DNA of 64,000 nucleotides from Bacteroides ovatus (GTDB taxonomy: Bacteria; Bacteroidota; Bacteroidia; Bacteroidales; Bacteroidaceae). A program made the position numbers and the translations under genes. The notes under the pieces are model-generated. The model had not been told where the DNA came from. It was given only the letters and a program-made list of their open reading frames with translations, and did no database searches. The stretch spans positions 2,480,001 through 2,544,000 of the forward strand of contig NZ_CP012938.1 of assembly GCF_001314995.1 (NCBI RefSeq), given 5' to 3'. Positions 1-64,000 of the stretch are shown in pieces; the stretch's first letter is position 1, and each line of letters opens with the position of its first letter.

Positions 1-1501
1 ATTTCCACTGGTTTATCGTATAGTTCACGGCCTTTCTCATCAGTTCGTTAGCCATAATCTTCGCATCCTGCATCATAATGACCACCTTATGATGGATACG
101 TTCAAGAATCGGTCCTGTTAGCTTAAGCCTTCTTTCCTTAATCTGCTCACCGCTGAGTTTCATCATACGGAACAGGTCTTCATTTCTGAACATCTCACCG
201 ATAGGATCTATTATGTCCATCGCTGTTCTGTCTGAAGGCAGGGCATCAACCCACAACCTTCTACAATGCGTCCAGCATCCTATATGAAGCACCTTTGAGT
301 CGTCTCCGTCAAACATCCTGTAAACCGTATATCCGTCAGTGGATATGGTTCCCATAAAATATTCCAGGAATGATTTTGCCGCATCGGACGACCTGCTGCC
401 GTTATTATAGTGATAATAGACCATCTTAATATGCTTGGCAAAGAAAGCCCATAAGTACTTTCTCCTGTAAGCCTTACCTTCCTTTGTTTCCACTCCAACA
501 AGCTCAGTAGTCTCATCAACCATAAGGTAATTAGCTCTCTGTACAAACTCCTTGAAGACATCTTCCATGAACTCCCTTAGTTTGGCGATTCCGTTATGGA
601 TATAGCTGTTCAGCGTGGTATTGCTTATGTGGATACCCTCTCTTGCAAGCAGTCTTATCTGTCTGTTCTCAGGCATGCTGAAGTCATATTTCAGACAAAG
701 CAGACGGGCAAGCAGTTCAGGAGAGAAGATACCTCCAAGGTTTTTCAGCGGATGTTCCATGGTGCTTGTGAAAGTGCCGTCCGCAAGCTTTACCCTTGCC
801 ACCTTGTAAACATGCTCCACGTTATAAGCCCTTACATGTTCTATGACCCTGTATTCCCACACATCAGGCATACCGTTGCGGTTCATAAACCGTCCCCCTT
901 CTGGAAGCGTGTAATACTCGTCCACTTCATGTACTACCACCTTGTCAACTTTCAATTTTGTTTTCCCGGCACGTGGTGCGGTTTCCTTTCTCCTTGAAGG
1001 TTTGCTGTTCTGGGCAGGTATGTTGCCGGAAGAGGTATTGCTGCCGGTTTCGTTATCATCGGTCTTATTATTATCATCCTTCCTGTCAGAACCGTCATAC
1101 TCGGATTGTTCCAGAGCGGACTTGTCGAGATTACGGTTGTTCAACAGCCTTCTTTGCTCGGAAGTACGGCCGAAACGGTGTTTCCTGCTGTCCTCAAGCT
1201 GAAGTCTGAGATTGGAGATCTCGTTTGCCAGCATCCTGTTCACCTCATCCTTTGCTTCAAGCTGCTTTCTCATAAGTTCCATTTCTTTCCTGTAATGTTC
1301 AACCGTGGTTGACTGCTTTTCGATGGTATCTTTGAGATCATTGATGGTATCTATCAGATTTTTAGAGTTCTCCCTGTTGGATTCTTCAATAGACTCAAGC
1401 CTCGCAATCAATTCTTTATTCTGTTTGCGAAGACCTGCCTTTTCCTCATTCGCCAGACCCAGCTGGCAGCAAAGTAACTCGTATGCTCTTTCATCAATCA
1501 T
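1..1501 (-). CDS. tnpC: IS66 transposase TnpC (C-terminus beyond window)
   Basis: This open frame starts with MIDERAYELL at 1501 and stays open for 500 codons to the left edge. Residues about 15-110 are a Leu/Glu/Lys-rich coiled coil. A Ser/Asp/Asn-rich linker follows, then a region where IS66 transposases carry a zinc-binding segment, and then the catalytic core. Two likely catalytic aspartates are visible, D329 in VDETT and D389 in TDGY; the third acidic residue is not assigned. The enzyme catalyses cut and strand transfer of the element. There is no frameshift in the visible part, so the element may be active. Confidence 0.9.
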   Translation of the reverse strand, partial: MIDERAYELLCCQLGLANEEKAGLRKQNKELIARLESIEESNRENSKNLIDTINDLKDTIEKQSTTVEHYRKEMELMRKQLEAKDEVNRMLANEISNLRLQLEDSRKHRFGRTSEQRRLLNNRNLDKSALEQSEYDGSDRKDDNNKTDDNETGSNTSSGNIPAQNSKPSRRKETAPRAGKTKLKVDKVVVHEVDEYYTLPEGGRFMNRNGMPDVWEYRVIEHVRAYNVEHVYKVARVKLADGTFTSTMEHPLKNLGGIFSPELLARLLCLKYDFSMPENRQIRLLAREGIHISNTTLNSYIHNGIAKLREFMEDVFKEFVQRANYLMVDETTELVGVETKEGKAYRRKYLWAFFAKHIKMVYYHYNNGSRSSDAAKSFLEYFMGTISTDGYTVYRMFDGDDSKVLHIGCWTHCRRLWVDALPSDRTAMDIIDPIGEMFRNEDLFRMMKLSGEQIKERRLKLTGPILERIHHKVVIMMQDAKIMANELMRKAVNYTINQWK

Positions 1502-1589
1502 GATATAAAGGTACGAAAAATCAGGCACTTACGCAAACTTTTTACCGTTTATTTTTTATACTATCCTGTTGATAATCAGTATGTTAATA

Positions 1590-1934
1590 TTAGCCTTTCG
1601 GACTAACGTACATCTTGTCAACTACAATGCTTTCCGTAAGATAAGCCATGTCCGACCACTGTATCCGGTAGCACCTGGAGACTTCATCAAATACAGGTTT
1701 CTTGAATTTGCCCATAACAGGACGTTTTTCGTAAAGCACATAAAAACCGCGTTCGTAATGAAGTATCTTCACAACCTTTCGGTTCCGGGACATGAACATA
1801 TATACATTGGACGCATCGCTCGGGTCAAGGGACATTTCTTCCCTTATACTCTCACACAGACGGAAAATGCCTTTCCGCAAATCAACATTACCGTTAAACA
1901 GGTAATAGTTAAGGTTAGCACTCAGTCCAAGCAT
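1590..1934 (-). CDS. tnpB: IS66 accessory protein TnpB
   Basis: The 114-residue product is the short basic TnpB (IS66 Orf2) family, recognisable from the phrases DLRKGIF, VYMFMSRNRKVVKILHYERGF and WSDMAYL. It is full length for the family. TnpB is needed for transposition of IS66-type elements but its biochemical role is unknown. The start lies one base after the tnpA stop (TGA-T-ATG), which suggests translational coupling. Confidence 0.92.
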   Translation of the reverse strand: MLGLSANLNYYLFNGNVDLRKGIFRLCESIREEMSLDPSDASNVYMFMSRNRKVVKILHYERGFYVLYEKRPVMGKFKKPVFDEVSRCYRIQWSDMAYLTESIVVDKMYVSPKG

Positions 1935-1935
1935 A

Positions 1936-2310
1936 TCATCCTATCATTTTATTAAGCAACAGGCTCAAATCAAGAACGGTGGTGTTTCTCAGGAACAGTG
2001 TTGCGCCAGACGCCAGCTGTAACTTGATCCATTTTATTGGTGGTTCACCTTCAGGATGTTTCACGTCCAACTTCACAGTTGGACTATTGCATGGTTTCCC
2101 GGTTATCTGGACTTTGGCAACCTTGGGCTGCTCAACCTGGACTGTCTTGCCTAACTTCTCACTCCACAACTGGTGACGCTGCCAGTTCATGAACTTGTCG
2201 TAATTTACACCATAATCAGCACAGAACTCTCGAAGATCTTTGGTCTCGCTGCATAACTGGTAGAGGTCATATACCTCCTGATAGTTTACTTTTTCTTTTG
2301 CCATAATCAT
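1936..2310 (-). CDS. tnpA: IS66 accessory protein TnpA
   Basis: The 124-residue product has an N-terminal helix-turn-helix-like segment (about residues 10-50, VYDLYQLCSETKDLREFC) and a C-terminal part ending LRNTTVLDLSLLLNKMIG. Position and length match the first gene of IS66 elements. Two ATG codons lie two codons apart (2310 and 2304), and MAKEK at 2304 could be the real start. The family is thought to bind DNA; that is knowledge of the family rather than something shown here. Confidence 0.8.
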   Translation of the reverse strand: MIMAKEKVNYQEVYDLYQLCSETKDLREFCADYGVNYDKFMNWQRHQLWSEKLGKTVQVEQPKVAKVQITGKPCNSPTVKLDVKHPEGEPPIKWIKLQLASGATLFLRNTTVLDLSLLLNKMIG

Positions 2311-2404
2311 TCTTGTTAAAGGTTACGGCGCAAAGATATGGCGGCTAACAACTTATGTCAAGGCGGAAAATAGAATGGTTACAATTATATTTATTCTATA
2401 TCTA

Positions 2405-3967
2405 CTATTTTTCAGCTACAACTTTCACATTGTCCACTATCAAAGTACTCCCAGGTGCTCCACTAAATTTATCACCATTTTTACTAGAAGAAAATACAAT
2501 AGCAAATCGATACTTTTTAGTAGGATCATAATCTTTCTCATAGTTCAAAGTAAGGGTAATATCTTTATAATCTTCTTGGACACCACTAGAGAATGTTGCC
2601 ATTGCTATAACTTGATCTGTATTAGTATATAAATTTGCCCCAGTCAATCGTTTATCATAAGCTTTATTATTAGCATCATCAGGGTCCACCGTCTCCCAAT
2701 ATGGCACTTCATAAATAACAGCAGTTACACTACATTCATCAGTTGTATTAGGATCTTCAGTAACTGCTTCAGCTTTTACCGGATCAGGGCATGTATAATA
2801 CACTGCCCCCGGAGTATATTTATAAGAGAATTGTACAGAAATAGGTTTAGAATAATATGGATTACCAAACTTAGTACTATTCAATGTATTCTGAATATCA
2901 GTTTCAAATGTCCCTAAAAATAAAGAACCAGAAGTCACTTTAGGAATAGCTGGTATTTTAATAAAACCCCAATCAGCCCCTGCTTGTCCTTTAGTATCCA
3001 ATGTTATCAATTTCACTCCAACAGCACCATCTTTAGCATCCTCACTTTTAACAACGGGATAGTCACCATTATATACATCAGGATAAACAGTCTTTATAAA
3101 CCACACACCTGTGTTAGAAGTAGCCCATCCCCCATCCGGTTCTTCAAAAGCTCCATCATTTAAAGACTTCCAGGTCTCAAAAGAATAGTAGTCAGAAGAT
3201 CCAGCTATAAAAACTGAATATTTTTTAGTTGTACCATCTTCAGCAGTGACAGTATATTCCACCTTTTTGCCATTCGAGAAATCCTGCGCAACACCTGAAG
3301 CTGGAGTTATTTTAGCTTTCGATGATACCACAATAGTAGGAATCATTCCAGACAAATCGTCATCAACAGCAGCATCGCTAACCTTAAAAGTTACTATTCC
3401 TTCCTCTTCATTAATAATAGGTTGTTCTGTTACAATATCATCGTCCAAAATAAAACTTATTATTTTAGCCTCCGAACTTTCACTACCTGTCAATTTACGA
3501 CCAACAAAAGTAGCCTTTACATTTTGATTTAAAGGAGCACCAACCTTTACACCTATTTCAATATTAATATTGCTACCTTTCACAGTACCAGAAATACTAA
3601 CAGGGCAATTACCAAGTGGCTGTACCAAATCTAGATTCTGTTGACCTTCAAAAGCATAACCACCATCTATAGCTTTCACAGTGCAAGGATCAACTTCAAT
3701 ATCACCAACATTTACCAAAAAAGTAAAATTCTTCAATGATAATGCAATTTGGTTAGTTTCCTTATTAGACTGTGAAATTGTGATTTTTTGATTTTCGGTA
3801 GTTCCCATTTGATTACCATCCACATTCACAGACAGATTACCAACATAGCCTCCAGCCAATTCTGTATCTATCGGATATTTCACTTCATCGTCATCATCAC
3901 TACAAGACGTAAACAATGTCGCAGTACACAATACTGCAAACAGATAATAAAATAATTTCTTTTTCAT
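2405..3967 (-). CDS. Surface lipoprotein with calycin-like and PCMD domains
   Basis: The 520-residue product begins with a lipoprotein signal peptide (LFTSC, Cys at 22) followed by an Asp run typical of surface-exposed Bacteroides lipoproteins. Residues about 35-145 resemble the calycin-like beta-barrel domain (ELAGGYVGNLSV). A DUF5018-like beta domain follows, and the last 250 residues look like the putative carbohydrate metabolism domain PCMD, ending GAPGSTLIVDNVKV. The same PCMD ending occurs in the 530- and 723-residue proteins of the operon at 5121-15553, so this gene is probably part of the same surface system. Substrate and role are unknown. It is divergent from the AraC-type gene, and an IS66 element ends 22 bp behind its stop. 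Confidence 0.75.
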   Translation of the reverse strand: MKKKLFYYLFAVLCTATLFTSCSDDDDEVKYPIDTELAGGYVGNLSVNVDGNQMGTTENQKITISQSNKETNQIALSLKNFTFLVNVGDIEVDPCTVKAIDGGYAFEGQQNLDLVQPLGNCPVSISGTVKGSNINIEIGVKVGAPLNQNVKATFVGRKLTGSESSEAKIISFILDDDIVTEQPIINEEEGIVTFKVSDAAVDDDLSGMIPTIVVSSKAKITPASGVAQDFSNGKKVEYTVTAEDGTTKKYSVFIAGSSDYYSFETWKSLNDGAFEEPDGGWATSNTGVWFIKTVYPDVYNGDYPVVKSEDAKDGAVGVKLITLDTKGQAGADWGFIKIPAIPKVTSGSLFLGTFETDIQNTLNSTKFGNPYYSKPISVQFSYKYTPGAVYYTCPDPVKAEAVTEDPNTTDECSVTAVIYEVPYWETVDPDDANNKAYDKRLTGANLYTNTDQVIAMATFSSGVQEDYKDITLTLNYEKDYDPTKKYRFAIVFSSSKNGDKFSGAPGSTLIVDNVKVVAEK

Positions 3968-4199
3968 TTCTAAATTCTCTTTTTAATTAATACTAGCAAA
4001 CGCGCGATATACCATCGCACCAATGCCCAAATTTCACGTTGCAAAATAACAATCTAATTTAATATAACACAAGGTCTATTTTTCTTGTTTCTGTTCCATT
4101 TTGAAGAAAAACACCATATTTCTTTTATAAAACACCATTTTTTCACCAGCCAATATATTTTTGGGGAAATAAAAAAGACTTCTATTTCCCAAAATCGGT

Positions 4200-4207
4200 T
4201 ACCTTTG
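4200..4207 (+). promoter_or_regulatory. -7 box (TACCTTTG) of the AraC-type gene
   Basis: This matches the Bacteroides TAnnTTTG -7 consensus. It lies 15 bp before the first ATG, which would give a very short leader. No clear TTTG -33 element is seen at 19-21 bp. Confidence 0.45.
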
Positions 4208-4221
4208 CATAAAGAGAATGC

Positions 4222-5073
4222 ATGATGAATAAAGAATTACCTAAAATAGACTTGCCAGAAGAATGGCTCATTGGTACAGGTATTAATAAGGATTTACTCA
4301 ACTTGTACACGAATTTTCCATGCCGATTAAAATCGGAGATTTTCGTATTATGCATGGATGGAGAAATAGAAGCTTCAGTCAATCTGAACCACTTCACAGT
4401 ACACGCTAATGATTTCGTAACAATTATGCCGGGAAGTATTATTCAGATACACAGTCTAAATGGAGAGCCTGTCCTTTACTTCGGCGGCTTCTCATCCAAA
4501 TATATAGAACAGGCTAGTTTAAACCATGCAGCAATTGATACCTTATTTGTGACACTGGGAAGACCGATCATCTCATTGAAACCGGAGGGCGCCAAGCTAT
4601 TGGAAGAATATCTTCATTTTTTAATAAAACTTTATTCCTTTTTCGACGAAACAACACGCAAAAGTATTACTCCACATCTATATAATAACATACACGCAGG
4701 AATAGCCGCCATGTATAAAAACCGGCTGCAAAATACAACAGAGAATCTATCAAAAAATGAGCTGATTTACAAGAATTTCACTCAACTAGTGATGCAAAAT
4801 TATAATCAGACACGCAATGTAGCATGGTATGCTGAGAAACTAAAAATTACACACAACCACCTCTGTACTATAGTAAAACAGGTTACTGGGAACACATGCA
4901 TAGAAATTATTTCTCACATGGTCATCATGGATGCCAAATCACAATTGAAATCGACAAGACTCTCTATTCAAGAAATTTCCGATTCACTCAATTTTGCCAA
5001 CACATCGTTCTTCGGCAAATACTTTAAACGATATGTTGGCATGAGTCCATTGGCCTATAGGAATAATGGGTAA
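4222..5073 (+). CDS. AraC-family transcriptional regulator
   Basis: The 283-residue product has the C-terminal double helix-turn-helix of AraC regulators (about residues 185-280), including ISDSLNFANTSFFGKYFKRYVGMSPLAYR. The first 150 residues are predicted to be a cupin-like sensing domain. It is a one-component DNA-binding regulator. It sits between the divergent calycin/PCMD gene and the convergent DUF4493/PCMD operon, so it is the natural candidate regulator of that surface locus; this is inference from position. ATG codons occur at 4222 and 4225 and either could be used. Confidence 0.88.
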   Translation: MMNKELPKIDLPEEWLIGTGINKDLLNLYTNFPCRLKSEIFVLCMDGEIEASVNLNHFTVHANDFVTIMPGSIIQIHSLNGEPVLYFGGFSSKYIEQASLNHAAIDTLFVTLGRPIISLKPEGAKLLEEYLHFLIKLYSFFDETTRKSITPHLYNNIHAGIAAMYKNRLQNTTENLSKNELIYKNFTQLVMQNYNQTRNVAWYAEKLKITHNHLCTIVKQVTGNTCIEIISHMVIMDAKSQLKSTRLSIQEISDSLNFANTSFFGKYFKRYVGMSPLAYRNNG

Positions 5074-5120
5074 ATGACCGGACACTAACAGATTATCTTC
5101 GTTATATGCTATAAAGCCAA

Positions 5121-6713
5121 TCAGTTATCATAATCGTATTCCAGACTAAACTCATCCACATAAAGCACACTACCGGACGCTCCAGTAAAGAAATCACCAT
5201 ATTTGCTTGCAGAACATACCAGGACGATATAGGTTGGTTTTCTGTTCGTAGCCCTATATTCCAGTTTCAAGTCAAATTCCTTATACACGGCAACAGGAGT
5301 TCCCGATGTAAATTCAGCATAAGCAATCACATGCTTATCATTTTTATCAAACAATTTCCGGTTAGAAGGTTTGGTGCGTATTTCAATCGGACTATCCCAA
5401 TCACCAATGGCAATATAGATCGAGCAGGTATCTGTCCTTCCTTTTAAATAATTATATTCAATGGAAGAGTTATCAATGACTCCGGGCTGGTACTTATAAT
5501 ATCCTTTCAGATGAGTAGGATAAGCAGAGAACGATTGCCCAAAGTTCAAGATACCATTTGTTCCGTCGGTTGCCACATATTTACCGACAAAGAGGTTACC
5601 GGCAGCTAATTTTCCGGCAGAACCTACTCCCACAAACTTAGACTCAAGCTTCGCAGCCATACCGGTTGTTTTACCCGACCATATATCTTCGGTAGGAACA
5701 GAGTTACTGTCACCTAAGGTTGTAGCTCCTTGATTTCCGGTATCCCAGAAAGGAGTTTCATTACTTCCCCACGGGTTCCAGACTTTACCACTCTGATTCC
5801 AATTATCAAATGTACCACCTGTTAAAGGAATCGCAGCAGTCGTTCTAAAAGTAATCTCTTCACCACGATCCTCTGTACCATCCACCAAAGCACGGCACAC
5901 ATATTCCGTGTCCGCTTTCAAATGCGGAACACAAACATAGAAATTTACTCCATTCTGTACAACGATATCCTGATCTACCCTTGTCCATTCTTCTGATGAA
6001 GCTTCACGTATTTCAAAGCCGTTCACTACATCCTCCTGTCCTTCTCCATAAAGCCATGCTACATTAGTCCAGCCATCCGCCGAATTAGTAAAGACAACCT
6101 TATCCGTGATGAATGCGTACAAACTCCACTCTTCGGTTTTTCCTTTAAATGTCACATTTACTTTCTGCTCTTGTGTAAAGTCCTTCAAAGTGATAAAGTC
6201 AGGCGAAACGGTAGAACTGATCGGCCCCAGCTTCAAATCTTTCACAGTTATTTTGTTGAGCATCGTATTTTTATTGACATAAACGATAGCTTGTCGAGCT
6301 TTTTCGTCAATCACAGCTCCTCCGACCTGATTCTTGACGCTAAATACGCGTTCGACGGTCTGGTTGGCTATAATCTTCCATCGATAATCTTGATACAAAG
6401 ACAATACCACTTCTTTAGGAGAAGACAAATCAATCGTTGTATTCACCTTCAAATCCGTATTAGCCTCTTCCGAATAATCGAAACGAGTGACAATCACTTT
6501 CTTCAAATCCACAGAATCGAGCAAGTCTACTGTTACTGTACGTTCTTCATTATTAATGACTGCACTACCAATCTGTCCATTCACCTCAAAGCCGGTAATA
6601 GACAATCTGACAACAGGATACGGCAAATCGTTCTTGACGCATGATGAAAAAGCAAATGCAATGCAAATGCATATAATTAAGGATAAAAGTCTATTTCTGC
6701 CTTTACTTTTCAT
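5121..6713 (-). CDS. PCMD-domain surface lipoprotein, last gene of the operon
   Basis: The 530-residue product has a lipoprotein signal peptide (AFSSC, Cys at about 25). Two DUF5018-like beta-sandwich repeats follow (about 30-210) and then a fibronectin-III-like segment ending in FRTTAAIP. The C-terminal 240 residues form a PCMD domain with the hallmark FFTGASGSVLYVDEFSLEY. This domain is named for a supposed link with carbohydrate but has no proven activity. The gene starts 2 bp behind the stop of the 417-residue barrel gene, so it is co-transcribed with the six genes upstream of it. Confidence 0.75.
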   Translation of the reverse strand: MKSKGRNRLLSLIICICIAFAFSSCVKNDLPYPVVRLSITGFEVNGQIGSAVINNEERTVTVDLLDSVDLKKVIVTRFDYSEEANTDLKVNTTIDLSSPKEVVLSLYQDYRWKIIANQTVERVFSVKNQVGGAVIDEKARQAIVYVNKNTMLNKITVKDLKLGPISSTVSPDFITLKDFTQEQKVNVTFKGKTEEWSLYAFITDKVVFTNSADGWTNVAWLYGEGQEDVVNGFEIREASSEEWTRVDQDIVVQNGVNFYVCVPHLKADTEYVCRALVDGTEDRGEEITFRTTAAIPLTGGTFDNWNQSGKVWNPWGSNETPFWDTGNQGATTLGDSNSVPTEDIWSGKTTGMAAKLESKFVGVGSAGKLAAGNLFVGKYVATDGTNGILNFGQSFSAYPTHLKGYYKYQPGVIDNSSIEYNYLKGRTDTCSIYIAIGDWDSPIEIRTKPSNRKLFDKNDKHVIAYAEFTSGTPVAVYKEFDLKLEYRATNRKPTYIVLVCSASKYGDFFTGASGSVLYVDEFSLEYDYDN

Positions 6714-6715
6714 GA

Positions 6716-7969
6716 TTACATACTTATAGTTAATCCTAAATTAATATCAAACAAATTTATTTTAAAGTTGGCTCCACCGTTCGTACGGGAACCTTTCTCA
6801 CCAAGATTATTCACCTGACTTTCCTTACGGTATTTCAAGCCTATCACTCCCACACTACATTCCACACTCACATTTTGCATAATAAAGACAGCCACTCCGG
6901 GATTAATCCCCAACTGTGCCTCAAATATATTCGTTTTGGTATTCTTCAAACTCTCGCCCGAACCTCTTGTAAACTCCGAATGTCCGAATCCCAAACGCAG
7001 ATTGGTTTCATTGAACAATCCGAAACGTTTTCCCGGATCCAACCCGATATAGGAGCTATGGAAAAAGGTGCAATTATACAACTCTTCTTTCAACTTCAAT
7101 TCCTTGAGAGTGAAATTCACGTCATCATCAATCTTAAAACTAACATTGCCTAAATGACCGTCCGTATGCTTATAACCGAGCTTTACACCCACTACCTGAT
7201 TATCTTTGAAAAAATAACCGATAAAAGGAGCCACATTAATGGTACGTGCTTCAAAATCAAAATTATCGAGGTAAGTAAACAATAATTTAGAGTCCTCACT
7301 GTTATAATCCCAAAATGAAAAATCCGTACCAAACATCCATTTTCCTTTAGGCATAAAGCGATAATTCACAATGCCACGATCAAACCGCCCTACCCTTTTG
7401 ATTCTCAATAAATCAATGCCTCGCTTGGTCTCTAACGTATCACTTTTCCAATCGAACTCTCTTTTAACCGTTTCAACCGCGTGAACCGGAAGTGCAGCTG
7501 TTATTTTACTATCCTGTTGACGCTCCGACAATACAAGGTCACAAATAGTTCCTTCTAACTTCAAAGGAGTATTGACAACATCAGAAGCCAATTTTATATC
7601 CGTTGAAGAAACCGGCGGAACAGCTACTGCTTCTCTCTTAGACGCAACCTTCTGCCTTTTATCTGCCTGCTTTTTATCTACAAACTTCCCCACTGATCTT
7701 TCTTCAGATTTCTCCACTGTTCTTTCTTCAGGCTTCTTCACAACCTTTTCCACAGAATTCTCTGCTGGAGACACGTTTTCCTCCACTTCTCCAATTATCT
7801 GGCAGGCAGAGTCCACAGCAGCTTCAGGTACCTGATGAGTATCCTCTACTGATGACAATACCTCCTGTTTGTCTTCCTGTCCCTCACTTTTTATTCCATA
7901 AAAGAATACCAAGCCGGCACATACAACCAGAAGCAGGAACAGTAATATGTATTTTTTTCTATGTCTCAT
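6716..7969 (-). CDS. Outer-membrane barrel-like protein with anchor and charged linker
   Basis: The 417-residue product has an N-terminal hydrophobic segment (about residues 6-25) preceded by a basic RHRKK stretch. A Glu/Lys/Val-rich low-complexity linker covers about residues 27-130, with repeated KxxEERxVxK units. The last 230 residues form beta-strands that closely resemble the next upstream gene (shared RIKRxGRxDRGIxNYRFxPKGKW and GINPGxAVFIMQNVS). I expect an opacity-type outer-membrane barrel. If the hydrophobic segment is not cleaved, the protein would span the periplasm. No family name was recognised. Confidence 0.6.
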   Translation of the reverse strand: MRHRKKYILLFLLLVVCAGLVFFYGIKSEGQEDKQEVLSSVEDTHQVPEAAVDSACQIIGEVEENVSPAENSVEKVVKKPEERTVEKSEERSVGKFVDKKQADKRQKVASKREAVAVPPVSSTDIKLASDVVNTPLKLEGTICDLVLSERQQDSKITAALPVHAVETVKREFDWKSDTLETKRGIDLLRIKRVGRFDRGIVNYRFMPKGKWMFGTDFSFWDYNSEDSKLLFTYLDNFDFEARTINVAPFIGYFFKDNQVVGVKLGYKHTDGHLGNVSFKIDDDVNFTLKELKLKEELYNCTFFHSSYIGLDPGKRFGLFNETNLRLGFGHSEFTRGSGESLKNTKTNIFEAQLGINPGVAVFIMQNVSVECSVGVIGLKYRKESQVNNLGEKGSRTNGGANFKINLFDINLGLTISM

Positions 7970-7973
7970 AAAA

Positions 7974-8819
7974 TCATAAGCAAATCGTCAATCCTAAACT
8001 AATATTGAAAGGATTCACCCTAAAGTTAGATCCACCCGTCATCCGTTTTCCCGTCTCTCCCAGATTATTTTTCTGTTTTTCCTGCCTGTAACGAATGCCG
8101 GCTATTCCGAGCGAACATTCAATACTTACATTTTGCATGATAAAAACAGCCAATCCCGGATTTATTCCCAATTGCACCTCAAATATATCTGTTTGAGTAT
8201 TAACCAGATTTTCTTCTACACCACGGTCGAATTTAGACTTTCCAAAATTGAACGTCAAAGCAGTCTCATTGAACAATCCAAATCGTTTACCGGCATCCAA
8301 ACCTACATAAGAGCGATGAAAGAACGACACGTTATACAAATTTTGTTCCAACTTTAAATCTTTCAAAGAGAAATCGACATCATCATCAATTTTCAGCGTG
8401 ATATTATTCAAGGCTCCCCGCATATTCCGGTATCCGAACTTCAATCCCAACACCATATTATCACGCACGGCATAGCCGCCATACACAGAAAAATTAAGGT
8501 TACGCCCGTCACAATCAAAATTATCAAAGTAGGCAAACAGCAGTTTATTATCCGCACTATTGTAGTCCCAGTATGACATTGTGAAACCAGAGATCCACTT
8601 CCCTTTAGGAATGAAACGATAATTCATGATTCCACGATCATAGCGTCCGATACGTTTGATTCGCAGGAAGTCCAAACTCCCTTTTACCGGTAGCGTATCC
8701 TTCTGAAAAACGGGGACAGAATCTTCTACCTCCAACGATTGACAAACCGTTTCCGTCTTTCCCCACAAAGAGAAAACGAATACAGACACCAGTACTGTTA
8801 CCAATAACCGTTTATACAT
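7974..8819 (-). CDS. Outer-membrane barrel-like protein, paralogue 2
   Basis: The 281-residue product has a cleavable signal peptide (about residues 1-20) and then a predicted 8- to 10-strand barrel. It shares most of its barrel motifs with the 417-residue neighbour, including the conserved KIDDDVxF and GKRFGLFNET segments, but lacks the long charged linker. It lies 4 bp from the next gene and 12 bp from the previous one. It is probably an outer-membrane partner of the lipoproteins encoded in the same operon. The function is unknown. Confidence 0.6.
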   Translation of the reverse strand: MYKRLLVTVLVSVFVFSLWGKTETVCQSLEVEDSVPVFQKDTLPVKGSLDFLRIKRIGRYDRGIMNYRFIPKGKWISGFTMSYWDYNSADNKLLFAYFDNFDCDGRNLNFSVYGGYAVRDNMVLGLKFGYRNMRGALNNITLKIDDDVDFSLKDLKLEQNLYNVSFFHRSYVGLDAGKRFGLFNETALTFNFGKSKFDRGVEENLVNTQTDIFEVQLGINPGLAVFIMQNVSIECSLGIAGIRYRQEKQKNNLGETGKRMTGGSNFRVNPFNISLGLTICL

Positions 8820-8831
8820 TCGTCTTGTTTT

Positions 8832-9590
8832 TTAAAGGTAAAAAGCTATTCCCAGTCCTATACTGAAAAGATTAATTTTAAAATTGGCACTCATCGACGA
8901 ACGGTTGCTTTCGTAAATCCGGTCCGTCACTTGATGGGTTCGACTGACATTCAGTCCCAACACACCAATGCTTACTTCCACTGCCGTATAATTATTGATA
9001 AAGGCAACCAAACCTGGACTCAAACCAACACTTGCATCCAAAGAAGTCTGATATACTCCTGTCAGGTCATCCCCTTTACCGTTCACCACTTTTGAAACAG
9101 AACCTCCCAACTCTAACTGCACTTCATTGAATAATGCAAAACGCTTGCTAGTACCTAAATTGATATAATTTCTCAAGACAGCAATTCCCGAATAAGAGTT
9201 CTTCAATTCATACAGGTTACTAATATCAAAGTTGGTATCTTCATCAATATTTACACTGATATTATTTAGCTTGGTATACGTCCGGCTATACATAAAACGT
9301 CCACCTGCAGCTACATTATCCTTAAAAGCATAACACAATACCGGACTCACTTTAAAAGCATACCCTTCTCCACTCAAATTCTCTATCACCAGAAACTGAT
9401 AGTTATCATTTGAGTATTGAGAATAAGAAACTGAACTACCCACAATCCATTGTCCCTTAGGAATGAAAGTTCTCATTTCTATATTCCGTTTGAACTCCTG
9501 TTGCGCGCATGTTTGCGTCGTTCCAACAATTATTCCCAAGATTATCAGGAATGAAGTTTTGATAAAGTAATTCATACTTTGCTTATTCAT
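8832..9590 (-). CDS. Outer-membrane barrel-like protein, paralogue 3
   Basis: The 252-residue product has a signal peptide ending near TQTCAQ and a barrel more diverged than those of the two genes after it. It keeps the family marks FIPKGQW, VNIDEDTNF, KRFALFNE and LSPGLVAFI. The frame overlaps the end of the 723-residue gene by 8 bp. A second start (MNYFIKTS, codon 6) would remove the overlap and gives a cleaner signal peptide. The three barrel genes look like tandem duplications with this copy the oldest. Confidence 0.6.
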   Translation of the reverse strand: MNKQSMNYFIKTSFLIILGIIVGTTQTCAQQEFKRNIEMRTFIPKGQWIVGSSVSYSQYSNDNYQFLVIENLSGEGYAFKVSPVLCYAFKDNVAAGGRFMYSRTYTKLNNISVNIDEDTNFDISNLYELKNSYSGIAVLRNYINLGTSKRFALFNEVQLELGGSVSKVVNGKGDDLTGVYQTSLDASVGLSPGLVAFINNYTAVEVSIGVLGLNVSRTHQVTDRIYESNRSSMSANFKINLFSIGLGIAFYL

Positions 9591-11754
9591 AAATTAATTC
9601 CAAATCATCAAGCCACAAAGTACTGCCCGTACTTCCGGTAAAATAATCTCCATATCTACTTGCACTACCCACTAAAATAATATCAGTCGGTTTACGGTTA
9701 GAGCGATAGTTAATCGGGATCTCCAGTTTAATCAATCCTTCACCCTCCGTCGACTCTTTAAGAATACACTCTCCATAGCCTATCACATTCGAAGAATTTG
9801 AATCAAAAAGCTGCCTGTCAGCAGGCTTTGTCTTAACAAGTACCGGTATATCCGTTTCTCCTTCAAAAGTCTGATGTGGCCAGTCACCCAATGCTATATA
9901 AATAGAGCCCATGTCTTTACTGTTTTTCGGCAACTCACTCAATGTTGAATAGTCCACCGTACCAGCTACATATCTATAATAAAGCACCAATTTCGATGGA
10001 CGTGAAGTGAAAGGACGTCCAAACCGTAAGATACCGTCTGTTCCATCTATTTTCAGGAACTTCCCAACAAATACATTTCCGGCAGCAAAAGCACCAATTC
10101 CAAAAAGAGCCACATATTGAGACTGTAATTTTGCAGAATAATTCCCGCTGTGCTTAATGGTTGCGTCATACGTTGTCACATTCTTATTCAATGTAGCAGA
10201 ACCCGTATTACCACTATCCCAGAACATTTCTCCACCACTCTTATAAATATAAAGAGGAGAACTTCCATGCCAGTCTTCAAACCCGGCATTCGGTAATTGC
10301 GCAGGAGCTTCTGTAGTGAATTGTTTTGTTTCTTTCGCTGCAACAGTACCAGCCATTGCCTGATATTCATAGGTTATACCAGGTTCAAGTCCGGTTATTT
10401 GACTCGTAAATATTTTATTATTCAACACAGCCTGATTCGAATACATCCAGTCATTGGAACCAAGCGCCCGGTAACGGAAATTCATTTCTGTAACTGAAGC
10501 AACCAGACTACCATACAGAGTGGCTTTTGTTGACCAAATATCGTTCTGTGTAGCAATATCCTCGGTAGCAACCAAAGCATCTGTAGCGATAACCGTCAAC
10601 GTTTTCGCTCTATCTTTTCCATTCCGGTCCCTTACTTCAATGTCAAATCGATAGGTGTTATTACCGTCGTCAATCGAATTAGTCATTATCTCTCTCAAGT
10701 TTTCCTTAAATGCAAACTGAACCTTTGTCATATCCGCATTAAATTGGATACTAAATCCAAGATTATCCAGTTCTCTTATCTGAACTTCAGTCAATTCCAT
10801 CAAGTCGAAAGAAGAAAAATGGGTAATTCCCAACCGTGCAAAATCCGCACTCGTCACTTTCAGTTCAGTAAAAGGCACACTGGCAGCCATCCGCACAACA
10901 ATAGGTGTTTCCTTGTCGAATTGCGCACGATAAACTGCATTATCCAACTCATAAATCTGATCATTCTCGATTATCTTAATAACAGGACGTGCTAGTATAT
11001 CTACTTTCTCATCCGTCGTCAAAGCTGTCTCAACCACATTTACAGAAATCATGCCACCACCCACTTCAGAGGAAGAATTACTAAAAGTCAAATCATATCT
11101 GGTTGCTTTCCGCACCAAATTAATAACTCCACTTTTGGTTATTTCTGTTTCACTGCCGTTAAGTTGCCCAACAAAATTCCATCTTAATTGGTTTTCATCA
11201 TCCAACAGCATAAAATATCCAAGCTGGGATATATTATCCTGTGTATATTCCAAGGTTCCCAATCGGTTACTCACCGTAATTTTATAAGTAGGAAATGCCT
11301 CCTGTAATTCGTCAGACAGAACCAGACTGACTACTGTATTGCGAATGCCACACACTACTGATTCCGAAATAGCCGTCCCTTTTGAAATTGTAAACTCTTT
11401 CGTCCCCTTGAAATAAGAATCGGTAAAAGATGCAGCTACAGAATCACCCGCAGTAACTTCCGCTTTATAATTGTCGGGAACTAACAGTATTTGTTCCGGC
11501 ATTTCATCCAAAGTGGCGAATTTACGCACCAAGCCCTCCGCGTTACGGATATACACTTTACACTTCTGAAGCAATTCTTCATCGGTAAGCGTAGCTCTCG
11601 TTTTTCCGGCAGAAACAGTGGGTAATTCACGTTGAACACCTATCTTTAAAGATAATGCACCCTCTCCATTATTTGTCAGATCACTTTCACGGCAGGAGAC
11701 ACAAACAAGTCCAACAATGAAAGCTATGACTAATATATGTATCAGTTTTTTCAT
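9583..11754 (-). CDS. DUF4493/PCMD surface lipoprotein
   Basis: The 723-residue product has a lipobox (VCVSC, Cys at about 21). An N-terminal DUF4493-type region follows (about 40-220; YKAEVTAGD...SYFKGTKEFTI). The middle beta-rich segment includes a fibronectin-III-like unit (about 395-470), and the C-terminal PCMD domain ends YFTGSTGSTLWLDDLELIY. It combines the domains found separately in its neighbours. The start overlaps the previous stop by 4 bp (ATGA), indicating translational coupling. It is likely surface exposed; ligand and activity are unknown. Confidence 0.72.
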   Translation of the reverse strand: MKKLIHILVIAFIVGLVCVSCRESDLTNNGEGALSLKIGVQRELPTVSAGKTRATLTDEELLQKCKVYIRNAEGLVRKFATLDEMPEQILLVPDNYKAEVTAGDSVAASFTDSYFKGTKEFTISKGTAISESVVCGIRNTVVSLVLSDELQEAFPTYKITVSNRLGTLEYTQDNISQLGYFMLLDDENQLRWNFVGQLNGSETEITKSGVINLVRKATRYDLTFSNSSSEVGGGMISVNVVETALTTDEKVDILARPVIKIIENDQIYELDNAVYRAQFDKETPIVVRMAASVPFTELKVTSADFARLGITHFSSFDLMELTEVQIRELDNLGFSIQFNADMTKVQFAFKENLREIMTNSIDDGNNTYRFDIEVRDRNGKDRAKTLTVIATDALVATEDIATQNDIWSTKATLYGSLVASVTEMNFRYRALGSNDWMYSNQAVLNNKIFTSQITGLEPGITYEYQAMAGTVAAKETKQFTTEAPAQLPNAGFEDWHGSSPLYIYKSGGEMFWDSGNTGSATLNKNVTTYDATIKHSGNYSAKLQSQYVALFGIGAFAAGNVFVGKFLKIDGTDGILRFGRPFTSRPSKLVLYYRYVAGTVDYSTLSELPKNSKDMGSIYIALGDWPHQTFEGETDIPVLVKTKPADRQLFDSNSSNVIGYGECILKESTEGEGLIKLEIPINYRSNRKPTDIILVGSASRYGDYFTGSTGSTLWLDDLELIYE

Positions 11755-13031
11755 TCTGTTTTCTTTGCTATTGATTTCAATGCTAAAGTAGCTGTTCTCG
11801 TATTATTTGCCTGATCGACAACGGTAATAATAAAATTATGAGAAGCAAGTCCATACAATCCGAGTAGCGGGGTAAACTGTGTAATATCAAACACCAAATA
11901 TTTCACTCCGATCACTTCACTGCCCACCGGGAAACCTAAGCTCTTCAACGCTTTCTCCAAATCAGCATTTGCAGGATGTGCCAAATCAAATTCGGAAGAC
12001 AAGCCTACCGACTTCAGAATTTCAGGCGTCAAAGTCTCCGAATCAATCTTCACTTTCAAATTTTGAATGCCATTATCTGCCGTGATATTAACAATAATAG
12101 TTTTGGTTTCGTCTTTCTCGACTTCTATCTCATCCATTATATTGAAACCTTGTCCTACGATTGTCGGTGCACTTGTACCAGGATTTACAGATGGATCTTC
12201 CGGCAATATATCTTCTGCTCCCGGATTAGCCCAAGCAAGCAAATCCACTTTCTTACATACCGCATCCAGCTTTACGCTTAATCCCATGTCACCCACTGAA
12301 GGTATCTCCAGATTAAACATAATGTTCCGGTGCTCTCCACCTTTCACATTGCTGAAACTGGTTTGCTCTTCTGTCCATTCCCCATCTACCGTTCCCTGGA
12401 AATGAACAATAATGATATTGCTTACTTCGGCAGCTTCAAAGAATCCGGCACGTCCACTTCCAATATCGTTATTATTAAAAGTCAGTTCACCTGTACCGAC
12501 TTTTATTGTAATGGATTGGTCACCACCGACTTTCTGCTTCAAATCATCATTGAGATCGACTGTCACCATTATATTCTGCAAGAAGCATTTAATTACATCA
12601 ACCGATGTAACCTCATCTTTCTTTATTGTAAAAGTCTGGGTTCCTTTATAGAAAGGTTTTTCCCATTCAGCAGGTTTTACGTCATGTGATAATGCTTCAA
12701 TCTTATAGTTACCCACATTCAAGGTCAAGATCTCCGGCATATCTCTATATCTTGTATATTCCTTTACCAATAAATTATTATCAGTTGAATAAATCCGAAT
12801 GATATAATCATCTGTATTGATTGCTTTACCGTCCGCACGTGACAGCACATCCACAGAAACAGAAACACTTGTTCCCGCAAGTCTTACCTGTCCTTCGCCT
12901 TGATTTGTATTCCCGGTTCCTTCGTCGTCCCTTCCAAAATCAGGGTTATCATTCATACAAGCACTGCATAAACCTAAGATGCTTGCCAAACATATAAAAA
13001 CGAGTTTTTTTATTGCTTTCATATTACTCAT
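11751..13031 (-). CDS. DUF4493-type lipoprotein without PCMD
   Basis: The 426-residue product has a lipobox (GLCSAC). A DUF4493-like region covers about residues 45-240 (NYKIEALSHD...KPFYKGTQTFTI). The C-terminal part is beta-rich, has a second set of strands and ends without a PCMD domain. The start ATG overlaps the previous stop (TAATG), and codon 4 (MKAIKK) is an alternative start. Its place between two DUF4493 proteins of different architecture suggests a structural series of surface proteins rather than enzymes; this is inference. Confidence 0.65.
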   Translation of the reverse strand: MSNMKAIKKLVFICLASILGLCSACMNDNPDFGRDDEGTGNTNQGEGQVRLAGTSVSVSVDVLSRADGKAINTDDYIIRIYSTDNNLLVKEYTRYRDMPEILTLNVGNYKIEALSHDVKPAEWEKPFYKGTQTFTIKKDEVTSVDVIKCFLQNIMVTVDLNDDLKQKVGGDQSITIKVGTGELTFNNNDIGSGRAGFFEAAEVSNIIIVHFQGTVDGEWTEEQTSFSNVKGGEHRNIMFNLEIPSVGDMGLSVKLDAVCKKVDLLAWANPGAEDILPEDPSVNPGTSAPTIVGQGFNIMDEIEVEKDETKTIIVNITADNGIQNLKVKIDSETLTPEILKSVGLSSEFDLAHPANADLEKALKSLGFPVGSEVIGVKYLVFDITQFTPLLGLYGLASHNFIITVVDQANNTRTATLALKSIAKKTE

Positions 13032-15553
13032 TACTTATATTCTAATATTATATTTTTATCTATATACAATTCACTACCAGTAGAAACAGCTTCACCCTTA
13101 TTATCCGTTGTTTTAATCTTACTGTCTTCAACACTTTGAGTGTTTGAAGCATTGGAAGAAGAGGCAAACATCACTCTTAAATGAGTCGCTTTTTTCTCAA
13201 ACATCGTATTATAAGTTAAGTCCACCGTGAAGTCCTTTTGAGAACTCGTCGCTGTTAAGACTTCACTACCTTCGGCCAGCTTTAATGTTTGTCCTCCTTC
13301 GCGGTTTTCTACTATTACAGTTACAATACCGCCCTGATCGTTATTAGCTACATAAGTATAAGTACCCTTTAGCTTTATCGGACGGGAAGTGAAGGATATA
13401 CCTTCATTATAGATTTCGACATTAGTAGAATGGTTATAACTATAACTTCCCAAGAAAAGCTTACCGGCAGAACGATGACCATGCGTAGGAGGCGTAAGAT
13501 CAGTTAAGCTATTTCCAAACAAAGCACTTTTCCCTGGAGGATCTGCTGAAGTCATGGTCCATGCAACATTGCGCATTAAAACACCATTATTTTGTTTGAT
13601 GCTAGAAGGAACCATATACCAAGAATTTAGATTGCCACTAGTTGGTACAGTTTTCTGATTAACAGTAACCCAAGCCCCATTTCCATCTAAATCAAAAACA
13701 GTCAAATCTGTTGTATCAAATTTATAAGTTCCAAAAGCACCATGAGTATACTTTCCTCCTTTATTAATAGTTCCACTAAAGATTGTCTTACCCCATCCCT
13801 GCGTGAAATCCGGAAGCTGTATTACACTCTCTGTTGCCTGCATAACAGGAATTGAATAAGTCGTACCATCATCACAAGTCGTTCTGAAATAATAAGTAGT
13901 TCCCGGAGTAAGTCCTGAAATGACAGCCTTTCCAGTGGTTACATCCAGTTTCAAATCTTTGGCATCCACTTTCGTCCACGTACTTCCATTCAAAGAAATA
14001 TATGCTTCAATAGCACTCATCACATTAGACATATCTTCGGCATATTCAGGTATAATCGTCATTTCAGCCGTGTATGACCACACATCAAACGGTTCGAGGA
14101 TAACACTATAAGAAGGTATAATAACAGCTACGGAAACGATGGCTGATTTCAAACCATTATATTCAGCCTGGAAGTCTTTGGCTACAACTCCCATATCAAT
14201 ACCACTTGCTTTTATATTGTAATATCCTTCTTTTCCTTCTATCGGAGTGATAACCGTATTGTTAATCAAAGTCATCACACCATAATAACGATAATAGAGC
14301 TTAATATTCTGCGGATTGCCTTCTTTCAGTTTCACCGGAATCGTCACTTCTTTACTCTTCATCTTCACAGGCTCCGTAGGCAGCAACATAAAGTTCTTAG
14401 GCGTTGTTATATTCAACACATAATCTTCACTTTGCTTACCATAAGTACTAGTGGCACTCAAATAGAATAAATGAGTATCATTATTATCCGTGATATTCAG
14501 ATTAGGAATCAAACCAGTAAAATTAATAATACCCATCTGATCCTGATTAATACCAAAGCCAATCAACTTCACACCTGATTTGTCCAGCAATGCTTGATCT
14601 TCAGGAGTAAGTGCCGCCAGATTAAATCCTTCCTCCGGCCAATCGGGTAAATTAGGAGAAGTAGTTCTAAGAATACATTTCGTAAAACCGCCCAAAGAAG
14701 TCAACAAAGCCGATAACTGATTCGATTCAATCGGATTACCGTCCCACTGATTACCATCATTACTTGTTTTCTCAAATCCGGTCAATGTGAAATAAGGAGG
14801 TTTAATATTCAATGCTTTATCCGAAATATCCAAAGTAATGGGTCTGACTTCCGTTACACGGTCAAAAACAATGCTCAACATGGCTTTACCAGCGTCCACA
14901 TTCATTTGCAAATGATAATGATGTTGAGCTAACGCCTCCTCAATGGTAGCCACTTCAATAGTAGTCGGACTTAGTCCGCCATTCACTTTCGTGAAAGTCA
15001 GTTTTACTGAAATTCTACCCGGCTTCACATAAGCAGCACGTGTTTCTCCGGACGAAAAAGAAACTTCACTTCCCAACTCTGCCTGTACGGTAGAAGAATA
15101 AGTCTTAAAATACTGTTTGAAATCATCCGTGTATTCAATACTTATTTTAGTATTGGCCAACTTACAAGTAGTTTCCACAGGAGTAGTCTCGCCACCACGG
15201 ATGTTAAAATCGGTAGTACCCTCATAATAAGGAGAATCAAAGCCTTCCTTCTCAATGTCACCATAGAAAGCTTTCAAGGTATAACTTCCTACCGGAAAAG
15301 TAGTGTCTTCATCATAGTCACTCAACTTATCCCAGGAAGCCTGCACTTTGTCACCTTGCAACACAGAAATAGAGAAATCTTGTATGGAAGGCAGTACTTC
15401 CTCACTCGAGCGTGTCGTAACATCTGTCACCGAAGAATTTGCGGATAGATGCAAGCTCATTCCGCCAAAGGCACCCGAACGCTTTTCATCGTTTACACAA
15501 CTGCACAACAATACAATCTCTAAAAATAAAATAAACTTCAAAATACCCTTCAT
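13031..15553 (-). CDS. DUF4493/PCMD surface lipoprotein, first gene of the operon
   Basis: The 840-residue product is the largest of the operon. It has a lipobox (LLCSC, Cys at 19). A clear DUF4493 domain covers about residues 35-240 (GSYTLKAFYGD, then FDSPYYEGTTDF, then TCKLANTKISIEYTDDFKQYF). The middle contains beta-sandwich repeats and a fibronectin-III-like unit (about 490-570), and the C-terminal 250 residues resemble PCMD (GHRSAGKLFLGSYSY; ELYIDKNIILEYK). It heads seven genes that overlap or lie within 12 bp of each other. Two -7 boxes lie upstream. Function unknown. Confidence 0.72.
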   Translation of the reverse strand: MKGILKFILFLEIVLLCSCVNDEKRSGAFGGMSLHLSANSSVTDVTTRSSEEVLPSIQDFSISVLQGDKVQASWDKLSDYDEDTTFPVGSYTLKAFYGDIEKEGFDSPYYEGTTDFNIRGGETTPVETTCKLANTKISIEYTDDFKQYFKTYSSTVQAELGSEVSFSSGETRAAYVKPGRISVKLTFTKVNGGLSPTTIEVATIEEALAQHHYHLQMNVDAGKAMLSIVFDRVTEVRPITLDISDKALNIKPPYFTLTGFEKTSNDGNQWDGNPIESNQLSALLTSLGGFTKCILRTTSPNLPDWPEEGFNLAALTPEDQALLDKSGVKLIGFGINQDQMGIINFTGLIPNLNITDNNDTHLFYLSATSTYGKQSEDYVLNITTPKNFMLLPTEPVKMKSKEVTIPVKLKEGNPQNIKLYYRYYGVMTLINNTVITPIEGKEGYYNIKASGIDMGVVAKDFQAEYNGLKSAIVSVAVIIPSYSVILEPFDVWSYTAEMTIIPEYAEDMSNVMSAIEAYISLNGSTWTKVDAKDLKLDVTTGKAVISGLTPGTTYYFRTTCDDGTTYSIPVMQATESVIQLPDFTQGWGKTIFSGTINKGGKYTHGAFGTYKFDTTDLTVFDLDGNGAWVTVNQKTVPTSGNLNSWYMVPSSIKQNNGVLMRNVAWTMTSADPPGKSALFGNSLTDLTPPTHGHRSAGKLFLGSYSYNHSTNVEIYNEGISFTSRPIKLKGTYTYVANNDQGGIVTVIVENREGGQTLKLAEGSEVLTATSSQKDFTVDLTYNTMFEKKATHLRVMFASSSNASNTQSVEDSKIKTTDNKGEAVSTGSELYIDKNIILEYK

Positions 15554-15602
15554 ACCGAATTAAATACGCCTTTAAATAATACGGAGTCCCTCTCTCTGAA
15601 AT

Positions 15603-15662
15603 CAAAGATAAGCTTAAATACCTAATATACAGGTGCTATCTTGTAAACTAACCGCAAAAATA
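15603..15662 (-). promoter_or_regulatory. Two candidate -7 boxes for the DUF4493/PCMD operon
   Basis: On the minus strand TATCTTTG (15610-15603) and TATTTTTG (15662-15655) both fit TAnnTTTG. They give leaders of about 45 or 95 nt. I cannot tell which is used, and neither has a clear TTTG at -33. Confidence 0.4.
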
Positions 15663-15845
15663 CAGTTTTATTTCTTTATAATAAAGTATCTAAAGAAAGT
15701 TTTATTTCCGAATATGAAAAGAAGACCACAATTAAGGCCTAGAATATGAAAAATAAAACATTTTTTAAGAGATATAACATAAAAGTTCTGCCTTTCAGAT
15801 GAAAAACAGAACTTCATTATGTAATAGTTAAAACGTTAATAAAGC

Positions 15846-18821
15846 TTATTTATCGACACCTGGCATCAAGACCACTCCCAACTTCTTTTTGCCGTCCATC
15901 TTGACTACCACAGGCTTTTCAAAGCGAACGTGACGGAGATAGTTCGTTTCCTGCACTGCCGGTTGCGCATTGAGGAAATCCTGATTATATACTCCATCAT
16001 TCATAAAGGCGTTGATCGTGAAATACCCTACCCCGAAAGAAGTCAGATTCTGGAAAAAGTGTGTCCCCTGACTGGGATCTACCCGGTAATTAGTCAGACC
16101 GGCTTCCACAATCACACGGGCAGCTGAAATATGAGGCCACTTCACCGGAATACCAAGCCATGCATCACTGCTCCCCCAGCGTCCCGGACCAACCAATATA
16201 TAGTTCTTTCCTTCGTTCAGGAACTGTTGATTGATCTTTTCTATCTCCCAAGCAATCGTCTGATTATTGGAGGCACTATAATTGTCCGTTTTTACATAAA
16301 CCACATCATATACCTCATTCATAATGCCGTGTCCCAATGAATTATACGAACGGAGAATCACATTCTCATCAGGAATCTCGTTCAAATCTTCGTCCAGCAT
16401 TTCTTTGCTGTCTACGATAGGACGAATCTGCAATAGATAGAAAGTTCCGGATTTATCATGTTCGCGACTTAACGTTGCAGCAAATTCAATTTCAACCGGA
16501 CGGCGCATCTCCTGTTCACCATATTTCAATACTAACTGCAGAATACGAGCTAACGGAAAAACATCATGTTGCAGGATATTAGCAAAAGTAATCACCTTAC
16601 GTCCTCCCGGATATAAACCATCACGAATGATCTGATCGTACGGATCGTAGGTAGAAGCAATATAACGCAGAGCACCGTCACTTTCTGCCTCTTTGACATG
16701 AAGTTTCAGCAAATTAAAACCATCGTCGATAGAAAAATCATGTCCGGCATTTTTCAAATCCAATGCATAGAAACGGGTTTGAGTCTCCTTGAGAGCAATT
16801 TCCATTTCGCTGGTCTGTAACACCTGATTAGGATGATAAGGAGAAAAACGAAGGGTCATGCCACCGTCAACAATATATTTTCCTAATCCCAAAGCCAGAT
16901 TCACCGTTCCCTCTTCTGCCTTTTCATTCCCCAACGGATAATAATTGAGCGAGCGTGCCACACCGGACATGGAAGGATAATAACGGTCACCATACTGATT
17001 GCCAACTACTTCCTGTAAGATAACAGCCATTTTCTCCTGATCGATTACATTCGACGTAGCTTGCATATACGCTTTGCTGTCACGGAAATAAACCGAAGCA
17101 TACACCCCTTTGATGGCATCGGAAAGCATCCGCAACATTTCATAGCGGTCGTCCAGATAAGGAATCATGTAAGTGTTGTAAATTCCGGCAAACGGTTGAT
17201 AGTGAGAATCCTCCAACAAGGAAGAAGACCGAATGGCAATCGGAGACTTCACGACATCGAAGAAAGTGAAAAAGTCCTCTATCAACCGGTCCGGTAATTT
17301 AGCCTTCAGGAAGTATTTCAAAATCGTAGCATCATCCGCATCCGACAGTGCAATCTGATACAAGTTGTTGGTGTCCATGAACTCATCAAAGACATCCGTA
17401 CAAAGCACCACTGTTTTAGGAATAGCAATACGCGCATTTTCAAACTCGTCAAACTCCGGATGACGCTTCACCATATTATCAATAAATGCCAGTCCACGCC
17501 CTTTTCCTCCGAGAGAGCCATCCCCGATACGGGCAAAGTTAGAATAACGGTCGAAGCGATCGCGCTTAAAGACCGCCACAACTCCCTGGTTCTTCATCTT
17601 ACGATATTTCACAATCGCCTCAAAGATGATTTTACGGTGAGCATCCACATCCTGAAGACTATTCCAGGTTATCGGTTTCAAAAATTCAGCCACCGGGAAC
17701 ATGGCACGTGAATAAAACCAACGCGACACGTGATTCCTGCTGATATGATATAAGAAAGATTCCGCAGGTACGGCAAAAAGAATGTTTTGCAGCTCCTTCA
17801 AATTCCGGACGCGGGCAATCTCCTCCCCGGTATCCGGATTGCGGAAAATAAAATCACCAAAACCAAAATTATCGGAGACGATACGGCGCAAATCAACGTC
17901 CATCTTCTTGGAGTTCTTATCGATAAAGCTAGCACCATACTTGACTGCATAAGACGAATTTTCAGATTCGGAAGACTGAATAATCAAAGGAACAAACGGA
18001 TCATTCTTACGTATCTCCGCACACAGCTTGATACCTGCCAGACCGTCTTTCTCTCCCCGTTCCACTTTCGGGAAACGGACGTCAGTGATTACCCCCAATA
18101 TATTATTCTGATACTTATGATAGATCTCCATCGCCTCCTGATACGTACGTGCCAACACTATTTTAGGACGTCCGCGCATACGGAGCGTACGCTGGTGTGC
18201 ATTCAAGGCTTCGGTAGAGAATTCCTGACTCTGCTTCAACACGAACTTATACAGATTCGGCAAAATGGAAGAATAGAAACGAATGCCATCTTCCACCAAA
18301 AGAATCAGCTGCACACCGACCTCCTGTACATCGTGTTCCAGATTCATCTTGTCCTCTATCAACTTAATGATAGACACCAACAGGTCGGTATTACCCAACC
18401 AGCAGAACACATATTCGAACGCACTTAAATCTTCATTGATAATCCGTTTGGTAATACCATGGCTAAAAGGAGTCAGTATGACGATAGGAATATGCTCGTA
18501 TTTCTCTTTGATGTGACGGCCGATATCGAAACTGTCATTATCCCCCGTGCTCGGCATACAAATCACCAGGTCGAACGACATATTTTCCAACTGTGACAAT
18601 GCTTCCTCCTCCGTAGATACCTGCGAGAAACGAGGTGGATAGCGCAGAGACAAAGAAGTGTATTCATTGAAAATCTTCTCATCAATGCGCCCGTCATCCT
18701 CCAACATGAAAGCATCGTAAGGATTAGCGATTAATAACACGTTAAAAATCCGCCTTGTCATCAAGTTAGCGAATTGCGTATCTTTGAAGTAAAGCTGGTT
18801 TAATTTATATTTACTAAGCAT
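15846..18821 (-). CDS. Two receiver-like domains fused to a PEP synthase-type ATP-grasp domain
   Basis: The 991-residue product carries two response-regulator-like folds. The first (about 24-165) has a degenerate acceptor site (VICMPSTGD). The second (about 172-305) has E177/D178, a potential phospho-acceptor D247 (VITDVRFP), QSSES and a Lys in FIDK. From about 430 to the end it resembles the PEP/pyruvate-binding N-terminal domain of PEP synthase/PPDK, with IAIRSSSLLEDS at about 528-539. The phosphohistidine swivel domain (TSHAAI-type motif) and the PEP-binding barrel are absent. It is therefore probably not a complete PEP synthase; a regulatory or signalling role is more likely. It is monocistronic. 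Confidence 0.75.
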   Translation of the reverse strand: MLSKYKLNQLYFKDTQFANLMTRRIFNVLLIANPYDAFMLEDDGRIDEKIFNEYTSLSLRYPPRFSQVSTEEEALSQLENMSFDLVICMPSTGDNDSFDIGRHIKEKYEHIPIVILTPFSHGITKRIINEDLSAFEYVFCWLGNTDLLVSIIKLIEDKMNLEHDVQEVGVQLILLVEDGIRFYSSILPNLYKFVLKQSQEFSTEALNAHQRTLRMRGRPKIVLARTYQEAMEIYHKYQNNILGVITDVRFPKVERGEKDGLAGIKLCAEIRKNDPFVPLIIQSSESENSSYAVKYGASFIDKNSKKMDVDLRRIVSDNFGFGDFIFRNPDTGEEIARVRNLKELQNILFAVPAESFLYHISRNHVSRWFYSRAMFPVAEFLKPITWNSLQDVDAHRKIIFEAIVKYRKMKNQGVVAVFKRDRFDRYSNFARIGDGSLGGKGRGLAFIDNMVKRHPEFDEFENARIAIPKTVVLCTDVFDEFMDTNNLYQIALSDADDATILKYFLKAKLPDRLIEDFFTFFDVVKSPIAIRSSSLLEDSHYQPFAGIYNTYMIPYLDDRYEMLRMLSDAIKGVYASVYFRDSKAYMQATSNVIDQEKMAVILQEVVGNQYGDRYYPSMSGVARSLNYYPLGNEKAEEGTVNLALGLGKYIVDGGMTLRFSPYHPNQVLQTSEMEIALKETQTRFYALDLKNAGHDFSIDDGFNLLKLHVKEAESDGALRYIASTYDPYDQIIRDGLYPGGRKVITFANILQHDVFPLARILQLVLKYGEQEMRRPVEIEFAATLSREHDKSGTFYLLQIRPIVDSKEMLDEDLNEIPDENVILRSYNSLGHGIMNEVYDVVYVKTDNYSASNNQTIAWEIEKINQQFLNEGKNYILVGPGRWGSSDAWLGIPVKWPHISAARVIVEAGLTNYRVDPSQGTHFFQNLTSFGVGYFTINAFMNDGVYNQDFLNAQPAVQETNYLRHVRFEKPVVVKMDGKKKLGVVLMPGVDK

Positions 18822-18874
18822 AAAGTCATTCTCCTTTCTTATTTCAAATCGTCTATCTGCAGAATCACATTTTG

Positions 18875-18882
18875 CAAAGTTA
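18875..18882 (-). promoter_or_regulatory. -7 box (TAACTTTG) of the REC/PEP-binding gene
   Basis: This minus-strand TAnnTTTG match lies about 54 bp before the start codon. Confidence 0.4.
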
Positions 18883-18948
18883 ATTCTTTAAATCTCATTT
18901 TCCACCATCTTCTTTATAAAGTTTACTTGTTTATCTCTTATTATTTTG

Positions 18949-18956
18949 TAGATTTG
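18949..18956 (+). promoter_or_regulatory. Promoter of the prolyl oligopeptidase gene
   Basis: TAGATTTG fits the -7 consensus. A TTG at 18927-18929 lies 19 bp upstream, matching the spacing of the -33 TTTG element. The leader would be about 30 nt. Confidence 0.5.
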
Positions 18957-18992
18957 TAACTTTAAGTTTATTCAAAAAGACTTTTTATTCAC

Positions 18993-21110
18993 ATGAAAAA
19001 AGTAACTTTATTAATGAGTGGAATCATGGTGATGTCATGCGCTCCCCAACAGAAAAAGCTAGTCTACCCCGAGACGGCAAAGGTAGACACCGTAGACGTG
19101 TACTTCGGTACACAAGTTCCCGACCCTTACAGATGGCTGGAAAATGACACCAGTGCAGCTACTACTGCCTGGGTAGAAGCACAAAACAAAGTAACGAATG
19201 AGTATCTAAGTCAGATTCCATTCCGGGAAAACTTGTTGAAACGATTGACCACACTGGCCGATTACGAGAAGATCAGTGCGCCAATCAAGAAACATGGCAA
19301 ATATTACTTCAGTAAAAATGATGGCCTGCAAAACCAGAGTGTATTCTACGTACAGGATTCACTGGACGGCGAGCCTCGCGTTTTCCTCGACCCGAACAAG
19401 CTCTCGGACGATGGCACAGTGGCACTGACCGGTCTTTACTTCTCAAACGACGGCAAATATACCGCTTACAGTATCTCACGCAGCGGATCGGATTGGTCTG
19501 AAATATTTGTCATGGACACTGAAAGTGGCAAGTTATTGGAAGAGCACATCGAATGGGCCAAATTTACCGGTGCCGCCTGGCAGGGAGACGGCTTCTACTA
19601 CAGCGCCTACGATGCTCCCGCCAAAGGAAAAGAATTCTCCAACGTAAACGAAAAGCACAAAATCTATTATCACAAAATAGGTGAACCGCAATCGAAAGAT
19701 AAACTGATTTATCAGAATCCGGCTTATCCGAAACGTTTCTATACAGCCAGCACCAGCGAAGACGAACGTATTCTCTTCCTCACAGAATCCGGTGCCGGAA
19801 GAGGCAACAACTTATTTATAAGGGACCTGAAAAAGCCGAATTCTCCTTTTATCCAACTGACTACCGACCTCGACTACCAATACTACCCGATTGAAGTGAT
19901 CGGCGATCAGATGTATATTTATACTAACTATGGCGCACCGAAAAACCGGATCATGGTAGCCGACATCAACCGTCCGAAACTGGAGGACTGGAAAGAACTC
20001 GTTCCCGAATCGGAAGCCGTTCTTTCAAACGCAGAAGTGATCGGTGGCAAACTGTTCCTTACTTACGACAAAGATGCTTCGAATCATGCATACGTTTACG
20101 GCCTCGACGGCAAACAAATTCAGGAGATTCAACTGCCGTCACTCGGTTCCGTAGGCTTTAGCGGCAACAAAGACGATAAAGAATGTTTCTTTGGATTCAC
20201 TTCATTCACCATTCCGGGTGCCACTTACAAATATGATATGGACCAGAACACCTACGAACTATACCGTGCACCGAAAGTACAGTTCAACTCGGATGATTTT
20301 GTGACGGAACAAGTATTCTTTGCCAGCAAAGACGGTGTAAAAGTCCCGATGTTCCTTACCTATAAGAAAGATCTGAAGAAAGACGGCAAAAATCCTGTAT
20401 TCCTCTACGGATACGGTGGTTTCGGCATCAGCCTCAACCCGGGTTTCAGTGCAATGCGCATCCCATTCCTCGAAAATGGCGGTATCTACGCACAAGTCAA
20501 CCTGCGTGGTGGCAGCGAATACGGTGAAGACTGGCACGTAGCCGGAACTAAGATGCAGAAGCAGAATGTATTCGACGACTTCATCTCTGCTGCCGAATAT
20601 CTTATCAACGAAAAATATACGAATAAAGACAAAATCGCCATTGTAGGTGGCTCCAACGGTGGTCTGCTGGTAGGTGCCTGCATGACACAGCGTCCGGACC
20701 TGTTCCGTGTAGCAATTCCGCAGGTAGGCGTGATGGATATGCTTCGCTATCATAAATTTACTATCGGTTGGAACTGGGCAAGCGATTACGGAACAAGCGA
20801 AGACAGCAAAGAAATGTTTGAATACCTCAAAGGCTATTCTCCATTGCACAACCTGAAACCGGGCACGAAATATCCGGCAACACTAGTGACCACTGCCGAC
20901 CATGACGACCGTGTGGTTCCCGCCCATTCATTCAAGTTTGCCGCTACGCTGCAAGCAGACAACGACGGTACAAACCCGACACTAATCCGCATCGACAGCA
21001 AAGCAGGTCACGGTGCAGGCAAACCGATGGCAAAAGTACTTGAAGAACAGGCAGACATTTACGGTTTCATCATGTACAATTTGGACATGAAGCCGGATTT
21101 TAAGAAGTAA
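18993..21110 (+). CDS. Prolyl oligopeptidase (S9A), probable lipoprotein
   Basis: The 705-residue product has the S9A architecture: an N-terminal beta-propeller (about 70-420) that screens substrates, and an alpha/beta-hydrolase domain. The triad is visible as S554 (GGSNGG), D639 (ADHDDRV) and H673 (AGHGAGK). The enzyme cleaves short peptides after proline. An N-terminal segment MKKVTLLMSGIMVMSC ends in a likely lipobox Cys, which places it in the periplasm or on a membrane surface. Length is normal. Together with the M24 aminopeptidase downstream it points to use of proline-containing peptides. Confidence 0.93.
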   Translation: MKKVTLLMSGIMVMSCAPQQKKLVYPETAKVDTVDVYFGTQVPDPYRWLENDTSAATTAWVEAQNKVTNEYLSQIPFRENLLKRLTTLADYEKISAPIKKHGKYYFSKNDGLQNQSVFYVQDSLDGEPRVFLDPNKLSDDGTVALTGLYFSNDGKYTAYSISRSGSDWSEIFVMDTESGKLLEEHIEWAKFTGAAWQGDGFYYSAYDAPAKGKEFSNVNEKHKIYYHKIGEPQSKDKLIYQNPAYPKRFYTASTSEDERILFLTESGAGRGNNLFIRDLKKPNSPFIQLTTDLDYQYYPIEVIGDQMYIYTNYGAPKNRIMVADINRPKLEDWKELVPESEAVLSNAEVIGGKLFLTYDKDASNHAYVYGLDGKQIQEIQLPSLGSVGFSGNKDDKECFFGFTSFTIPGATYKYDMDQNTYELYRAPKVQFNSDDFVTEQVFFASKDGVKVPMFLTYKKDLKKDGKNPVFLYGYGGFGISLNPGFSAMRIPFLENGGIYAQVNLRGGSEYGEDWHVAGTKMQKQNVFDDFISAAEYLINEKYTNKDKIAIVGGSNGGLLVGACMTQRPDLFRVAIPQVGVMDMLRYHKFTIGWNWASDYGTSEDSKEMFEYLKGYSPLHNLKPGTKYPATLVTTADHDDRVVPAHSFKFAATLQADNDGTNPTLIRIDSKAGHGAGKPMAKVLEEQADIYGFIMYNLDMKPDFKK

Positions 21111-21131
21111 AAAGTACAAAGTATTAAATTC

Positions 21132-21173
21132 AGGTATCAAGTATTAAGTATTAGCACTGAATACTTGATACCT
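21132..21173 (+). terminator. Perfect 14-bp hairpin behind the prolyl oligopeptidase gene
   Basis: AGGTATCAAGTATT pairs with its complement at 21160-21173 over a 14-nt loop, followed by a T-rich stretch (gctttttct). It fits an intrinsic terminator 22 bp behind the stop. Confidence 0.6.
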
Positions 21174-21251
21174 AATGCTTTTTCTACTATCATTTTATCA
21201 TTATTTAATCAAAATAATGGCATAAAATCAATCACATCTGAAAAATTTTCC

Positions 21252-21259
21252 TATATTTG
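21252..21259 (+). promoter_or_regulatory. -7 box (TATATTTG) of gdhA
   Basis: This matches TAnnTTTG 51 bp before the gdhA start, giving a leader of about 45 nt. Confidence 0.5.
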
Positions 21260-21310
21260 CAGTGAGTTAGTTGACATTTTATCAGAATTAACCTTTTAAA
21301 ATATAGTATC

Positions 21311-22648
21311 ATGAACATCCAGAAAATCATGTCCTCTTTGGAGGCTAAGCATCCCGGTGAATCTGAATATCTTCAGGCAGTGAAGGAAGTTCTTCTTTCT
21401 ATCGAAGATATATACAATCAACATCCTGAATTTGAAAAAGCTAAAATCATAGAAAGATTGGTAGAACCTGACCGTATCTTCACTTTCCGTGTGACATGGG
21501 TAGACGATAGAGGCGAGGTACAGACCAATCTCGGCTATCGTGTACAATTCAATAATGCGATAGGCCCATATAAAGGTGGTATCCGTTTCCATGCATCCGT
21601 TAATCTTTCCATTTTGAAGTTCCTCGGTTTCGAACAAACATTCAAGAATGCACTGACTACCCTGCCTATGGGTGGCGGTAAAGGCGGTTCCGATTTCTCT
21701 CCACGCGGTAAGAGTGATGCTGAAATCATGCGTTTCTGCCAGGCATTTATGCTGGAGTTGTGGCGTCATCTCGGACCGGACATGGATGTGCCTGCCGGTG
21801 ACATTGGTGTAGGAGGACGTGAAGTGGGCTATATGTTCGGTATGTACAAAAAACTGACTCGTGAATTTACCGGTACATTCACCGGCAAAGGATTGGAATT
21901 CGGCGGTTCATTGATTCGTCCGGAAGCTACTGGTTTCGGAGGACTGTATTTTGTCAACCAGATGCTTCAGGCAAAAGGGATCGATATAAAAGGTAAGACA
22001 GTGGCAATCTCCGGTTTCGGCAACGTTGCCTGGGGAGCAGCTACTAAAGCTACCGAACTGGGTGCAAAAGTGATTACGATTTCCGGTCCGGACGGATATA
22101 TCTACGATCCGGATGGTATCAGTGGTGAAAAAATTGACTATATGCTCGAACTTCGTTCTTCGGGTAACGATATTGTGGCTCCTTATGTCGAACAGTATCC
22201 GAACGCAACCTTCGTAGAAGGAAAACGCCCGTGGGAAGTGAAAGCAGACATCGCACTTCCTTGCGCCACCCAGAACGAATTAAATGGAGAAGATGCTCAA
22301 AATCTCATAAAAAATGACGTACTTTGCGTCGGAGAAATTTCCAACATGGGATGTACCCCTGAAGCTATCGATCTTTTCATTGAACATAAGACGATGTATG
22401 CTCCCGGTAAAGCGGTCAACGCAGGTGGTGTAGCCACTTCCGGTCTGGAAATGTCTCAAAACGCAATGCACCTTAGCTGGAGTGCCGCCGAAGTGGACGA
22501 AAAACTCCATGCAATCATGCACGGCATCCATGCACAATGCGTGAAATACGGCACGGAACCCGACGGATACATTAATTATGTGAAGGGTGCCAACATTGCC
22601 GGATTTATGAAAGTAGCTCACGCAATGATGGGACAAGGCGTTATTTAA
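21311..22648 (+). CDS. gdhA: Glutamate dehydrogenase, hexameric type
   Basis: The 445-residue product is a full-length glutamate dehydrogenase of the short hexameric class. Visible marks are the substrate-binding segments YKGGIRFH and PMGGGKGG, the catalytic-region PAGDIGVGGREVGYM, and the Rossmann motif GFGNVAWGAA. It converts 2-oxoglutarate and ammonia to glutamate, the main ammonia entry point in Bacteroides. Coenzyme preference (NADP or NAD) is not decided by what I can read. It has its own promoter and a strong terminator behind it. Confidence 0.95.
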   Translation: MNIQKIMSSLEAKHPGESEYLQAVKEVLLSIEDIYNQHPEFEKAKIIERLVEPDRIFTFRVTWVDDRGEVQTNLGYRVQFNNAIGPYKGGIRFHASVNLSILKFLGFEQTFKNALTTLPMGGGKGGSDFSPRGKSDAEIMRFCQAFMLELWRHLGPDMDVPAGDIGVGGREVGYMFGMYKKLTREFTGTFTGKGLEFGGSLIRPEATGFGGLYFVNQMLQAKGIDIKGKTVAISGFGNVAWGAATKATELGAKVITISGPDGYIYDPDGISGEKIDYMLELRSSGNDIVAPYVEQYPNATFVEGKRPWEVKADIALPCATQNELNGEDAQNLIKNDVLCVGEISNMGCTPEAIDLFIEHKTMYAPGKAVNAGGVATSGLEMSQNAMHLSWSAAEVDEKLHAIMHGIHAQCVKYGTEPDGYINYVKGANIAGFMKVAHAMMGQGVI

Positions 22649-22682
22649 GGACTTTGTTTAGTTGTATTTGTATTTGTGGTTT

Positions 22683-22719
22683 GCGCTGCTCGTCTCCTGT
22701 GACAGGACGCGGGTAGCGC
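22683..22719 (+). terminator. Intrinsic terminator of gdhA
   Basis: A GC-rich imperfect stem (GCGCTgCtCG.. with ..CGgGtAGCGC, inner CTCCTG/CAGGA) is followed by a run of seven T. It lies 35 bp behind the stop. Confidence 0.75.
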
Positions 22720-22758
22720 TATTTTTTTGAGATTAACATTATTTTCGCTGGAATTAAT

Positions 22759-22766
22759 TATCTTTG
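22759..22766 (+). promoter_or_regulatory. -7 box (TATCTTTG) of the M24 peptidase gene
   Basis: It matches TAnnTTTG and implies an unusually long leader of about 107 nt. I saw no recognisable riboswitch in that leader. Confidence 0.5.
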
Positions 22767-22879
22767 TAGCATGATAGGTTAAATAATAGTTTGTGAATTT
22801 GTTATATGCGATAAACAACTCACAACTAATAATTTACCATTATTGGTTTTGTAATTAATAATCAAGTAATAAATAAAAA

Positions 22880-24043
22880 ATGCTACAACCCGAATTGAAA
22901 TTTCGCCGTGACAAAATTCGCAGTCTGATGGTGTCGCAGGGCATTGACGCCGCACTTATCACGTGTAATGCAAATTTAATTTACACGTATGGCTGTGTAG
23001 TCAGTGGCTATCTTTACCTCCCCCTTCATTCGCCTGCACTATTATTTTTTAAACGTCCTAATAACATCACAGGAGAGCACTCATTCTCTATCCGCAAACC
23101 GGAACAAATTGTTGATCTGCTGAAAGAACAAGGATTACCGATGCCAACCAAACTGATGTTAGAAGGTGACGAACTTCCTTATACGGAATATTGTCGTCTG
23201 GCCGGTCTCTTCCCGGAAGCGGAAGTGGTAAATGGTACCCCGTTGATTCGCCAGGCACGCAGCGTGAAAACACCTGTAGAAATTGAAATGTTCCGCCGCT
23301 CCGGCATTGCTCATGCAAAGGCTTATGAGCAGATTCCTGGTGTTTATCGTCCCGGTATGACGGACATTGAATTTTCCATCGAAATAGAACGCCTGATGCG
23401 CCTGCAAGGTTGCCTCGGAATTTTCCGGGTATTCGGACGCAGTATGGAAATATTCATGGGTAGCGTACTGACCGGAGATAATGCCGGTTACCCCTCTCCT
23501 TATGATTTTGCCTTAGGCGGTCAGGGACTTGATCCTGCCTTGCCGGGAGGAGCAAATAAAACTTCGTTAAAAGAGGGACAAAGCGTTATGGTGGACTTAG
23601 GTGGCAACTTCAACGGTTACATGAACGATATGAGCCGTGTATTCTCCATCGGCAAACTGCCCGAAGAAGCTTACACCGCCCATCAGGTTTGTCTGGATAT
23701 CCAAGAAAAAATTGCTTCCATTGCCAGACCGGGTATTGCCTGTGAAGTGCTTTACGACACAGCAGTCGAAGTGGTCAAAGCAGCCGGATTTGCCGACAAA
23801 TTTATGGGAACAGGACAACAAGCCAAATTTATCGGTCACGGCATCGGGCTTGAAATTAACGAAGCTCCGGTACTGGCTCCCCGCATAAAGCAACAATTAG
23901 AACTGGGTATGGTCTTTGCCCTCGAACCGAAAATCGTTATTCCGGGTGTAGGTCCCGTAGGTATCGAGAACTCTTGGGTAGTGACCAACGAAGGAATAGA
24001 AAAACTGACGAACTGCAATGAAGAAATCATTGAATTAAGTTAA
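22880..24043 (+). CDS. M24-family Xaa-Pro aminopeptidase
   Basis: The 387-residue product has a creatinase-type N-terminal domain (about 1-135) and a pita-bread M24 domain. The five metal ligands appear in order: D239 (MVDLGG), D250 (NDMSR), His in GHGIGLE, Glu in ALEPK and Glu in VGIENS. The enzyme removes an N-terminal residue next to proline and is probably cytoplasmic, because no signal peptide is seen. A long leader of about 107 nt separates it from its promoter. A terminator follows. Confidence 0.9.
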   Translation: MLQPELKFRRDKIRSLMVSQGIDAALITCNANLIYTYGCVVSGYLYLPLHSPALLFFKRPNNITGEHSFSIRKPEQIVDLLKEQGLPMPTKLMLEGDELPYTEYCRLAGLFPEAEVVNGTPLIRQARSVKTPVEIEMFRRSGIAHAKAYEQIPGVYRPGMTDIEFSIEIERLMRLQGCLGIFRVFGRSMEIFMGSVLTGDNAGYPSPYDFALGGQGLDPALPGGANKTSLKEGQSVMVDLGGNFNGYMNDMSRVFSIGKLPEEAYTAHQVCLDIQEKIASIARPGIACEVLYDTAVEVVKAAGFADKFMGTGQQAKFIGHGIGLEINEAPVLAPRIKQQLELGMVFALEPKIVIPGVGPVGIENSWVVTNEGIEKLTNCNEEIIELS

Positions 24044-24055
24044 ACAGACGATGAA

Positions 24056-24090
24056 AAAGATGTGTCCGGCAAAGAACAGGCACATCTTTT
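24056..24090 (+). terminator. Intrinsic terminator of the M24 peptidase gene
   Basis: A 9-bp perfect stem AAAGATGTG/CACATCTTT with an inner CC/GG pair is followed by further T residues, 13 bp behind the stop. Confidence 0.75.
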
Positions 24091-24125
24091 TCTACTAATA
24101 ATAACACACTTAACCCCCAAAACCA

Positions 24126-25688
24126 ATGAAACAACCTTTCATTCTAACCCTTGTATCCTCTGTTGCCTGTGCTGCAACAGCCGCCAATAAAGCACCGGAA
24201 AACACCACACCGACAAAGTCAAAAACACCCAACGTTGTATTTATCTACGCCGACGATCTCGGCTACGGCGATCTGGAATGTTACGGAGCTAAAAACGTAC
24301 AGACACCCAACGTCAACCGACTGGCAAAATCGGGAATCCTTTTCACCAATGCTCATGCAACAGCCGCCACCAGCACCCCTTCCCGCTACTCCATGCTAAC
24401 CGGAGAATACGCATGGCGCAAAGAAGGAACGGATGTAGCGGCAGGAAATGCCGGAATGATTATCCGTCCCGAACAATACACCATGGCAGATATGTTCAAA
24501 AGTGTCGGTTACACCACTGCCGCAGTAGGCAAATGGCATCTGGGACTCGGAGATCAAACCGCCACTCAAGACTGGAATGCTCCGTTACCGTGCGCACTGG
24601 GCGATTTAGGTTTCGACTATCATTACATTATGGCAGCCACAGCCGACCGTGTACCCTGTGTATACATCGAAAACGGGAAAGTAGCCAACTATGATCCGAG
24701 TGCTCCCATCGAAGTCAGTTATCAAAAGAACTTCGAGGGTGAACCTACCGGAAAAAGTAATCCTGAATTACTTTATAACCTCAAGCCAAGTCACGGTCAC
24801 GACATGTCGATCGTTAATGGAATTTCACGCATCGGTTTTATGAAAGGCGGTGGAAAGGCGCTCTGGAAAGACGAAAACATTGCTGATTCACTTACCACAC
24901 ACGCCATTCAATTCATCGAGGAAAACCAAAACAAACCTTTCTTTCTCTACTTTGCCACCAATGACGTACATGTGCCCCGCTTTCCTCACGACCGTTTCAG
25001 AGGAAAAAATCCGATGGGATTAAGAGGCGATGCTATCGTACAGTTCGATTATTGTGTCGGTGAAATCCTGAATACACTCGAAAAACTGGGATTAAGAGAA
25101 AATACACTCATTATTCTTTCAAGTGACAACGGCCCGGTAGTAGACGACGGATACGATGACAAAGCAGAAGAACTACTCAACGGTCATAGTCCTGCGGGAC
25201 CACTACGGGGCAACAAATATAGTGCCTTTGAAGGAGGAACCCGTATTCCTGCCATCGTCAGCTGGCCTGCAGGAGTAAAAAAAGGAATGACTTCAGACTT
25301 ATTGGTTTCACAAGTGGACTGGCTCGCCTCTCTCGCTTCCCTGACCGGAGCTACGATGCCTAAGAATACCGCACCGGATAGTTACAACTATCTGGGAAGT
25401 TGGCTGGGTAAAGAAAAGACAGACCGCCCGTGGGTAATAGAGCAGGCTTCCAATCACACGCTTTCTGTCCGCACCAAAGACTGGAAATACATCGAACCGA
25501 ATGACGGACCGAAAATGATTCAATGGGGACCGAAGATAGAAACCGGAAACTCTAAAGAACCCCAGCTTTATAAGATGAAAGAAGTGAAAGAGGTAACCAA
25601 CTATGCAAAGAATATGCCGGAGAAAGTGGCAGAACTGCAAAGTATCCTTCAAAGCGTACGCGAAGGAAAGGACTTAATCGGGAAATAA
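24126..25688 (+). CDS. Family S1 sulfatase, Ser-type
   Basis: The 520-residue product has a signal peptide and the sulfatase active-site signature S-T-P-S-R, where S83 would be oxidised to formylglycine by an anaerobic sulfatase-maturating enzyme. Metal-site residues are visible in IYADDLGYGD and LSSDNGP, and a Lys-His pair is in GKWHLGLG. It hydrolyses a sulfate ester, probably on a host glycan, in the periplasm or at the surface. The exact sugar and linkage cannot be read from sequence. It forms a two-gene unit with the next sulfatase (49-bp gap). No SusC/SusD pair is adjacent. Confidence 0.92.
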   Translation: MKQPFILTLVSSVACAATAANKAPENTTPTKSKTPNVVFIYADDLGYGDLECYGAKNVQTPNVNRLAKSGILFTNAHATAATSTPSRYSMLTGEYAWRKEGTDVAAGNAGMIIRPEQYTMADMFKSVGYTTAAVGKWHLGLGDQTATQDWNAPLPCALGDLGFDYHYIMAATADRVPCVYIENGKVANYDPSAPIEVSYQKNFEGEPTGKSNPELLYNLKPSHGHDMSIVNGISRIGFMKGGGKALWKDENIADSLTTHAIQFIEENQNKPFFLYFATNDVHVPRFPHDRFRGKNPMGLRGDAIVQFDYCVGEILNTLEKLGLRENTLIILSSDNGPVVDDGYDDKAEELLNGHSPAGPLRGNKYSAFEGGTRIPAIVSWPAGVKKGMTSDLLVSQVDWLASLASLTGATMPKNTAPDSYNYLGSWLGKEKTDRPWVIEQASNHTLSVRTKDWKYIEPNDGPKMIQWGPKIETGNSKEPQLYKMKEVKEVTNYAKNMPEKVAELQSILQSVREGKDLIGK

Positions 25689-25737
25689 TTCCAGATATGA
25701 AACACTGAAACGCTTTTATTTTAATGACAACAATATC

Positions 25738-27264
25738 ATGAATTATCAATCAATCCCGTTGATAGGCAGTGCCCTGCTCCTATCTACCCTATCTGCCAAC
25801 GGACAGAAAAAAAATACCCAGCCCAATATCCTCTTCATCCTTTGTGACGATATGGGATATGGAGACTTAGGATGCTACGGTCAACCATTTATCCGTACCC
25901 CTCATATAGACGCCATGGCCGGTGAAGGAATGCGTTTTACGCAAGCATACGCAGGAAGTCCCGTCAGCGCCCCTTCCAGAGCTTCATTCATGACAGGACA
26001 ACATTCAGGCCATTGTGAAGTACGAGGTAACAAGGAGTACTGGAAAAATGCACCGATCGTGGAATATGGACAGAATAAAGAATACTCAATAGTGGGGCAA
26101 CACCCTTATGATCCCGACCACGTAATCCTGCCGGAGATAATGAAAGATAACGGCTATACCACAGGTATGTTCGGTAAATGGGCCGGAGGTTACGAAGGTT
26201 CCTGTTCCACTCCCGACAAACGGGGGATAGACGAATACTACGGTTATATCTGTCAGTTTCAGGCTCATCTTTATTATCCCAATTTCCTGAACCGTTATAG
26301 TAAAGCGTTGGGTGACACCGGAGTGGTACGTGTAGTGATGGATGAAAACATCCAATATCCGATGTATGGTCCCGACTACCTGAAACGTCCGCAATATTCG
26401 GCCGACATGATTCACCAGAAAGCATTGGAGTGGCTGGATCAGCAAGACGGCAAACAACCGTTTTTCGGCGTATTGACTTACACCTTACCTCATGCGGAAC
26501 TCGTTCAGCCGGAAGATTCTATCCTGAATGAATACAAAGCTAAATTCAACCCGGATAAAGAATTTAAGGGAAGCGAAGGCTCACGATACAACGCCATCAC
26601 GCATACACACGCCCAATTTGCCGGAATGATTACCCGCCTGGACTATTACGTGGGCGAAGTTTTGAAAAAACTGAAAGAAAAAGGACTGGACGAAAACACA
26701 TTGGTTATTTTCTCCAGTGACAACGGCCCTCACGAGGAAGGCGGAGCTGATCCTACTTTCTTCGGCAGAGACGGAAAACTACGCGGACTGAAACGTCAAT
26801 GTCACGAAGGAGGAATACGTATTCCATTTATCGCCCGTTGGCCGGGACACATACCTGCAGGCGAAGTAAACGATCACATCTGTGCATTTTATGATTTAAT
26901 GCCGACGTTCTGCGAAGTTATCGGTATCAAAGACTACGAAAAGAAATACCGCAATAAGGAAAAAGAAGTCGATTATTTCGATGGGATTTCTTTCGCTCCT
27001 ACACTGCTGGGTAAAAATAAGCAAAAGAAACATGACTTTCTGTATTGGGAGTTTGATGAAACAGACCAGATTGCCGTACGCATGGATGATTGGAAAATGG
27101 TAGTGAAAAAAGGAACACCGTTCCTCTATAATCTAAAAACAGATATTCATGAGGATCATGACATAACACTCCAACATCCGGATATCGTGGAAAAGATGAA
27201 GGCTATCATCTTTGAACAACATACTCCGAATCCTCATTTTTCGGTGACGTTGCCCAAACGATAA
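25738..27264 (+). CDS. Second family S1 sulfatase, Ser-type
   Basis: The 508-residue product has a signal peptide (ending near LSANGQ) and the signature S-A-P-S-R with S77 as the residue to be converted to formylglycine. Metal ligands are in LCDDMGYGD and FSSDNGPH, with GKWAGG in place of the more usual GKWHLG, so the His next to Lys is missing at that position. The two sulfatases are clearly different subfamilies and probably act on different positions or linkages. The gene is followed by a long non-coding stretch. Confidence 0.92.
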   Translation: MNYQSIPLIGSALLLSTLSANGQKKNTQPNILFILCDDMGYGDLGCYGQPFIRTPHIDAMAGEGMRFTQAYAGSPVSAPSRASFMTGQHSGHCEVRGNKEYWKNAPIVEYGQNKEYSIVGQHPYDPDHVILPEIMKDNGYTTGMFGKWAGGYEGSCSTPDKRGIDEYYGYICQFQAHLYYPNFLNRYSKALGDTGVVRVVMDENIQYPMYGPDYLKRPQYSADMIHQKALEWLDQQDGKQPFFGVLTYTLPHAELVQPEDSILNEYKAKFNPDKEFKGSEGSRYNAITHTHAQFAGMITRLDYYVGEVLKKLKEKGLDENTLVIFSSDNGPHEEGGADPTFFGRDGKLRGLKRQCHEGGIRIPFIARWPGHIPAGEVNDHICAFYDLMPTFCEVIGIKDYEKKYRNKEKEVDYFDGISFAPTLLGKNKQKKHDFLYWEFDETDQIAVRMDDWKMVVKKGTPFLYNLKTDIHEDHDITLQHPDIVEKMKAIIFEQHTPNPHFSVTLPKR

Positions 27265-27331
27265 ACACACAGATAAAGAAATAATGAGTAATCAGCAGTT
27301 GGAAAGCAAGTTATCATTCATTCCTATACGG

Positions 27332-27368
27332 TTTTCACCACAGAGGACACGGAGGGTACAGAGGTGAA
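27332..27368. repeat. Dispersed intergenic motif, copy 1
   Basis: The text TTTTCACCACAGAGGACACGG begins a stretch whose ends TTCACC and GGTGAA form an inverted pair. The same TTT(T/C)TCACCACAG start occurs at 32114 and 59231. Confidence 0.55.
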
Positions 27369-27460
27369 TCTTGTTCATGCCGGTACTGAAATGAACTAAT
27401 TTCGAGCTTGTGCAGATTTATTTTTGATACCTAATGGGGTTATGGCTAATGATACATGAA

Positions 27461-27558
27461 TTTATTCGTCTGACAATTGTTGTTCTTTCGTCTGACAATT
27501 GTCAGACGAAAAAGAAACAGCTGTCAGACGAAAGTTCAACAACTGTCAGACGAATAAA
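27461..27558. repeat. Palindrome cluster A: four units at exact 22-bp period
   Basis: Four units centre on 27476.5, 27498.5, 27520.5 and 27542.5, so the period is exactly 22 bp. Unit 2 is a perfect 24-bp palindrome (27487-27510) with the half-arm TTCGTCTGACAA. Units 1, 3 and 4 carry one full arm each. The outer arms (TTTATTCGTCTGACAATTG and the complement of units 3-4) make the whole cluster one nested dyad. It lies 197 bp behind the second sulfatase gene, between convergent genes. Confidence 0.85.
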
Positions 27559-27730
27559 TCTATGTATGATGAATATTAAATCATCGCATATTACCAATTA
27601 AATCTTAGAAGAACTAAGATTAGTTCATTCCTGCCTTGTTTTACTCCAATTCAACTACTGATTCGCATAAATCAGTGTCTGAATACTATAGGATTACGAT
27701 GCCTGATTTTATATCTGTTCCGTCCTTCTA

Positions 27731-29164
27731 TCAGCGAATAGGCGTCATTCCCATCTTCTTTGCCCGTTCCAGCATGAAAGCATGAGCCGCCTCATATTCA
27801 TTCGGAATCACTCCATCCAAGATTGCATCTTTGATAGCACTCTTCAAGACTCCGACCTCACGACAAGGTTCCAAGCCGAAAATCTCCATAATTTCTTCTC
27901 CGCTCACAGGTGGCTGGAAATTACGGACACGGTCTTTCTCTTCCAAATCCTTCAGTTTCTGTCGAACCAACTGGAAGTTATTCAGGAAACGCTGTTTACG
28001 TTCCATATTCTTGGAAGTAATATCCGCTTCACAAAGCATCATCAAGTCGTCAATGTCATCACCCGCTTCAAAGAGCAGACGACGTACAGCCGAGTCTGTC
28101 ACGACATCATCTGCGATAACGATCGGGCGCATGTGCAGGCTGACCAGCTTTTGTACATACTTCATCTTCTCATTCATCGGCAACTTCATCTTGCGGAAGA
28201 TATGCGGAATCATCTTTTCACCGATAAAGTTATGATTATGGAACGTCCATCCCGCTTTAGGCTCCCAACGTTTCGTGGCAGGTTTGGCAATGTCGTGCAA
28301 CAAAGCAGCCCAACGCAGCCAAAGGTTATCAGTCTTCTTGCTGATATTATCCAGCACTTCCAACGTATGATAAAAATTATCCTTATGGGAACGTCCGTTC
28401 CGTGTTTCCACACCCTGCAAGGCAGCAAATTCCGGAAAAATCAACGGCAGCAAACCGCTACGCTCCAAATCAATAAATCCTTTTGAGGGGATTGGAGAAA
28501 GAATAATCTTATTCAGTTCGTCCGCAATACGTTCACGGGATATAATTTCAATCCGTTCCTTATTCCGGCAAAGCGATTCGAAAGTATCATCGTCAATGTA
28601 AAAACCCAATTGCGTAGCAAAACGGATGCAACGCATCATGCGCAAGGGATCATCGCTGAAAGTAATATCCGGGTCGAGGGGAGTGCGGATTGTCTTTTCC
28701 TTCATATCCTCCAAACCTCCAAACGGATCTACCAATTCACCAAAACGTGCTTTATTGAGACATACGGCCAGAGCATTGATCGTGAAATCGCGACGATTCT
28801 GATCGTCTTCCAGCGTGCCGTCTTCAACAATAGGTTTACGCGAATCCCGTTGATAAGATTCTTTACGTGCACCAACAAACTCTACTTCCGTGCCTCTATA
28901 TTTTACTTGTGCTGTTCCGAAATTCTTGAAAACAGAAACATGAGCACCACGTCCCAACTGTTTTCCAAGGGCTTCCGCCATTGCAATTCCACTTCCTACA
29001 ACTACTACATCTATATCTTTAGAGGGACGTTGCAGAAAAATATCACGAACATAACCACCTACCACATAACACTCCATACCGAGTGTATCAGCCGTTTCGG
29101 CTATCTGTCCGAAGATGGGTTCGCTAAAATGCTGCTTCAATTCCTCTTGAGTCAACTCTATCAT
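27731..29164 (-). CDS. cca: CCA tRNA nucleotidyltransferase / poly(A) polymerase family with HD domain
   Basis: The 477-residue product has the class II nucleotidyltransferase head YVVGGYVRD...KDIDVVVVG (about 33-57; D-x-D metal site). The RNA-binding segments DPFGGLEDM and [12 protein letters not shown] follow, then an HD domain with [10 protein letters not shown] (about 290). It most likely adds or repairs the 3' CCA end of tRNAs. Poly(A) polymerase activity cannot be excluded from sequence alone. The C-terminal tail is of normal length. Two -7 boxes lie upstream on the minus strand. Confidence 0.9.
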
Positions 29165-29191
29165 TCTTTTTAGTTATAAGTTTTGAGGGGA

Positions 29192-29207
29192 CAAAATTAC
29201 AAAAATA
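29192..29207 (-). promoter_or_regulatory. Two adjacent -7 boxes of the nucleotidyltransferase gene
   Basis: Minus-strand TATTTTTG (29207-29200) and TAATTTTG (29199-29192) are back to back, both fitting TAnnTTTG, 28-43 bp before the start. Confidence 0.4.
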
Positions 29208-29212
29208 AGGGA

Positions 29213-29228
29213 TATATTTGTATTTTTG
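29213..29228 (+). promoter_or_regulatory. Two adjacent -7 boxes of the 278-residue lipoprotein gene
   Basis: TATATTTG (29213-29220) and TATTTTTG (29221-29228) are back to back on the plus strand, mirroring the arrangement of the divergent gene. Confidence 0.4.
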
Positions 29229-29259
29229 CCGCTAATAAAACCAGTAAATAGAATTTGTG

Positions 29260-30096
29260 ATGAAAAAACTGATTATCCTCTTTTGTGGTACGCTGGCATT
29301 AGCTGCCTGCGGAAATGGCCTTGAGAAAAAAGCCAATGAAAAACTGATGGTTGCCAAGGCTGCCTACGAACGTGGCGACTATGAAGAAGCTAAGTTACAA
29401 ATTGACAGTATCAAGATTCTCTATCCCAAAGCGTTCGAAGCACGTAAGGCGGGACAGGCACTGATGCTCGATGTTGAAACAAAGGCACAGCAAAAAACGC
29501 TTGCTTACCTGGATAGCGCCTTTCAGGCAAAGACAGAAGAATTCAATGCCATCAAGGACAAATTCAAACTAGAAAAAGATGCCGAATATCAACAAGTCGG
29601 CAACTATCTCTGGCCTACACAGACCATTGAAAAGAATATGCACCGTTCGTACCTCCGCTTCCAAGTGAACGAGCAAGGTATAATGAGTATGACTTCCATC
29701 TACTGTGGTGCCGGCAATATTCACCATACAAAAGTGAAAGTGATTGCTCCTGACGGCAGTTTTGCAGAAACTCCAAGCTCCAAAGACAGCTACGAGACAA
29801 CGGATATGAACGAGAAAATAGAAAAAGCTGACTACAAACTAGGGGAAGACGGAAATGTGATCGAATTCCTGAATCTCAATAAAGACAAAAATATCCGTGT
29901 GGAATATATAGGCGACCGCACCTATAAAACGACAATGAGTCCAACCGACCGCCAGGCCGCAGCAGGTGTTTACGAATTAGCACAAATCCTCTCGGCCATG
30001 GAACAGATTAAAAAAGAACAAGAGGAAGCCAACCTGAAAATCGGATTCATCAATAAGAAGAAAGAACGGAAAGCACAGGAAGAAATTACCGATTAG
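29260..30096 (+). CDS. Lipoprotein with helical N-terminal part, function unknown
   Basis: I start at the ATG at 29260 (278 residues), because an upstream in-frame GTG adds only one residue. The signal peptide ends at LAAC (Cys at 17). Residues 20-110 are helical and TPR-like (AYERGDYEEAKLQIDSIKILYP). A beta-rich part follows (about 110-225), and the tail is a charged helix ending KKKERKAQEE. The family was not recognised. It is probably anchored in the inner or outer membrane and monocistronic. Confidence 0.75.
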   Translation: MKKLIILFCGTLALAACGNGLEKKANEKLMVAKAAYERGDYEEAKLQIDSIKILYPKAFEARKAGQALMLDVETKAQQKTLAYLDSAFQAKTEEFNAIKDKFKLEKDAEYQQVGNYLWPTQTIEKNMHRSYLRFQVNEQGIMSMTSIYCGAGNIHHTKVKVIAPDGSFAETPSSKDSYETTDMNEKIEKADYKLGEDGNVIEFLNLNKDKNIRVEYIGDRTYKTTMSPTDRQAAAGVYELAQILSAMEQIKKEQEEANLKIGFINKKKERKAQEEITD

Positions 30097-30145
30097 TAAA
30101 AGGAAAGCCATCCACCAGAAAAAGCCATTGGTTAATAATAAAATA

Positions 30146-30190
30146 GACGGGAATAGTTGTTATTTTTCATAAACGACAACTATTCCCGTC
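30146..30190. terminator. Perfect 15-bp hairpin between convergent genes
   Basis: GACGGGAATAGTTGT at 30146-30160 pairs without mismatch with 30176-30190 over a 15-nt loop. The T-rich side lies on the minus strand (tattttattatt), so it looks like a minus-strand terminator, perhaps acting on both strands. Confidence 0.55.
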
Positions 30191-30208
30191 AAATGCATAA
30201 TGAGACTC

Positions 30209-30317
30209 TTAATCCTCTGCGTGAGAGAAAAGGCGTTTCCTGGTAGGGAGAAAAGGCGTAGTCTGCCATCATCAAACGGCGTAGCCTGATAACCAAAAAC
30301 GGCGTGGTCTACACGCC
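30209..30317. repeat. Repeat cluster D: units at exact 23-bp period
   Basis: The word GGCGT recurs at 30232, 30255, 30278 and 30301, exactly 23 bp apart. A weaker unit starts at 30209 (shared CCT..GAGAAAA). The consensus is about GGCGTAGYCTG followed by a variable part and AAAAC. The last unit forms the hairpin GGCGTG/CACGCC, which on the minus strand is a terminator. The unit sequence is unrelated to clusters A, B and C. Confidence 0.8.
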
Positions 30318-30318
30318 T
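30300..30318 (-). terminator. Minus-strand terminator at the end of the small basic ORF
   Basis: On the minus strand GGCGTG-TAGAC-CACGCC is followed by GTTTTTGG directly behind the stop codon of the 45-residue ORF. It coincides with the last unit of cluster D. Confidence 0.55.
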
Positions 30319-30456
30319 TTATTTTATCCTTCTATTCAACTGATTATTAGCCTTTTCCTGCTTTGATTTTCCGACCCGTTTTCCGGTCGTCTTCTTTTTA
30401 CCGACTGCAGACTTTGTCTTTCCGGCAAAAGGATTGTTACTTTTTTTGATTAACAT
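30319..30456 (-). CDS. Small basic protein, 45 residues
   Basis: The ORF reads MLIKKSNNPFAGKTKSAVGK and continues to a C-terminal NNQLNRRIK. About one third of the residues are Lys or Arg and there are only single acidic residues, suggesting binding to nucleic acid or ribosome. It lies 40 bp behind the 330-residue gene on the same strand and is followed at once by a hairpin with a T run, which supports a real transcript end. I do not recognise the family. It could also be a chance ORF, but codon use looks normal. Confidence 0.55.
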   Translation of the reverse strand: MLIKKSNNPFAGKTKSAVGKKKTTGKRVGKSKQEKANNQLNRRIK

Positions 30457-30496
30457 AGACAGCACTTATATAAACAGTACTTATTTCTTATAATTC

Positions 30497-31489
30497 TTAT
30501 TCTCCTTCGTAATACTCACCCAAAAACCAGCGAGCCACAAAATCCCAGTTTTCCTGCAATAACTCCTTTCCGTTCTCAAACGGGAACTGTGCTTCCGGCA
30601 ACAAATCGTGTTCCATTCCATATTTCAGCAGATCGAACGGACACAAACCTTCTTCACAAAACAGCTCGTATGCTTCCTCTTCAGCCAGTTCGGCATTGTA
30701 GAGCGGATTACGTTTGTCTGCAAAATATTCGGCTACATCAGGACCGATCAACAACCCTTTCGGATTGGCAAAAACCACAAAGTTACCGAACTCCTTTAAG
30801 TCAGGCAACAAAGAATCCTCTTCATCTTCCCACTTCAACGACTGCACAAAGAAATATTTCAGCGCTTCGTAAGAGTCAAAGTATAAAAGCGGTTCACCTT
30901 TGCTCGCTTCAAGGAAACGTTCTACGTTCGTAGGCATCTTTTCTCCCGGCAAAGCTACCGGCAGAGGCATCCGCTTCTTTTGCATCAGCTCCGTTTCCAT
31001 CAGCCAGTCCGTTGCCAGATAATCGCTGATAGGAGCCAATTCGAACGCAGCATCCAAACGGTTGTAAAGCGTATCCGCAAACTCCAGCAAATCCGCATCC
31101 ATCGGGTTCTCTACTCCATCAAAATCATCGCCAACCGGAGAATTGATGGCCCACAAAAGGAAAACAACATCTTCACGGTTAATTTCGTCCGGCAAATATT
31201 CCTCCGTCAGTGCGTAAAAAGGCAAATAACGTCCGTAGCTTTTCCGGTGCCAATGAATAAACTGACGCCAATTTCCTCCGTCTGCTACGCAATCTTCCAA
31301 ATACAAGGCACACGTCAAAGCCACTCGCTTCTGGTCTTCCTCCCACTCTCTCCCACCGTATATAAAAGAATCTGCCACCAACGGCAATAGCTGGTTAGCG
31401 AAATCCAGATACCATTCATCCGTATCCACTGCTTTTGCACGACCATGAGCGTCCAGCCATGCTTTCATATATATCTTCTGTTGCTTCAT
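30497..31489 (-). CDS. Acidic cytoplasmic protein, possibly DUF3843-like
   Basis: The 330-residue product has no signal peptide or membrane segment and is rich in Glu/Asp/Trp/Tyr. The N-terminus (KIYMKAWLDAHGR...DTDEWYLDFANQLL) recalls DUF3843 proteins of Bacteroidetes, but I hold this loosely. No catalytic motif is visible. The start lies 1 bp behind the ruvA stop, so it is probably translated from the same mRNA as ruvA, with the small basic ORF third in line. The function is unknown. Confidence 0.65.
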   Translation of the reverse strand: MKQQKIYMKAWLDAHGRAKAVDTDEWYLDFANQLLPLVADSFIYGGREWEEDQKRVALTCALYLEDCVADGGNWRQFIHWHRKSYGRYLPFYALTEEYLPDEINREDVVFLLWAINSPVGDDFDGVENPMDADLLEFADTLYNRLDAAFELAPISDYLATDWLMETELMQKKRMPLPVALPGEKMPTNVERFLEASKGEPLLYFDSYEALKYFFVQSLKWEDEEDSLLPDLKEFGNFVVFANPKGLLIGPDVAEYFADKRNPLYNAELAEEEAYELFCEEGLCPFDLLKYGMEHDLLPEAQFPFENGKELLQENWDFVARWFLGEYYEGE

Positions 31490-31490
31490 A

Positions 31491-32093
31491 CTACAAACGT
31501 TTCAAAGCCAGTTTGATAACCTTTTCTACCGGAGCATCCGGCTCCTCCTTCAAGATAGCCAGCACCACCTTCTGTGAAGGTGCAGCAGCAAAACCTAGCA
31601 TCGTCAATGCAGACACCGCCTCTTCCTGCACTTCCGCATTGGCAGGTTGCAACAACAAACCTGCGGAAACCCCTCCGGCAGCAGACATACCCATTGTTTT
31701 TATCTTATCTTTCAGGTCGACAATCACGCGTTGCGCAGTCTTCAGCCCGATGCCTTTCACCGTTTTCAACATGTTCGCATTTTCGGTGCTGATTACGTTC
31801 ACCAGTTCGGCAGGCGAGAGAGCCGAAAGAATCATACGAGCCGTGTTCCCCCCGATTCCGGAAACGGAAATCAATAATAGGAAAATCTCCCGTTCCTGTT
31901 TCTCGGCAAATCCGTAGAGCACATACGCATCTTCACGAATCGCCTCGTAAATATATAGCTTACAACTTTTCTTTCCCTGAATAGCCGAATAGGTATTCAA
32001 AGATATATTGGCGGCATATCCCACCCCATTACAGTCGATCACCGCGGTTGCCGGACTTAGTTCGGCAAGTTCGCCTCTAATATATTCTATCAT
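31491..32093 (-). CDS. ruvA: Holliday junction branch-migration protein RuvA
   Basis: The 200-residue product shows the RuvA plan: an OB fold ([12 protein letters not shown]...), the double helix-hairpin-helix region ([19 protein letters not shown] and [23 protein letters not shown]), a flexible linker, and the C-terminal domain III ([21 protein letters not shown]). It recognises Holliday junctions and recruits the RuvB motor; ruvB is not in the window. Length is normal. A -7-like TATCTTTG lies only 9 bp before the ATG, which would make the mRNA nearly leaderless. Confidence 0.96.
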
Positions 32094-32113
32094 AACAGGG
32101 ACAAAGATAAAAC

Positions 32114-32152
32114 TTTCTCACCACAGATTACACTGATTTTCACAGATTATTC
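32114..32152. repeat. Dispersed intergenic motif, copy 2
   Basis: TTTCTCACCACAGATTACAC followed by TGATTTTCACAGATT gives a short tandem of CACAGATT/CACTGATT units. It lies between the divergent ruvA and ddh genes. Confidence 0.55.
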
Positions 32153-32230
32153 TTTTGTACATTAGATATGAAGAATATGAAAAAAATAAAAATATTAAAG
32201 CAGATGAACCAAAGTTAGTAGTAATTTGTT

Positions 32231-32238
32231 TACTTTTG
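32231..32238 (+). promoter_or_regulatory. -7 box (TACTTTTG) of ddh
   Basis: This TAnnTTTG match lies 42 bp before the ATG at 32281 and downstream of an earlier in-frame ATG at 32155. It supports the shorter gene model. Confidence 0.5.
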
Positions 32239-32280
32239 CAAGCAAAAGAAAGAAATTTGTTCATTAAAACCAAGAAAAGA

Positions 32281-33180
32281 ATGAAAAAAGTAAGAGCTGC
32301 CATCGTTGGTTATGGCAACATTGGACATTATGTACTTGAAGCGCTTCAGGCGGCACCTGATTTCGAAATAGCCGGAGTCGTTCGTCGTGCAGGAGCAGAG
32401 AACAAACCGGAAGAGTTAGCAAACTACGCAGTAGTGAAGGACATAAAAGAGCTGGGAGAAGTAGACGTAGCTATTCTTTGCACGCCGACCCGCAGCGTAG
32501 AAAAATATGCAAAAGAATATCTGGCGATGGGTATTAACACGGTAGACAGTTTCGATATCCACACCGGTATCGTAGACCTGCGCCGTACCTTGAATGCTAC
32601 CGCCAAAAAACATAAAGCCGTATCGATCATCTCTGCCGGATGGGATCCGGGAAGCGATTCCATCGTACGCACCATGCTGGAAGCAATTGCTCCGAAAGGC
32701 ATCACCTACACCAACTTCGGTCCCGGTATGAGCATGGGACACACAGTAGCCGTAAAAGCGATTGACGGAGTGAAAGCTGCCCTTTCCATGACCATTCCGA
32801 CCGGCACGGGAATCCACCGCCGCATGGTATACATCGAACTGAAAGACGGATATAAATTCGAAGAAGTAGCCGCTGCCATCAAAGCAGATCCTTACTTCGT
32901 GAACGATGAAACACACGTGAAACTCGTTCCGAGTGTAGACGCCCTGCTAGACATGGGTCATGGTGTAAATCTGACTCGCAAAGGTGTATCCGGCAAAACA
33001 CAGAACCAGTTGTTCGAATTTAATATGCGTATCAACAACCCCGCACTGACCGCACAAGTACTGGTATGCGTGGCACGCGCTTCCATGAAGCAACAACCGG
33101 GATGCTACACGATGGTAGAAGTTCCCGTTATCGACCTTCTCCCCGGCGACCGCGAAGAATGGATCGGACATTTGGTATAA
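32281..33180 (+). CDS. ddh: meso-diaminopimelate D-dehydrogenase
   Basis: The 299-residue product is full length for diaminopimelate dehydrogenase. It has an N-terminal Rossmann motif (AIVGYGNIGHYV), the family segments SAGWDPGSDSIVR and NFGPGMSMGHTVA, and a C-terminal HGVNLTRKGVSGKTQN. The enzyme makes meso-diaminopimelate from tetrahydrodipicolinate and ammonia with NADPH, giving a one-step route to lysine and peptidoglycan. I chose 32281 because the family begins here and a promoter lies just before it; an in-frame upstream ATG at 32155 would add 42 unlike residues. Confidence 0.93.
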   Translation: MKKVRAAIVGYGNIGHYVLEALQAAPDFEIAGVVRRAGAENKPEELANYAVVKDIKELGEVDVAILCTPTRSVEKYAKEYLAMGINTVDSFDIHTGIVDLRRTLNATAKKHKAVSIISAGWDPGSDSIVRTMLEAIAPKGITYTNFGPGMSMGHTVAVKAIDGVKAALSMTIPTGTGIHRRMVYIELKDGYKFEEVAAAIKADPYFVNDETHVKLVPSVDALLDMGHGVNLTRKGVSGKTQNQLFEFNMRINNPALTAQVLVCVARASMKQQPGCYTMVEVPVIDLLPGDREEWIGHLV

Positions 33181-33205
33181 TATATTTTATACATAAAACA
33201 AAATT

Positions 33206-33240
33206 AAAATAGAGAAAGGTGATACACCTTTCTCTATTTT
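33206..33240 (+). terminator. Perfect 16-bp terminator of ddh
   Basis: AAAATAGAGAAAGGTG pairs with 33225-33240 over a three-base loop and runs into further T. The -7 box of the next gene begins only 4 bp behind it, so terminator and promoter nearly touch. Confidence 0.85.
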
Positions 33241-33243
33241 TTT

Positions 33244-33251
33244 TATCTTTG
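33244..33251 (+). promoter_or_regulatory. -7 box (TATCTTTG) of the first DUF3857 gene
   Basis: It matches TAnnTTTG, 25 bp before the start codon. Its -33 region would lie inside the ddh terminator stem. Confidence 0.5.
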
Positions 33252-33275
33252 TGAGCATACTACAAAAACACAATT

Positions 33276-35315
33276 ATGAGAAAACTATTTATTCTCTACG
33301 CATTTCTGTTACAATTTCTGTCGCCTGTCCACTCGCAACAAGCCACAACAGCCACCATAGAGCCCAATCTAAAGTACGGAAAACCTTCCAAAGAAGAACT
33401 ATCTCTCACCTCCTATGCCCCCGACACCACCGCCACGGCTATTTATCTTTTCCATCAGGGACAAAGTGACTTCGTCTACCACGACGGTTTTCAACTGACT
33501 ACCGAGCATTGGGTACGCATCAAAATCCTGAAACCGCAAGGAGTGTCATACGCCGACGTGTCCGTTCCCTACTACTCTCCCACCGATAGGGACGAAGGGA
33601 AGGAAAGAGCCAGCGACATAGAAGGCTGCTCCTACAATATGGAAAACGGGAAATGTATAAAAACGTCCATGAAACGGGAATCTATCTCTTTCGAGCGGAT
33701 CAACAACCTGTATAAAATGCTAAAATTCTCTCTGCCCGCTGTCAAAGAAGGCACTGTCATCGAATATCACTACAAACTCTACTCCGACTATTTTTCACAC
33801 ATCGACAACTGGATGATGCAGGAAGAACTCCCGATGCTCTACAACCAGTATAAGATCACCATCCCGCATGTGTTTATCTATAACATCGAATTGCGGGGAA
33901 AAGACTACATACAAGTGAAACAAAGAGACTCCTCCATCCATGCCACGGAACGTGAGGGAGGCAGTGTAGGCGGAGTCAGCAAAGACTTCACCGTTTCGGC
34001 ACAGGAAACCACCTTTACCTCACGCAACCTTCCGGCTATCCGTCAAGACGAACCCTACTGCTGGTGCCCGGAAGACTACAAGGTGCAAGTAAGTTTCGAC
34101 CTGCAAGGCACGCAATTTACCCCCAACGAATACAAGCCATACAGCCAGAAATGGGAAGATGTAGACAAGCAGTTGCTCAAACCGGAAAATACACAGTTCG
34201 GCGAACACCTCTCACTCACCAACCCTTTCCGCCCTGAAACCAAACAAGCCTACAACAGCGAAATGAATTTCGAGGAGAAAATCATCTGCGCCTTCCAGGT
34301 GCTCAAAAAGAAAATGGCCTGGAACGGACGGTATCAGCTCTACAGCAAAGAGCTCGAAAAAGTAATCAAGAAAGGAAGCGGCAGTAATGCCGACCTGAAT
34401 TTCATCCTTATCAGCATCCTGAAAGACTTCGGGCTGGAAGCCTATCCGGTGGTTATGAGCCGACGTTCATCAGGTATGCTGCCGTACAACTTTCCTTCTC
34501 TGCAAAAACTAAAAACATTCTTTGTTGCTATCCACGATATAAACAAACAAAAATATGTATTTTTAGACAGTTCTATGGACGTACCTGCCTTTAATATATT
34601 GCCGCTTGAATTGTCTGTAAACAAAGCACGCATGCTTTCCCTAAAAGAGAAAGAAGAAAAGAAATGGGTGAACGTGATGGCTCTTTCCCACAACAAAAGT
34701 TTTATGAAGATTGATGCTCGAATAGAGGGAAATCAAGTGAAAGGACATCGCAGCACGGTTCTCTACGGGCAGGAAGCCATCGAATATCAGGCAAATGAAA
34801 ATCATAAACAGGACAATCTCGTTTCGAATCCTGAAAACAAAGTCAGCCAGAAAGAGAAACTCACTGTCACCAACCTGAAAGTGAAAAAGCAGGAAAATGA
34901 CTGGGCACTGATAGAAGAAGAGTTTGACTTCGTCCTGCAAGCCGACCGAACGGACGATCACCTTTATATCAATCCAATGCTCTTTCCGCAATTGAAAAGC
35001 AATCCTTTTATCCAGACGGAACGGGTACTTCCCATCGAATTTCCCTACCCGTACAAATTCACGATGCTGTCTACGCTGACTCTCCCCGAAGGATATGAAG
35101 TGGAAGAACTTCCTCAATCACAATCTATCCGGTCGGAAGGAGACGGATTACAGTGTAAATATATGATTCAGCAACAGGGAAATACAATCCTGCTCAATTA
35201 TGTATTCCACCTGAAAGGCTACATATTCCTTTCCGAACAATACAAACAACTGCAGGAACTATGGGCCAAAGTAATCGAAAAAAACAACGCACTCATCGTG
35301 CTCAAAAAAATATAA
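33276..35315 (+). CDS. DUF3857 protein with degenerate transglutaminase domain
   Basis: The 679-residue product has a signal peptide (ending near PVHSQQ), a DUF3857 region (about 40-260) and a transglutaminase-like region (about 320-430). At the place where active members have G-x-C-x-D/K (as in GDCKG of the next gene) this one reads GSNADLNFIL, so the catalytic Cys is absent. The C-terminal 200 residues resemble the matching part of the next gene. It is predicted to be periplasmic. It may be a non-catalytic partner of the neighbouring paralogue, which starts 20 bp downstream. Confidence 0.75.
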   Translation: MRKLFILYAFLLQFLSPVHSQQATTATIEPNLKYGKPSKEELSLTSYAPDTTATAIYLFHQGQSDFVYHDGFQLTTEHWVRIKILKPQGVSYADVSVPYYSPTDRDEGKERASDIEGCSYNMENGKCIKTSMKRESISFERINNLYKMLKFSLPAVKEGTVIEYHYKLYSDYFSHIDNWMMQEELPMLYNQYKITIPHVFIYNIELRGKDYIQVKQRDSSIHATEREGGSVGGVSKDFTVSAQETTFTSRNLPAIRQDEPYCWCPEDYKVQVSFDLQGTQFTPNEYKPYSQKWEDVDKQLLKPENTQFGEHLSLTNPFRPETKQAYNSEMNFEEKIICAFQVLKKKMAWNGRYQLYSKELEKVIKKGSGSNADLNFILISILKDFGLEAYPVVMSRRSSGMLPYNFPSLQKLKTFFVAIHDINKQKYVFLDSSMDVPAFNILPLELSVNKARMLSLKEKEEKKWVNVMALSHNKSFMKIDARIEGNQVKGHRSTVLYGQEAIEYQANENHKQDNLVSNPENKVSQKEKLTVTNLKVKKQENDWALIEEEFDFVLQADRTDDHLYINPMLFPQLKSNPFIQTERVLPIEFPYPYKFTMLSTLTLPEGYEVEELPQSQSIRSEGDGLQCKYMIQQQGNTILLNYVFHLKGYIFLSEQYKQLQELWAKVIEKNNALIVLKKI

Positions 35316-35334
35316 ACTTTACCTGTTTACACCA

Positions 35335-37254
35335 ATGATCCGTTCCAGCCACCCCATCCTGAAACAAAGGATATGCCGGGCATTCGGTCTGTCCTGTGTC
35401 CTTATCTGCCTAAGTCTGCACATACAGCCGGCATGTGCACAGGATATTCTCAAGGATGCCAATTCCGTTATCGTTGAAGCACGCACAGAGGTTCTCTGCA
35501 AATCTATGACCCAATCCATAGAAAAAGAAAGCCTGACAATCAGCGTCCTCAACCGTAAAGGATTGGAGGCAGCCCGTTTCTTCTGCGGATGTGACATGTT
35601 CCGTTCTTTGCAGAAATTCTCCGGAGAAATCCTCAATGCCACCGGACAAAGTGTACGTAAGATAAAGAAATCCGAACTACAGAAAAGTGAATACAGCTCT
35701 TCGCTTACCACGGACGATTATTTTTATTATTACGAATGTAATCATCCTTCTTTCCCTTTCACAGTGAAATACGAATGGGAAATGAAATGCAACAACGGAC
35801 TAATCGGTTATCTCCCTTTTGTCCCGCAGGCAGAATTTAACCAGGGAGTGGAGAAAGCGACTTACCGGATCGAGCTGCCCGCAGGACAAGGATGCAGATA
35901 CCGCGAACTGAACACGCAGGGAAAAGAAATCGAAGTGAAGGAGTCCACCGGAGCCGACGGGAAGCAAGTGATCGAAGCCACCGCTTCCAAGCTCTCTCCC
36001 ATCATCAAAGAACCTTTCGGTCCGGATTTCGCCGAGCTATTTCCACGTGTCTACTTTGCTCCCTCCGCTTTCAAGTACGACAAGTCGGAAGGCGATATGA
36101 GCAGCTGGCAAAAGTACGGAGAATGGCAATACCAACTGCTCAACGGACGCGACCTGCTCACCGAACCTTTCCGCGCCAAGCTGCACGAACTGACAGCCAG
36201 CTGCACTACCGACCGGGACAAGGTGAAAGCAATCTACGATTATCTGGCCAAAACCACCCGTTACGTGAGCATCCAACTAGGCATCGGAGGTTTACAGCCC
36301 ATTGCCGCCGCCGATGTTTGCCGCACGGGATTCGGCGACTGTAAAGGATTGTCCAATTACACCCGCGCCATGCTGAAAGAGTTGGGAATTGCTTCCACTT
36401 ATACAGTCATCAGCACCACCAACGAGCGCTTGCTACCAGACTTCTCCAGTGCCAACCAGATGAATCACGTCATCCTGCAAGTTCCGCTTCCCCAAGATAC
36501 GCTCTGGCTGGAATGTACAAATCCATCGCTTCCCTTCGGCTATGTCCACCAAGACATTGCGGGACACGACGCCTTACTCATCGAACCGACCGGCGGCCAG
36601 ATGTATCGCCTGCCCACCTATCCCGACTCGCTGAACACACAGCACATCGTTGCCAACATCACCCTCTCCCCCACAGCCGAGGCACGGATAGAGGTGAACG
36701 AAATCTCCCGGATTTTTCAATATGAGAATGAAGCAGGCATCGTCTATTTGGAGCCTAACAAACAGAAAGACCGCATCCGTTCAAGCATCAACTTATCCCA
36801 AGCCGATATTCAGAACCCGCAAATCAGCGAGTGCAAGGAACCCAATCCGTCTATCACCTTCGACTACACTGCCACCAGCAATCAATACGGGCATAAAACG
36901 GGCAACCGTCTGTTTATCCCCACCAATGTGTTCCGAAAAGAATTCAGTGTTCCTCCTGTGACGAAGCGCACCTATCCCATTTACATCAACTACGGATACA
37001 CAGATACCGACAGCATCCGCATCCAACTGCCGGAAGGATATGTAATCGAAGGACTTCCGAAACCGCTTGACGTGAAAAGCAAGTTCGGCAGTTTCCATTC
37101 CGGTATTCAGGTGAAAGATAAGGAAATCTACATCACTCACCGATTGTTTATGCGCAAAGGGGTTTACAGTCCGGATGAATATGCGGCATTCATTGATTTC
37201 CGCAAGCAAGTGGCAGGACAATATGGAGGAAAAATCATTTTAAAAAAAGAATAA
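35335..37254 (+). CDS. DUF3857 and transglutaminase-like protein with intact Cys/His
   Basis: The 639-residue product has a signal peptide (ending PACAQ), an N-terminal DUF3857 domain (about 40-240) and a transglutaminase-like core. C336 (GDCKGLSNYTRAML) and H378 (NQMNHVIL) are in the right order, and an acidic residue E393 (WLECTNP) stands where Asp is usual. The C-terminal beta domain ends KIILKKE. The fold is that of papain-like proteases or transglutaminases. The true reaction in Bacteroides is unknown. It pairs with the Cys-less paralogue upstream. Confidence 0.78.
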   Translation: MIRSSHPILKQRICRAFGLSCVLICLSLHIQPACAQDILKDANSVIVEARTEVLCKSMTQSIEKESLTISVLNRKGLEAARFFCGCDMFRSLQKFSGEILNATGQSVRKIKKSELQKSEYSSSLTTDDYFYYYECNHPSFPFTVKYEWEMKCNNGLIGYLPFVPQAEFNQGVEKATYRIELPAGQGCRYRELNTQGKEIEVKESTGADGKQVIEATASKLSPIIKEPFGPDFAELFPRVYFAPSAFKYDKSEGDMSSWQKYGEWQYQLLNGRDLLTEPFRAKLHELTASCTTDRDKVKAIYDYLAKTTRYVSIQLGIGGLQPIAAADVCRTGFGDCKGLSNYTRAMLKELGIASTYTVISTTNERLLPDFSSANQMNHVILQVPLPQDTLWLECTNPSLPFGYVHQDIAGHDALLIEPTGGQMYRLPTYPDSLNTQHIVANITLSPTAEARIEVNEISRIFQYENEAGIVYLEPNKQKDRIRSSINLSQADIQNPQISECKEPNPSITFDYTATSNQYGHKTGNRLFIPTNVFRKEFSVPPVTKRTYPIYINYGYTDTDSIRIQLPEGYVIEGLPKPLDVKSKFGSFHSGIQVKDKEIYITHRLFMRKGVYSPDEYAAFIDFRKQVAGQYGGKIILKKE

Positions 37255-37282
37255 GGAGGGAAACGCTTTACAGAAAATAAAG

Positions 37283-37290
37283 TATCTTTG
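37283..37290 (+). promoter_or_regulatory. -7 box (TATCTTTG) of the hemolysin-III-type gene
   Basis: It matches TAnnTTTG, 45 bp before the TTG start codon. Confidence 0.5.
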
Positions 37291-37334
37291 CGACTCAACA
37301 TTTTTTGTGACTTAACCATTCAAAAAAAGGAACA

Positions 37335-37985
37335 TTGAAGAACAAACGATACAATCATATAGAAGAATGGGCAAATACCCTTAGCCACGGAATAGGCATC
37401 CTGCTTGGAATCGTGGCCGGATATTTCCTATTGGAAAAGGCTTCCGAGAATATGGAACCGCAGTGGGCAGTTGCTTGTGTATCCGTCTATCTGGCGGGGA
37501 TGCTTTCCTCTTATATCAGTTCTACGTGGTATCACGGCAGCCGTCCGGGGAAACTGAAAGAGTTGCTCCGCAAATTCGATCATGGAGCTATCTACCTGCA
37601 CATCGCGGGCACCTACACTCCTTTCACGCTACTTGTCCTGCGGCATGCCGGCGGATGGGGATGGGGAATCTTCGCTTTCGTCTGGCTGTCGGCTATCGCC
37701 GGTTTCATTCTTAGCTTCAAAAAGCTGAAAGAACACAGCAATCTCGAAACGGCTTGTTACGTAGGTATGGGCGCCTGTATATTGGTAGCCATGAAACCTT
37801 TGTTAGATCATCTGGGAGAACTGGGAGCCACTACCGCTTTTTGGTGGCTGATTGGCGGAGGAGTTTCGTATATTGTGGGAGCTGTTTTTTATTCATTGCG
37901 CAAACCCTATATGCATGCCACTTTCCACTTGTTTTGTCTGGGAGGCAGCATCGGGCACATCATTGCCATCTGGCTGATTCTGTAA
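37335..37985 (+). CDS. Hemolysin III / PAQR-type membrane protein
   Basis: The 216-residue product has seven hydrophobic segments and the family residues E-x2-N-x2-SHG (EEWANTLSHGIG), SSTWYHG, FDHGAIYLHIAGTYTP and a final HATFHLFCLGGSIGHI. The conserved His/Asp residues form the likely zinc site of this superfamily. Despite the name, most members are not shown to be toxins; membrane homeostasis is a more likely role. Translation appears to start at TTG (37335), preceded by AAGGAA. A promoter of its own lies upstream. Confidence 0.88.
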   Translation: MKNKRYNHIEEWANTLSHGIGILLGIVAGYFLLEKASENMEPQWAVACVSVYLAGMLSSYISSTWYHGSRPGKLKELLRKFDHGAIYLHIAGTYTPFTLLVLRHAGGWGWGIFAFVWLSAIAGFILSFKKLKEHSNLETACYVGMGACILVAMKPLLDHLGELGATTAFWWLIGGGVSYIVGAVFYSLRKPYMHATFHLFCLGGSIGHIIAIWLIL

Positions 37986-37999
37986 GGAATGGTAGGGAC

Positions 38000-38065
38000 A
38001 AAAAAAAGGCTATCTATCCCAGACAGCCAATCTTTGTTAACCTTAAATCTAATACTATGAAAAAC
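38000..38065 (-). ncRNA. Candidate small RNA with own promoter and terminator
   Basis: On the minus strand a promoter with TTTG, exactly 19 bp, then TATCTTTG (38102-38072) is followed by about 66 nt. These end in the hairpin GGCTGTCT-GGGAT-AGATAGCC (38028-38008) and a run of eight T. No ORF of note lies between them. The unit is complete: promoter, short transcript and terminator. It may belong to the paralogous small RNAs reported in Bacteroides, but I cannot confirm that without a search. The terminator also faces the end of the hemolysin-III-type gene. Confidence 0.6.
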
Positions 38066-38071
38066 ACAGTA

Positions 38072-38102
38072 CAAAGATACGGACTTTTCGGTCATCTCCA
38101 AA
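38072..38102 (-). promoter_or_regulatory. Full-consensus promoter of the candidate small RNA
   Basis: TTTG at 38102-38099 and TATCTTTG at 38079-38072 are separated by 19 bp. This is the best -33/-7 match I found in the window. Confidence 0.65.
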
Positions 38103-38336
38103 TTTTCAGGCCAAAGCAGCCTAACTTATAACACGGTTTAATAAAAAGCAGAGGTTCGTTAACGTTTAACGCAATAAAGTTAAAAATTAACGAATCGTTT
38201 ATTAACGATTTAAATGATTGAATTGCCGCTAATGAGTTTTTTCCTTCTGAATTTGAAACGAACAAACAAACAGATTCACAAATTCGTTATATAGAAAAGA
38301 GGAACTTAAAACGAAAACGATTTAGAACGCAAATTT
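38103..38336. other. AT-rich leader region of rpiA with TTAACG motifs
   Basis: The stretch has several TTAACG/CGTTAA words, an inverted pair TTCGTTAA/TTAACGAA (38157-38194) and a small hairpin AATCGTT-TATT-AACGATT (38193-38210). No clear TAnnTTTG box for rpiA was found. The words could be operator sites; this is only a suggestion. Confidence 0.4.
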
Positions 38337-39038
38337 ATGGATTGGAAAAATCACCTGATAAAACACCTGCAATGGTCGGACTCCATCATCAACCGGGAGG
38401 CAAAAGAACACGTAGCCCGTGAAATTGCCGCCACGGCAAAAGACGGAGATGTGATAGGAGCCGGCTCCGGCTCTACAGTCTACCTGACTCTGTTCGAACT
38501 CTCACGACGAATTCGTGAAGAGTACTTGCATATCGAAGTGATTCCCGCCTCACAAGAAATCTCGATGACCTGCATACAGCTAGGCATCCCCCAAACTACC
38601 CTCTGGAACAAACGCCCCAACTGGACATTCGACGGAGCGGACGAAGTAGATCCGCAACAGAACTTGATTAAGGGACGTGGCGGAGCGATGTTCAAAGAGA
38701 AACTACTGATTAGAAGCAGCCGCAAAACGTTCATCATCATCGACCCCAGCAAGCGTGTGAATCAGCTGGGAAGCAAATTTCCCATCCCTGTAGAGGTCTT
38801 TCCGGACTCACTGACTTATGTAGAGCATGAGTTGCAGCGACTGGGTGCCTCGGAGATTGTTCTTCGTCCCGCTCGTGGCAAAGACGGACCTATCTTTACA
38901 GAAAACGGCAACTTTATCCTCGACACCCGTTTCAACTACATCGACTCTTCGCTCGAAGAACAACTGAAGGCAATCACCGGTGTTATAGAGAGCGGACTTT
39001 TCATAGGTTATGACATCAAAGTGATCGTGGCGGAATAA
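38337..39038 (+). CDS. rpiA: Ribose-5-phosphate isomerase A
   Basis: The 233-residue product has the RpiA signature segments GAGSGSTVY, FDGADEVDPQQNLIKGRGGAMFKEK, RGKDGPIFTENGNFILD and the C-terminal TGVIESGLFIGYDIKVIVAE. It interconverts ribose 5-phosphate and ribulose 5-phosphate in the pentose phosphate pathway. Many family members read KGGGGA where this one reads KGRGGA. The frame starts at ATG 38337 with no strong Shine-Dalgarno, as is common in Bacteroides. It is monocistronic. Confidence 0.93.
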   Translation: MDWKNHLIKHLQWSDSIINREAKEHVAREIAATAKDGDVIGAGSGSTVYLTLFELSRRIREEYLHIEVIPASQEISMTCIQLGIPQTTLWNKRPNWTFDGADEVDPQQNLIKGRGGAMFKEKLLIRSSRKTFIIIDPSKRVNQLGSKFPIPVEVFPDSLTYVEHELQRLGASEIVLRPARGKDGPIFTENGNFILDTRFNYIDSSLEEQLKAITGVIESGLFIGYDIKVIVAE

Positions 39039-39553
39039 AATAACACAAGCTGAAAATCCCATTTTGCAAAGACGTAAATTTGATTTGTTCTAATGCAAAT
39101 TAAATAGTATAGCTTTACCTTTATTTTAGTTAGTAGAACTAGGTTATCTGACACCCGGGTCTCAGACATACCGACACCCGGGTGTCAGGCATCATGAGAC
39201 CCGGGTGTCAGACAACTTATACTTGCAGTCTTTTGCATTCTTCTTTACTATCACTCATAATTTCAATCACTATTAGATTGTAACATTTAACTCATACCTC
39301 CAAAACACGAATATTAAAAACGCCTAGATAAAGAAAAACACCGGGAAATTTATTAAAAATTTGGGTAGAATATTAATCCCTTCTCAAAAATCAATGAGAA
39401 GCAAAGACTACTAAATTGATAAGAATTGATAAAGGAAGTTTCAATAAAAGAAACCGGAAGAATAGGTTAATTTTTAAAATCCGAAACAAAAACATTGAAA
39501 AACAACAAGATAGGAGAAAAAAAGCAGAAGGAAAGGAGAAAAGAAAAATCAAT
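39039..39553. other. 515-bp non-coding stretch left of the invertible segment
   Basis: It holds palindrome cluster B (39143-39216) and a 6-bp stem CTTCTC/GAGAAG at about 39379-39400 that could end minus-strand transcripts. The rest is A-rich and has no ORF that I can support. Confidence 0.6.
39143..39216. repeat. Palindrome cluster B: three units at exact 23-bp period
   Basis: Three units with the core CCCGGG centre on 39156.5, 39179.5 and 39202.5, a period of exactly 23 bp. The middle unit carries the perfect palindrome GACACCCGGGTGTC. The outer units are mirror images of each other (GTTATCTGACACCCGGGTCT against the complement of the last unit), so the cluster is one nested dyad. The arms TCTGACA/TGTCAGA are shared with cluster A. 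It lies 105 bp behind rpiA. Confidence 0.85.
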
Positions 39554-39770
39554 AAGTCTTAGCAGAACTTGGTACATTCGTGATTGTAAACTTACCGTCA
39601 ATATCAGTGATAGTACCAAGGGTAGTGCCATTCACCAATATTGAAGCACCTACGACAGGTTGCCCATCTTCTTCAGAGGTAACCAAACCGGTAACTCTGG
39701 ATGTTTGCGCTGTCACCAGACCTATACCTATAAAAAGGAAGGTCATTAAGAACATCAATTTTCTTTTCAT
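39549..39770 (-). CDS. SusC-type N-terminal fragment on the invertible segment (pointing away)
   Basis: The 73-codon frame holds a signal peptide (ending GLVTAQ) and the first strands of the carboxypeptidase-regulatory-like domain of SusC proteins (VTGLVTSEEDGQPVVGASIL...). It stops four codons after the inverted repeat. The missing continuation of the domain is exactly what the plus-strand frame at 40125 encodes. It is the 5' end of the SusC gene in inverted orientation. In the present state only this short secreted peptide would be made. Confidence 0.9.
   Translation of the reverse strand: MKRKLMFLMTFLFIGIGLVTAQTSRVTGLVTSEEDGQPVVGASILVNGTTLGTITDIDGKFTITNVPSSAKTY
39554..39574 (-). repeat. 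Left inverted repeat of the SusC inversion
   Basis: The 21-bp site, read on the minus strand, begins TACCAAGTTCTGCTAA and ends ACTT; it differs from the right copy at one base. It lies inside codons for VPSSAKT. Confidence 0.92.
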
Positions 39771-39823
39771 AAATTCTCTCTTAAATTTAACCTATAAACA
39801 GATTTTTTGTCTCTAACAGGTTG

Positions 39824-39831
39824 CAAAGATA
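39824..39831 (-). promoter_or_regulatory. -7 box (TATCTTTG) on the invertible segment
   Basis: This minus-strand TAnnTTTG match lies 54 bp before the fragment's ATG. It travels with the segment, so it drives the SusC/SusD genes only in the ON orientation. Confidence 0.55.
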
Positions 39832-40104
39832 ACACGAATTATGACAAATCGAAAAAAGTGTTACGTATTTAACTAAAAAGTATCGTTTTGAAAGCAATAA
39901 GTTTCTAAAAACTGATAGGTTAAAACAACTTCTTTTAAATTTAGCATCTTTTAAAAGATAGTTTCTGTCATAAAGATAGCACCAAAATCAGGCTTTTCAA
40001 GAAAAAGAGAACATTATTACCTCCAAAACGGTATCTTTTTATCATTTTGCACCTTCAAAAGGGTTAAAGAACTATTAACAATGATAAAGGCAGAAACTTC
40101 TACA

Positions 40105-40125
40105 TACCAAGTTCTGCTAAAACTT
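40105..40125 (+). repeat. Right inverted repeat of the SusC inversion
   Basis: The 21-bp site begins TACCAAGTTCTGCTAA and ends ACTT; the next codon is TTG, the first of the SusC body. It mirrors the copy at 39554-39574 with one mismatch. Confidence 0.92.
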
Positions 40126-43082
40126 TGCGCGTTTCTTATGTAGGAATGATTTCGCAAGACGTTTCCATCAAACCGGGAGTGATAAAAGTTGTTTTGAAAA
40201 GCGACGCGAAGGCACTGGATGAGGTTGTGGTGACAGCCATGGGTATCTCACGCGAGAAAAAAGCACTGGGCTACGCCGTTCAGGACGTAAAATCAGATCA
40301 ACTGACGCAAGCTGCCAACTCTAATCTGGCGGGAGCGTTGCAAGGTAAGGTGTCCGGTTTGGACGTGAAGCCTTCAAGTGGTATGCCGGGAGCTTCTTCA
40401 CAGATCACCATCCGTGGTGCACGTTCTTTCTCGGGTGACAACACTCCGCTTTACGTTATCGACGGAATGCCGGTGACCAGTACTCCTGACGTTAGCACAG
40501 ATATCCAGAACAATGGTAGTGTGAGCGGAGCGGACTTCGCCAACCGTGCAGTGGATATCGACCCTAATGATATTGAAAGTATCAACATTTTGAAAGGTCA
40601 GGCTGCTTCTGCGCTTTATGGTATCCGTGCTTCCAATGGTGTGATTATCATCACGACCAAAAGTGGTAAAGGATTGGAAAAAGGCAAACCGCAGGTTAGC
40701 TTCTCTTCTAATGTCAGCTTCGATGTAGTCGGCCGTCTGCCGGAGTTCCAGAAAACATACGCACAAGGTTCGGGTGGAAAATTCAGTCCCACTTCGGGAA
40801 CCTCTTGGGGACCTAAAATTTCCGAACTTCCCAACGATGCAACGTATGGTGGTAACACGGACAACAAATACACTCAACAGTACGGTAAGCAACAGGGAAA
40901 ATATTATGTACCCCAACGTGCGTCAGCCGGTCTTGACCCATGGGCCACTCCACAGGCATACGACAATGCCAAAGATTTCTTCGATACAGGAATTACCTGG
41001 AGCAACTCACTGAATGTCGCGCAGATGCTCGAAAAAAGTTCCTACTCTATCTCATTGGGAAATACGCACCAGGACGGTATTATCTCAAGCACCGGTATGG
41101 ATAGATATAATGTAAAGGTTAGTGCCGACACCAAACTGACTAGTAACTGGAGTTCCGGATTTACAGCCAACTACATCACTACTTCCATCGACAAGGCAGT
41201 GACTTCCGGTAACGGTCTGTTGAGAACGGTTTACGCAGCTCCTCCCAGTTATGATCTGGCCGGAATTCCAAGCCATGTAGACGGCAACCCGTACACACAA
41301 AATTCTTTCCGTGGTAGCTTTGACAACGCTTATTGGGCGATGGAAAATAATAAATTCACAGAAGATACCAACCGTTTCTTCGGAAACGTATATACAAGCT
41401 ATCAGACTGATTTCGGCACAACTAACCACAAGTTGAACGCAAAATACATGGTCGGTGTGGATGCTTACACTACTCACTACGTAGACAGCTACGGATATGG
41501 TAGTAACACTGGTGGCGGTCGCGGACAGATCGAGAACTACGGCTGGACAAACGCTACATATAACTCATTGCTGACCATCAACTACGACTGGCACATTAAT
41601 GAGGACTGGGGACTGAATGCGGTAGTGGGTAACGAAATTATCCAAAGCAACAGAAAGAAGTATTATGAATATGGTACGAACTACAACTTCCCGGGATGGA
41701 ACCACATCAACAACGCCACTACTCAACAGACAGAAGAAGAGACATGGAAAAACCGCACGGTGGGATTCTTCGGTAACGTATCAGCTTCTTACAGAAATAT
41801 GCTTTATCTGACCCTCACCGGACGTCAGGACTACGTATCTAATATGCCACGTAAGAACCGCTCATTCTTCTATCCTTCTATTTCGGCTGGTTTTATCCTG
41901 ACGGAATTGGATGCATTGAAAAACAATGTCGTTAATCACGCTAAATTGAGAGTATCTTATGCGGAAGTAGGACAGGCAGGAGATTTCCTCGAAAACTACT
42001 ACTCGACTCCGACATACGGAGGTGGTTTCTATATGCTGACTCCAATCATGTACCCGATGAAAGGCACTACCGCCTATACTCCGTACTACACGATTTTCGA
42101 CCCGAAACTGAAACCGCAGAACACACGTTCGTATGAAGTGGGTGCTGACGTGAACTTCCTCGATAACTTAATCACATTCAGTTATACGTACTCACGCCAG
42201 AATGTAAAAGACCAGATTTTCGAAGTGCCTTTGGCTTCTTCTACCGGTGCTAGCAAACTACTCACCAACGGTGGAAAGATTCATACCAACACGCATGAAT
42301 TCACTCTCGGCTTCAACCCCATCCGAACGAAGAATATCAATTGGGATTTTGCATTCAACTGGACAAAGATCGACAACTACGTAGATGAACTGGCACCGGG
42401 TGTAGAAAATATCTCCCTGGGTGGTTACGTTACTCCACAGGTACGCGCTTCAGCAGGTGAAAAATTCCCTGTAATCTATGGTGTAGGTTTCAAGAGAGAT
42501 GAAAACGGCAATCGTCTGGTAGACGAAAACGGTCTTCCTATTGCTGGTGAAGCACAGGTAATCGGCAAGGTTTCTCCGGACTTCCTGATGGGCTTCAACA
42601 CCACATTACGCTTATGGAAGTGTACTATCAGCGCAGTACTCGACTGGAAACAGGGTGGGCAGATGTACAGTAGAACAACCGGACTGGCAGACTACTATGG
42701 TGTCAGCAAGAGAACGGAAAATCGTGAAGGTACTATCATCTTCGACGGATATAAAACTGATGGAACTAAAAATGATATCGCCATCACTGGTGCAAACGCA
42801 CAACAGGTATATTACAGCCGTCTGAACGATATCGACGAATCTTCAGTGTATGACAACTCTTTCATCAAACTGCGTGAAGTAGCTGTCAACTACAAAATTC
42901 TTCAAAAGCGTTCAATTGAACTTTCTGTGAATGCATTTGCCAGAAACATCTTGATCTGGGCACAATTGCCCGACCTCGATCCGGAAGCCAGTCAGGGTAA
43001 CAACAACATGGCAGGAGCATTTGAAGATTATTCAATGCCGCAAACAGCTAGTTTCGGCCTTGGTTTCAACATTAAATTTTAA
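40125..43082 (+). CDS. SusC-like TonB-dependent transporter body, without signal peptide in this orientation
   Basis: The 985-codon frame starts mid-domain with RVSYVGMISQDVSIKPG, the end of the carboxypeptidase-regulatory-like domain. Next come the SusC plug (DEVVVTAMG; LAGALQGKVSGLDV; IRGARSFSGDNTPLYVIDGMPV; DIESINILKGQAASALYGIRASNGVIIITTK) and a complete barrel ending GLGFNIKF. It takes up oligomers with TonB energy and a SusD lid. In this orientation it lacks promoter, start and signal peptide and should be silent. There are no frameshifts in the body, which argues for an intact, reversible switch rather than decay. Confidence 0.92.
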   Translation: MRVSYVGMISQDVSIKPGVIKVVLKSDAKALDEVVVTAMGISREKKALGYAVQDVKSDQLTQAANSNLAGALQGKVSGLDVKPSSGMPGASSQITIRGARSFSGDNTPLYVIDGMPVTSTPDVSTDIQNNGSVSGADFANRAVDIDPNDIESINILKGQAASALYGIRASNGVIIITTKSGKGLEKGKPQVSFSSNVSFDVVGRLPEFQKTYAQGSGGKFSPTSGTSWGPKISELPNDATYGGNTDNKYTQQYGKQQGKYYVPQRASAGLDPWATPQAYDNAKDFFDTGITWSNSLNVAQMLEKSSYSISLGNTHQDGIISSTGMDRYNVKVSADTKLTSNWSSGFTANYITTSIDKAVTSGNGLLRTVYAAPPSYDLAGIPSHVDGNPYTQNSFRGSFDNAYWAMENNKFTEDTNRFFGNVYTSYQTDFGTTNHKLNAKYMVGVDAYTTHYVDSYGYGSNTGGGRGQIENYGWTNATYNSLLTINYDWHINEDWGLNAVVGNEIIQSNRKKYYEYGTNYNFPGWNHINNATTQQTEEETWKNRTVGFFGNVSASYRNMLYLTLTGRQDYVSNMPRKNRSFFYPSISAGFILTELDALKNNVVNHAKLRVSYAEVGQAGDFLENYYSTPTYGGGFYMLTPIMYPMKGTTAYTPYYTIFDPKLKPQNTRSYEVGADVNFLDNLITFSYTYSRQNVKDQIFEVPLASSTGASKLLTNGGKIHTNTHEFTLGFNPIRTKNINWDFAFNWTKIDNYVDELAPGVENISLGGYVTPQVRASAGEKFPVIYGVGFKRDENGNRLVDENGLPIAGEAQVIGKVSPDFLMGFNTTLRLWKCTISAVLDWKQGGQMYSRTTGLADYYGVSKRTENREGTIIFDGYKTDGTKNDIAITGANAQQVYYSRLNDIDESSVYDNSFIKLREVAVNYKILQKRSIELSVNAFARNILIWAQLPDLDPEASQGNNNMAGAFEDYSMPQTASFGLGFNIKF

Positions 43083-43093
43083 TCTGCAAGACA

Positions 43094-44710
43094 ATGAAAA
43101 AATATAAATCAATAGGAAAATTGCTAGCAGTTTCTTTCTTGACTGCTGCCATTGCTTCTGCTTGTACAGAAGATGCAATGGATAAAATCAATGAAAACCC
43201 TAACAATCCGCTGGATGCGCCCGCTAAGTTTTTGATTACGGACTTAGGCGTAAACACTGGATTCAGTACTGTCGGAGGGGATTTCTCACTCTACTCTTCT
43301 GTTTACATAGAACATGAAACGGGTATATCCAATCAGCTTTACCGCGCGGAAGTACGCAGCGGAGAGCCTACAACGGCTACTACTTATAATAACGCATGGA
43401 TTAACGTGTATGCAAATATAAAGAACGCTAAAATCGTTATCAAGAAGTGCGAAGAAGATCCCTCGGAAAAAGGAAACGTAGTGACGGAAGCGATTGCTAA
43501 AATCCTGCTCGCCTACAATGGAGCGGTGGCAGCTGATGTGTTCGGAAACACACCGTACAGCCAGACTGGTATCCTCAATCCGGACGGTACACCGATGTAT
43601 ATGCAACCTAAAATAGATACACAGGAAAGTATCTATCAGGAAGTGATGCAGAACTTGGATGATGCTATCACTCTACTGAATAACGGTACTGCCAAAGATA
43701 CAGGGTTATCCGGTGCAGTCGGTTCTAAAGACTTGATCTATGGTTCAAACACCAGTACACAGGCAAGTATGTGGCTTAAAACGGCCTATGCGTTAAAAGC
43801 ACGCTATACAATGCGTCTGCTCAATAAAAGTGCCAATAAGACGACAGATCTTCAGAATATTCTTACTTATGTAAGCAAATCATTCGCCAATGCAAGCGAA
43901 GAATGTAAGCTGGCTATTTATGATGCTGATGCACAACTAAATCCACTTTGGGCATTCAGCTACAGCCGTAACAGTCTGGCAGCCAGTGCAAGCCTGATTG
44001 AAAAATTTGTTGAACGCAATGACCCCAGAGCACCGCAAGCGTTTCTGGAACCAGACCCTAGCGGAAACTTCCCTGCCGGTTACGCAAGTGGCACGCAAGC
44101 TACGGACATCGCAGGCATCAAAGCGGCTCCTAACGGAACTCCGCAAGAGTTACAGAACAATTATGGTATGTCGATGATATCATGGGCTATGTCGGCTCCT
44201 ACTCTTTTAATCAGCTATCACGAAGTGAAATTCCTTGAGGCAGAAGCATTATGCCGCTTGGGAGGCAGACTGGACGAAGCTAAGAGTGCATTGAAAGCTG
44301 CAATTACCGCCGGATTCGAAAATCTGGAAAACTCAATTATAGATGCCGCTGATACTTGGGTAGCTGATGGCGACAGCGATTTGGGTGCAGATGTGGCAGA
44401 AGCATATTTCACGGATGAAGTGGAACCGTTATTCGATGCTAATCCTCTGCAAGAGACAATGATACAGAAGTATCTTGCTTTCTTCGGCGCATCCGGCGAA
44501 TCACTGGAAGCCTATAATGACTACCGCCGTCTGAAAGGTGCAGGAGAAAACTTCATTGTACTGAAAAACCCGCAGAACAGCAGTAAATTCCCATTGCGCT
44601 TCGGTTATGGAGCAGACGATGTATTGGCAAATCCTGAAGTGAAAGCTGCTTTCGGTGATGGACAGTACGTATATAGCGAGGCCGTATGGTGGGCTGGCGG
44701 AAACAAATAA
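43094..44710 (+). CDS. SusD-like lipoprotein (SusD/RagB superfamily)
   Basis: The 538-residue product has a lipoprotein signal peptide (AIASAC, Cys at 24) and the helical TPR scaffold of SusD-like proteins (for example VTEAIAKILLAYNGAVAADVFGNTPYSQTG and LLISYHEVKFLEAEALCRLGGRLDEAKSALKAAI). It is closer to the SusD-like subgroup with a short N-terminus than to classical SusD. It forms the ligand-binding lid of the transporter encoded 12 bp upstream, so its expression should follow the same DNA switch. No glycan-degrading gene follows. Confidence 0.9.
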   Translation: MKKYKSIGKLLAVSFLTAAIASACTEDAMDKINENPNNPLDAPAKFLITDLGVNTGFSTVGGDFSLYSSVYIEHETGISNQLYRAEVRSGEPTTATTYNNAWINVYANIKNAKIVIKKCEEDPSEKGNVVTEAIAKILLAYNGAVAADVFGNTPYSQTGILNPDGTPMYMQPKIDTQESIYQEVMQNLDDAITLLNNGTAKDTGLSGAVGSKDLIYGSNTSTQASMWLKTAYALKARYTMRLLNKSANKTTDLQNILTYVSKSFANASEECKLAIYDADAQLNPLWAFSYSRNSLAASASLIEKFVERNDPRAPQAFLEPDPSGNFPAGYASGTQATDIAGIKAAPNGTPQELQNNYGMSMISWAMSAPTLLISYHEVKFLEAEALCRLGGRLDEAKSALKAAITAGFENLENSIIDAADTWVADGDSDLGADVAEAYFTDEVEPLFDANPLQETMIQKYLAFFGASGESLEAYNDYRRLKGAGENFIVLKNPQNSSKFPLRFGYGADDVLANPEVKAAFGDGQYVYSEAVWWAGGNK

Positions 44711-44786
44711 TGAACTTAAAATCTCTCAAAGGAGAGACTTTACATAGAGTCGTTTCTGTACTCTAACAAATTAACAGAGACGAACA

Positions 44787-44818
44787 AAAATAGGCCAACC
44801 GTGAGGTTCGCCTATTTT
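44787..44818 (+). terminator. Terminator of the SusC/SusD unit
   Basis: AAAATAGGC-c-AACC pairs with GGTT-c-GCCTATTTT over a four-base loop and is followed by T-rich sequence, 77 bp behind the SusD stop. Confidence 0.75.
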
Positions 44819-44953
44819 ATTTTATCCAAATGCATTAGATGAAGTTAGGTCAATACCATTTTTCTACCCAACCATACTTTTTTTCCATGCTTTTACGTTT
44901 TTAACGCTTAAGCATTTTTTGATAAATTAAAAAAAATCTCGTAAGAATCAATC

Positions 44954-45352
44954 TTACCACTGCAAGTCTGGTAAATATTTACTCAACGTAGTGCGGAGAA
45001 TACCCAAGGTGATAGGTTTCACTAATACTTCAGTTGCTCCTGCATTCATTGCATTTTCCTTATCCGAGCTAAAAGCATAAGCCGTCTGCATGATAATAGG
45101 AATTTCTGTGTTAGATTCACGGATTATCTTCGTTGCTTCCAATCCGTTCATCACCGGCATCTTAATATCCATTAGCATTGCTTTGGCTCTTTGCTGGTGT
45201 TGCTGAAACAACTCCACCATTTCCTGGCCATTTTTAGCCCACTCGATATCACACTTTTTGCCTATGATAGCCTTGATTAATTTAAAGTTGCTGTCATCGT
45301 CTTCAGCTACCAAAATTAAAGGTCTGAATTCATTCATTTGTTCGCTTTCCAT
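44954..45352 (-). CDS. Single-domain response regulator (orphan receiver)
   Basis: The 132-residue product is one receiver domain. It has acidic residues in VAEDDDSN, the phospho-acceptor Asp in MLMDIKMPVMNGLEA, Thr in QTAYA and Lys in VLVKPIT. There is no output domain and no kinase gene nearby. It probably relays phosphate or binds a partner, perhaps a hybrid kinase encoded elsewhere. MNEF at codon 6 is an alternative start. It is divergent from the ABC-F gene. Confidence 0.9.
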   Translation of the reverse strand: MESEQMNEFRPLILVAEDDDSNFKLIKAIIGKKCDIEWAKNGQEMVELFQQHQQRAKAMLMDIKMPVMNGLEATKIIRESNTEIPIIMQTAYAFSSDKENAMNAGATEVLVKPITLGILRTTLSKYLPDLQW

Positions 45353-45441
45353 ATCGCTTATATATTGTTTTTTTTATCTGTTTTTTTAGAGCTATCTTCC
45401 TTTTCAGCCCGCAAGGTATAAAAAATATTCATATATTTCGC

Positions 45442-45449
45442 TATCTTTG
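45442..45449 (+). promoter_or_regulatory. -7 box (TATCTTTG) of the ABC-F gene
   Basis: It matches TAnnTTTG, 30 bp before the start codon. Confidence 0.5.
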
Positions 45450-45471
45450 CGCCTCAATTTAAAAGAATAGT

Positions 45472-47109
45472 ATGATTTCTGTTGACGGACTAGCCGTAGA
45501 GTTTGGCGGCACTGCTTTATTTAGTGATATTTCTTTCGTAATTAATGAAAAAGACCGCATCGCTCTGATGGGCAAAAACGGGGCTGGAAAAAGTACGCTG
45601 CTGAAGATTTTGGCAGGCGCACGGCAACCGACACGTGGAAAAGTTTCCGCACCCAAAGATTGCGTAGTAGCATACCTGCCTCAACATCTGATGACGGAAG
45701 ACGGAAGAACAGTGTTTGACGAAACGGCACAGGCTTTTTCACATCTTCATGAGATGGAAGCGCAGATCGAAAAGTTGAACAAGGAGCTTGAAACACGGAC
45801 GGACTACGAGAGCGACAGTTACATGGCGCTGATCGAGGAAGTGTCCAGCTTGAGCGAGAAGTTTTATTCAATCGATGCTACTAATTATGAAGAGGATGTG
45901 GAAAAGGCATTGCTTGGATTAGGATTCACCCGAGGAGATTTCCAACGCCAGACGAGTGATTTCAGCGGTGGATGGCGAATGCGTATCGAACTCGCCAAAT
46001 TGCTGTTGCAGAAACCGGATGTGCTCTTGCTCGATGAGCCGACGAATCATCTGGATATCGAATCTATTCAATGGCTGGAGGATTTTCTTATTAATAATGG
46101 AAAAGCGGTCATTGTAATTAGTCACGACCGTAAATTCGTGGATAATATTACAACACGCACCATCGAAGTAACGATGGGACGTATCTATGATTACAAGGTA
46201 AATTACTCGCAATATTTGCAGCTGCGCAAGGACCGCCGCGAACAGCAACAGAAGGCTTATGACGAGCAGCAGAAGTTTATTGCTGAAACGAAGGAGTTTA
46301 TCGAACGGTTCAAGGGGACTTATTCAAAGACGTTGCAGGTGCAGAGCCGTGTCAAAATGCTGGAGAAGCTGGAATTACTCGAAGTGGACGAGGAGGATAC
46401 TTCTGCATTGCGACTGAAATTCCCGCCTTCACCCCGTTCGGGCAGTTACCCGGTCATCATGGAGGGTGTTGGAAAGACATACGGAGACAAAGTGGTATTC
46501 CGCAATGCTAATCTGACGATTGAGCGTGGTGATAAGGTAGCTTTCGTTGGTAAGAACGGTGAGGGTAAGTCTACGCTCGTGAAGTGTATCATGAAGGAGA
46601 TTGAGCATGACGGTACATTGACTCTCGGACATAATGTGCAAATTGGATATTTCGCTCAAAATCAGGCTTCGTTGATGGATGAAAACCTGACGGTTTTCCA
46701 AACGATTGACGATGTAGCCAAAGGGGATATCCGGAACAAGATTCGTGATTTGCTGGGAGCGTTTATGTTTGGCGGTCCCGAGGAATCGATGAAAAAGGTC
46801 AAAGTGCTTTCGGGTGGAGAGCGTACCCGTCTGGCTATGATTAAATTATTGCTGGAACCTGTCAACCTCCTGATTTTAGATGAGCCGACGAATCATCTGG
46901 ACATGAAAACGAAAGATATTCTGAAACAGGCATTGCTGGATTTTGATGGTACGCTGATCGTCGTTTCACACGACCGTGACTTCCTTGACGGGCTGGTTAC
47001 CAAGGTGTATGAGTTCGGTAATCAAAAGGTGACGGAACATCTTTGCGGTATCTATGAGTTCCTCGAAAAGAAGAAAATGGATTCGTTGCAAGAACTGGAA
47101 AAGAAATAA
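45472..47109 (+). CDS. ABC-F family ATPase (ribosome-associated type)
   Basis: The 545-residue product has two ABC domains and no membrane segment. Domain 1 has GKNGAGKST, signature FSGGW and LLLDEPTNHLD; domain 2 has GKNGEGKST, signature LSGGE and LILDEPTNHLD. The linker (about 245-300) is helical and charged (P-site tRNA interaction motif region). ABC-F proteins act on ribosomes to relieve stalling, and some protect against antibiotics. Housekeeping YbiT/EttA-like function is more likely here than resistance, since nothing around it suggests an acquired gene. Confidence 0.92.
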   Translation: MISVDGLAVEFGGTALFSDISFVINEKDRIALMGKNGAGKSTLLKILAGARQPTRGKVSAPKDCVVAYLPQHLMTEDGRTVFDETAQAFSHLHEMEAQIEKLNKELETRTDYESDSYMALIEEVSSLSEKFYSIDATNYEEDVEKALLGLGFTRGDFQRQTSDFSGGWRMRIELAKLLLQKPDVLLLDEPTNHLDIESIQWLEDFLINNGKAVIVISHDRKFVDNITTRTIEVTMGRIYDYKVNYSQYLQLRKDRREQQQKAYDEQQKFIAETKEFIERFKGTYSKTLQVQSRVKMLEKLELLEVDEEDTSALRLKFPPSPRSGSYPVIMEGVGKTYGDKVVFRNANLTIERGDKVAFVGKNGEGKSTLVKCIMKEIEHDGTLTLGHNVQIGYFAQNQASLMDENLTVFQTIDDVAKGDIRNKIRDLLGAFMFGGPEESMKKVKVLSGGERTRLAMIKLLLEPVNLLILDEPTNHLDMKTKDILKQALLDFDGTLIVVSHDRDFLDGLVTKVYEFGNQKVTEHLCGIYEFLEKKKMDSLQELEKK

Positions 47110-47157
47110 TAAATAATAAAAAGAGGGTATCGGCTACAGGCGAAATAAAAGTATTTG

Positions 47158-47165
47158 TATATTTG
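47158..47165 (+). promoter_or_regulatory. -7 box (TATATTTG) of the His-rich gene
   Basis: It matches TAnnTTTG, 43 bp before the start of the 136-residue gene. Confidence 0.5.
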
Positions 47166-47207
47166 CACTTTGAAGCTCTGAAAAGCGGATAACCTCTAAA
47201 AGAAAGG

Positions 47208-47618
47208 ATGAAAGGGAAGAAACGAATTATAGTAACTCTGCTGTTTTTTATCAACATTATTATGTTGGTGGCAGCGGTTATTCCCCATCATCATCACCCC
47301 AACGGAATGATTTGCATGAAGCAGGACTTGCCTGTAGAACAGCAATGTCCCACGCATCATCATCACCCGGGAAACGACTCATGTTGCAGCAGTGAATGTA
47401 TGACTCGTTTCTACTCTCCCACTCCATCCATACATACGGATAGCGGACCGGATTACGTATTCATCGCTACCTTATTCACGGATGTAATCATCGAGCATTT
47501 ATTACGACCGCAAGAGAAACGGATTAAAAACTATTACGTTTACCGAGACTCTCTGCATGGTACGGATACTCATCGTACCACTTCTCTTCGTGCCCCTCCC
47601 TACTCTGTTTTTGCGTAA
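47208..47618 (+). CDS. Small His/Cys-rich secreted or membrane protein, metal-linked
   Basis: The 136-residue product has one hydrophobic N-terminal segment (about 7-25), then two clusters HHHH (PHHHHPNG and THHHHPG) and a Cys-rich SCCSSEC motif, which look like metal-binding sites. Small proteins of this kind (I think DUF6769) stand beside CusBA-type efflux genes in Bacteroidetes. A role as metal sensor, buffer or chaperone in the periplasm is inferred from sequence and position. It precedes the CusB-like gene by 88 bp. Confidence 0.7.
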   Translation: MKGKKRIIVTLLFFINIIMLVAAVIPHHHHPNGMICMKQDLPVEQQCPTHHHHPGNDSCCSSECMTRFYSPTPSIHTDSGPDYVFIATLFTDVIIEHLLRPQEKRIKNYYVYRDSLHGTDTHRTTSLRAPPYSVFA

Positions 47619-47654
47619 AAGCGTAAATGCAAATTAGTTGCATCTGCGCTACCT

Positions 47655-47662
47655 TATCTTTG
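47655..47662 (+). promoter_or_regulatory. -7 box (TATCTTTG) of the efflux operon
   Basis: It matches TAnnTTTG, 45 bp before the CusB-like start, so the efflux genes may have a promoter apart from that of the His-rich gene. A dyad TGCAAATTAGTTGCA lies at 47628-47642. Confidence 0.45.
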
Positions 47663-47706
47663 TAGCGTAAAAAGAAAACAGTAAAATTTAGTAGGAAAAT
47701 ATCATT

Positions 47707-48942
47707 ATGAAAAAACTTATTTTCGTGGGAATCCTGGGCTTATTCGTGCTGGGATCCTGTAATAATAGTACCGTCACACACACACACGATGAACACAATC
47801 ATGCCGCGGAAGGACATAATCACGAGGCAGAAGGACCCGATCATTCCCATGAAGGCGAATGTAGCGGAGAACACAATCATGAAGCAGCCGATGAATACAA
47901 CGAAGCTGCCGAAGCCCACAGTGATGAAATCATTCTTCCGAAAGCGAAAGCTGAAGCAGCCGGTGTAAAGGTGAGCGTTATTGAACCTGCACCTTTCCAG
48001 CAAGTAATTAAAACCAGCGGACAGGTGCTGGCTGCTCAAGGGGATGAATCGGTTGCCGTAGCTACAGTAGCCGGCGTGGTATCTTTCCGTGGAAAAGTAA
48101 CGGAAGGAATGAGCGTCGGCAGCGGCACTCCGCTAGTCACTATTTCTTCAAAGAATATCGCCGATGGTGATCCGGTGCAACGAGCCCGCATTGCCTACGA
48201 GGTATCTAAGAAGGAGTACGAACGTATGAAAGATCTTGTTAAAAACAAGATTGTATCTGACAAGGATTTTGCACAGGCAGAGCAAAGTTATGAAAATGCC
48301 CGCCTTAGTTACAAAGCCCTTTCCAAGAATCATTCGGCTATCGGACAAAACATTACGGCTCCTATTGCCGGATATGTGAAAAGTATTCTCGTGAAAGAAG
48401 GTGACTATGTGACAATCGGACAACCGCTGGTAAGCGTGACGCAGAACCGTCGTCTTTTCCTCCGTGCCGAAGTGTCGGAAAAGTATTACCCGTATCTCCG
48501 CACCATCAGTTCCGCCAATTTCCAGACTCCTTATAATAATCAGGTGTACGAGTTGAAAGCATTGAACGGTAAACTTCTCTCTTTCGGAAAAGCTGCCGGA
48601 GACAATTCTTTTTATGTGCCTGTCACTTTTGAGTTCGACAACAAAGGGGAAGTGATTCCCGGCTCATTTGTGGAGGTATTCCTGCTTTCTTCAGTAATGG
48701 AAAACGTGATTTCTCTTCCGCGCACCGCGCTGACAGAGGAACAAGGCATATTCTTCATATATCTGCAACTGGACGAAGAGGGTTATAAAAAACAGGAAGT
48801 AACGATAGGAGCCGACAACGGCAAAAGCGTTCAAATCCTAACTGGTGTAAAGGCTGGCGACCGTGTAGTGACCGAGGGTGCTTATCAGGTTCGACTGGCA
48901 AGCGCAAGCAATGCAATCCCGGCACACAGCCACGAACACTAA
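47707..48942 (+). CDS. cusB: CusB/CzcB-type periplasmic adaptor of a heavy-metal efflux pump
   Basis: The 411-residue product has a lipobox (VLGSC, Cys at 18) followed by a strongly His-rich segment (about 22-70; THTHDEHNHAAEGHNHEAEG), a likely metal-catching tail. The adaptor part shows the usual lipoyl/beta-barrel layout (FQQVIKTSGQVLAAQGDE; a helical hairpin at about 165-195; TAPIAGYVKSILVKEGDYV; VVTEGAYQVRLAS). It bridges the inner-membrane pump encoded next and the outer-membrane channel encoded after it. The metal (Cu, Ag, Zn, Co, Cd) cannot be fixed from this gene alone. Confidence 0.88.
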   Translation: MKKLIFVGILGLFVLGSCNNSTVTHTHDEHNHAAEGHNHEAEGPDHSHEGECSGEHNHEAADEYNEAAEAHSDEIILPKAKAEAAGVKVSVIEPAPFQQVIKTSGQVLAAQGDESVAVATVAGVVSFRGKVTEGMSVGSGTPLVTISSKNIADGDPVQRARIAYEVSKKEYERMKDLVKNKIVSDKDFAQAEQSYENARLSYKALSKNHSAIGQNITAPIAGYVKSILVKEGDYVTIGQPLVSVTQNRRLFLRAEVSEKYYPYLRTISSANFQTPYNNQVYELKALNGKLLSFGKAAGDNSFYVPVTFEFDNKGEVIPGSFVEVFLLSSVMENVISLPRTALTEEQGIFFIYLQLDEEGYKKQEVTIGADNGKSVQILTGVKAGDRVVTEGAYQVRLASASNAIPAHSHEH

Positions 48943-48951
48943 AGAGACTAG

Positions 48952-48980
48952 GCGTCGCAACCGTTTTTTTTGTGCGGCGC
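48952..48980 (+). other. Hairpin between the cusB-like and cusA-like genes
   Basis: GCGTCGCA pairs with TGCGGCGC (one wobble) around a T-rich loop. It may reduce readthrough or stabilise the upstream mRNA. Confidence 0.4.
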
Positions 48981-49020
48981 ATCTATCAAGTTATTTATAA
49001 CTCTCAATTAATGAAATATC

Positions 49021-52000
49021 ATGCTTAATAAAATTATACATTACTCCCTACACAACCGGTTGGTTGTAGTTTGTGCGGCCATCCTCCTGCTTATTGCGGG
49101 AACGTACACCGCCATGCATACGGAAGTAGACGTATTCCCCGACCTAAATGCACCTACGGTAGTAATCATGACCGAGGCGAACGGTATGGCTGCGGAAGAA
49201 GTTGAACAGCTCGTTACTTTTCCTGTTGAAACTGCCGTAAACGGAGCTACGGGTGTGCGCCGTGTCCGCTCTTCCTCTACTAACGGATTTTCCGTTGTTT
49301 GGGTAGAATTTGATTGGGGAACGGATATTTATCTCGCTCGTCAGATTGTTAGTGAGAAATTAGCGGTGGTCAGCGAATCGCTGCCGGTCAATGTCGGCAA
49401 ACCGACTCTTGGACCACAGTCTTCTATCTTAGGCGAAATGCTCATCATCGGTCTGACTGCCGACTCCACTTCCATGCTCGATCTTCGCACGATTGCGGAC
49501 TGGACCATCCGTCCACGCCTGCTGTCTACCGGAGGAGTGGCACAAGTGGCTGTGCTCGGAGGAGATATCAAAGAATATCAGATTCAGCTAGATCCCGAAC
49601 GGATGCGTCATTACGGCATCTCGATGGGAGAAGTGATGGCTGTAACACAGGATATGAACCTAAATGCCAATGGAGGTGTGCTCTATGAATTCGGAAATGA
49701 ATATATTGTACGTGGTGTACTCTCCACTTCGAAAACAGAGCAACTTGGCAAAGCGGTAGTAAAGACAGTGAATAACTTCCCTGTCACGCTGGAAGATATT
49801 GCAAACGTAACCATCGGCCCGAAGGCTCCGAAACTGGGTACTGCTTCAGAACGCGGCAAATCTGCCGTCCTGATGACTGTTACCAAGCAACCGGCTACCA
49901 GCACACTGGAACTGACGGACAAACTGGAAGCATCTCTGAAAGACCTCCAGAAAAATCTGCCGCCGGACGTAAAAGTTTCAACGGACATATTCCGTCAAAG
50001 CCGCTTTATCGAAAGCTCCATCGGCAATGTGAAGAAATCACTCTTTGAAGGAGGTATTTTCGTTGTCATCGTGCTTTTCCTGTTCCTGGCAAATGTACGT
50101 ACTACGCTGATCTCATTGGTGACACTGCCTCTTTCCCTGCTCGTTTCGATCCTGACTTTACACTACATGGGGCTGACAATCAACACCATGAGTCTTGGAG
50201 GTATGGCGATAGCTATCGGCTCATTGGTAGACGACGCCATTGTCGATGTGGAAAACGTATATAAACGACTGCGGGAGAACCGCCTGAAAGTGGAAGCAGA
50301 AAGACTAAGTACGCTCGAAGTGGTATTCAATGCGTCGAAAGAGGTGCGCATGCCTATCCTTAATTCAACGTTGATTATCGTAGTCAGCTTTGTTCCGTTA
50401 TTTTTCTTGAGCGGCATGGAAGGCAGAATGTTGGTTCCACTAGGTGTTGCTTTTATCGTGGCCCTGTTTGCGTCTACGATAGTTGCCCTGACACTAACTC
50501 CGGTACTCTGCTCTTATCTATTAGGAAGCAATAAGACGAACAAGGAACTGAAAGAAGCTCCTGTTGCCCGCTGGATGAAAGGGATTTATGAAAAAGCACT
50601 GACTTGGGTACTGGCACATAAACGTGTGACTCTCGGAAGTACAATCGGACTTTTTGTAGTTGCCCTCGGAGTGTTTTTCACACTTGGACGCAGCTTCCTT
50701 CCTTCGTTCAATGAAGGATCGTTTACTATCAATATCAGTTCTCTGCCAGGTATTTCGCTGGAAGAAAGCAACAAAATGGGACATCGTGCCGAAGAGTTAT
50801 TGATGACAATTCCCGAAATACAAACGGTAGCCCGGAAAACGGGACGTGCCGAATTGGATGAACATGCGTTAGGAGTCAATGTTTCTGAAATAGAAGCTCC
50901 GTTCGAATTGAAAGACCGCTCGCGCAGTGAACTGGTAGCTGATGTACGTGAAAAATTAGGTACGATCACCGGAGCAAACATAGAAATCGGACAACCGATC
51001 AGCCACCGTATCGACGCAATGCTATCGGGTACGAAAGCGAATATTGCTATCAAATTATTCGGTGATGACCTGAATAAAATGTTTTCACTCGGTAATCAAA
51101 TCAAAGGAGCGATCAGTGACATTCCCGGTGTTGCCGACCTGAACGTGGAACAACAGATTGAACGTCCGCAGCTGAAAATACAGCCTAAACGGGAAATGCT
51201 GGCTAAGTTCGGTATTACCCTGCCGGAATTTTCGGAATATGTGAATGTAGCTTTGGCTGGAAAAGTGATCTCACAAGTGTATGAACAGGGCAAGAGTTTT
51301 GACCTGATCGTAAAAGTGAAGGATGATGCCCGGGATGAAATAGAGAAAATCCGTAACCTGATGGTAGACACGAACGACGGCCGCAAAGTTCCTTTGAGCT
51401 ATGTAGCGGAAGTGGTATCGGCCATGGGTCCGAATACGATCAACCGCGAGAATGTGAAACGTAAAATTGTCATTTCCGCCAATGTGGCCGATCGTGACTT
51501 GCGCAGTGTTGTGAATGATATTCAGAAACGTATCGACACATCGGTACAATTACCCGAAGGTTATCATATCGAGTATGGTGGACAGTTTGAAAGCGAGCAG
51601 GCTGCCAGCCGGACATTAGCGTTGACTTCATTTATCAGTATCGTGGTTATCTTCCTGTTGCTGTACAATGAGTTCCGCAGTGTGAAAGAATCCGGGGTTA
51701 TCTTGCTGAATCTTCCGCTGGCACTGATCGGTGGTGTATTTGCTTTGGTGATTACAACAGGAGAAGTCAGTATTCCGGCTATCATCGGTTTCATTTCCTT
51801 GTTCGGTATTGCAACGCGTAACGGTATGTTACTCATCAGTCACTACAATCATTTGCAAAAGGAAGAAGGTTTGAATGTATATGATAGTGTGATTCAAGGT
51901 TCTCTCGACCGCCTGAATCCGATTTTAATGACGGCATTGTCTTCTGCACTGGCACTGATTCCATTGGCACTTGCCGGCGACTTGCCCGGTAACGAAATTC

Positions 52001-52119
52001 AAAGTCCGATGGCAAAAGTGATTCTAGGAGGATTATTAACGTCTACTTTTTTGAACGGTTTTATCGTTCCGATTGTTTATCTGATGATGCATCGGAAAAA
52101 GGCCCAGAAAAGCCTGTAG
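49021..52119 (+). CDS. cusA: CusA/CzcA-type heavy-metal RND efflux pump
   Basis: The 1032-residue product has the twelve-helix RND layout with two large periplasmic loops. Family marks are DVFPDLNAPTVVIMTEA near the N-terminus, GSLVDDAIVDVENVYKR in helix 4 (proton relay acids), LGRSFLPSFNEGSF at the second loop, and a C-terminal GIATRNGMLLISHYNHL. It expels a metal cation from cytoplasm or periplasm using the proton gradient. It is full length and intact. With the adaptor and TolC-type gene it makes a complete tripartite pump. Confidence 0.93.
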   Translation: MLNKIIHYSLHNRLVVVCAAILLLIAGTYTAMHTEVDVFPDLNAPTVVIMTEANGMAAEEVEQLVTFPVETAVNGATGVRRVRSSSTNGFSVVWVEFDWGTDIYLARQIVSEKLAVVSESLPVNVGKPTLGPQSSILGEMLIIGLTADSTSMLDLRTIADWTIRPRLLSTGGVAQVAVLGGDIKEYQIQLDPERMRHYGISMGEVMAVTQDMNLNANGGVLYEFGNEYIVRGVLSTSKTEQLGKAVVKTVNNFPVTLEDIANVTIGPKAPKLGTASERGKSAVLMTVTKQPATSTLELTDKLEASLKDLQKNLPPDVKVSTDIFRQSRFIESSIGNVKKSLFEGGIFVVIVLFLFLANVRTTLISLVTLPLSLLVSILTLHYMGLTINTMSLGGMAIAIGSLVDDAIVDVENVYKRLRENRLKVEAERLSTLEVVFNASKEVRMPILNSTLIIVVSFVPLFFLSGMEGRMLVPLGVAFIVALFASTIVALTLTPVLCSYLLGSNKTNKELKEAPVARWMKGIYEKALTWVLAHKRVTLGSTIGLFVVALGVFFTLGRSFLPSFNEGSFTINISSLPGISLEESNKMGHRAEELLMTIPEIQTVARKTGRAELDEHALGVNVSEIEAPFELKDRSRSELVADVREKLGTITGANIEIGQPISHRIDAMLSGTKANIAIKLFGDDLNKMFSLGNQIKGAISDIPGVADLNVEQQIERPQLKIQPKREMLAKFGITLPEFSEYVNVALAGKVISQVYEQGKSFDLIVKVKDDARDEIEKIRNLMVDTNDGRKVPLSYVAEVVSAMGPNTINRENVKRKIVISANVADRDLRSVVNDIQKRIDTSVQLPEGYHIEYGGQFESEQAASRTLALTSFISIVVIFLLLYNEFRSVKESGVILLNLPLALIGGVFALVITTGEVSIPAIIGFISLFGIATRNGMLLISHYNHLQKEEGLNVYDSVIQGSLDRLNPILMTALSSALALIPLALAGDLPGNEIQSPMAKVILGGLLTSTFLNGFIVPIVYLMMHRKKAQKSL

Positions 52120-52129
52120 AGAGGGATAT

Positions 52130-52216
52130 TTTTCCTCGGTGAGAAAACCATCGTTCCCCGGTGAGGAAACAAGTGTTTCTCGGTGAGGAACGGGTCGTTC
52201 CTCGGTGTCAAACAAA
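52130..52216. repeat. Repeat cluster C: four hairpin units at exact 22-bp period
   Basis: The word CGGT recurs at 52137, 52159, 52181 and 52203, exactly 22 bp apart. Each unit is a small hairpin of the form GTTCCTC-GGT-GAGGAAC with changes. Units 2 and 3 form a larger nested dyad (CGTTCC..GGAAAC with GTTTC..GGAACG). It begins 11 bp behind the cusA-like stop and lies before the TolC-type gene. The sequence is unrelated to clusters A, B and D. Confidence 0.85.
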
Positions 52217-52276
52217 TAGATGCCTTATCATAAAGTATCTATCAACAATAGCTTGTAATAAATAAAGAAATTAGAA

Positions 52277-53461
52277 ATGAAACAAATCATGACCATAAGC
52301 GCTGCACTTCTTTTCTTAACCATAGGTGAAGTGCAAGCCCAAAACGGAATTGAACAGGTATTGAAGAATATCGAAACGAACAATAAGGAGTTGCAGGCAA
52401 ACGAGCAACTGATTACCTCGCAGAAGCTGGAAGCCAAAACGGATAATAACTTGCCTGACCCTACTCTCTCTTACGCGCATCTATGGGGAGCAAAAGATAA
52501 AAGCGAAACAATCGGTGAGCTGGTTGTTTCACAAAGCTTTGATTTCCCTAGTTTATACGCCACACGTAACAAGTTAAACCGTCTGAAAGCCGGAACTCTT
52601 GACAGTCAGTCGGATGTTTTTCGTCAGGAGAAACTGTTACAGGCAAAAGAACTTTGCCTGGACATTATCATGCTTCGTCAGCAAAAGCATATTTTGGAGG
52701 AACGTCTCCGCAATGCGGAAGAACTTGCTAAAATGTACGCCAAGCGTCTCCAAACAGGGGATGCAAATGCTCTCGAAACCAATAAAATCAACTTGGAACT
52801 GTTGAATGTCAAAACGGAAGCGTCTCTGAACGAAACGGCACTTCGCAATAAGCAGCAGGAACTGAATACGCTGAATGGTAATATTCCAGTGGTTTTCGAA
52901 GAAAATCAATATCCGACTATACCGTTCCCAAGCGATTACCAAATGTTGAAATCAGAAGTCATGGCTACAGACCGTACCTTAATGGCACTAGGCAACGAGA
53001 GCCTCGTTGCCCATAAACAGATTGCTGTCAATAAATCCCAATGGCTGCCAAAGCTAGAACTCGGCTACCGTCGGAATACAGAGACTGGTGTGCCTTTCAA
53101 CGGTGTAGTGGTGGGCTTTTCCTTCCCGCTTTTCGAAAATCGGAATAAGGTGAAAATTGCTAAAGCGCAGGCACTCAACATCGACTTGCAAAAGGATAAT
53201 GCTACACTACAAGTGGAATCTGAATTGGCACAACTTTACCGGGAAGCGAAAACGCTGCATGCTTCAATGGAAGAATATAGCAAGACTTTCCAGTCTCAAC
53301 AAGATTTGGCATTGCTGAAACAAGCTTTGACAGGTGGACAAATTAGTATGATCGAGTACTTCGTTGAAGTATCGGTGATCTATCAAAGTCATCAAAATTA
53401 TCTGCAATTGGAAAATCAGTACCAAAAGGCAATGGCACGGATTTACAAAAGCAAGCTATAA
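52277..53461 (+). CDS. TolC-family outer-membrane channel of the metal efflux pump
   Basis: The 394-residue product has a signal peptide (ending EVQAQ) and two outer-membrane efflux repeats: long helices rich in Leu/Glu/Lys with the first repeat around 25-210 and the second around 215-394. It is shorter than E. coli CusC but normal for Bacteroidetes. It forms the outer-membrane tunnel for the CusBA-type pump directly upstream. Repeat cluster C lies in the 157-bp gap between the two genes, so the three may not be transcribed equally. Confidence 0.85.
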   Translation: MKQIMTISAALLFLTIGEVQAQNGIEQVLKNIETNNKELQANEQLITSQKLEAKTDNNLPDPTLSYAHLWGAKDKSETIGELVVSQSFDFPSLYATRNKLNRLKAGTLDSQSDVFRQEKLLQAKELCLDIIMLRQQKHILEERLRNAEELAKMYAKRLQTGDANALETNKINLELLNVKTEASLNETALRNKQQELNTLNGNIPVVFEENQYPTIPFPSDYQMLKSEVMATDRTLMALGNESLVAHKQIAVNKSQWLPKLELGYRRNTETGVPFNGVVVGFSFPLFENRNKVKIAKAQALNIDLQKDNATLQVESELAQLYREAKTLHASMEEYSKTFQSQQDLALLKQALTGGQISMIEYFVEVSVIYQSHQNYLQLENQYQKAMARIYKSKL

Positions 53462-53548
53462 ATAGTACATAAAAACCCTTTAGGTATGGGTTACGCTGAA
53501 CATACTAATTTCTATTTTTAAGTTATATAAGTATATTTATATAATAAA

Positions 53549-53634
53549 TTAGGCACGGATTACACAGAATTCACGGTCTTTAGTATTGTCATAACTATAA
53601 AGCAACAGTGTTAATCCGTGTAATTCGTGCCTAA
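53549..53634. repeat. Imperfect 25-bp inverted repeat with the CACAGATTACAC-like word
   Basis: TTAGGCACGGATTACACAGA at 53549 pairs with the complement at 53610-53634, with three mismatches and a loop of about 35 nt. The arms resemble the dispersed motif seen at 32114 (GATTACAC). It may be a transcript end for the efflux operon or a mobile repeat. Confidence 0.6.
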
Positions 53635-53689
53635 ATATATCTCCTCTCTTTTTCTTCAAATTCCGACTGGATATTTCAAAACAATACAT

Positions 53690-53697
53690 TACATTTG
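53690..53697 (+). promoter_or_regulatory. -7 box (TACATTTG) of the 276-residue lipoprotein gene
   Basis: It matches TAnnTTTG, 23 bp before the start codon. Confidence 0.45.
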
Positions 53698-53719
53698 CAA
53701 CGAACATAAAATCTGAATT

Positions 53720-54550
53720 ATGAGACCTAAACATTTCTATTTATTCATGTTATGCTGCATCCTTACGCTACTAAGTGGCTGTAAAGATGATGACGACAAT
53801 CCACTGCGTTTTTACAACAGTGAATACGAAGTACCTATGGGTGGCAGACGTTACCTCGGCCTGGAAAGCGGAAATGGTGACTACTCACTTGCAGTGAAAG
53901 ACACACGCATCGCAAGTGCCGGAACTGAAACTGGCTGGAGTGGAGTACCTGCCGGACGTATGATTTATGTAACCGGTATCCTCACCGGAACGACTTATCT
54001 GACAGTAACAGACAACGCCACACAAGAAACCTGCACTTTACCAATCAAGGTGGTCGATAATTACGAAAATATGGAGTTGCTACGCAGCTACTTGTCTAAC
54101 TTACCCAACGGAGATGCGAATCTTCTACCCGGTATTTCCGACATTTTTCTGATTAACAACCACGCACGGGATGCTTATTTTTTCAAACAAGGAGAACAGA
54201 CCGCCTTTTCATCCGGACTTGAATTAATAACCCAAGGAAGTTACAAACTGGAAAAAGAAGAAGGAGACGATAAGAAAATGACACTAACCCTCACTTTTTC
54301 GGAAGATATGGCAACACCTGTTTCCGATCATAAATTCATAATATGGGGAAACTCGTACTTATTTCATCGGTTGGATAAAAGCCTAAATCTGAACTGGAAC
54401 ACTCCGCCCATTGGAGAAACGCGGACATCACCTGCACCTCCTCCTTCCTACACGCTGGAAGAAATAGCTGAAGGCACAGAAATCGGAAAAGGCAGACAGC
54501 TTAGCTTTAGTCTTTCCCAACAGGAAATACCTGCGGGAATACTGCCTTAA
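53720..54550 (+). CDS. Surface-type lipoprotein, function unknown
   Basis: The 276-residue product has a lipobox (LLSGC, Cys at 21) followed by KDDDDN, a signal used for surface export of Bacteroides lipoproteins. Residues about 28-115 form a beta-rich, BIG-like domain (GTTYLTVTDNATQETCTLPIKV). The C-terminal half is a different beta fold. No family was recognised. Its stop codon overlaps the stop of the convergent methyltransferase gene by 4 bp, so the two mRNAs must overlap at their ends. Confidence 0.75.
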   Translation: MRPKHFYLFMLCCILTLLSGCKDDDDNPLRFYNSEYEVPMGGRRYLGLESGNGDYSLAVKDTRIASAGTETGWSGVPAGRMIYVTGILTGTTYLTVTDNATQETCTLPIKVVDNYENMELLRSYLSNLPNGDANLLPGISDIFLINNHARDAYFFKQGEQTAFSSGLELITQGSYKLEKEEGDDKKMTLTLTFSEDMATPVSDHKFIIWGNSYLFHRLDKSLNLNWNTPPIGETRTSPAPPPSYTLEEIAEGTEIGKGRQLSFSLSQQEIPAGILP

Positions 54551-56010
54551 TCAGTAACGTATTCTGATAAGATGCGTATATTTTCCGGTAAGTATCCACT
54601 ACGGATGCGCCATTCTTGCGGATAAAGATTATTGGCACGATTGCCGATGTTCTTCACAAATCCGAGAGGAATATGCCGATAAGTAAGCAAAACATATCCA
54701 CGAGGGGCTGTTACCGGTAAGGTAATGGCCTCTTTTCGTAAATATGTGATGGCCTGTTCATAACTTATTTCTTCCGTAGCGAATGCTTCCCGGCATAAAA
54801 GTGAGGTACACATTGCCAACGCATGGTTAGGGATCAAATCCTTTCCTTTCACTTCGCCTATTTCAATCCCTGCCGACACGATTTTCAGGCTTTGTTTCAT
54901 CGTCGCCAATTCATTAGTATAGTACTGTGAGAAAGCTCGGATATTTGTTCCTTCCGCCAATAAAATATACTTGTCCGAATTTTCATCATTCAACCAACTT
55001 TTAGCCATATTCAGATATTCTTTCGATACAGGAGAAGATGCTGCTGTTCCTTTCTTATCCTTCTTCTTGAAAGCTTTCTCTTTGGCGGAAGAAGATACTG
55101 GGATCTCTTCTTCCGTCTCCGGCTTACGAAAAGCCACCAGAAAAAAGCCTTCACCTTTCGTCTTATGAGGGAAAAAATGATAGACGGGAATAGAAGATTT
55201 AGAATGATCCCCTTTATCTGACAAAAGATCTCCTGTTATATTCCAATTCTCCTGCACCTGCACAGTTAATGGTTCGCCCCCATACTCTTGTTGAATCCAA
55301 CGTGCATTCTCTTCATCCTCTTTTGTATTAAATGTACACGTACTATATATAAGAATACCTCCGGGCTTCAACGCATCCCAGATATCTGCAATAATCCGTC
55401 GCTGGCGCTGCCAACAGATTTCCACATTCTCGGGGCTCCACTCTTCCACAGCTACCGGGTCTTTACGGAACATACCTTCACCGGAACAAGGAACATCTGT
55501 AAGAATCACATCAAAGAAAGAGAGTAAAGCCGAAAAATCTGCCGGATCATTATTGGTCACTACCACATCCGGATGTCCCCACTTCGTCAGGTTTTCAGCA
55601 AGAATCTGCGAACGATTCCGGATTACCTCATTGGCTACCAACAGGCTCCCTTCGGGAAGTACACTACGGGCATGAGTCGATTTTCCACCGGGAGCCGCAC
55701 AAAGATCCAACATCTTCACCGGTCCCGTGATATATTGCCGGAGTACCTGCTCCACAAACATGGAAGAAGCTTCCTGAACATAATAACAGCCTGCATGGAA
55801 TAAGGGATCGAACGTGAAAGTGAGACGCTCCTCCAAATAGAATCCTTCGGAAGACCAAGGTACTTTATCCGATAAAGAATGATTGATTTTCAATTGATTC
55901 AACCGGATGCTAACCGGTGGTTCCTGTTGGAGGGCAACAGCCAGTTTGTCGTATTCTTCATCGCCCAATAGAGCGCGGGTGTAGTCTATAAAAGAAGCAG
56001 GTAATTCCAT
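54547..56010 (-). CDS. RsmF-type rRNA (cytosine-5)-methyltransferase
   Basis: I start at MELPASFIDYTRALLG (56010; 487 residues), since an upstream in-frame start adds 17 unlike residues. The SAM-binding motif LCAAPGGKSTHA and the two catalytic cysteines DVPCSGEGMFRKDP and YSTCTFNTKEDEE are present. A C-terminal extension of RsmF-type (RsmF_B and PUA-like parts) follows from about 290. The enzyme methylates C5 of a cytosine in 16S rRNA or tRNA; E. coli RsmF acts on C1407, but the target here is not known. Confidence 0.88.
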   Translation of the reverse strand: MELPASFIDYTRALLGDEEYDKLAVALQQEPPVSIRLNQLKINHSLSDKVPWSSEGFYLEERLTFTFDPLFHAGCYYVQEASSMFVEQVLRQYITGPVKMLDLCAAPGGKSTHARSVLPEGSLLVANEVIRNRSQILAENLTKWGHPDVVVTNNDPADFSALLSFFDVILTDVPCSGEGMFRKDPVAVEEWSPENVEICWQRQRRIIADIWDALKPGGILIYSTCTFNTKEDEENARWIQQEYGGEPLTVQVQENWNITGDLLSDKGDHSKSSIPVYHFFPHKTKGEGFFLVAFRKPETEEEIPVSSSAKEKAFKKKDKKGTAASSPVSKEYLNMAKSWLNDENSDKYILLAEGTNIRAFSQYYTNELATMKQSLKIVSAGIEIGEVKGKDLIPNHALAMCTSLLCREAFATEEISYEQAITYLRKEAITLPVTAPRGYVLLTYRHIPLGFVKNIGNRANNLYPQEWRIRSGYLPENIRILSEYVTD

Positions 56011-56119
56011 CTTTCGTTTATTAATTTCCGCAAATATCAAAAATATTTCGTCTCTTTGCAACTTTCTATGATATTAACTACGTCTAACAGATAAAGAAAT
56101 AAATTAAAAAACTATTGAT

Positions 56120-56899
56120 ATGAAAAATTTTCTATTAGCATTGATGGTTGTACTGACCACTTGCACACTGGCTGTTGCCCAGACCACCGTTGTTCGTGAT
56201 TCCATCGGGAAAGTAAAAGTAACTGTGACCAAAGACAATAAAGCAAATACGAACAATACTGCTGTCACAGTGATTGGTGTAGACACAGCAGATGCTGATT
56301 CTGCAGACGTAAATGCAAACTCAAGTAATGTTAGCACCACTCATGGCAAAGCCAGCTTCACATTCGATTCGGATGACAGCGATTTCCCCTTCCACAATGT
56401 TAGTGCCGGCGGAGGTATTCTGGTAGCAATCATTGCAATCATTGCTGTATTCGGATTTCCGGTATTCATTCTATTTGTAATCTTCTTCTTCCGTTATAAA
56501 AACCGGAAAGCACGTTATCGCCTTGCCGAACAGGCACTTGCTGCCGGCCAACCGCTTCCGGCAGAGTTTATCCGCGAAAACAAAACAGTCGATTCGCGTT
56601 CACAAGGCATCAAGAACACCTTTACGGGTATCGGTCTTTTCATCTTCCTCTGGGCAATCACCGGCGAATTCGGAATTGGAGCTATCGGCTTACTCGTTAC
56701 ATTCATGGGTATCGGACAATGGATTATCGGTAGCAAACAACAGACTCAAGACACAAATGCTACCCGGATGCATACGGGTAATAAGGATGAAAAAAAGAAC
56801 CCGAATAACGTTAGAACCGATAGTTTCGAAATCATCCCTTCCGAATCCGAAGAGAAAGACAAAGGAGTAAACGAAGAAAAGAACGACGAGAATAAATGA
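56120..56899 (+). CDS. Membrane protein upstream of an ECF sigma factor (DUF6249-like)
   Basis: The 259-residue product has a signal peptide (ending AVAQ), a Thr/Asn/Asp-rich periplasmic part (about 20-90), one strong transmembrane helix (about 95-125), a basic KNRKARYRLAEQAL segment, and two more helices (about 165-205). A charged hydrophilic tail follows. It matches the DUF6249 type in outline. Its last 4 bp overlap the start of the sigma-factor gene, so the products are made together. A sensing or anchoring role is an inference from position. Confidence 0.65.
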   Translation: MKNFLLALMVVLTTCTLAVAQTTVVRDSIGKVKVTVTKDNKANTNNTAVTVIGVDTADADSADVNANSSNVSTTHGKASFTFDSDDSDFPFHNVSAGGGILVAIIAIIAVFGFPVFILFVIFFFRYKNRKARYRLAEQALAAGQPLPAEFIRENKTVDSRSQGIKNTFTGIGLFIFLWAITGEFGIGAIGLLVTFMGIGQWIIGSKQQTQDTNATRMHTGNKDEKKNPNNVRTDSFEIIPSESEEKDKGVNEEKNDENK

Positions 56900-57447
56900 G
56901 CCAACTCAATGATATATCGTTAGTCGCACAGGTCGTGGTGTTCAAGAACACCAGGGCCTTTGACCAGTTGGTGAAGGAGTATCAGTCGCCCATCCGACGA
57001 TTCTTCCTGAACCTGACTTGCGGCGACAGCGAATTGAGTGACGACCTTGCGCAAGATACATTTATTAAAGCGTATACGAACATTGCCTCTTTCCGGAACT
57101 TGTCAAGTTTCTCTACGTGGCTGTATCGTATTGCTTATAATGTTTTTTATGATTATATTCGCAGCCGGAAAGAGACAGCCGACTTGGATACAAGAGAAAT
57201 AGACGCCATCAACAGCACCGAACAGGAGAATATCGGGCAAAAAATGGATGTCTACCAGTCGCTCAAAATGCTTAAAGAAGTGGAAAGAACCTGCATCACG
57301 TTGTTCTACATGGAGGACATTAGTATCGACAAAATTGCAGGGATTGTAGGAGTACCGTCAGGGACAGTGAAAAGCCATCTGTCACGCGGGAAAGAAAAAT
57401 TAGCAACGTATTTAAAACAAAACGGTTATGACAGAAATAGACAATGA
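56896..57447 (+). CDS. ECF-type RNA polymerase sigma factor
   Basis: The 183-residue product has sigma region 2 (FDQLVKEYQSPIRRFFL...LAQDTFIKAY...FSTWLYRIAYNVFYDYIRSRKE) and region 4 (LKEVERTCITLFYMEDISIDKIAGIVGVPSGTVKSHLSRGKEKL). It recruits RNA polymerase to a specific promoter set in response to an envelope or stress signal. It overlaps the upstream membrane-protein gene by 4 bp and the downstream gene by 20 bp, which ties the three into one module. Confidence 0.93.
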   Translation: MSQLNDISLVAQVVVFKNTRAFDQLVKEYQSPIRRFFLNLTCGDSELSDDLAQDTFIKAYTNIASFRNLSSFSTWLYRIAYNVFYDYIRSRKETADLDTREIDAINSTEQENIGQKMDVYQSLKMLKEVERTCITLFYMEDISIDKIAGIVGVPSGTVKSHLSRGKEKLATYLKQNGYDRNRQ

Positions 57448-57757
57448 TAAGCTCTTGCGCGATTTCTTCGCAGAAAACAAGCAGGAAATAGCAGATAACG
57501 GATTCAGTCGCCGTGTCATGCACCACTTACCCGATCGTAGTAATCGCCTGGCTCGTATCTGGAGCGCTTTCGTGATGACTGTGGCGGCCGCACTTTTTGT
57601 ATGGTTAGGTGGATTGGAAGCAACTTGGGGAACCATAAGAGAAGTATTTATCGGTATGATTAATCATGGCACTTCAAGCCTTGATCCGAAGTCAATTATT
57701 ATCGCAGCTGTTGTACTATTATTCATGGCTACACGAAAGGTAGCTTCTATGGCATAA
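57428..57757 (+). CDS. Small membrane protein of anti-sigma type (DUF5056-like)
   Basis: The 109-residue product has a soluble N-terminal half (MTEIDNDKLLRDFFAENKQEIADNGFSRRVMHHLP) and two membrane helices (about 43-62 and 88-103). The soluble half, with its conserved FSRRVMxxLP phrase, is characteristic of small proteins that follow ECF sigma genes in Bacteroides. It probably binds the sigma factor. A classical zinc motif (HxxxCxxC) is absent. It overlaps the sigma gene by 20 bp. Confidence 0.75.
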   Translation: MTEIDNDKLLRDFFAENKQEIADNGFSRRVMHHLPDRSNRLARIWSAFVMTVAAALFVWLGGLEATWGTIREVFIGMINHGTSSLDPKSIIIAAVVLLFMATRKVASMA

Positions 57758-57774
57758 ACAAAATAGATACAGAT

Positions 57775-57808
57775 TAAAAGTCCGAAGTATAAGTTCCCCG
57801 GACTTTTA
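57775..57808 (+). terminator. Terminator of the sigma-factor module
   Basis: TAAAAGTCCG pairs with CGGACTTTTA over 14 nt, 18 bp behind the last stop. Confidence 0.65.
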
Positions 57809-57901
57809 TATTCTTGAGTTAAATAATTCTTTATCCCTCTTTTTGTGTTAAACAATAATAAATCTACCCTTCACTCCAAGTAAGCCCAAACATAGATGTT
57901 G

Positions 57902-57909
57902 TATATTTG
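57902..57909 (+). promoter_or_regulatory. -7 box (TATATTTG) of the phospholipase D-family gene
   Basis: It matches TAnnTTTG, 33 bp before the TTG start codon. Confidence 0.5.
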
Positions 57910-57941
57910 TTGCTCTGTAAACTAAAATAGAGAGAAGAGTT

Positions 57942-59213
57942 TTGAAGTTACGTATATTTATTTTATTTCTGTTCCTGCCTTTATTACATGTTCAGGCAGA
58001 TGTCATCGACAGTCTGATGACGCAGCCCAGAGACTCAATCGGACTAACAAGTGATTCCCTAGTATTGCATTTCTTGGAAGAATCGGGAATCCCTATATCT
58101 GATAATAATAAAGTAAAACTGCTAAAAAGCGGGCGGGAGAAATTTATCGATTTATTTGAGGCCATCCGGGAAGCTAAACACCATGTTCATCTGGAATATT
58201 TCAACTTCCGAAATGACTCCATTGCCAATACTTTATTCACTTTGTTAGCCGAAAAAGTGAAGGAAGGAGTTGAAGTACGAGCTATGTTTGATGCTTTCGG
58301 AAACTGGTCGAACAATAAACCGCTTAAAAAGAGACATCTCAAAAAAATACGTGAACAAGGAATCGAAATCGTAAAGTTTGACCCGTTCACCTTCCCTTAT
58401 ATCAATCACGCCGCTCACCGGGATCATCGTAAAATAGCTGTTATCGATGGAAAAGTAGCATATACAGGCGGAATGAATATCGCGGATTATTATATCAACG
58501 GACTACCCAAAATCGGAACCTGGCGTGATATGCACATGCGTATCGAAGGAGATGCCGTCAATGATTTGCAGGAGATTTTCCTGACTATCTGGAACAAAGA
58601 GACTAAACAGAATATAGGAGGAGAAGCTTATTTTCCTCAACATCAGGAACAGACAGACAGCACGAATATCGTTGTAGCAATTGTAGACCGTACCCCGAAA
58701 AAGAATAGCCGTATGTTGAGTCATGCCTATGCCATGAGCATTTACTCGGCACAAAAGAATGTTCATATTGTTAATCCTTATTTTGTACCGACCTCTTCCA
58801 TCAAAAAGGCATTGAACCGTACAATCGACCGGGGAGTAGATGTAACAATCATGGTTTCCTCCGCTTCCGATATCCCGTTTACTCCGGATGCTGCACTTTA
58901 CAAGTTACATAAACTAATGAAAAGAGGAGCTACTGTCTATATGTACAACGGAGGATTCCACCATTCAAAAATAATGATGGTAGACGACTTGTTCTGTACA
59001 GTCGGTACTGCCAACCTGAACAGCCGCAGTCTACGATATGACTACGAAACCAACGCTTTCATTTTTGATAAAAAAACAACCGGTGAATTGAATAATATGT
59101 TTCGAAATGATATCGAGCATTGCACCCAACTGACACCGGAATTTTGGAAAAAGCGTTCTCCATGGAAGAAGTTCGTCGGCTGGTTTGCTAATTTATTCAC
59201 TCCATTTTTGTAA
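57942..59213 (+). CDS. Secreted phospholipase D / cardiolipin synthase-family protein
   Basis: The 423-residue product carries two HxK(x4)D motifs, H162/K164 (DHRKIAVID) and H341/K343 (HSKIMMVD), each followed by the G-x2-N type segment (TGGMN and VGTANLNSRS). This makes an intact phospholipase D active site. Cardiolipin synthases normally begin with two membrane helices. This protein instead has only a short signal-like segment (LRIFILFLFLPLLHVQA) and a soluble body, so it probably acts in the periplasm. Start is TTG, preceded by AGAGAAGAG. Substrate is not known. Confidence 0.82.
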   Translation: MKLRIFILFLFLPLLHVQADVIDSLMTQPRDSIGLTSDSLVLHFLEESGIPISDNNKVKLLKSGREKFIDLFEAIREAKHHVHLEYFNFRNDSIANTLFTLLAEKVKEGVEVRAMFDAFGNWSNNKPLKKRHLKKIREQGIEIVKFDPFTFPYINHAAHRDHRKIAVIDGKVAYTGGMNIADYYINGLPKIGTWRDMHMRIEGDAVNDLQEIFLTIWNKETKQNIGGEAYFPQHQEQTDSTNIVVAIVDRTPKKNSRMLSHAYAMSIYSAQKNVHIVNPYFVPTSSIKKALNRTIDRGVDVTIMVSSASDIPFTPDAALYKLHKLMKRGATVYMYNGGFHHSKIMMVDDLFCTVGTANLNSRSLRYDYETNAFIFDKKTTGELNNMFRNDIEHCTQLTPEFWKKRSPWKKFVGWFANLFTPFL

Positions 59214-59218
59214 TTTTG
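59211..59218 (+). promoter_or_regulatory. -7 box (TAATTTTG) of thyA
   Basis: It matches TAnnTTTG and overlaps the stop codon of the upstream gene, 44 bp before the thyA start. Confidence 0.45.
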
Positions 59219-59230
59219 TACGGAAAATCA

Positions 59231-59251
59231 TTTTCACCACAGATTATGCAA
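59231..59251. repeat. Dispersed intergenic motif, copy 3
   Basis: TTTTCACCACAGATTATGCA is a short copy of the motif at 32114, here inside the thyA leader. Confidence 0.5.
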
Positions 59252-59261
59252 CTTATTCATT

Positions 59262-60056
59262 ATGAAACAATATCTGGATTTACTCAATCGTGTACTTACC
59301 GAAGGCACGAAAAAAGATGATCGTACCGGAACCGGAACAATCAGTATCTTCGGTCATCAAATGCGTTTTAACCTTGATGAAGGCTTCCCGTGCCTGACAA
59401 CCAAAAAACTGCATCTGAAATCAATCATATACGAATTGCTTTGGTTTCTGCAGGGAGATACAAATGTGAAATACCTTCAGGAACATGGAGTACGTATTTG
59501 GAACGAATGGGCGGATGAAAATGGTGACCTAGGGCATATCTATGGCTACCAATGGCGTTCATGGCCTGACTATAACGGTGGATTTATCGACCAGATCAGT
59601 GAAGTGGTGGAAACAATCAAACATAATCCGGATTCACGCCGTATCATTGTAAGTGCTTGGAATGTAGCAGATTTGAATAATATGAATTTGCCTCCCTGCC
59701 ATGCTTTTTTTCAGTTTTATGTAGCAGACGGACGATTGAGTCTGCAACTGTATCAACGCAGTGCTGATATTTTTCTTGGTGTTCCTTTTAATATTGCTTC
59801 ATACGCATTATTGCTGCAAATGATGGCACAAGTGACGGGATTGAAAGCCGGAGATTTTGTCCACACCTTTGGTGATGCGCATATCTACCTGAACCATTTG
59901 GAACAAGTGAAGCTCCAATTATCACGCGAACCTCGCCCATTGCCACAAATGAGAATCAATCCGGACGTGAAAAGCATCTTCGATTTTAAATTTGAGGACT
60001 TCGAGTTAGTAAACTATGATCCGCATCCGCATATTGCAGGAGCAGTAGCCGTGTAA
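59262..60056 (+). CDS. thyA: Thymidylate synthase
   Basis: The 264-residue product is full length. The catalytic Cys is C146 ([12 protein letters not shown]) and the conserved [29 protein letters not shown] and [12 protein letters not shown] segments are present. It methylates dUMP to dTMP with methylene-tetrahydrofolate, producing dihydrofolate. The next gene, 5 bp downstream, encodes the reductase that recycles dihydrofolate, a classic functional pair. Confidence 0.97.
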
Positions 60057-60061
60057 AAAAG

Positions 60062-60556
60062 ATGAGTAAAGTATCAATCATTGCTGCCGTAGACCGCCGC
60101 ATGGCTATAGGCTTCGAGAATAAACTTCTTTTCTGGTTACCGAATGATTTGAAACGTTTCAAAGCATTAACTACCGGAAACACTATACTTATGGGACGCA
60201 AAACTTTCGAGTCATTACCGAAAGGCGCATTGCCCAATCGCAGAAATATCGTTTTATCTTCCAATCCGGATATAGTATGTCCCGGTGCGGAAGTTTTTCC
60301 TTCACTCGAAGCAGCTTTGAAAAGTTGTCGGGAGGATGAACACATTTATATTATAGGAGGGGCAAGCATTTATCAGCAGGCTATTTCTTTCGCTGACGAA
60401 CTTTGCCTGACAGAGATAAACAGTACGGCTTCCGAAGCGGACGCCTATTTTCCGGAAGTATCCCAGGAGCTGTGGCAAGAGAAAAGCAGAGAAGCTCATC
60501 CTGCGGATGAGAAACATCTCTGCTCCTATGCTTTTGTTGATTACGTGAGAAAATAA
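60062..60556 (+). CDS. folA: Dihydrofolate reductase
   Basis: The 164-residue product has the family marks: the N-terminal strand ISIIAAVDRRMAIGFENKLLFWLPND (with Asp as substrate-binding acid), the NADPH segment MGRKTFESLP, and IYIIGGASIYQQA. It reduces dihydrofolate to tetrahydrofolate. The usual LPW motif reads LFW here. It is co-transcribed with thyA and ends 4 bp before the convergent Lrp-type gene. Confidence 0.95.
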   Translation: MSKVSIIAAVDRRMAIGFENKLLFWLPNDLKRFKALTTGNTILMGRKTFESLPKGALPNRRNIVLSSNPDIVCPGAEVFPSLEAALKSCREDEHIYIIGGASIYQQAISFADELCLTEINSTASEADAYFPEVSQELWQEKSREAHPADEKHLCSYAFVDYVRK

Positions 60557-60559
60557 TGA

Positions 60560-61039
60560 TTAATCTTCATCTTCTATGTCGACCATAATCGGCATTTGCC
60601 GCTTAATGGCTTCATGGAAGGAGATTAATGTTTCGGTACGTGCCAAGCCCAATGGTTGCAACTTATCGTGAATAATACTCAATAAGTGGTGGTTATTCTT
60701 TGCGTAGATTTTGATAAACATATCGTATTTTCCGGTAGTGAAATGGCATTCCACCACTTCGGGAATAGCTTCTAACGCTTTTGTTACCGAATCAAAGGAT
60801 TCGGGGTCTTTTAGATATATACCAATATAAGCGCAAGTCTCATATCCGATTTTCTCGGGGTCGATGACATACTCCGAACCTTTTAATATTCCTAGATTAG
60901 TAAGCTTCTGAATACGCTGATGGATCGCAGCGCCGGAAACATTACATGCTCTTGCCACTTCCAAAAAAGGAATACGCGCATTCCCTGCAATCAGTTTCAG
61001 AATTTGCTCATCTAAAGCATCTAATTGATGATGTCCCAT
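60560..61039 (-). CDS. Lrp/AsnC-family transcriptional regulator
   Basis: The 159-residue product has an N-terminal helix-turn-helix (about 5-60; LDEQILKLIAGNARIPFLEVARACNVSGAAIHQRIQKL) and a C-terminal RAM ligand domain (about 70-150; YIGIYLKDPESFDSV...VECHFTTGKYDMFIKIYAKN). It binds DNA in response to an amino acid or related effector. The neighbouring divergent gene encodes an M64 peptidase, but a regulatory link is only a possibility. Confidence 0.93.
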   Translation of the reverse strand: MGHHQLDALDEQILKLIAGNARIPFLEVARACNVSGAAIHQRIQKLTNLGILKGSEYVIDPEKIGYETCAYIGIYLKDPESFDSVTKALEAIPEVVECHFTTGKYDMFIKIYAKNNHHLLSIIHDKLQPLGLARTETLISFHEAIKRQMPIMVDIEDED

Positions 61040-61077
61040 TTTTGAATCAAATTGTTTTTATCAATGAATCTTTTATG

Positions 61078-61085
61078 CAAAGTTA
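61078..61085 (-). promoter_or_regulatory. -7 box (TAACTTTG) of the Lrp-type gene
   Basis: This minus-strand TAnnTTTG match lies 39 bp before the start codon. Confidence 0.45.
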
Positions 61086-61158
61086 GCGATTTTTCGACAA
61101 CAAATACTATAATCTATTACTTTTATTTGCAGAAAGCGGATAAGTCAACAATAGTTCG

Positions 61159-61166
61159 TACCTTTG
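61159..61166 (+). promoter_or_regulatory. -7 box (TACCTTTG) of the M64 peptidase gene
   Basis: It matches TAnnTTTG, 26 bp before the start codon. Confidence 0.5.
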
Positions 61167-61191
61167 CGAAAAACATAAATATACTATTTAT

Positions 61192-62469
61192 ATGAAACAT
61201 ATTTGCTGTATCATTCTGTGTTTCTGTACTTCTATAGGAAGTTTCGCACAGAATTTTGCTGATTATTTTCAGAACAAAACATTGCGAGTGGATTATATTT
61301 TTACCGGGGATGCTACACAACAGGCTATTTATCTGGATGAGCTATCACAACTTCCTACCTGGGCAGGGCGTCAACATCATCTTTCGGAACTTCCACTGGA
61401 AGGTAACGGACAAATTATTGTGAAAGACCTTGCCAGTAAACAGTGTATCTACCAAACTTCATTCTCTTCTTTATTTCAAGAATGGCTGTCAACAGACGAA
61501 GCCAAAGAAACAGCCAAAGGATTTGAGAATACCTTTCTTCTTCCCTATCCCAAACAGCCTGTGGAAGTAGAAGTTACTTTGTATTCTCCACGAAAGAAAA
61601 CAATGGCTACTTACAAACATATCGTGCGCCCGGATGACATATTGATTCATAAACGGGGAGTATCACATATTACTCCACATCGGTATATGCTGCAAAGTGG
61701 CAATGAAAAAGACTGCATAGATGTTGCTATCCTGGCAGAAGGGTATACAGAAAAAGAAATGGATGTATTCTATCAGGATGCACAACGTACCTGCGAAAGT
61801 TTATTTTCTTACGAGCCGTTCCGCTCCATGAAGAGTAAATTTAATATTGTTGCCGTAGCCAGTCCTTCTACAGACAGCGGTGTCAGTGTTCCTCGCGAAA
61901 ACCAGTGGAAGCAAACAGCAGTTCATTCTCATTTTGATACCTTTTACTCGGACCGTTATCTGACTACCAGCCGGGTAAAGTCTGTCCATAATGCATTGGC
62001 AGGCATCCCCTACGAACATATCATTATCCTCGCTAACACAGATGTATATGGCGGAGGAGGAATATACAATTCTTATACGCTGACCACGGCTCATCACCCT
62101 ATGTTCAAACCGGTGGTAGTACACGAATTCGGACACAGTTTCGGAGGATTAGCCGACGAATATTTCTATGATAATGATGTGATGACAGATACTTATCCGC
62201 TGGATGTCGAACCGTGGGAACAGAATATTTCAACACGGGTGAACTTCGCTTCCAAATGGAAAGATATGCTTCCGTCAGGTGCTCCGATCCCTACCCCTAT
62301 TGCTGAAAAGAAGAAATATCCGGTGGGAGTATATGAAGGAGGCGGCTATTCAGCCAAAGGTATTTATCGCCCTGCCTACGACTGTCGCATGAAAACAAAC
62401 GAATATCCGGAGTTTTGTCCGGTCTGTCAACGTGCCATCCGCCGAATGATTGAGTTTTATGTTCCTTAA
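61192..62469 (+). CDS. M64-family zinc metallopeptidase, secreted
   Basis: The 425-residue product has a signal peptide (ending GSFAQ), an N-terminal M64 beta domain (about 20-145) and the catalytic domain. The zinc motif HEFGHSFGGLADEY gives H311, E312 and H315. The family is named after the IgA peptidase of Clostridium ramosum, but most Bacteroides members have no shown IgA activity. It is exported, so it may act on host or dietary proteins. It is monocistronic with its own promoter. Confidence 0.92.
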   Translation: MKHICCIILCFCTSIGSFAQNFADYFQNKTLRVDYIFTGDATQQAIYLDELSQLPTWAGRQHHLSELPLEGNGQIIVKDLASKQCIYQTSFSSLFQEWLSTDEAKETAKGFENTFLLPYPKQPVEVEVTLYSPRKKTMATYKHIVRPDDILIHKRGVSHITPHRYMLQSGNEKDCIDVAILAEGYTEKEMDVFYQDAQRTCESLFSYEPFRSMKSKFNIVAVASPSTDSGVSVPRENQWKQTAVHSHFDTFYSDRYLTTSRVKSVHNALAGIPYEHIIILANTDVYGGGGIYNSYTLTTAHHPMFKPVVVHEFGHSFGGLADEYFYDNDVMTDTYPLDVEPWEQNISTRVNFASKWKDMLPSGAPIPTPIAEKKKYPVGVYEGGGYSAKGIYRPAYDCRMKTNEYPEFCPVCQRAIRRMIEFYVP

Positions 62470-62565
62470 TCGAATACAATCATTGATGACAGCCTATTGT
62501 GAATATTCAACAAAAAATAAAACCAGATACAATTATATTATTATCAAACTTAAAACCCAAACCTC

Positions 62566-63105
62566 ATGATTAGACTTCAACCAATTAGTACGTCGGATTT
62601 ACAACATTACAAATTCATGGAAGAGCTTCTAATTGATTCGTTTCCACCGGAAGAATACCGCCAGTTGGAACAACTACGCGAGTACACTGATCGTACAGGC
62701 AACTTTCACAATAACATCATCTTTGATGATGAGCTGCCAGTTGGCTTCATTACCTATTGGGATTTTGACAGTTTCTACTATGTAGAACACTTTGCAACCA
62801 ATCCTGCTCTACGAAATGGAGGTTATGGAAAACGTACACTGGAATATTTGTGCAATTATTTAAAACACCCGATTGTATTGGAAGTAGAACGTCCGGTAGA
62901 GGAAATGGCAAAACGACGTATCTGTTTTTATCAACGTCAAGGCTTTACACTGTGGAAAAAAGACTATTACCAGCCTCCTTACAAGCCCGGAGATGATTTT
63001 CTCCCCATGTATTTAATGGTACACGGAGAATTGGATTGTGAAAAAGATTTTGAAACAATCAAAAGGAGAATACATAAAGAAGTATATGGAGTAAAAGACA
63101 ATTAA
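62566..63105 (+). CDS. GNAT-family N-acetyltransferase
   Basis: The 179-residue product has the GNAT fold: N-terminal IRLQPISTSDLQHYKFMEELLIDSFP, the acetyl-CoA binding region VEHFATNPALRNGGYGKRTLEYL (R/Q-x2-G-x-G/A type) and a C-terminal FYQRQGFTLWKKDYYQPPY. The substrate is unknown. It has no signal peptide and is cytoplasmic. A terminator lies 6 bp behind the stop and may serve the convergent gene as well. Confidence 0.88.
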   Translation: MIRLQPISTSDLQHYKFMEELLIDSFPPEEYRQLEQLREYTDRTGNFHNNIIFDDELPVGFITYWDFDSFYYVEHFATNPALRNGGYGKRTLEYLCNYLKHPIVLEVERPVEEMAKRRICFYQRQGFTLWKKDYYQPPYKPGDDFLPMYLMVHGELDCEKDFETIKRRIHKEVYGVKDN

Positions 63106-63110
63106 AAAAG

Positions 63111-63141
63111 AATCCCGATAGTTCCAATGACTACCGGGATT
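63111..63141. terminator. Bidirectional terminator between convergent genes
   Basis: AATCCCG pairs with CGGGATT, with an inner TAGT/ACTA stem; it is preceded by an A run and followed by a T run, so it can work on both strands. Confidence 0.75.
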
Positions 63142-63170
63142 TTTTATATCATACCATTATAGTGCTGTAA

Positions 63171-64000
63171 TTAAGTCCAACCGTTACTGTATTTAAAACG
63201 ATAACGAATATCAAATACCCTGCCATTCATCTGATAATATCTCTCGAACTCTTTTTTATCCGGATCTCCTAAAATCTCCCCTAAATTTGCAGTTTTTAAA
63301 GAGAGAACAAAGAATTTTCCGTTGGATAACCCGACTCCCAGTTGATTACCTTGTGAAGTTTCCGCATTTAAAGCTGTAACTTCCGCATCAAATGTTTTCA
63401 ATTTTATCGGTTCATCTCTGTCTATCGTTGTACGGTCAACATAATAAAGATCGTTCCCTTTACCTATCAATAAATAGGTTCTATTATTAATATAAGGTGC
63501 TGTATAAATTACAGCTCCTTCTAACAAATTACCAAAACTAATTGGCTTGTTGATGGATGGAACAGCCGTTATCTGATTGCTAGTAGAAGCCTTGTTGACA
63601 GAATATTCCTGATACAAATACTCACTTCCCTTTTTCAGAATCAAAGTCATCACATACGTACCGTCAGTCAGTCCAGTAGTTTTTGGACGGGCATAACCCA
63701 GATACACAACTTCATAATCTAACAGATCATGCAACTTCGGCACATCATAAAAGCCATTCTTATCATAGTCTTCTTGCTTTACTGTAAATTGAAGCACTTT
63801 ACCTGCGGACTGCTTGTCATAATCCATTAGAGCCAAAATACGTTGGTGCTGTCCCTTTTCACCTTCTACAAACGCCATATTCAAGGCTCGCATTTCTGGT
63901 ATAATCAGAAATCTATCCACTTTTACCTCTTTATTTTCGAAAGTCAATGGTGTTGACAGGAATTTGCCTGTATGAAAAGCTTTCTCCGATAACTTTTTAC
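63171..64000 (-). CDS. C-terminal part of a surface-type protein (start beyond window)
   Basis: The frame is open from the right edge (KKLSEKAFHTGKF...) to the stop at 63171, so an internal TTG at 63947 is not the start. About 276 residues are visible: alternating beta-strands with loops, ending YQMNGRVFDIRYRFKYSNGWT. The layout resembles the C-terminal half of PKD-like lipoproteins encoded beside SusC/SusD genes in Bacteroides, but I hold that with low confidence. The upstream context is outside the window. Confidence 0.55.
   Translation of the reverse strand, partial: KKLSEKAFHTGKFLSTPLTFENKEVKVDRFLIIPEMRALNMAFVEGEKGQHQRILALMDYDKQSAGKVLQFTVKQEDYDKNGFYDVPKLHDLLDYEVVYLGYARPKTTGLTDGTYVMTLILKKGSEYLYQEYSVNKASTSNQITAVPSINKPISFGNLLEGAVIYTAPYINNRTYLLIGKGNDLYYVDRTTIDRDEPIKLKTFDAEVTALNAETSQGNQLGVGLSNGKFFVLSLKTANLGEILGDPDKKEFERYYQMNGRVFDIRYRFKYSNGWT

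Follow-up and report, generated by a model that had tools for sequence, protein, structure and literature searches.

A split SusC gene of Bacteroides ovatus as a probable ON/OFF switch operated by DNA inversion

Background

SusC proteins are surface-exposed nutrient importers, and the switching of SusC/SusD pairs through DNA inversion by tyrosine recombinases is an established theme in Bacteroides. The locus investigated here, which lies in a 64,000-nucleotide stretch of the Bacteroides ovatus genome (hereafter the window), poses a simple question in this regard: when a susC gene is assembled as two pieces pointing away from each other, with inverted repeats bounding the segment that carries its beginning, is it the wreck of a past rearrangement or one of the two states of a switch? 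The original prediction favoured a switch caught in its OFF state. The annotation splits the gene into a truncated protein that starts at a TTG (P0241) and a small separate ORF. We examined the locus in the window, in its genome (G000) and in a sample of 158 genomes of the same genus, G000 being counted among them.

Results and discussion

A split gene that inversion would restore

The prediction of 21-bp inverted repeats with a single mismatch at the ends of the segment was borne out at both positions (Table 1), the arms being 21 nt long, 95% complementary and separated by 530 nt. The window has three inverted repeats that reach 21 bp or more, with no more than one mismatch, inside 2 kb; none arose in 40 simulated 64-kb sequences drawn from a first-order Markov model. 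The remaining two (27460/27539 and 39143/39196) are hairpin-like, with arms 58 and 32 nt apart. A chance repeat is ruled out by the simulations (0/40), and an assembly artefact by the identical arrangement in seven genome assemblies.

Table 1. Features of the split SusC locus (window coordinates) and related loci elsewhere in the same genome
Feature	Position	Strand	Remarks
Invertible segment, 572 bp, assembled OFF	39554..40125		delimited by the inverted repeat ends
Left arm	39554..39574	-	core site 39554-39570, on the minus strand AAGTT-CTGCTAA-GACTT
Right arm	40105..40125	+	core site 40109-40125, AAGTT-CTGCTAA-AACTT
SusC N piece	39549..39770	-	signal peptide and first 72 codons; TIGR04056 2-44, PF13715
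Leader and presumed -7 box	39771..39831	-	TATCTTTG at 39824-39831, invariant in the 7 orthologous loci
SusC C piece	40125..43082	+	985 codons; TIGR04056 48-981
SusD partner (SusD-like_2)	43094..44710	+	12 bp downstream of the SusC stop (43082)
SusC shufflon (L160)	G000:C1 ~2.85 Mb		full SusC, recombinase ORF and second SusC C half; spacer CTGCAAA
Second solo split SusC, OFF (L241 / L235:700-1530)	G000:C1 ~2428154-2428963 (2.428 Mb)		spacer CATCAAG; crossover PSSSRT
Inverted site pair upstream of SusC	0.753 Mb		spacer CTATCAG
Inverted site pair upstream of SusC-like gene (named by eye)	2.757 Mb		spacer CTGAAAG

The open reading frames agree with the proposal that the promoter box, signal peptide and first 72 codons point away from the remaining 985. 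As assembled, the N piece starts MKRKLMFLMTFLFIGIGLVTAQ and terminates VPSSAKTY*, giving a peptide of 73 residues (72 codons, then Tyr and a stop), while the 985-residue C piece, read from TTG, begins LRVSYVGM and reaches the end of the barrel, with neither a start region nor a signal peptide. Inversion in silico joins the two in frame, as had been claimed, into a single SusC of 1057 residues, and the in-frame stop at the reconstructed junction, the finding that the prediction had named as fatal to itself, is absent.

The two pieces also cover complementary parts of the SusC/RagA profile TIGR04056, on which the C piece scores 541.1 bits (cut-off 368.25) and the N piece by itself 50 bits. Over the whole protein this profile identifies a SusC/RagA TonB-linked outer membrane protein, whose nearest solved relative by sequence is BT_2264 (5fq6); that of the SusD partner is 3fdh. 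Given the 12-bp spacing between the SusC stop and SusD, it is reasonable to expect that the two would be switched together. The arms and the in-frame reconstruction place the segment among putative invertons, that is, segments flanked by inverted repeats whose inversion alters expression, the change in expression being predicted here.

The box TATCTTTG in the leader is one that we take to be a Bacteroides-type promoter -7 box. A scan for sigma-70-type promoters, which does not cover those of Bacteroides, gave no excess (5 versus a shuffle mean of 4.5), and the fold of the leader RNA is unremarkable (z -1.13; 24 of 200 shuffles fold equally well). A leader core of TA..TTTGCA, GTTAGAG and AAGAGAGAATTT before the ATG (39768-39831, minus strand) is common to related SusC cassettes; the set holds 63 distinct SusC leaders, and those of window-type loci are nearly invariant except in one genome (G001).

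As a separate observation, three near-copies of a GACACCCGGGTGTC palindrome, forming inverted repeats, lie between rpiA and the switch at 39140-39219. Three Rfam matches to the GC-rich palindromes at 39132-39226, all to animal or plant microRNA families and far below gathering scores, were taken as chance, and a structured RNA was rejected.

A probable recombination site within conserved codons

Both arms hold AAGTT-CTGCTAA-(A/G)ACTT, in which short inverted arms flank a spacer of 7 bp, as is usual for the sites of tyrosine recombinases. In frame the site reads CCA AGT TCT GCT AAR ACT T and codes for PSSAKT in the N and C pieces alike, so that the crossover does fall within conserved codons, as proposed. 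The lone A/G mismatch sits just outside the spacer common to both arms, and strand exchange within the spacer would therefore keep the mismatch with its flank. If exchange does fall there, the ON junction would read GCT AAA ACT TTG and not the GCT AAG ACT TTG originally given; both encode Ala-Lys-Thr-Leu. The genome search for further sites that had been suggested returned 16 matches to the 15-base arm core at up to two mismatches, and the only exact ones are the two arms.

Our preferred reading, to which we assign a probability of roughly four in five, is a solo binary ON/OFF phase switch, whose cassette is flipped by a tyrosine recombinase between two AAGTT-N7-(A/G)ACTT sites. The recombinase would exchange strands inside the CTGCTAA spacer of both sites, thereby flipping the 572-bp cassette of promoter, leader, signal peptide and 72 codons. 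In the ON state the reading frame of the cassette would continue into the 985-codon C half, with SusC-SusD transcribed; in the OFF state, the one assembled, the 73-residue peptide would be a dead end and SusC-SusD would be silent.

Conservation and orientation in related genomes

The segment together with the start of the C half finds matches in 9 of the 158 genomes at E <= 1e-60. The full split locus is kept in seven (G000, G143, G126, G101, G012, G106 and G001), which agrees with the invertible-segment reading, in which flipping of this exact locus is inferred; in G108 and G122 a 92%-identical N piece lies inside an unbroken, different SusC. All seven orthologous loci are OFF with both sites intact, and in each the frame is open over at least 985 codons. 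Their segments measure 571-572 bp despite drift in the noncoding part, which retains 63-69% identity to the window over 39901-40000. The spacer is CTGCTAA in G000, G143 and G126 and CTTCTAA in G101, G012, G106 and G001, and within each genome it is identical in both arms. The loci of G101, G012 and G106 (L220, L163 and L221) carry a different C half and SusD (47% identity for SusD) behind a very similar cassette, whose N coding DNA is 94-95% identical to that of the window; the receptor behind the switch differs there and the switch itself is retained.

In the best 80 of 399 relatives from the genome collection, the window arrangement occurs only in B. faecis and B. xylanisolvens; among the other relatives kept, some carry the N part in frame, some are arranged differently and some lack an N part in the stretch compared. 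In one close relative (L048) the locus is interrupted by a contig end.

ON copies were sought in several collections. None of the 30 ON-type junctions (from 28 of the 158 genomes) has the window-type spacer. No full-length protein above 84% identity appears among the matches listed, an absence that is only suggestive since the protein collection is clustered at 90% and ON copies could hide in the 7104-member cluster of P0241. IMG/VR contigs gave no match to the ON junction, which is uninformative because the OFF junction likewise gave none. A possible ON junction is P0021 (84 aa, from a 9.2-kb contig), in which an N piece of B. xylanisolvens type continues into LRISYVG and then diverges, leaving it an ambiguous candidate. 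Among the best 120 of 355 N-piece matches, 74 end in the OFF signature PSS..TY, 5 extend past it, 7 go on into SusC-like sequence and the remaining 34 take some other form, counts that do not give a ratio of states, as full-length proteins lie beyond the length limit of this search. The best ungapped match to the 72-residue N piece among the listed proteins P0121-P0358 is 57/72. By eye, P0243, a 992-aa SusC C half that is near-identical to that of the window for most of its length and divergent in its last part, looks like a mosaic barrel.

Selection on the two halves

For dN/dS the C half was represented by its first 500 codons. The N piece and C half gave, respectively, 0.078 and 0.014 against G143, 0.122 and 0.023 against G126, and 0.124 and 0.041 against G001 (C-half dS 1.5). 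N-piece values against G101 (0.966), G012 (0.217) and G106 (0.681) derive from few changes; the C-half value against G012 is 0.094 at a dS of 2.8, and it was not computable for G101 and G106. By these estimates both halves are under purifying selection relative to the nearest relatives, where it is well measurable. A gene that is silent in all seven assemblies yet purified among its nearest relatives must, by this reasoning, be expressed at times.

These values bear directly on the possibility that an old inversion was frozen OFF and that the gene, broken by a past rearrangement, is a relic. Such a history would account for an OFF state in seven of seven orthologous loci and for the lack of any certain ON copy, but we consider it distinctly unlikely: a relic would hardly show C-half dN/dS of 0.014-0.041 in the comparisons whose dS lies clear of saturation (G143, G126 and G001), open frames of at least 985 codons in all seven loci and a retained -7 box. 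It would also have to explain why both arms hold one spacer per genome that differs between species, a pattern which, coupled with the purifying selection, speaks more for a live switch than for a wreck.

Other probable SusC switches of the genome

The design AAGTT-N7-(A/G)ACTT recurs in the genome at a second split SusC, at two upstream pairs and at a two-SusC shufflon, each with a spacer of its own (Table 1). Counted alone, AAGTTCTNNNNNRACTT shows no clear enrichment (12 rows versus 7 in the control), yet 7 of its 9 distinct places fall at these switches.

In the shufflon a 59-bp inverted repeat with 5 mismatches links the two SusC genes at SSAKT. Its cassette is joined to a C1-type half in G000 and G012 and to a C2-type half in G143, G001, G101 and G106, and the C1 half joined in G000 is silent in G143 (84% identical). 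The shufflon of G126 is unclassifiable: it matches neither C1 nor C2, and several of its reading frames are open over long distances simultaneously. The N piece of the second split SusC ends PSSSRTW*, and its C half, on the opposite strand, starts SSSRTLQITYVGM. Homologues of this second switch are OFF in four further genomes (G126, G012, G106 and G001) and ON in G059, where N and C form one frame with an inverted partner site upstream; G009 has a joined form for which the partner site was not found, and in G074 the homologue is interrupted by a contig end. The upstream pairs of AAGTT-N7-AACT type (L230:7825-8131 and L238:1181-1517) have sites 290 and 320 bp apart, and both, with arms of this kind and spacers of their own, are candidate invertible promoters.

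A further possibility is that the window cassette is a donor that recombines with distant SusC C halves as part of a dispersed shufflon, rather than an ON/OFF switch of its neighbour. Between species, a nearly identical cassette stands ahead of two distinct C halves, which would fit this, but the exact 15-base arm site is found nowhere else in the genome and the other SusC switches carry other spacers, and we regard it as very improbable. For the ON/OFF switch we count as support the site form shared with a shufflon that has its own recombinase and the second-switch homologues seen both OFF and ON; we count against it the uniformly OFF orthologues (7/7), the lack of the window-type spacer at any of the 30 ON-type junctions and of a full-length protein above 84% identity among the matches listed, the N-piece dN/dS of 0.966 and 0.681 against G101 and G106, and the site pattern that is not clearly over-represented.

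Which recombinase

The claim that no recombinase is nearby holds at the Pfam level: the window has no match to PF00589 or PF00239, of which the whole genome has 37 (35 above the cut-off) and 3, respectively. The best candidate for the invertase is the recombinase of the two-SusC shufflon, a 390-aa protein encoded 331 kb from the window switch (G000:C1:2850841-2852010), which would act in trans; XerC/XerD-type models match it, with scores under their cut-offs. In each of the 9 genomes searched it has one close match (81-100% identity), the next recombinase by E-value being 30% identical and short partial matches reaching 37%; its presence in every genome tested does not discriminate. Action in trans has a precedent in Tsr0667 of B. 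fragilis, whose reported targets, in the account of PMC4747536, are three SusC/SusD clusters plus nine other regions.

The switch could be as described but flipped by another recombinase of the genome, a proposal compatible with our main reading that we take seriously without thinking it probable. The 37 PF00589 matches leave room for it, and the shufflon enzyme, occurring in all 9 genomes tested, gains nothing from its presence. Among the compared loci, however, only the shufflon enzyme is encoded inside a SusC cassette whose crossover falls at the same codons, and relatives of it lie near SusC genes in other species, as in B. fragilis (L070, 75% identity).

With the shufflon enzyme as the likeliest operator of the ON/OFF switch, the locus-specific spacers would keep the several SusC switches of the genome from recombining with one another. 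Such an insulating role, like the identity of the enzyme and the co-switching of SusD, is presumed here. A broader picture, which we offer tentatively and hold with some doubt, is that one trans-acting invertase might run at least five SusC switches in the genome (two solo intragenic ON/OFF switches, two upstream promoter-type pairs and one two-gene shufflon), insulated by locus-specific 7-bp spacers, three of which lie in the codons of a conserved protein motif. The window switch, nearly always OFF, might then represent a stock of intact receptors, preserved by ON episodes that are rare but strong enough for the sequence to be purified.

If the switch is rarely flipped and OFF in culture, the SusC/SusD pair would escape ordinary growth tests and annotation. 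Considering the import role and surface exposure of SusC, a receptor that is OFF by default and whose sequence is under selection suggests a gut condition that has still to be reproduced. Because the arms are shared and the spacers private, the way in which a single recombinase might act at several loci and leave them unscrambled is directly open to test.

Comparison with known systems

No description of the window locus was found in the portions of the literature covered, including those of PMC12632263 and PMC12548429; one may stand in supplements. The Tsr0667-controlled inversions of B. fragilis (Nakayama-Imaohji 2009, as relayed in PMC4747536 and PMC11852207) resemble it in that SusC/SusD is controlled through DNA inversion by a tyrosine recombinase, here a candidate one; by these accounts the Tsr0667 clusters are multi-gene shufflons, whereas the window locus has one C half that is ON or OFF. 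The shufflon of the same genome shares with it the crossover at the PSSAKT codons, the AAGTT-N7-GACTT site and the kind of N cassette and leader, but selects between two C halves, holds its recombinase inside its segment and has the spacer CTGCAAA. A SusC shufflon offers at least two alternative C halves per cassette and has a recombinase inside or beside the segment; at the window locus there is one C half, the left flank ends in rpiA with no second SusC piece, and no recombinase was found by Pfam.

In the intergenic shufflon of B. fragilis NCTC 9343 (region EE), inverted repeats likewise overlap ragA/susC starts and decide expression, but, as the passages on it in PMC5729914 describe, several gene pairs are placed there behind an invertible promoter, in contrast to the one gene of the window locus. 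Gene-overlapping invertons of gut Bacteroidales, as outlined in PMC10939037 and PMC11892184, are alike in that inversion alters coding sequence, some of them lying within or near SusC/SusD. The part of PMC10939037 that concerns us counts 311 invertible regions across 39 genomes, which represent 36 species of gut Bacteroidales, the most significant of these regions lying in or close to SusC/SusD or upxY genes, and PMC8042965 gives, in its relevant part, nanopore recombination hotspots near Sus genes of B. xylanisolvens. Set beside these systems, the window locus is real and conserved, and probably a live switch between ON and OFF whose general kind is already known; less expected are its solo intragenic layout, a site placed in a conserved protein motif, arms that are shared while spacers are private, and a uniform OFF state despite purifying selection.
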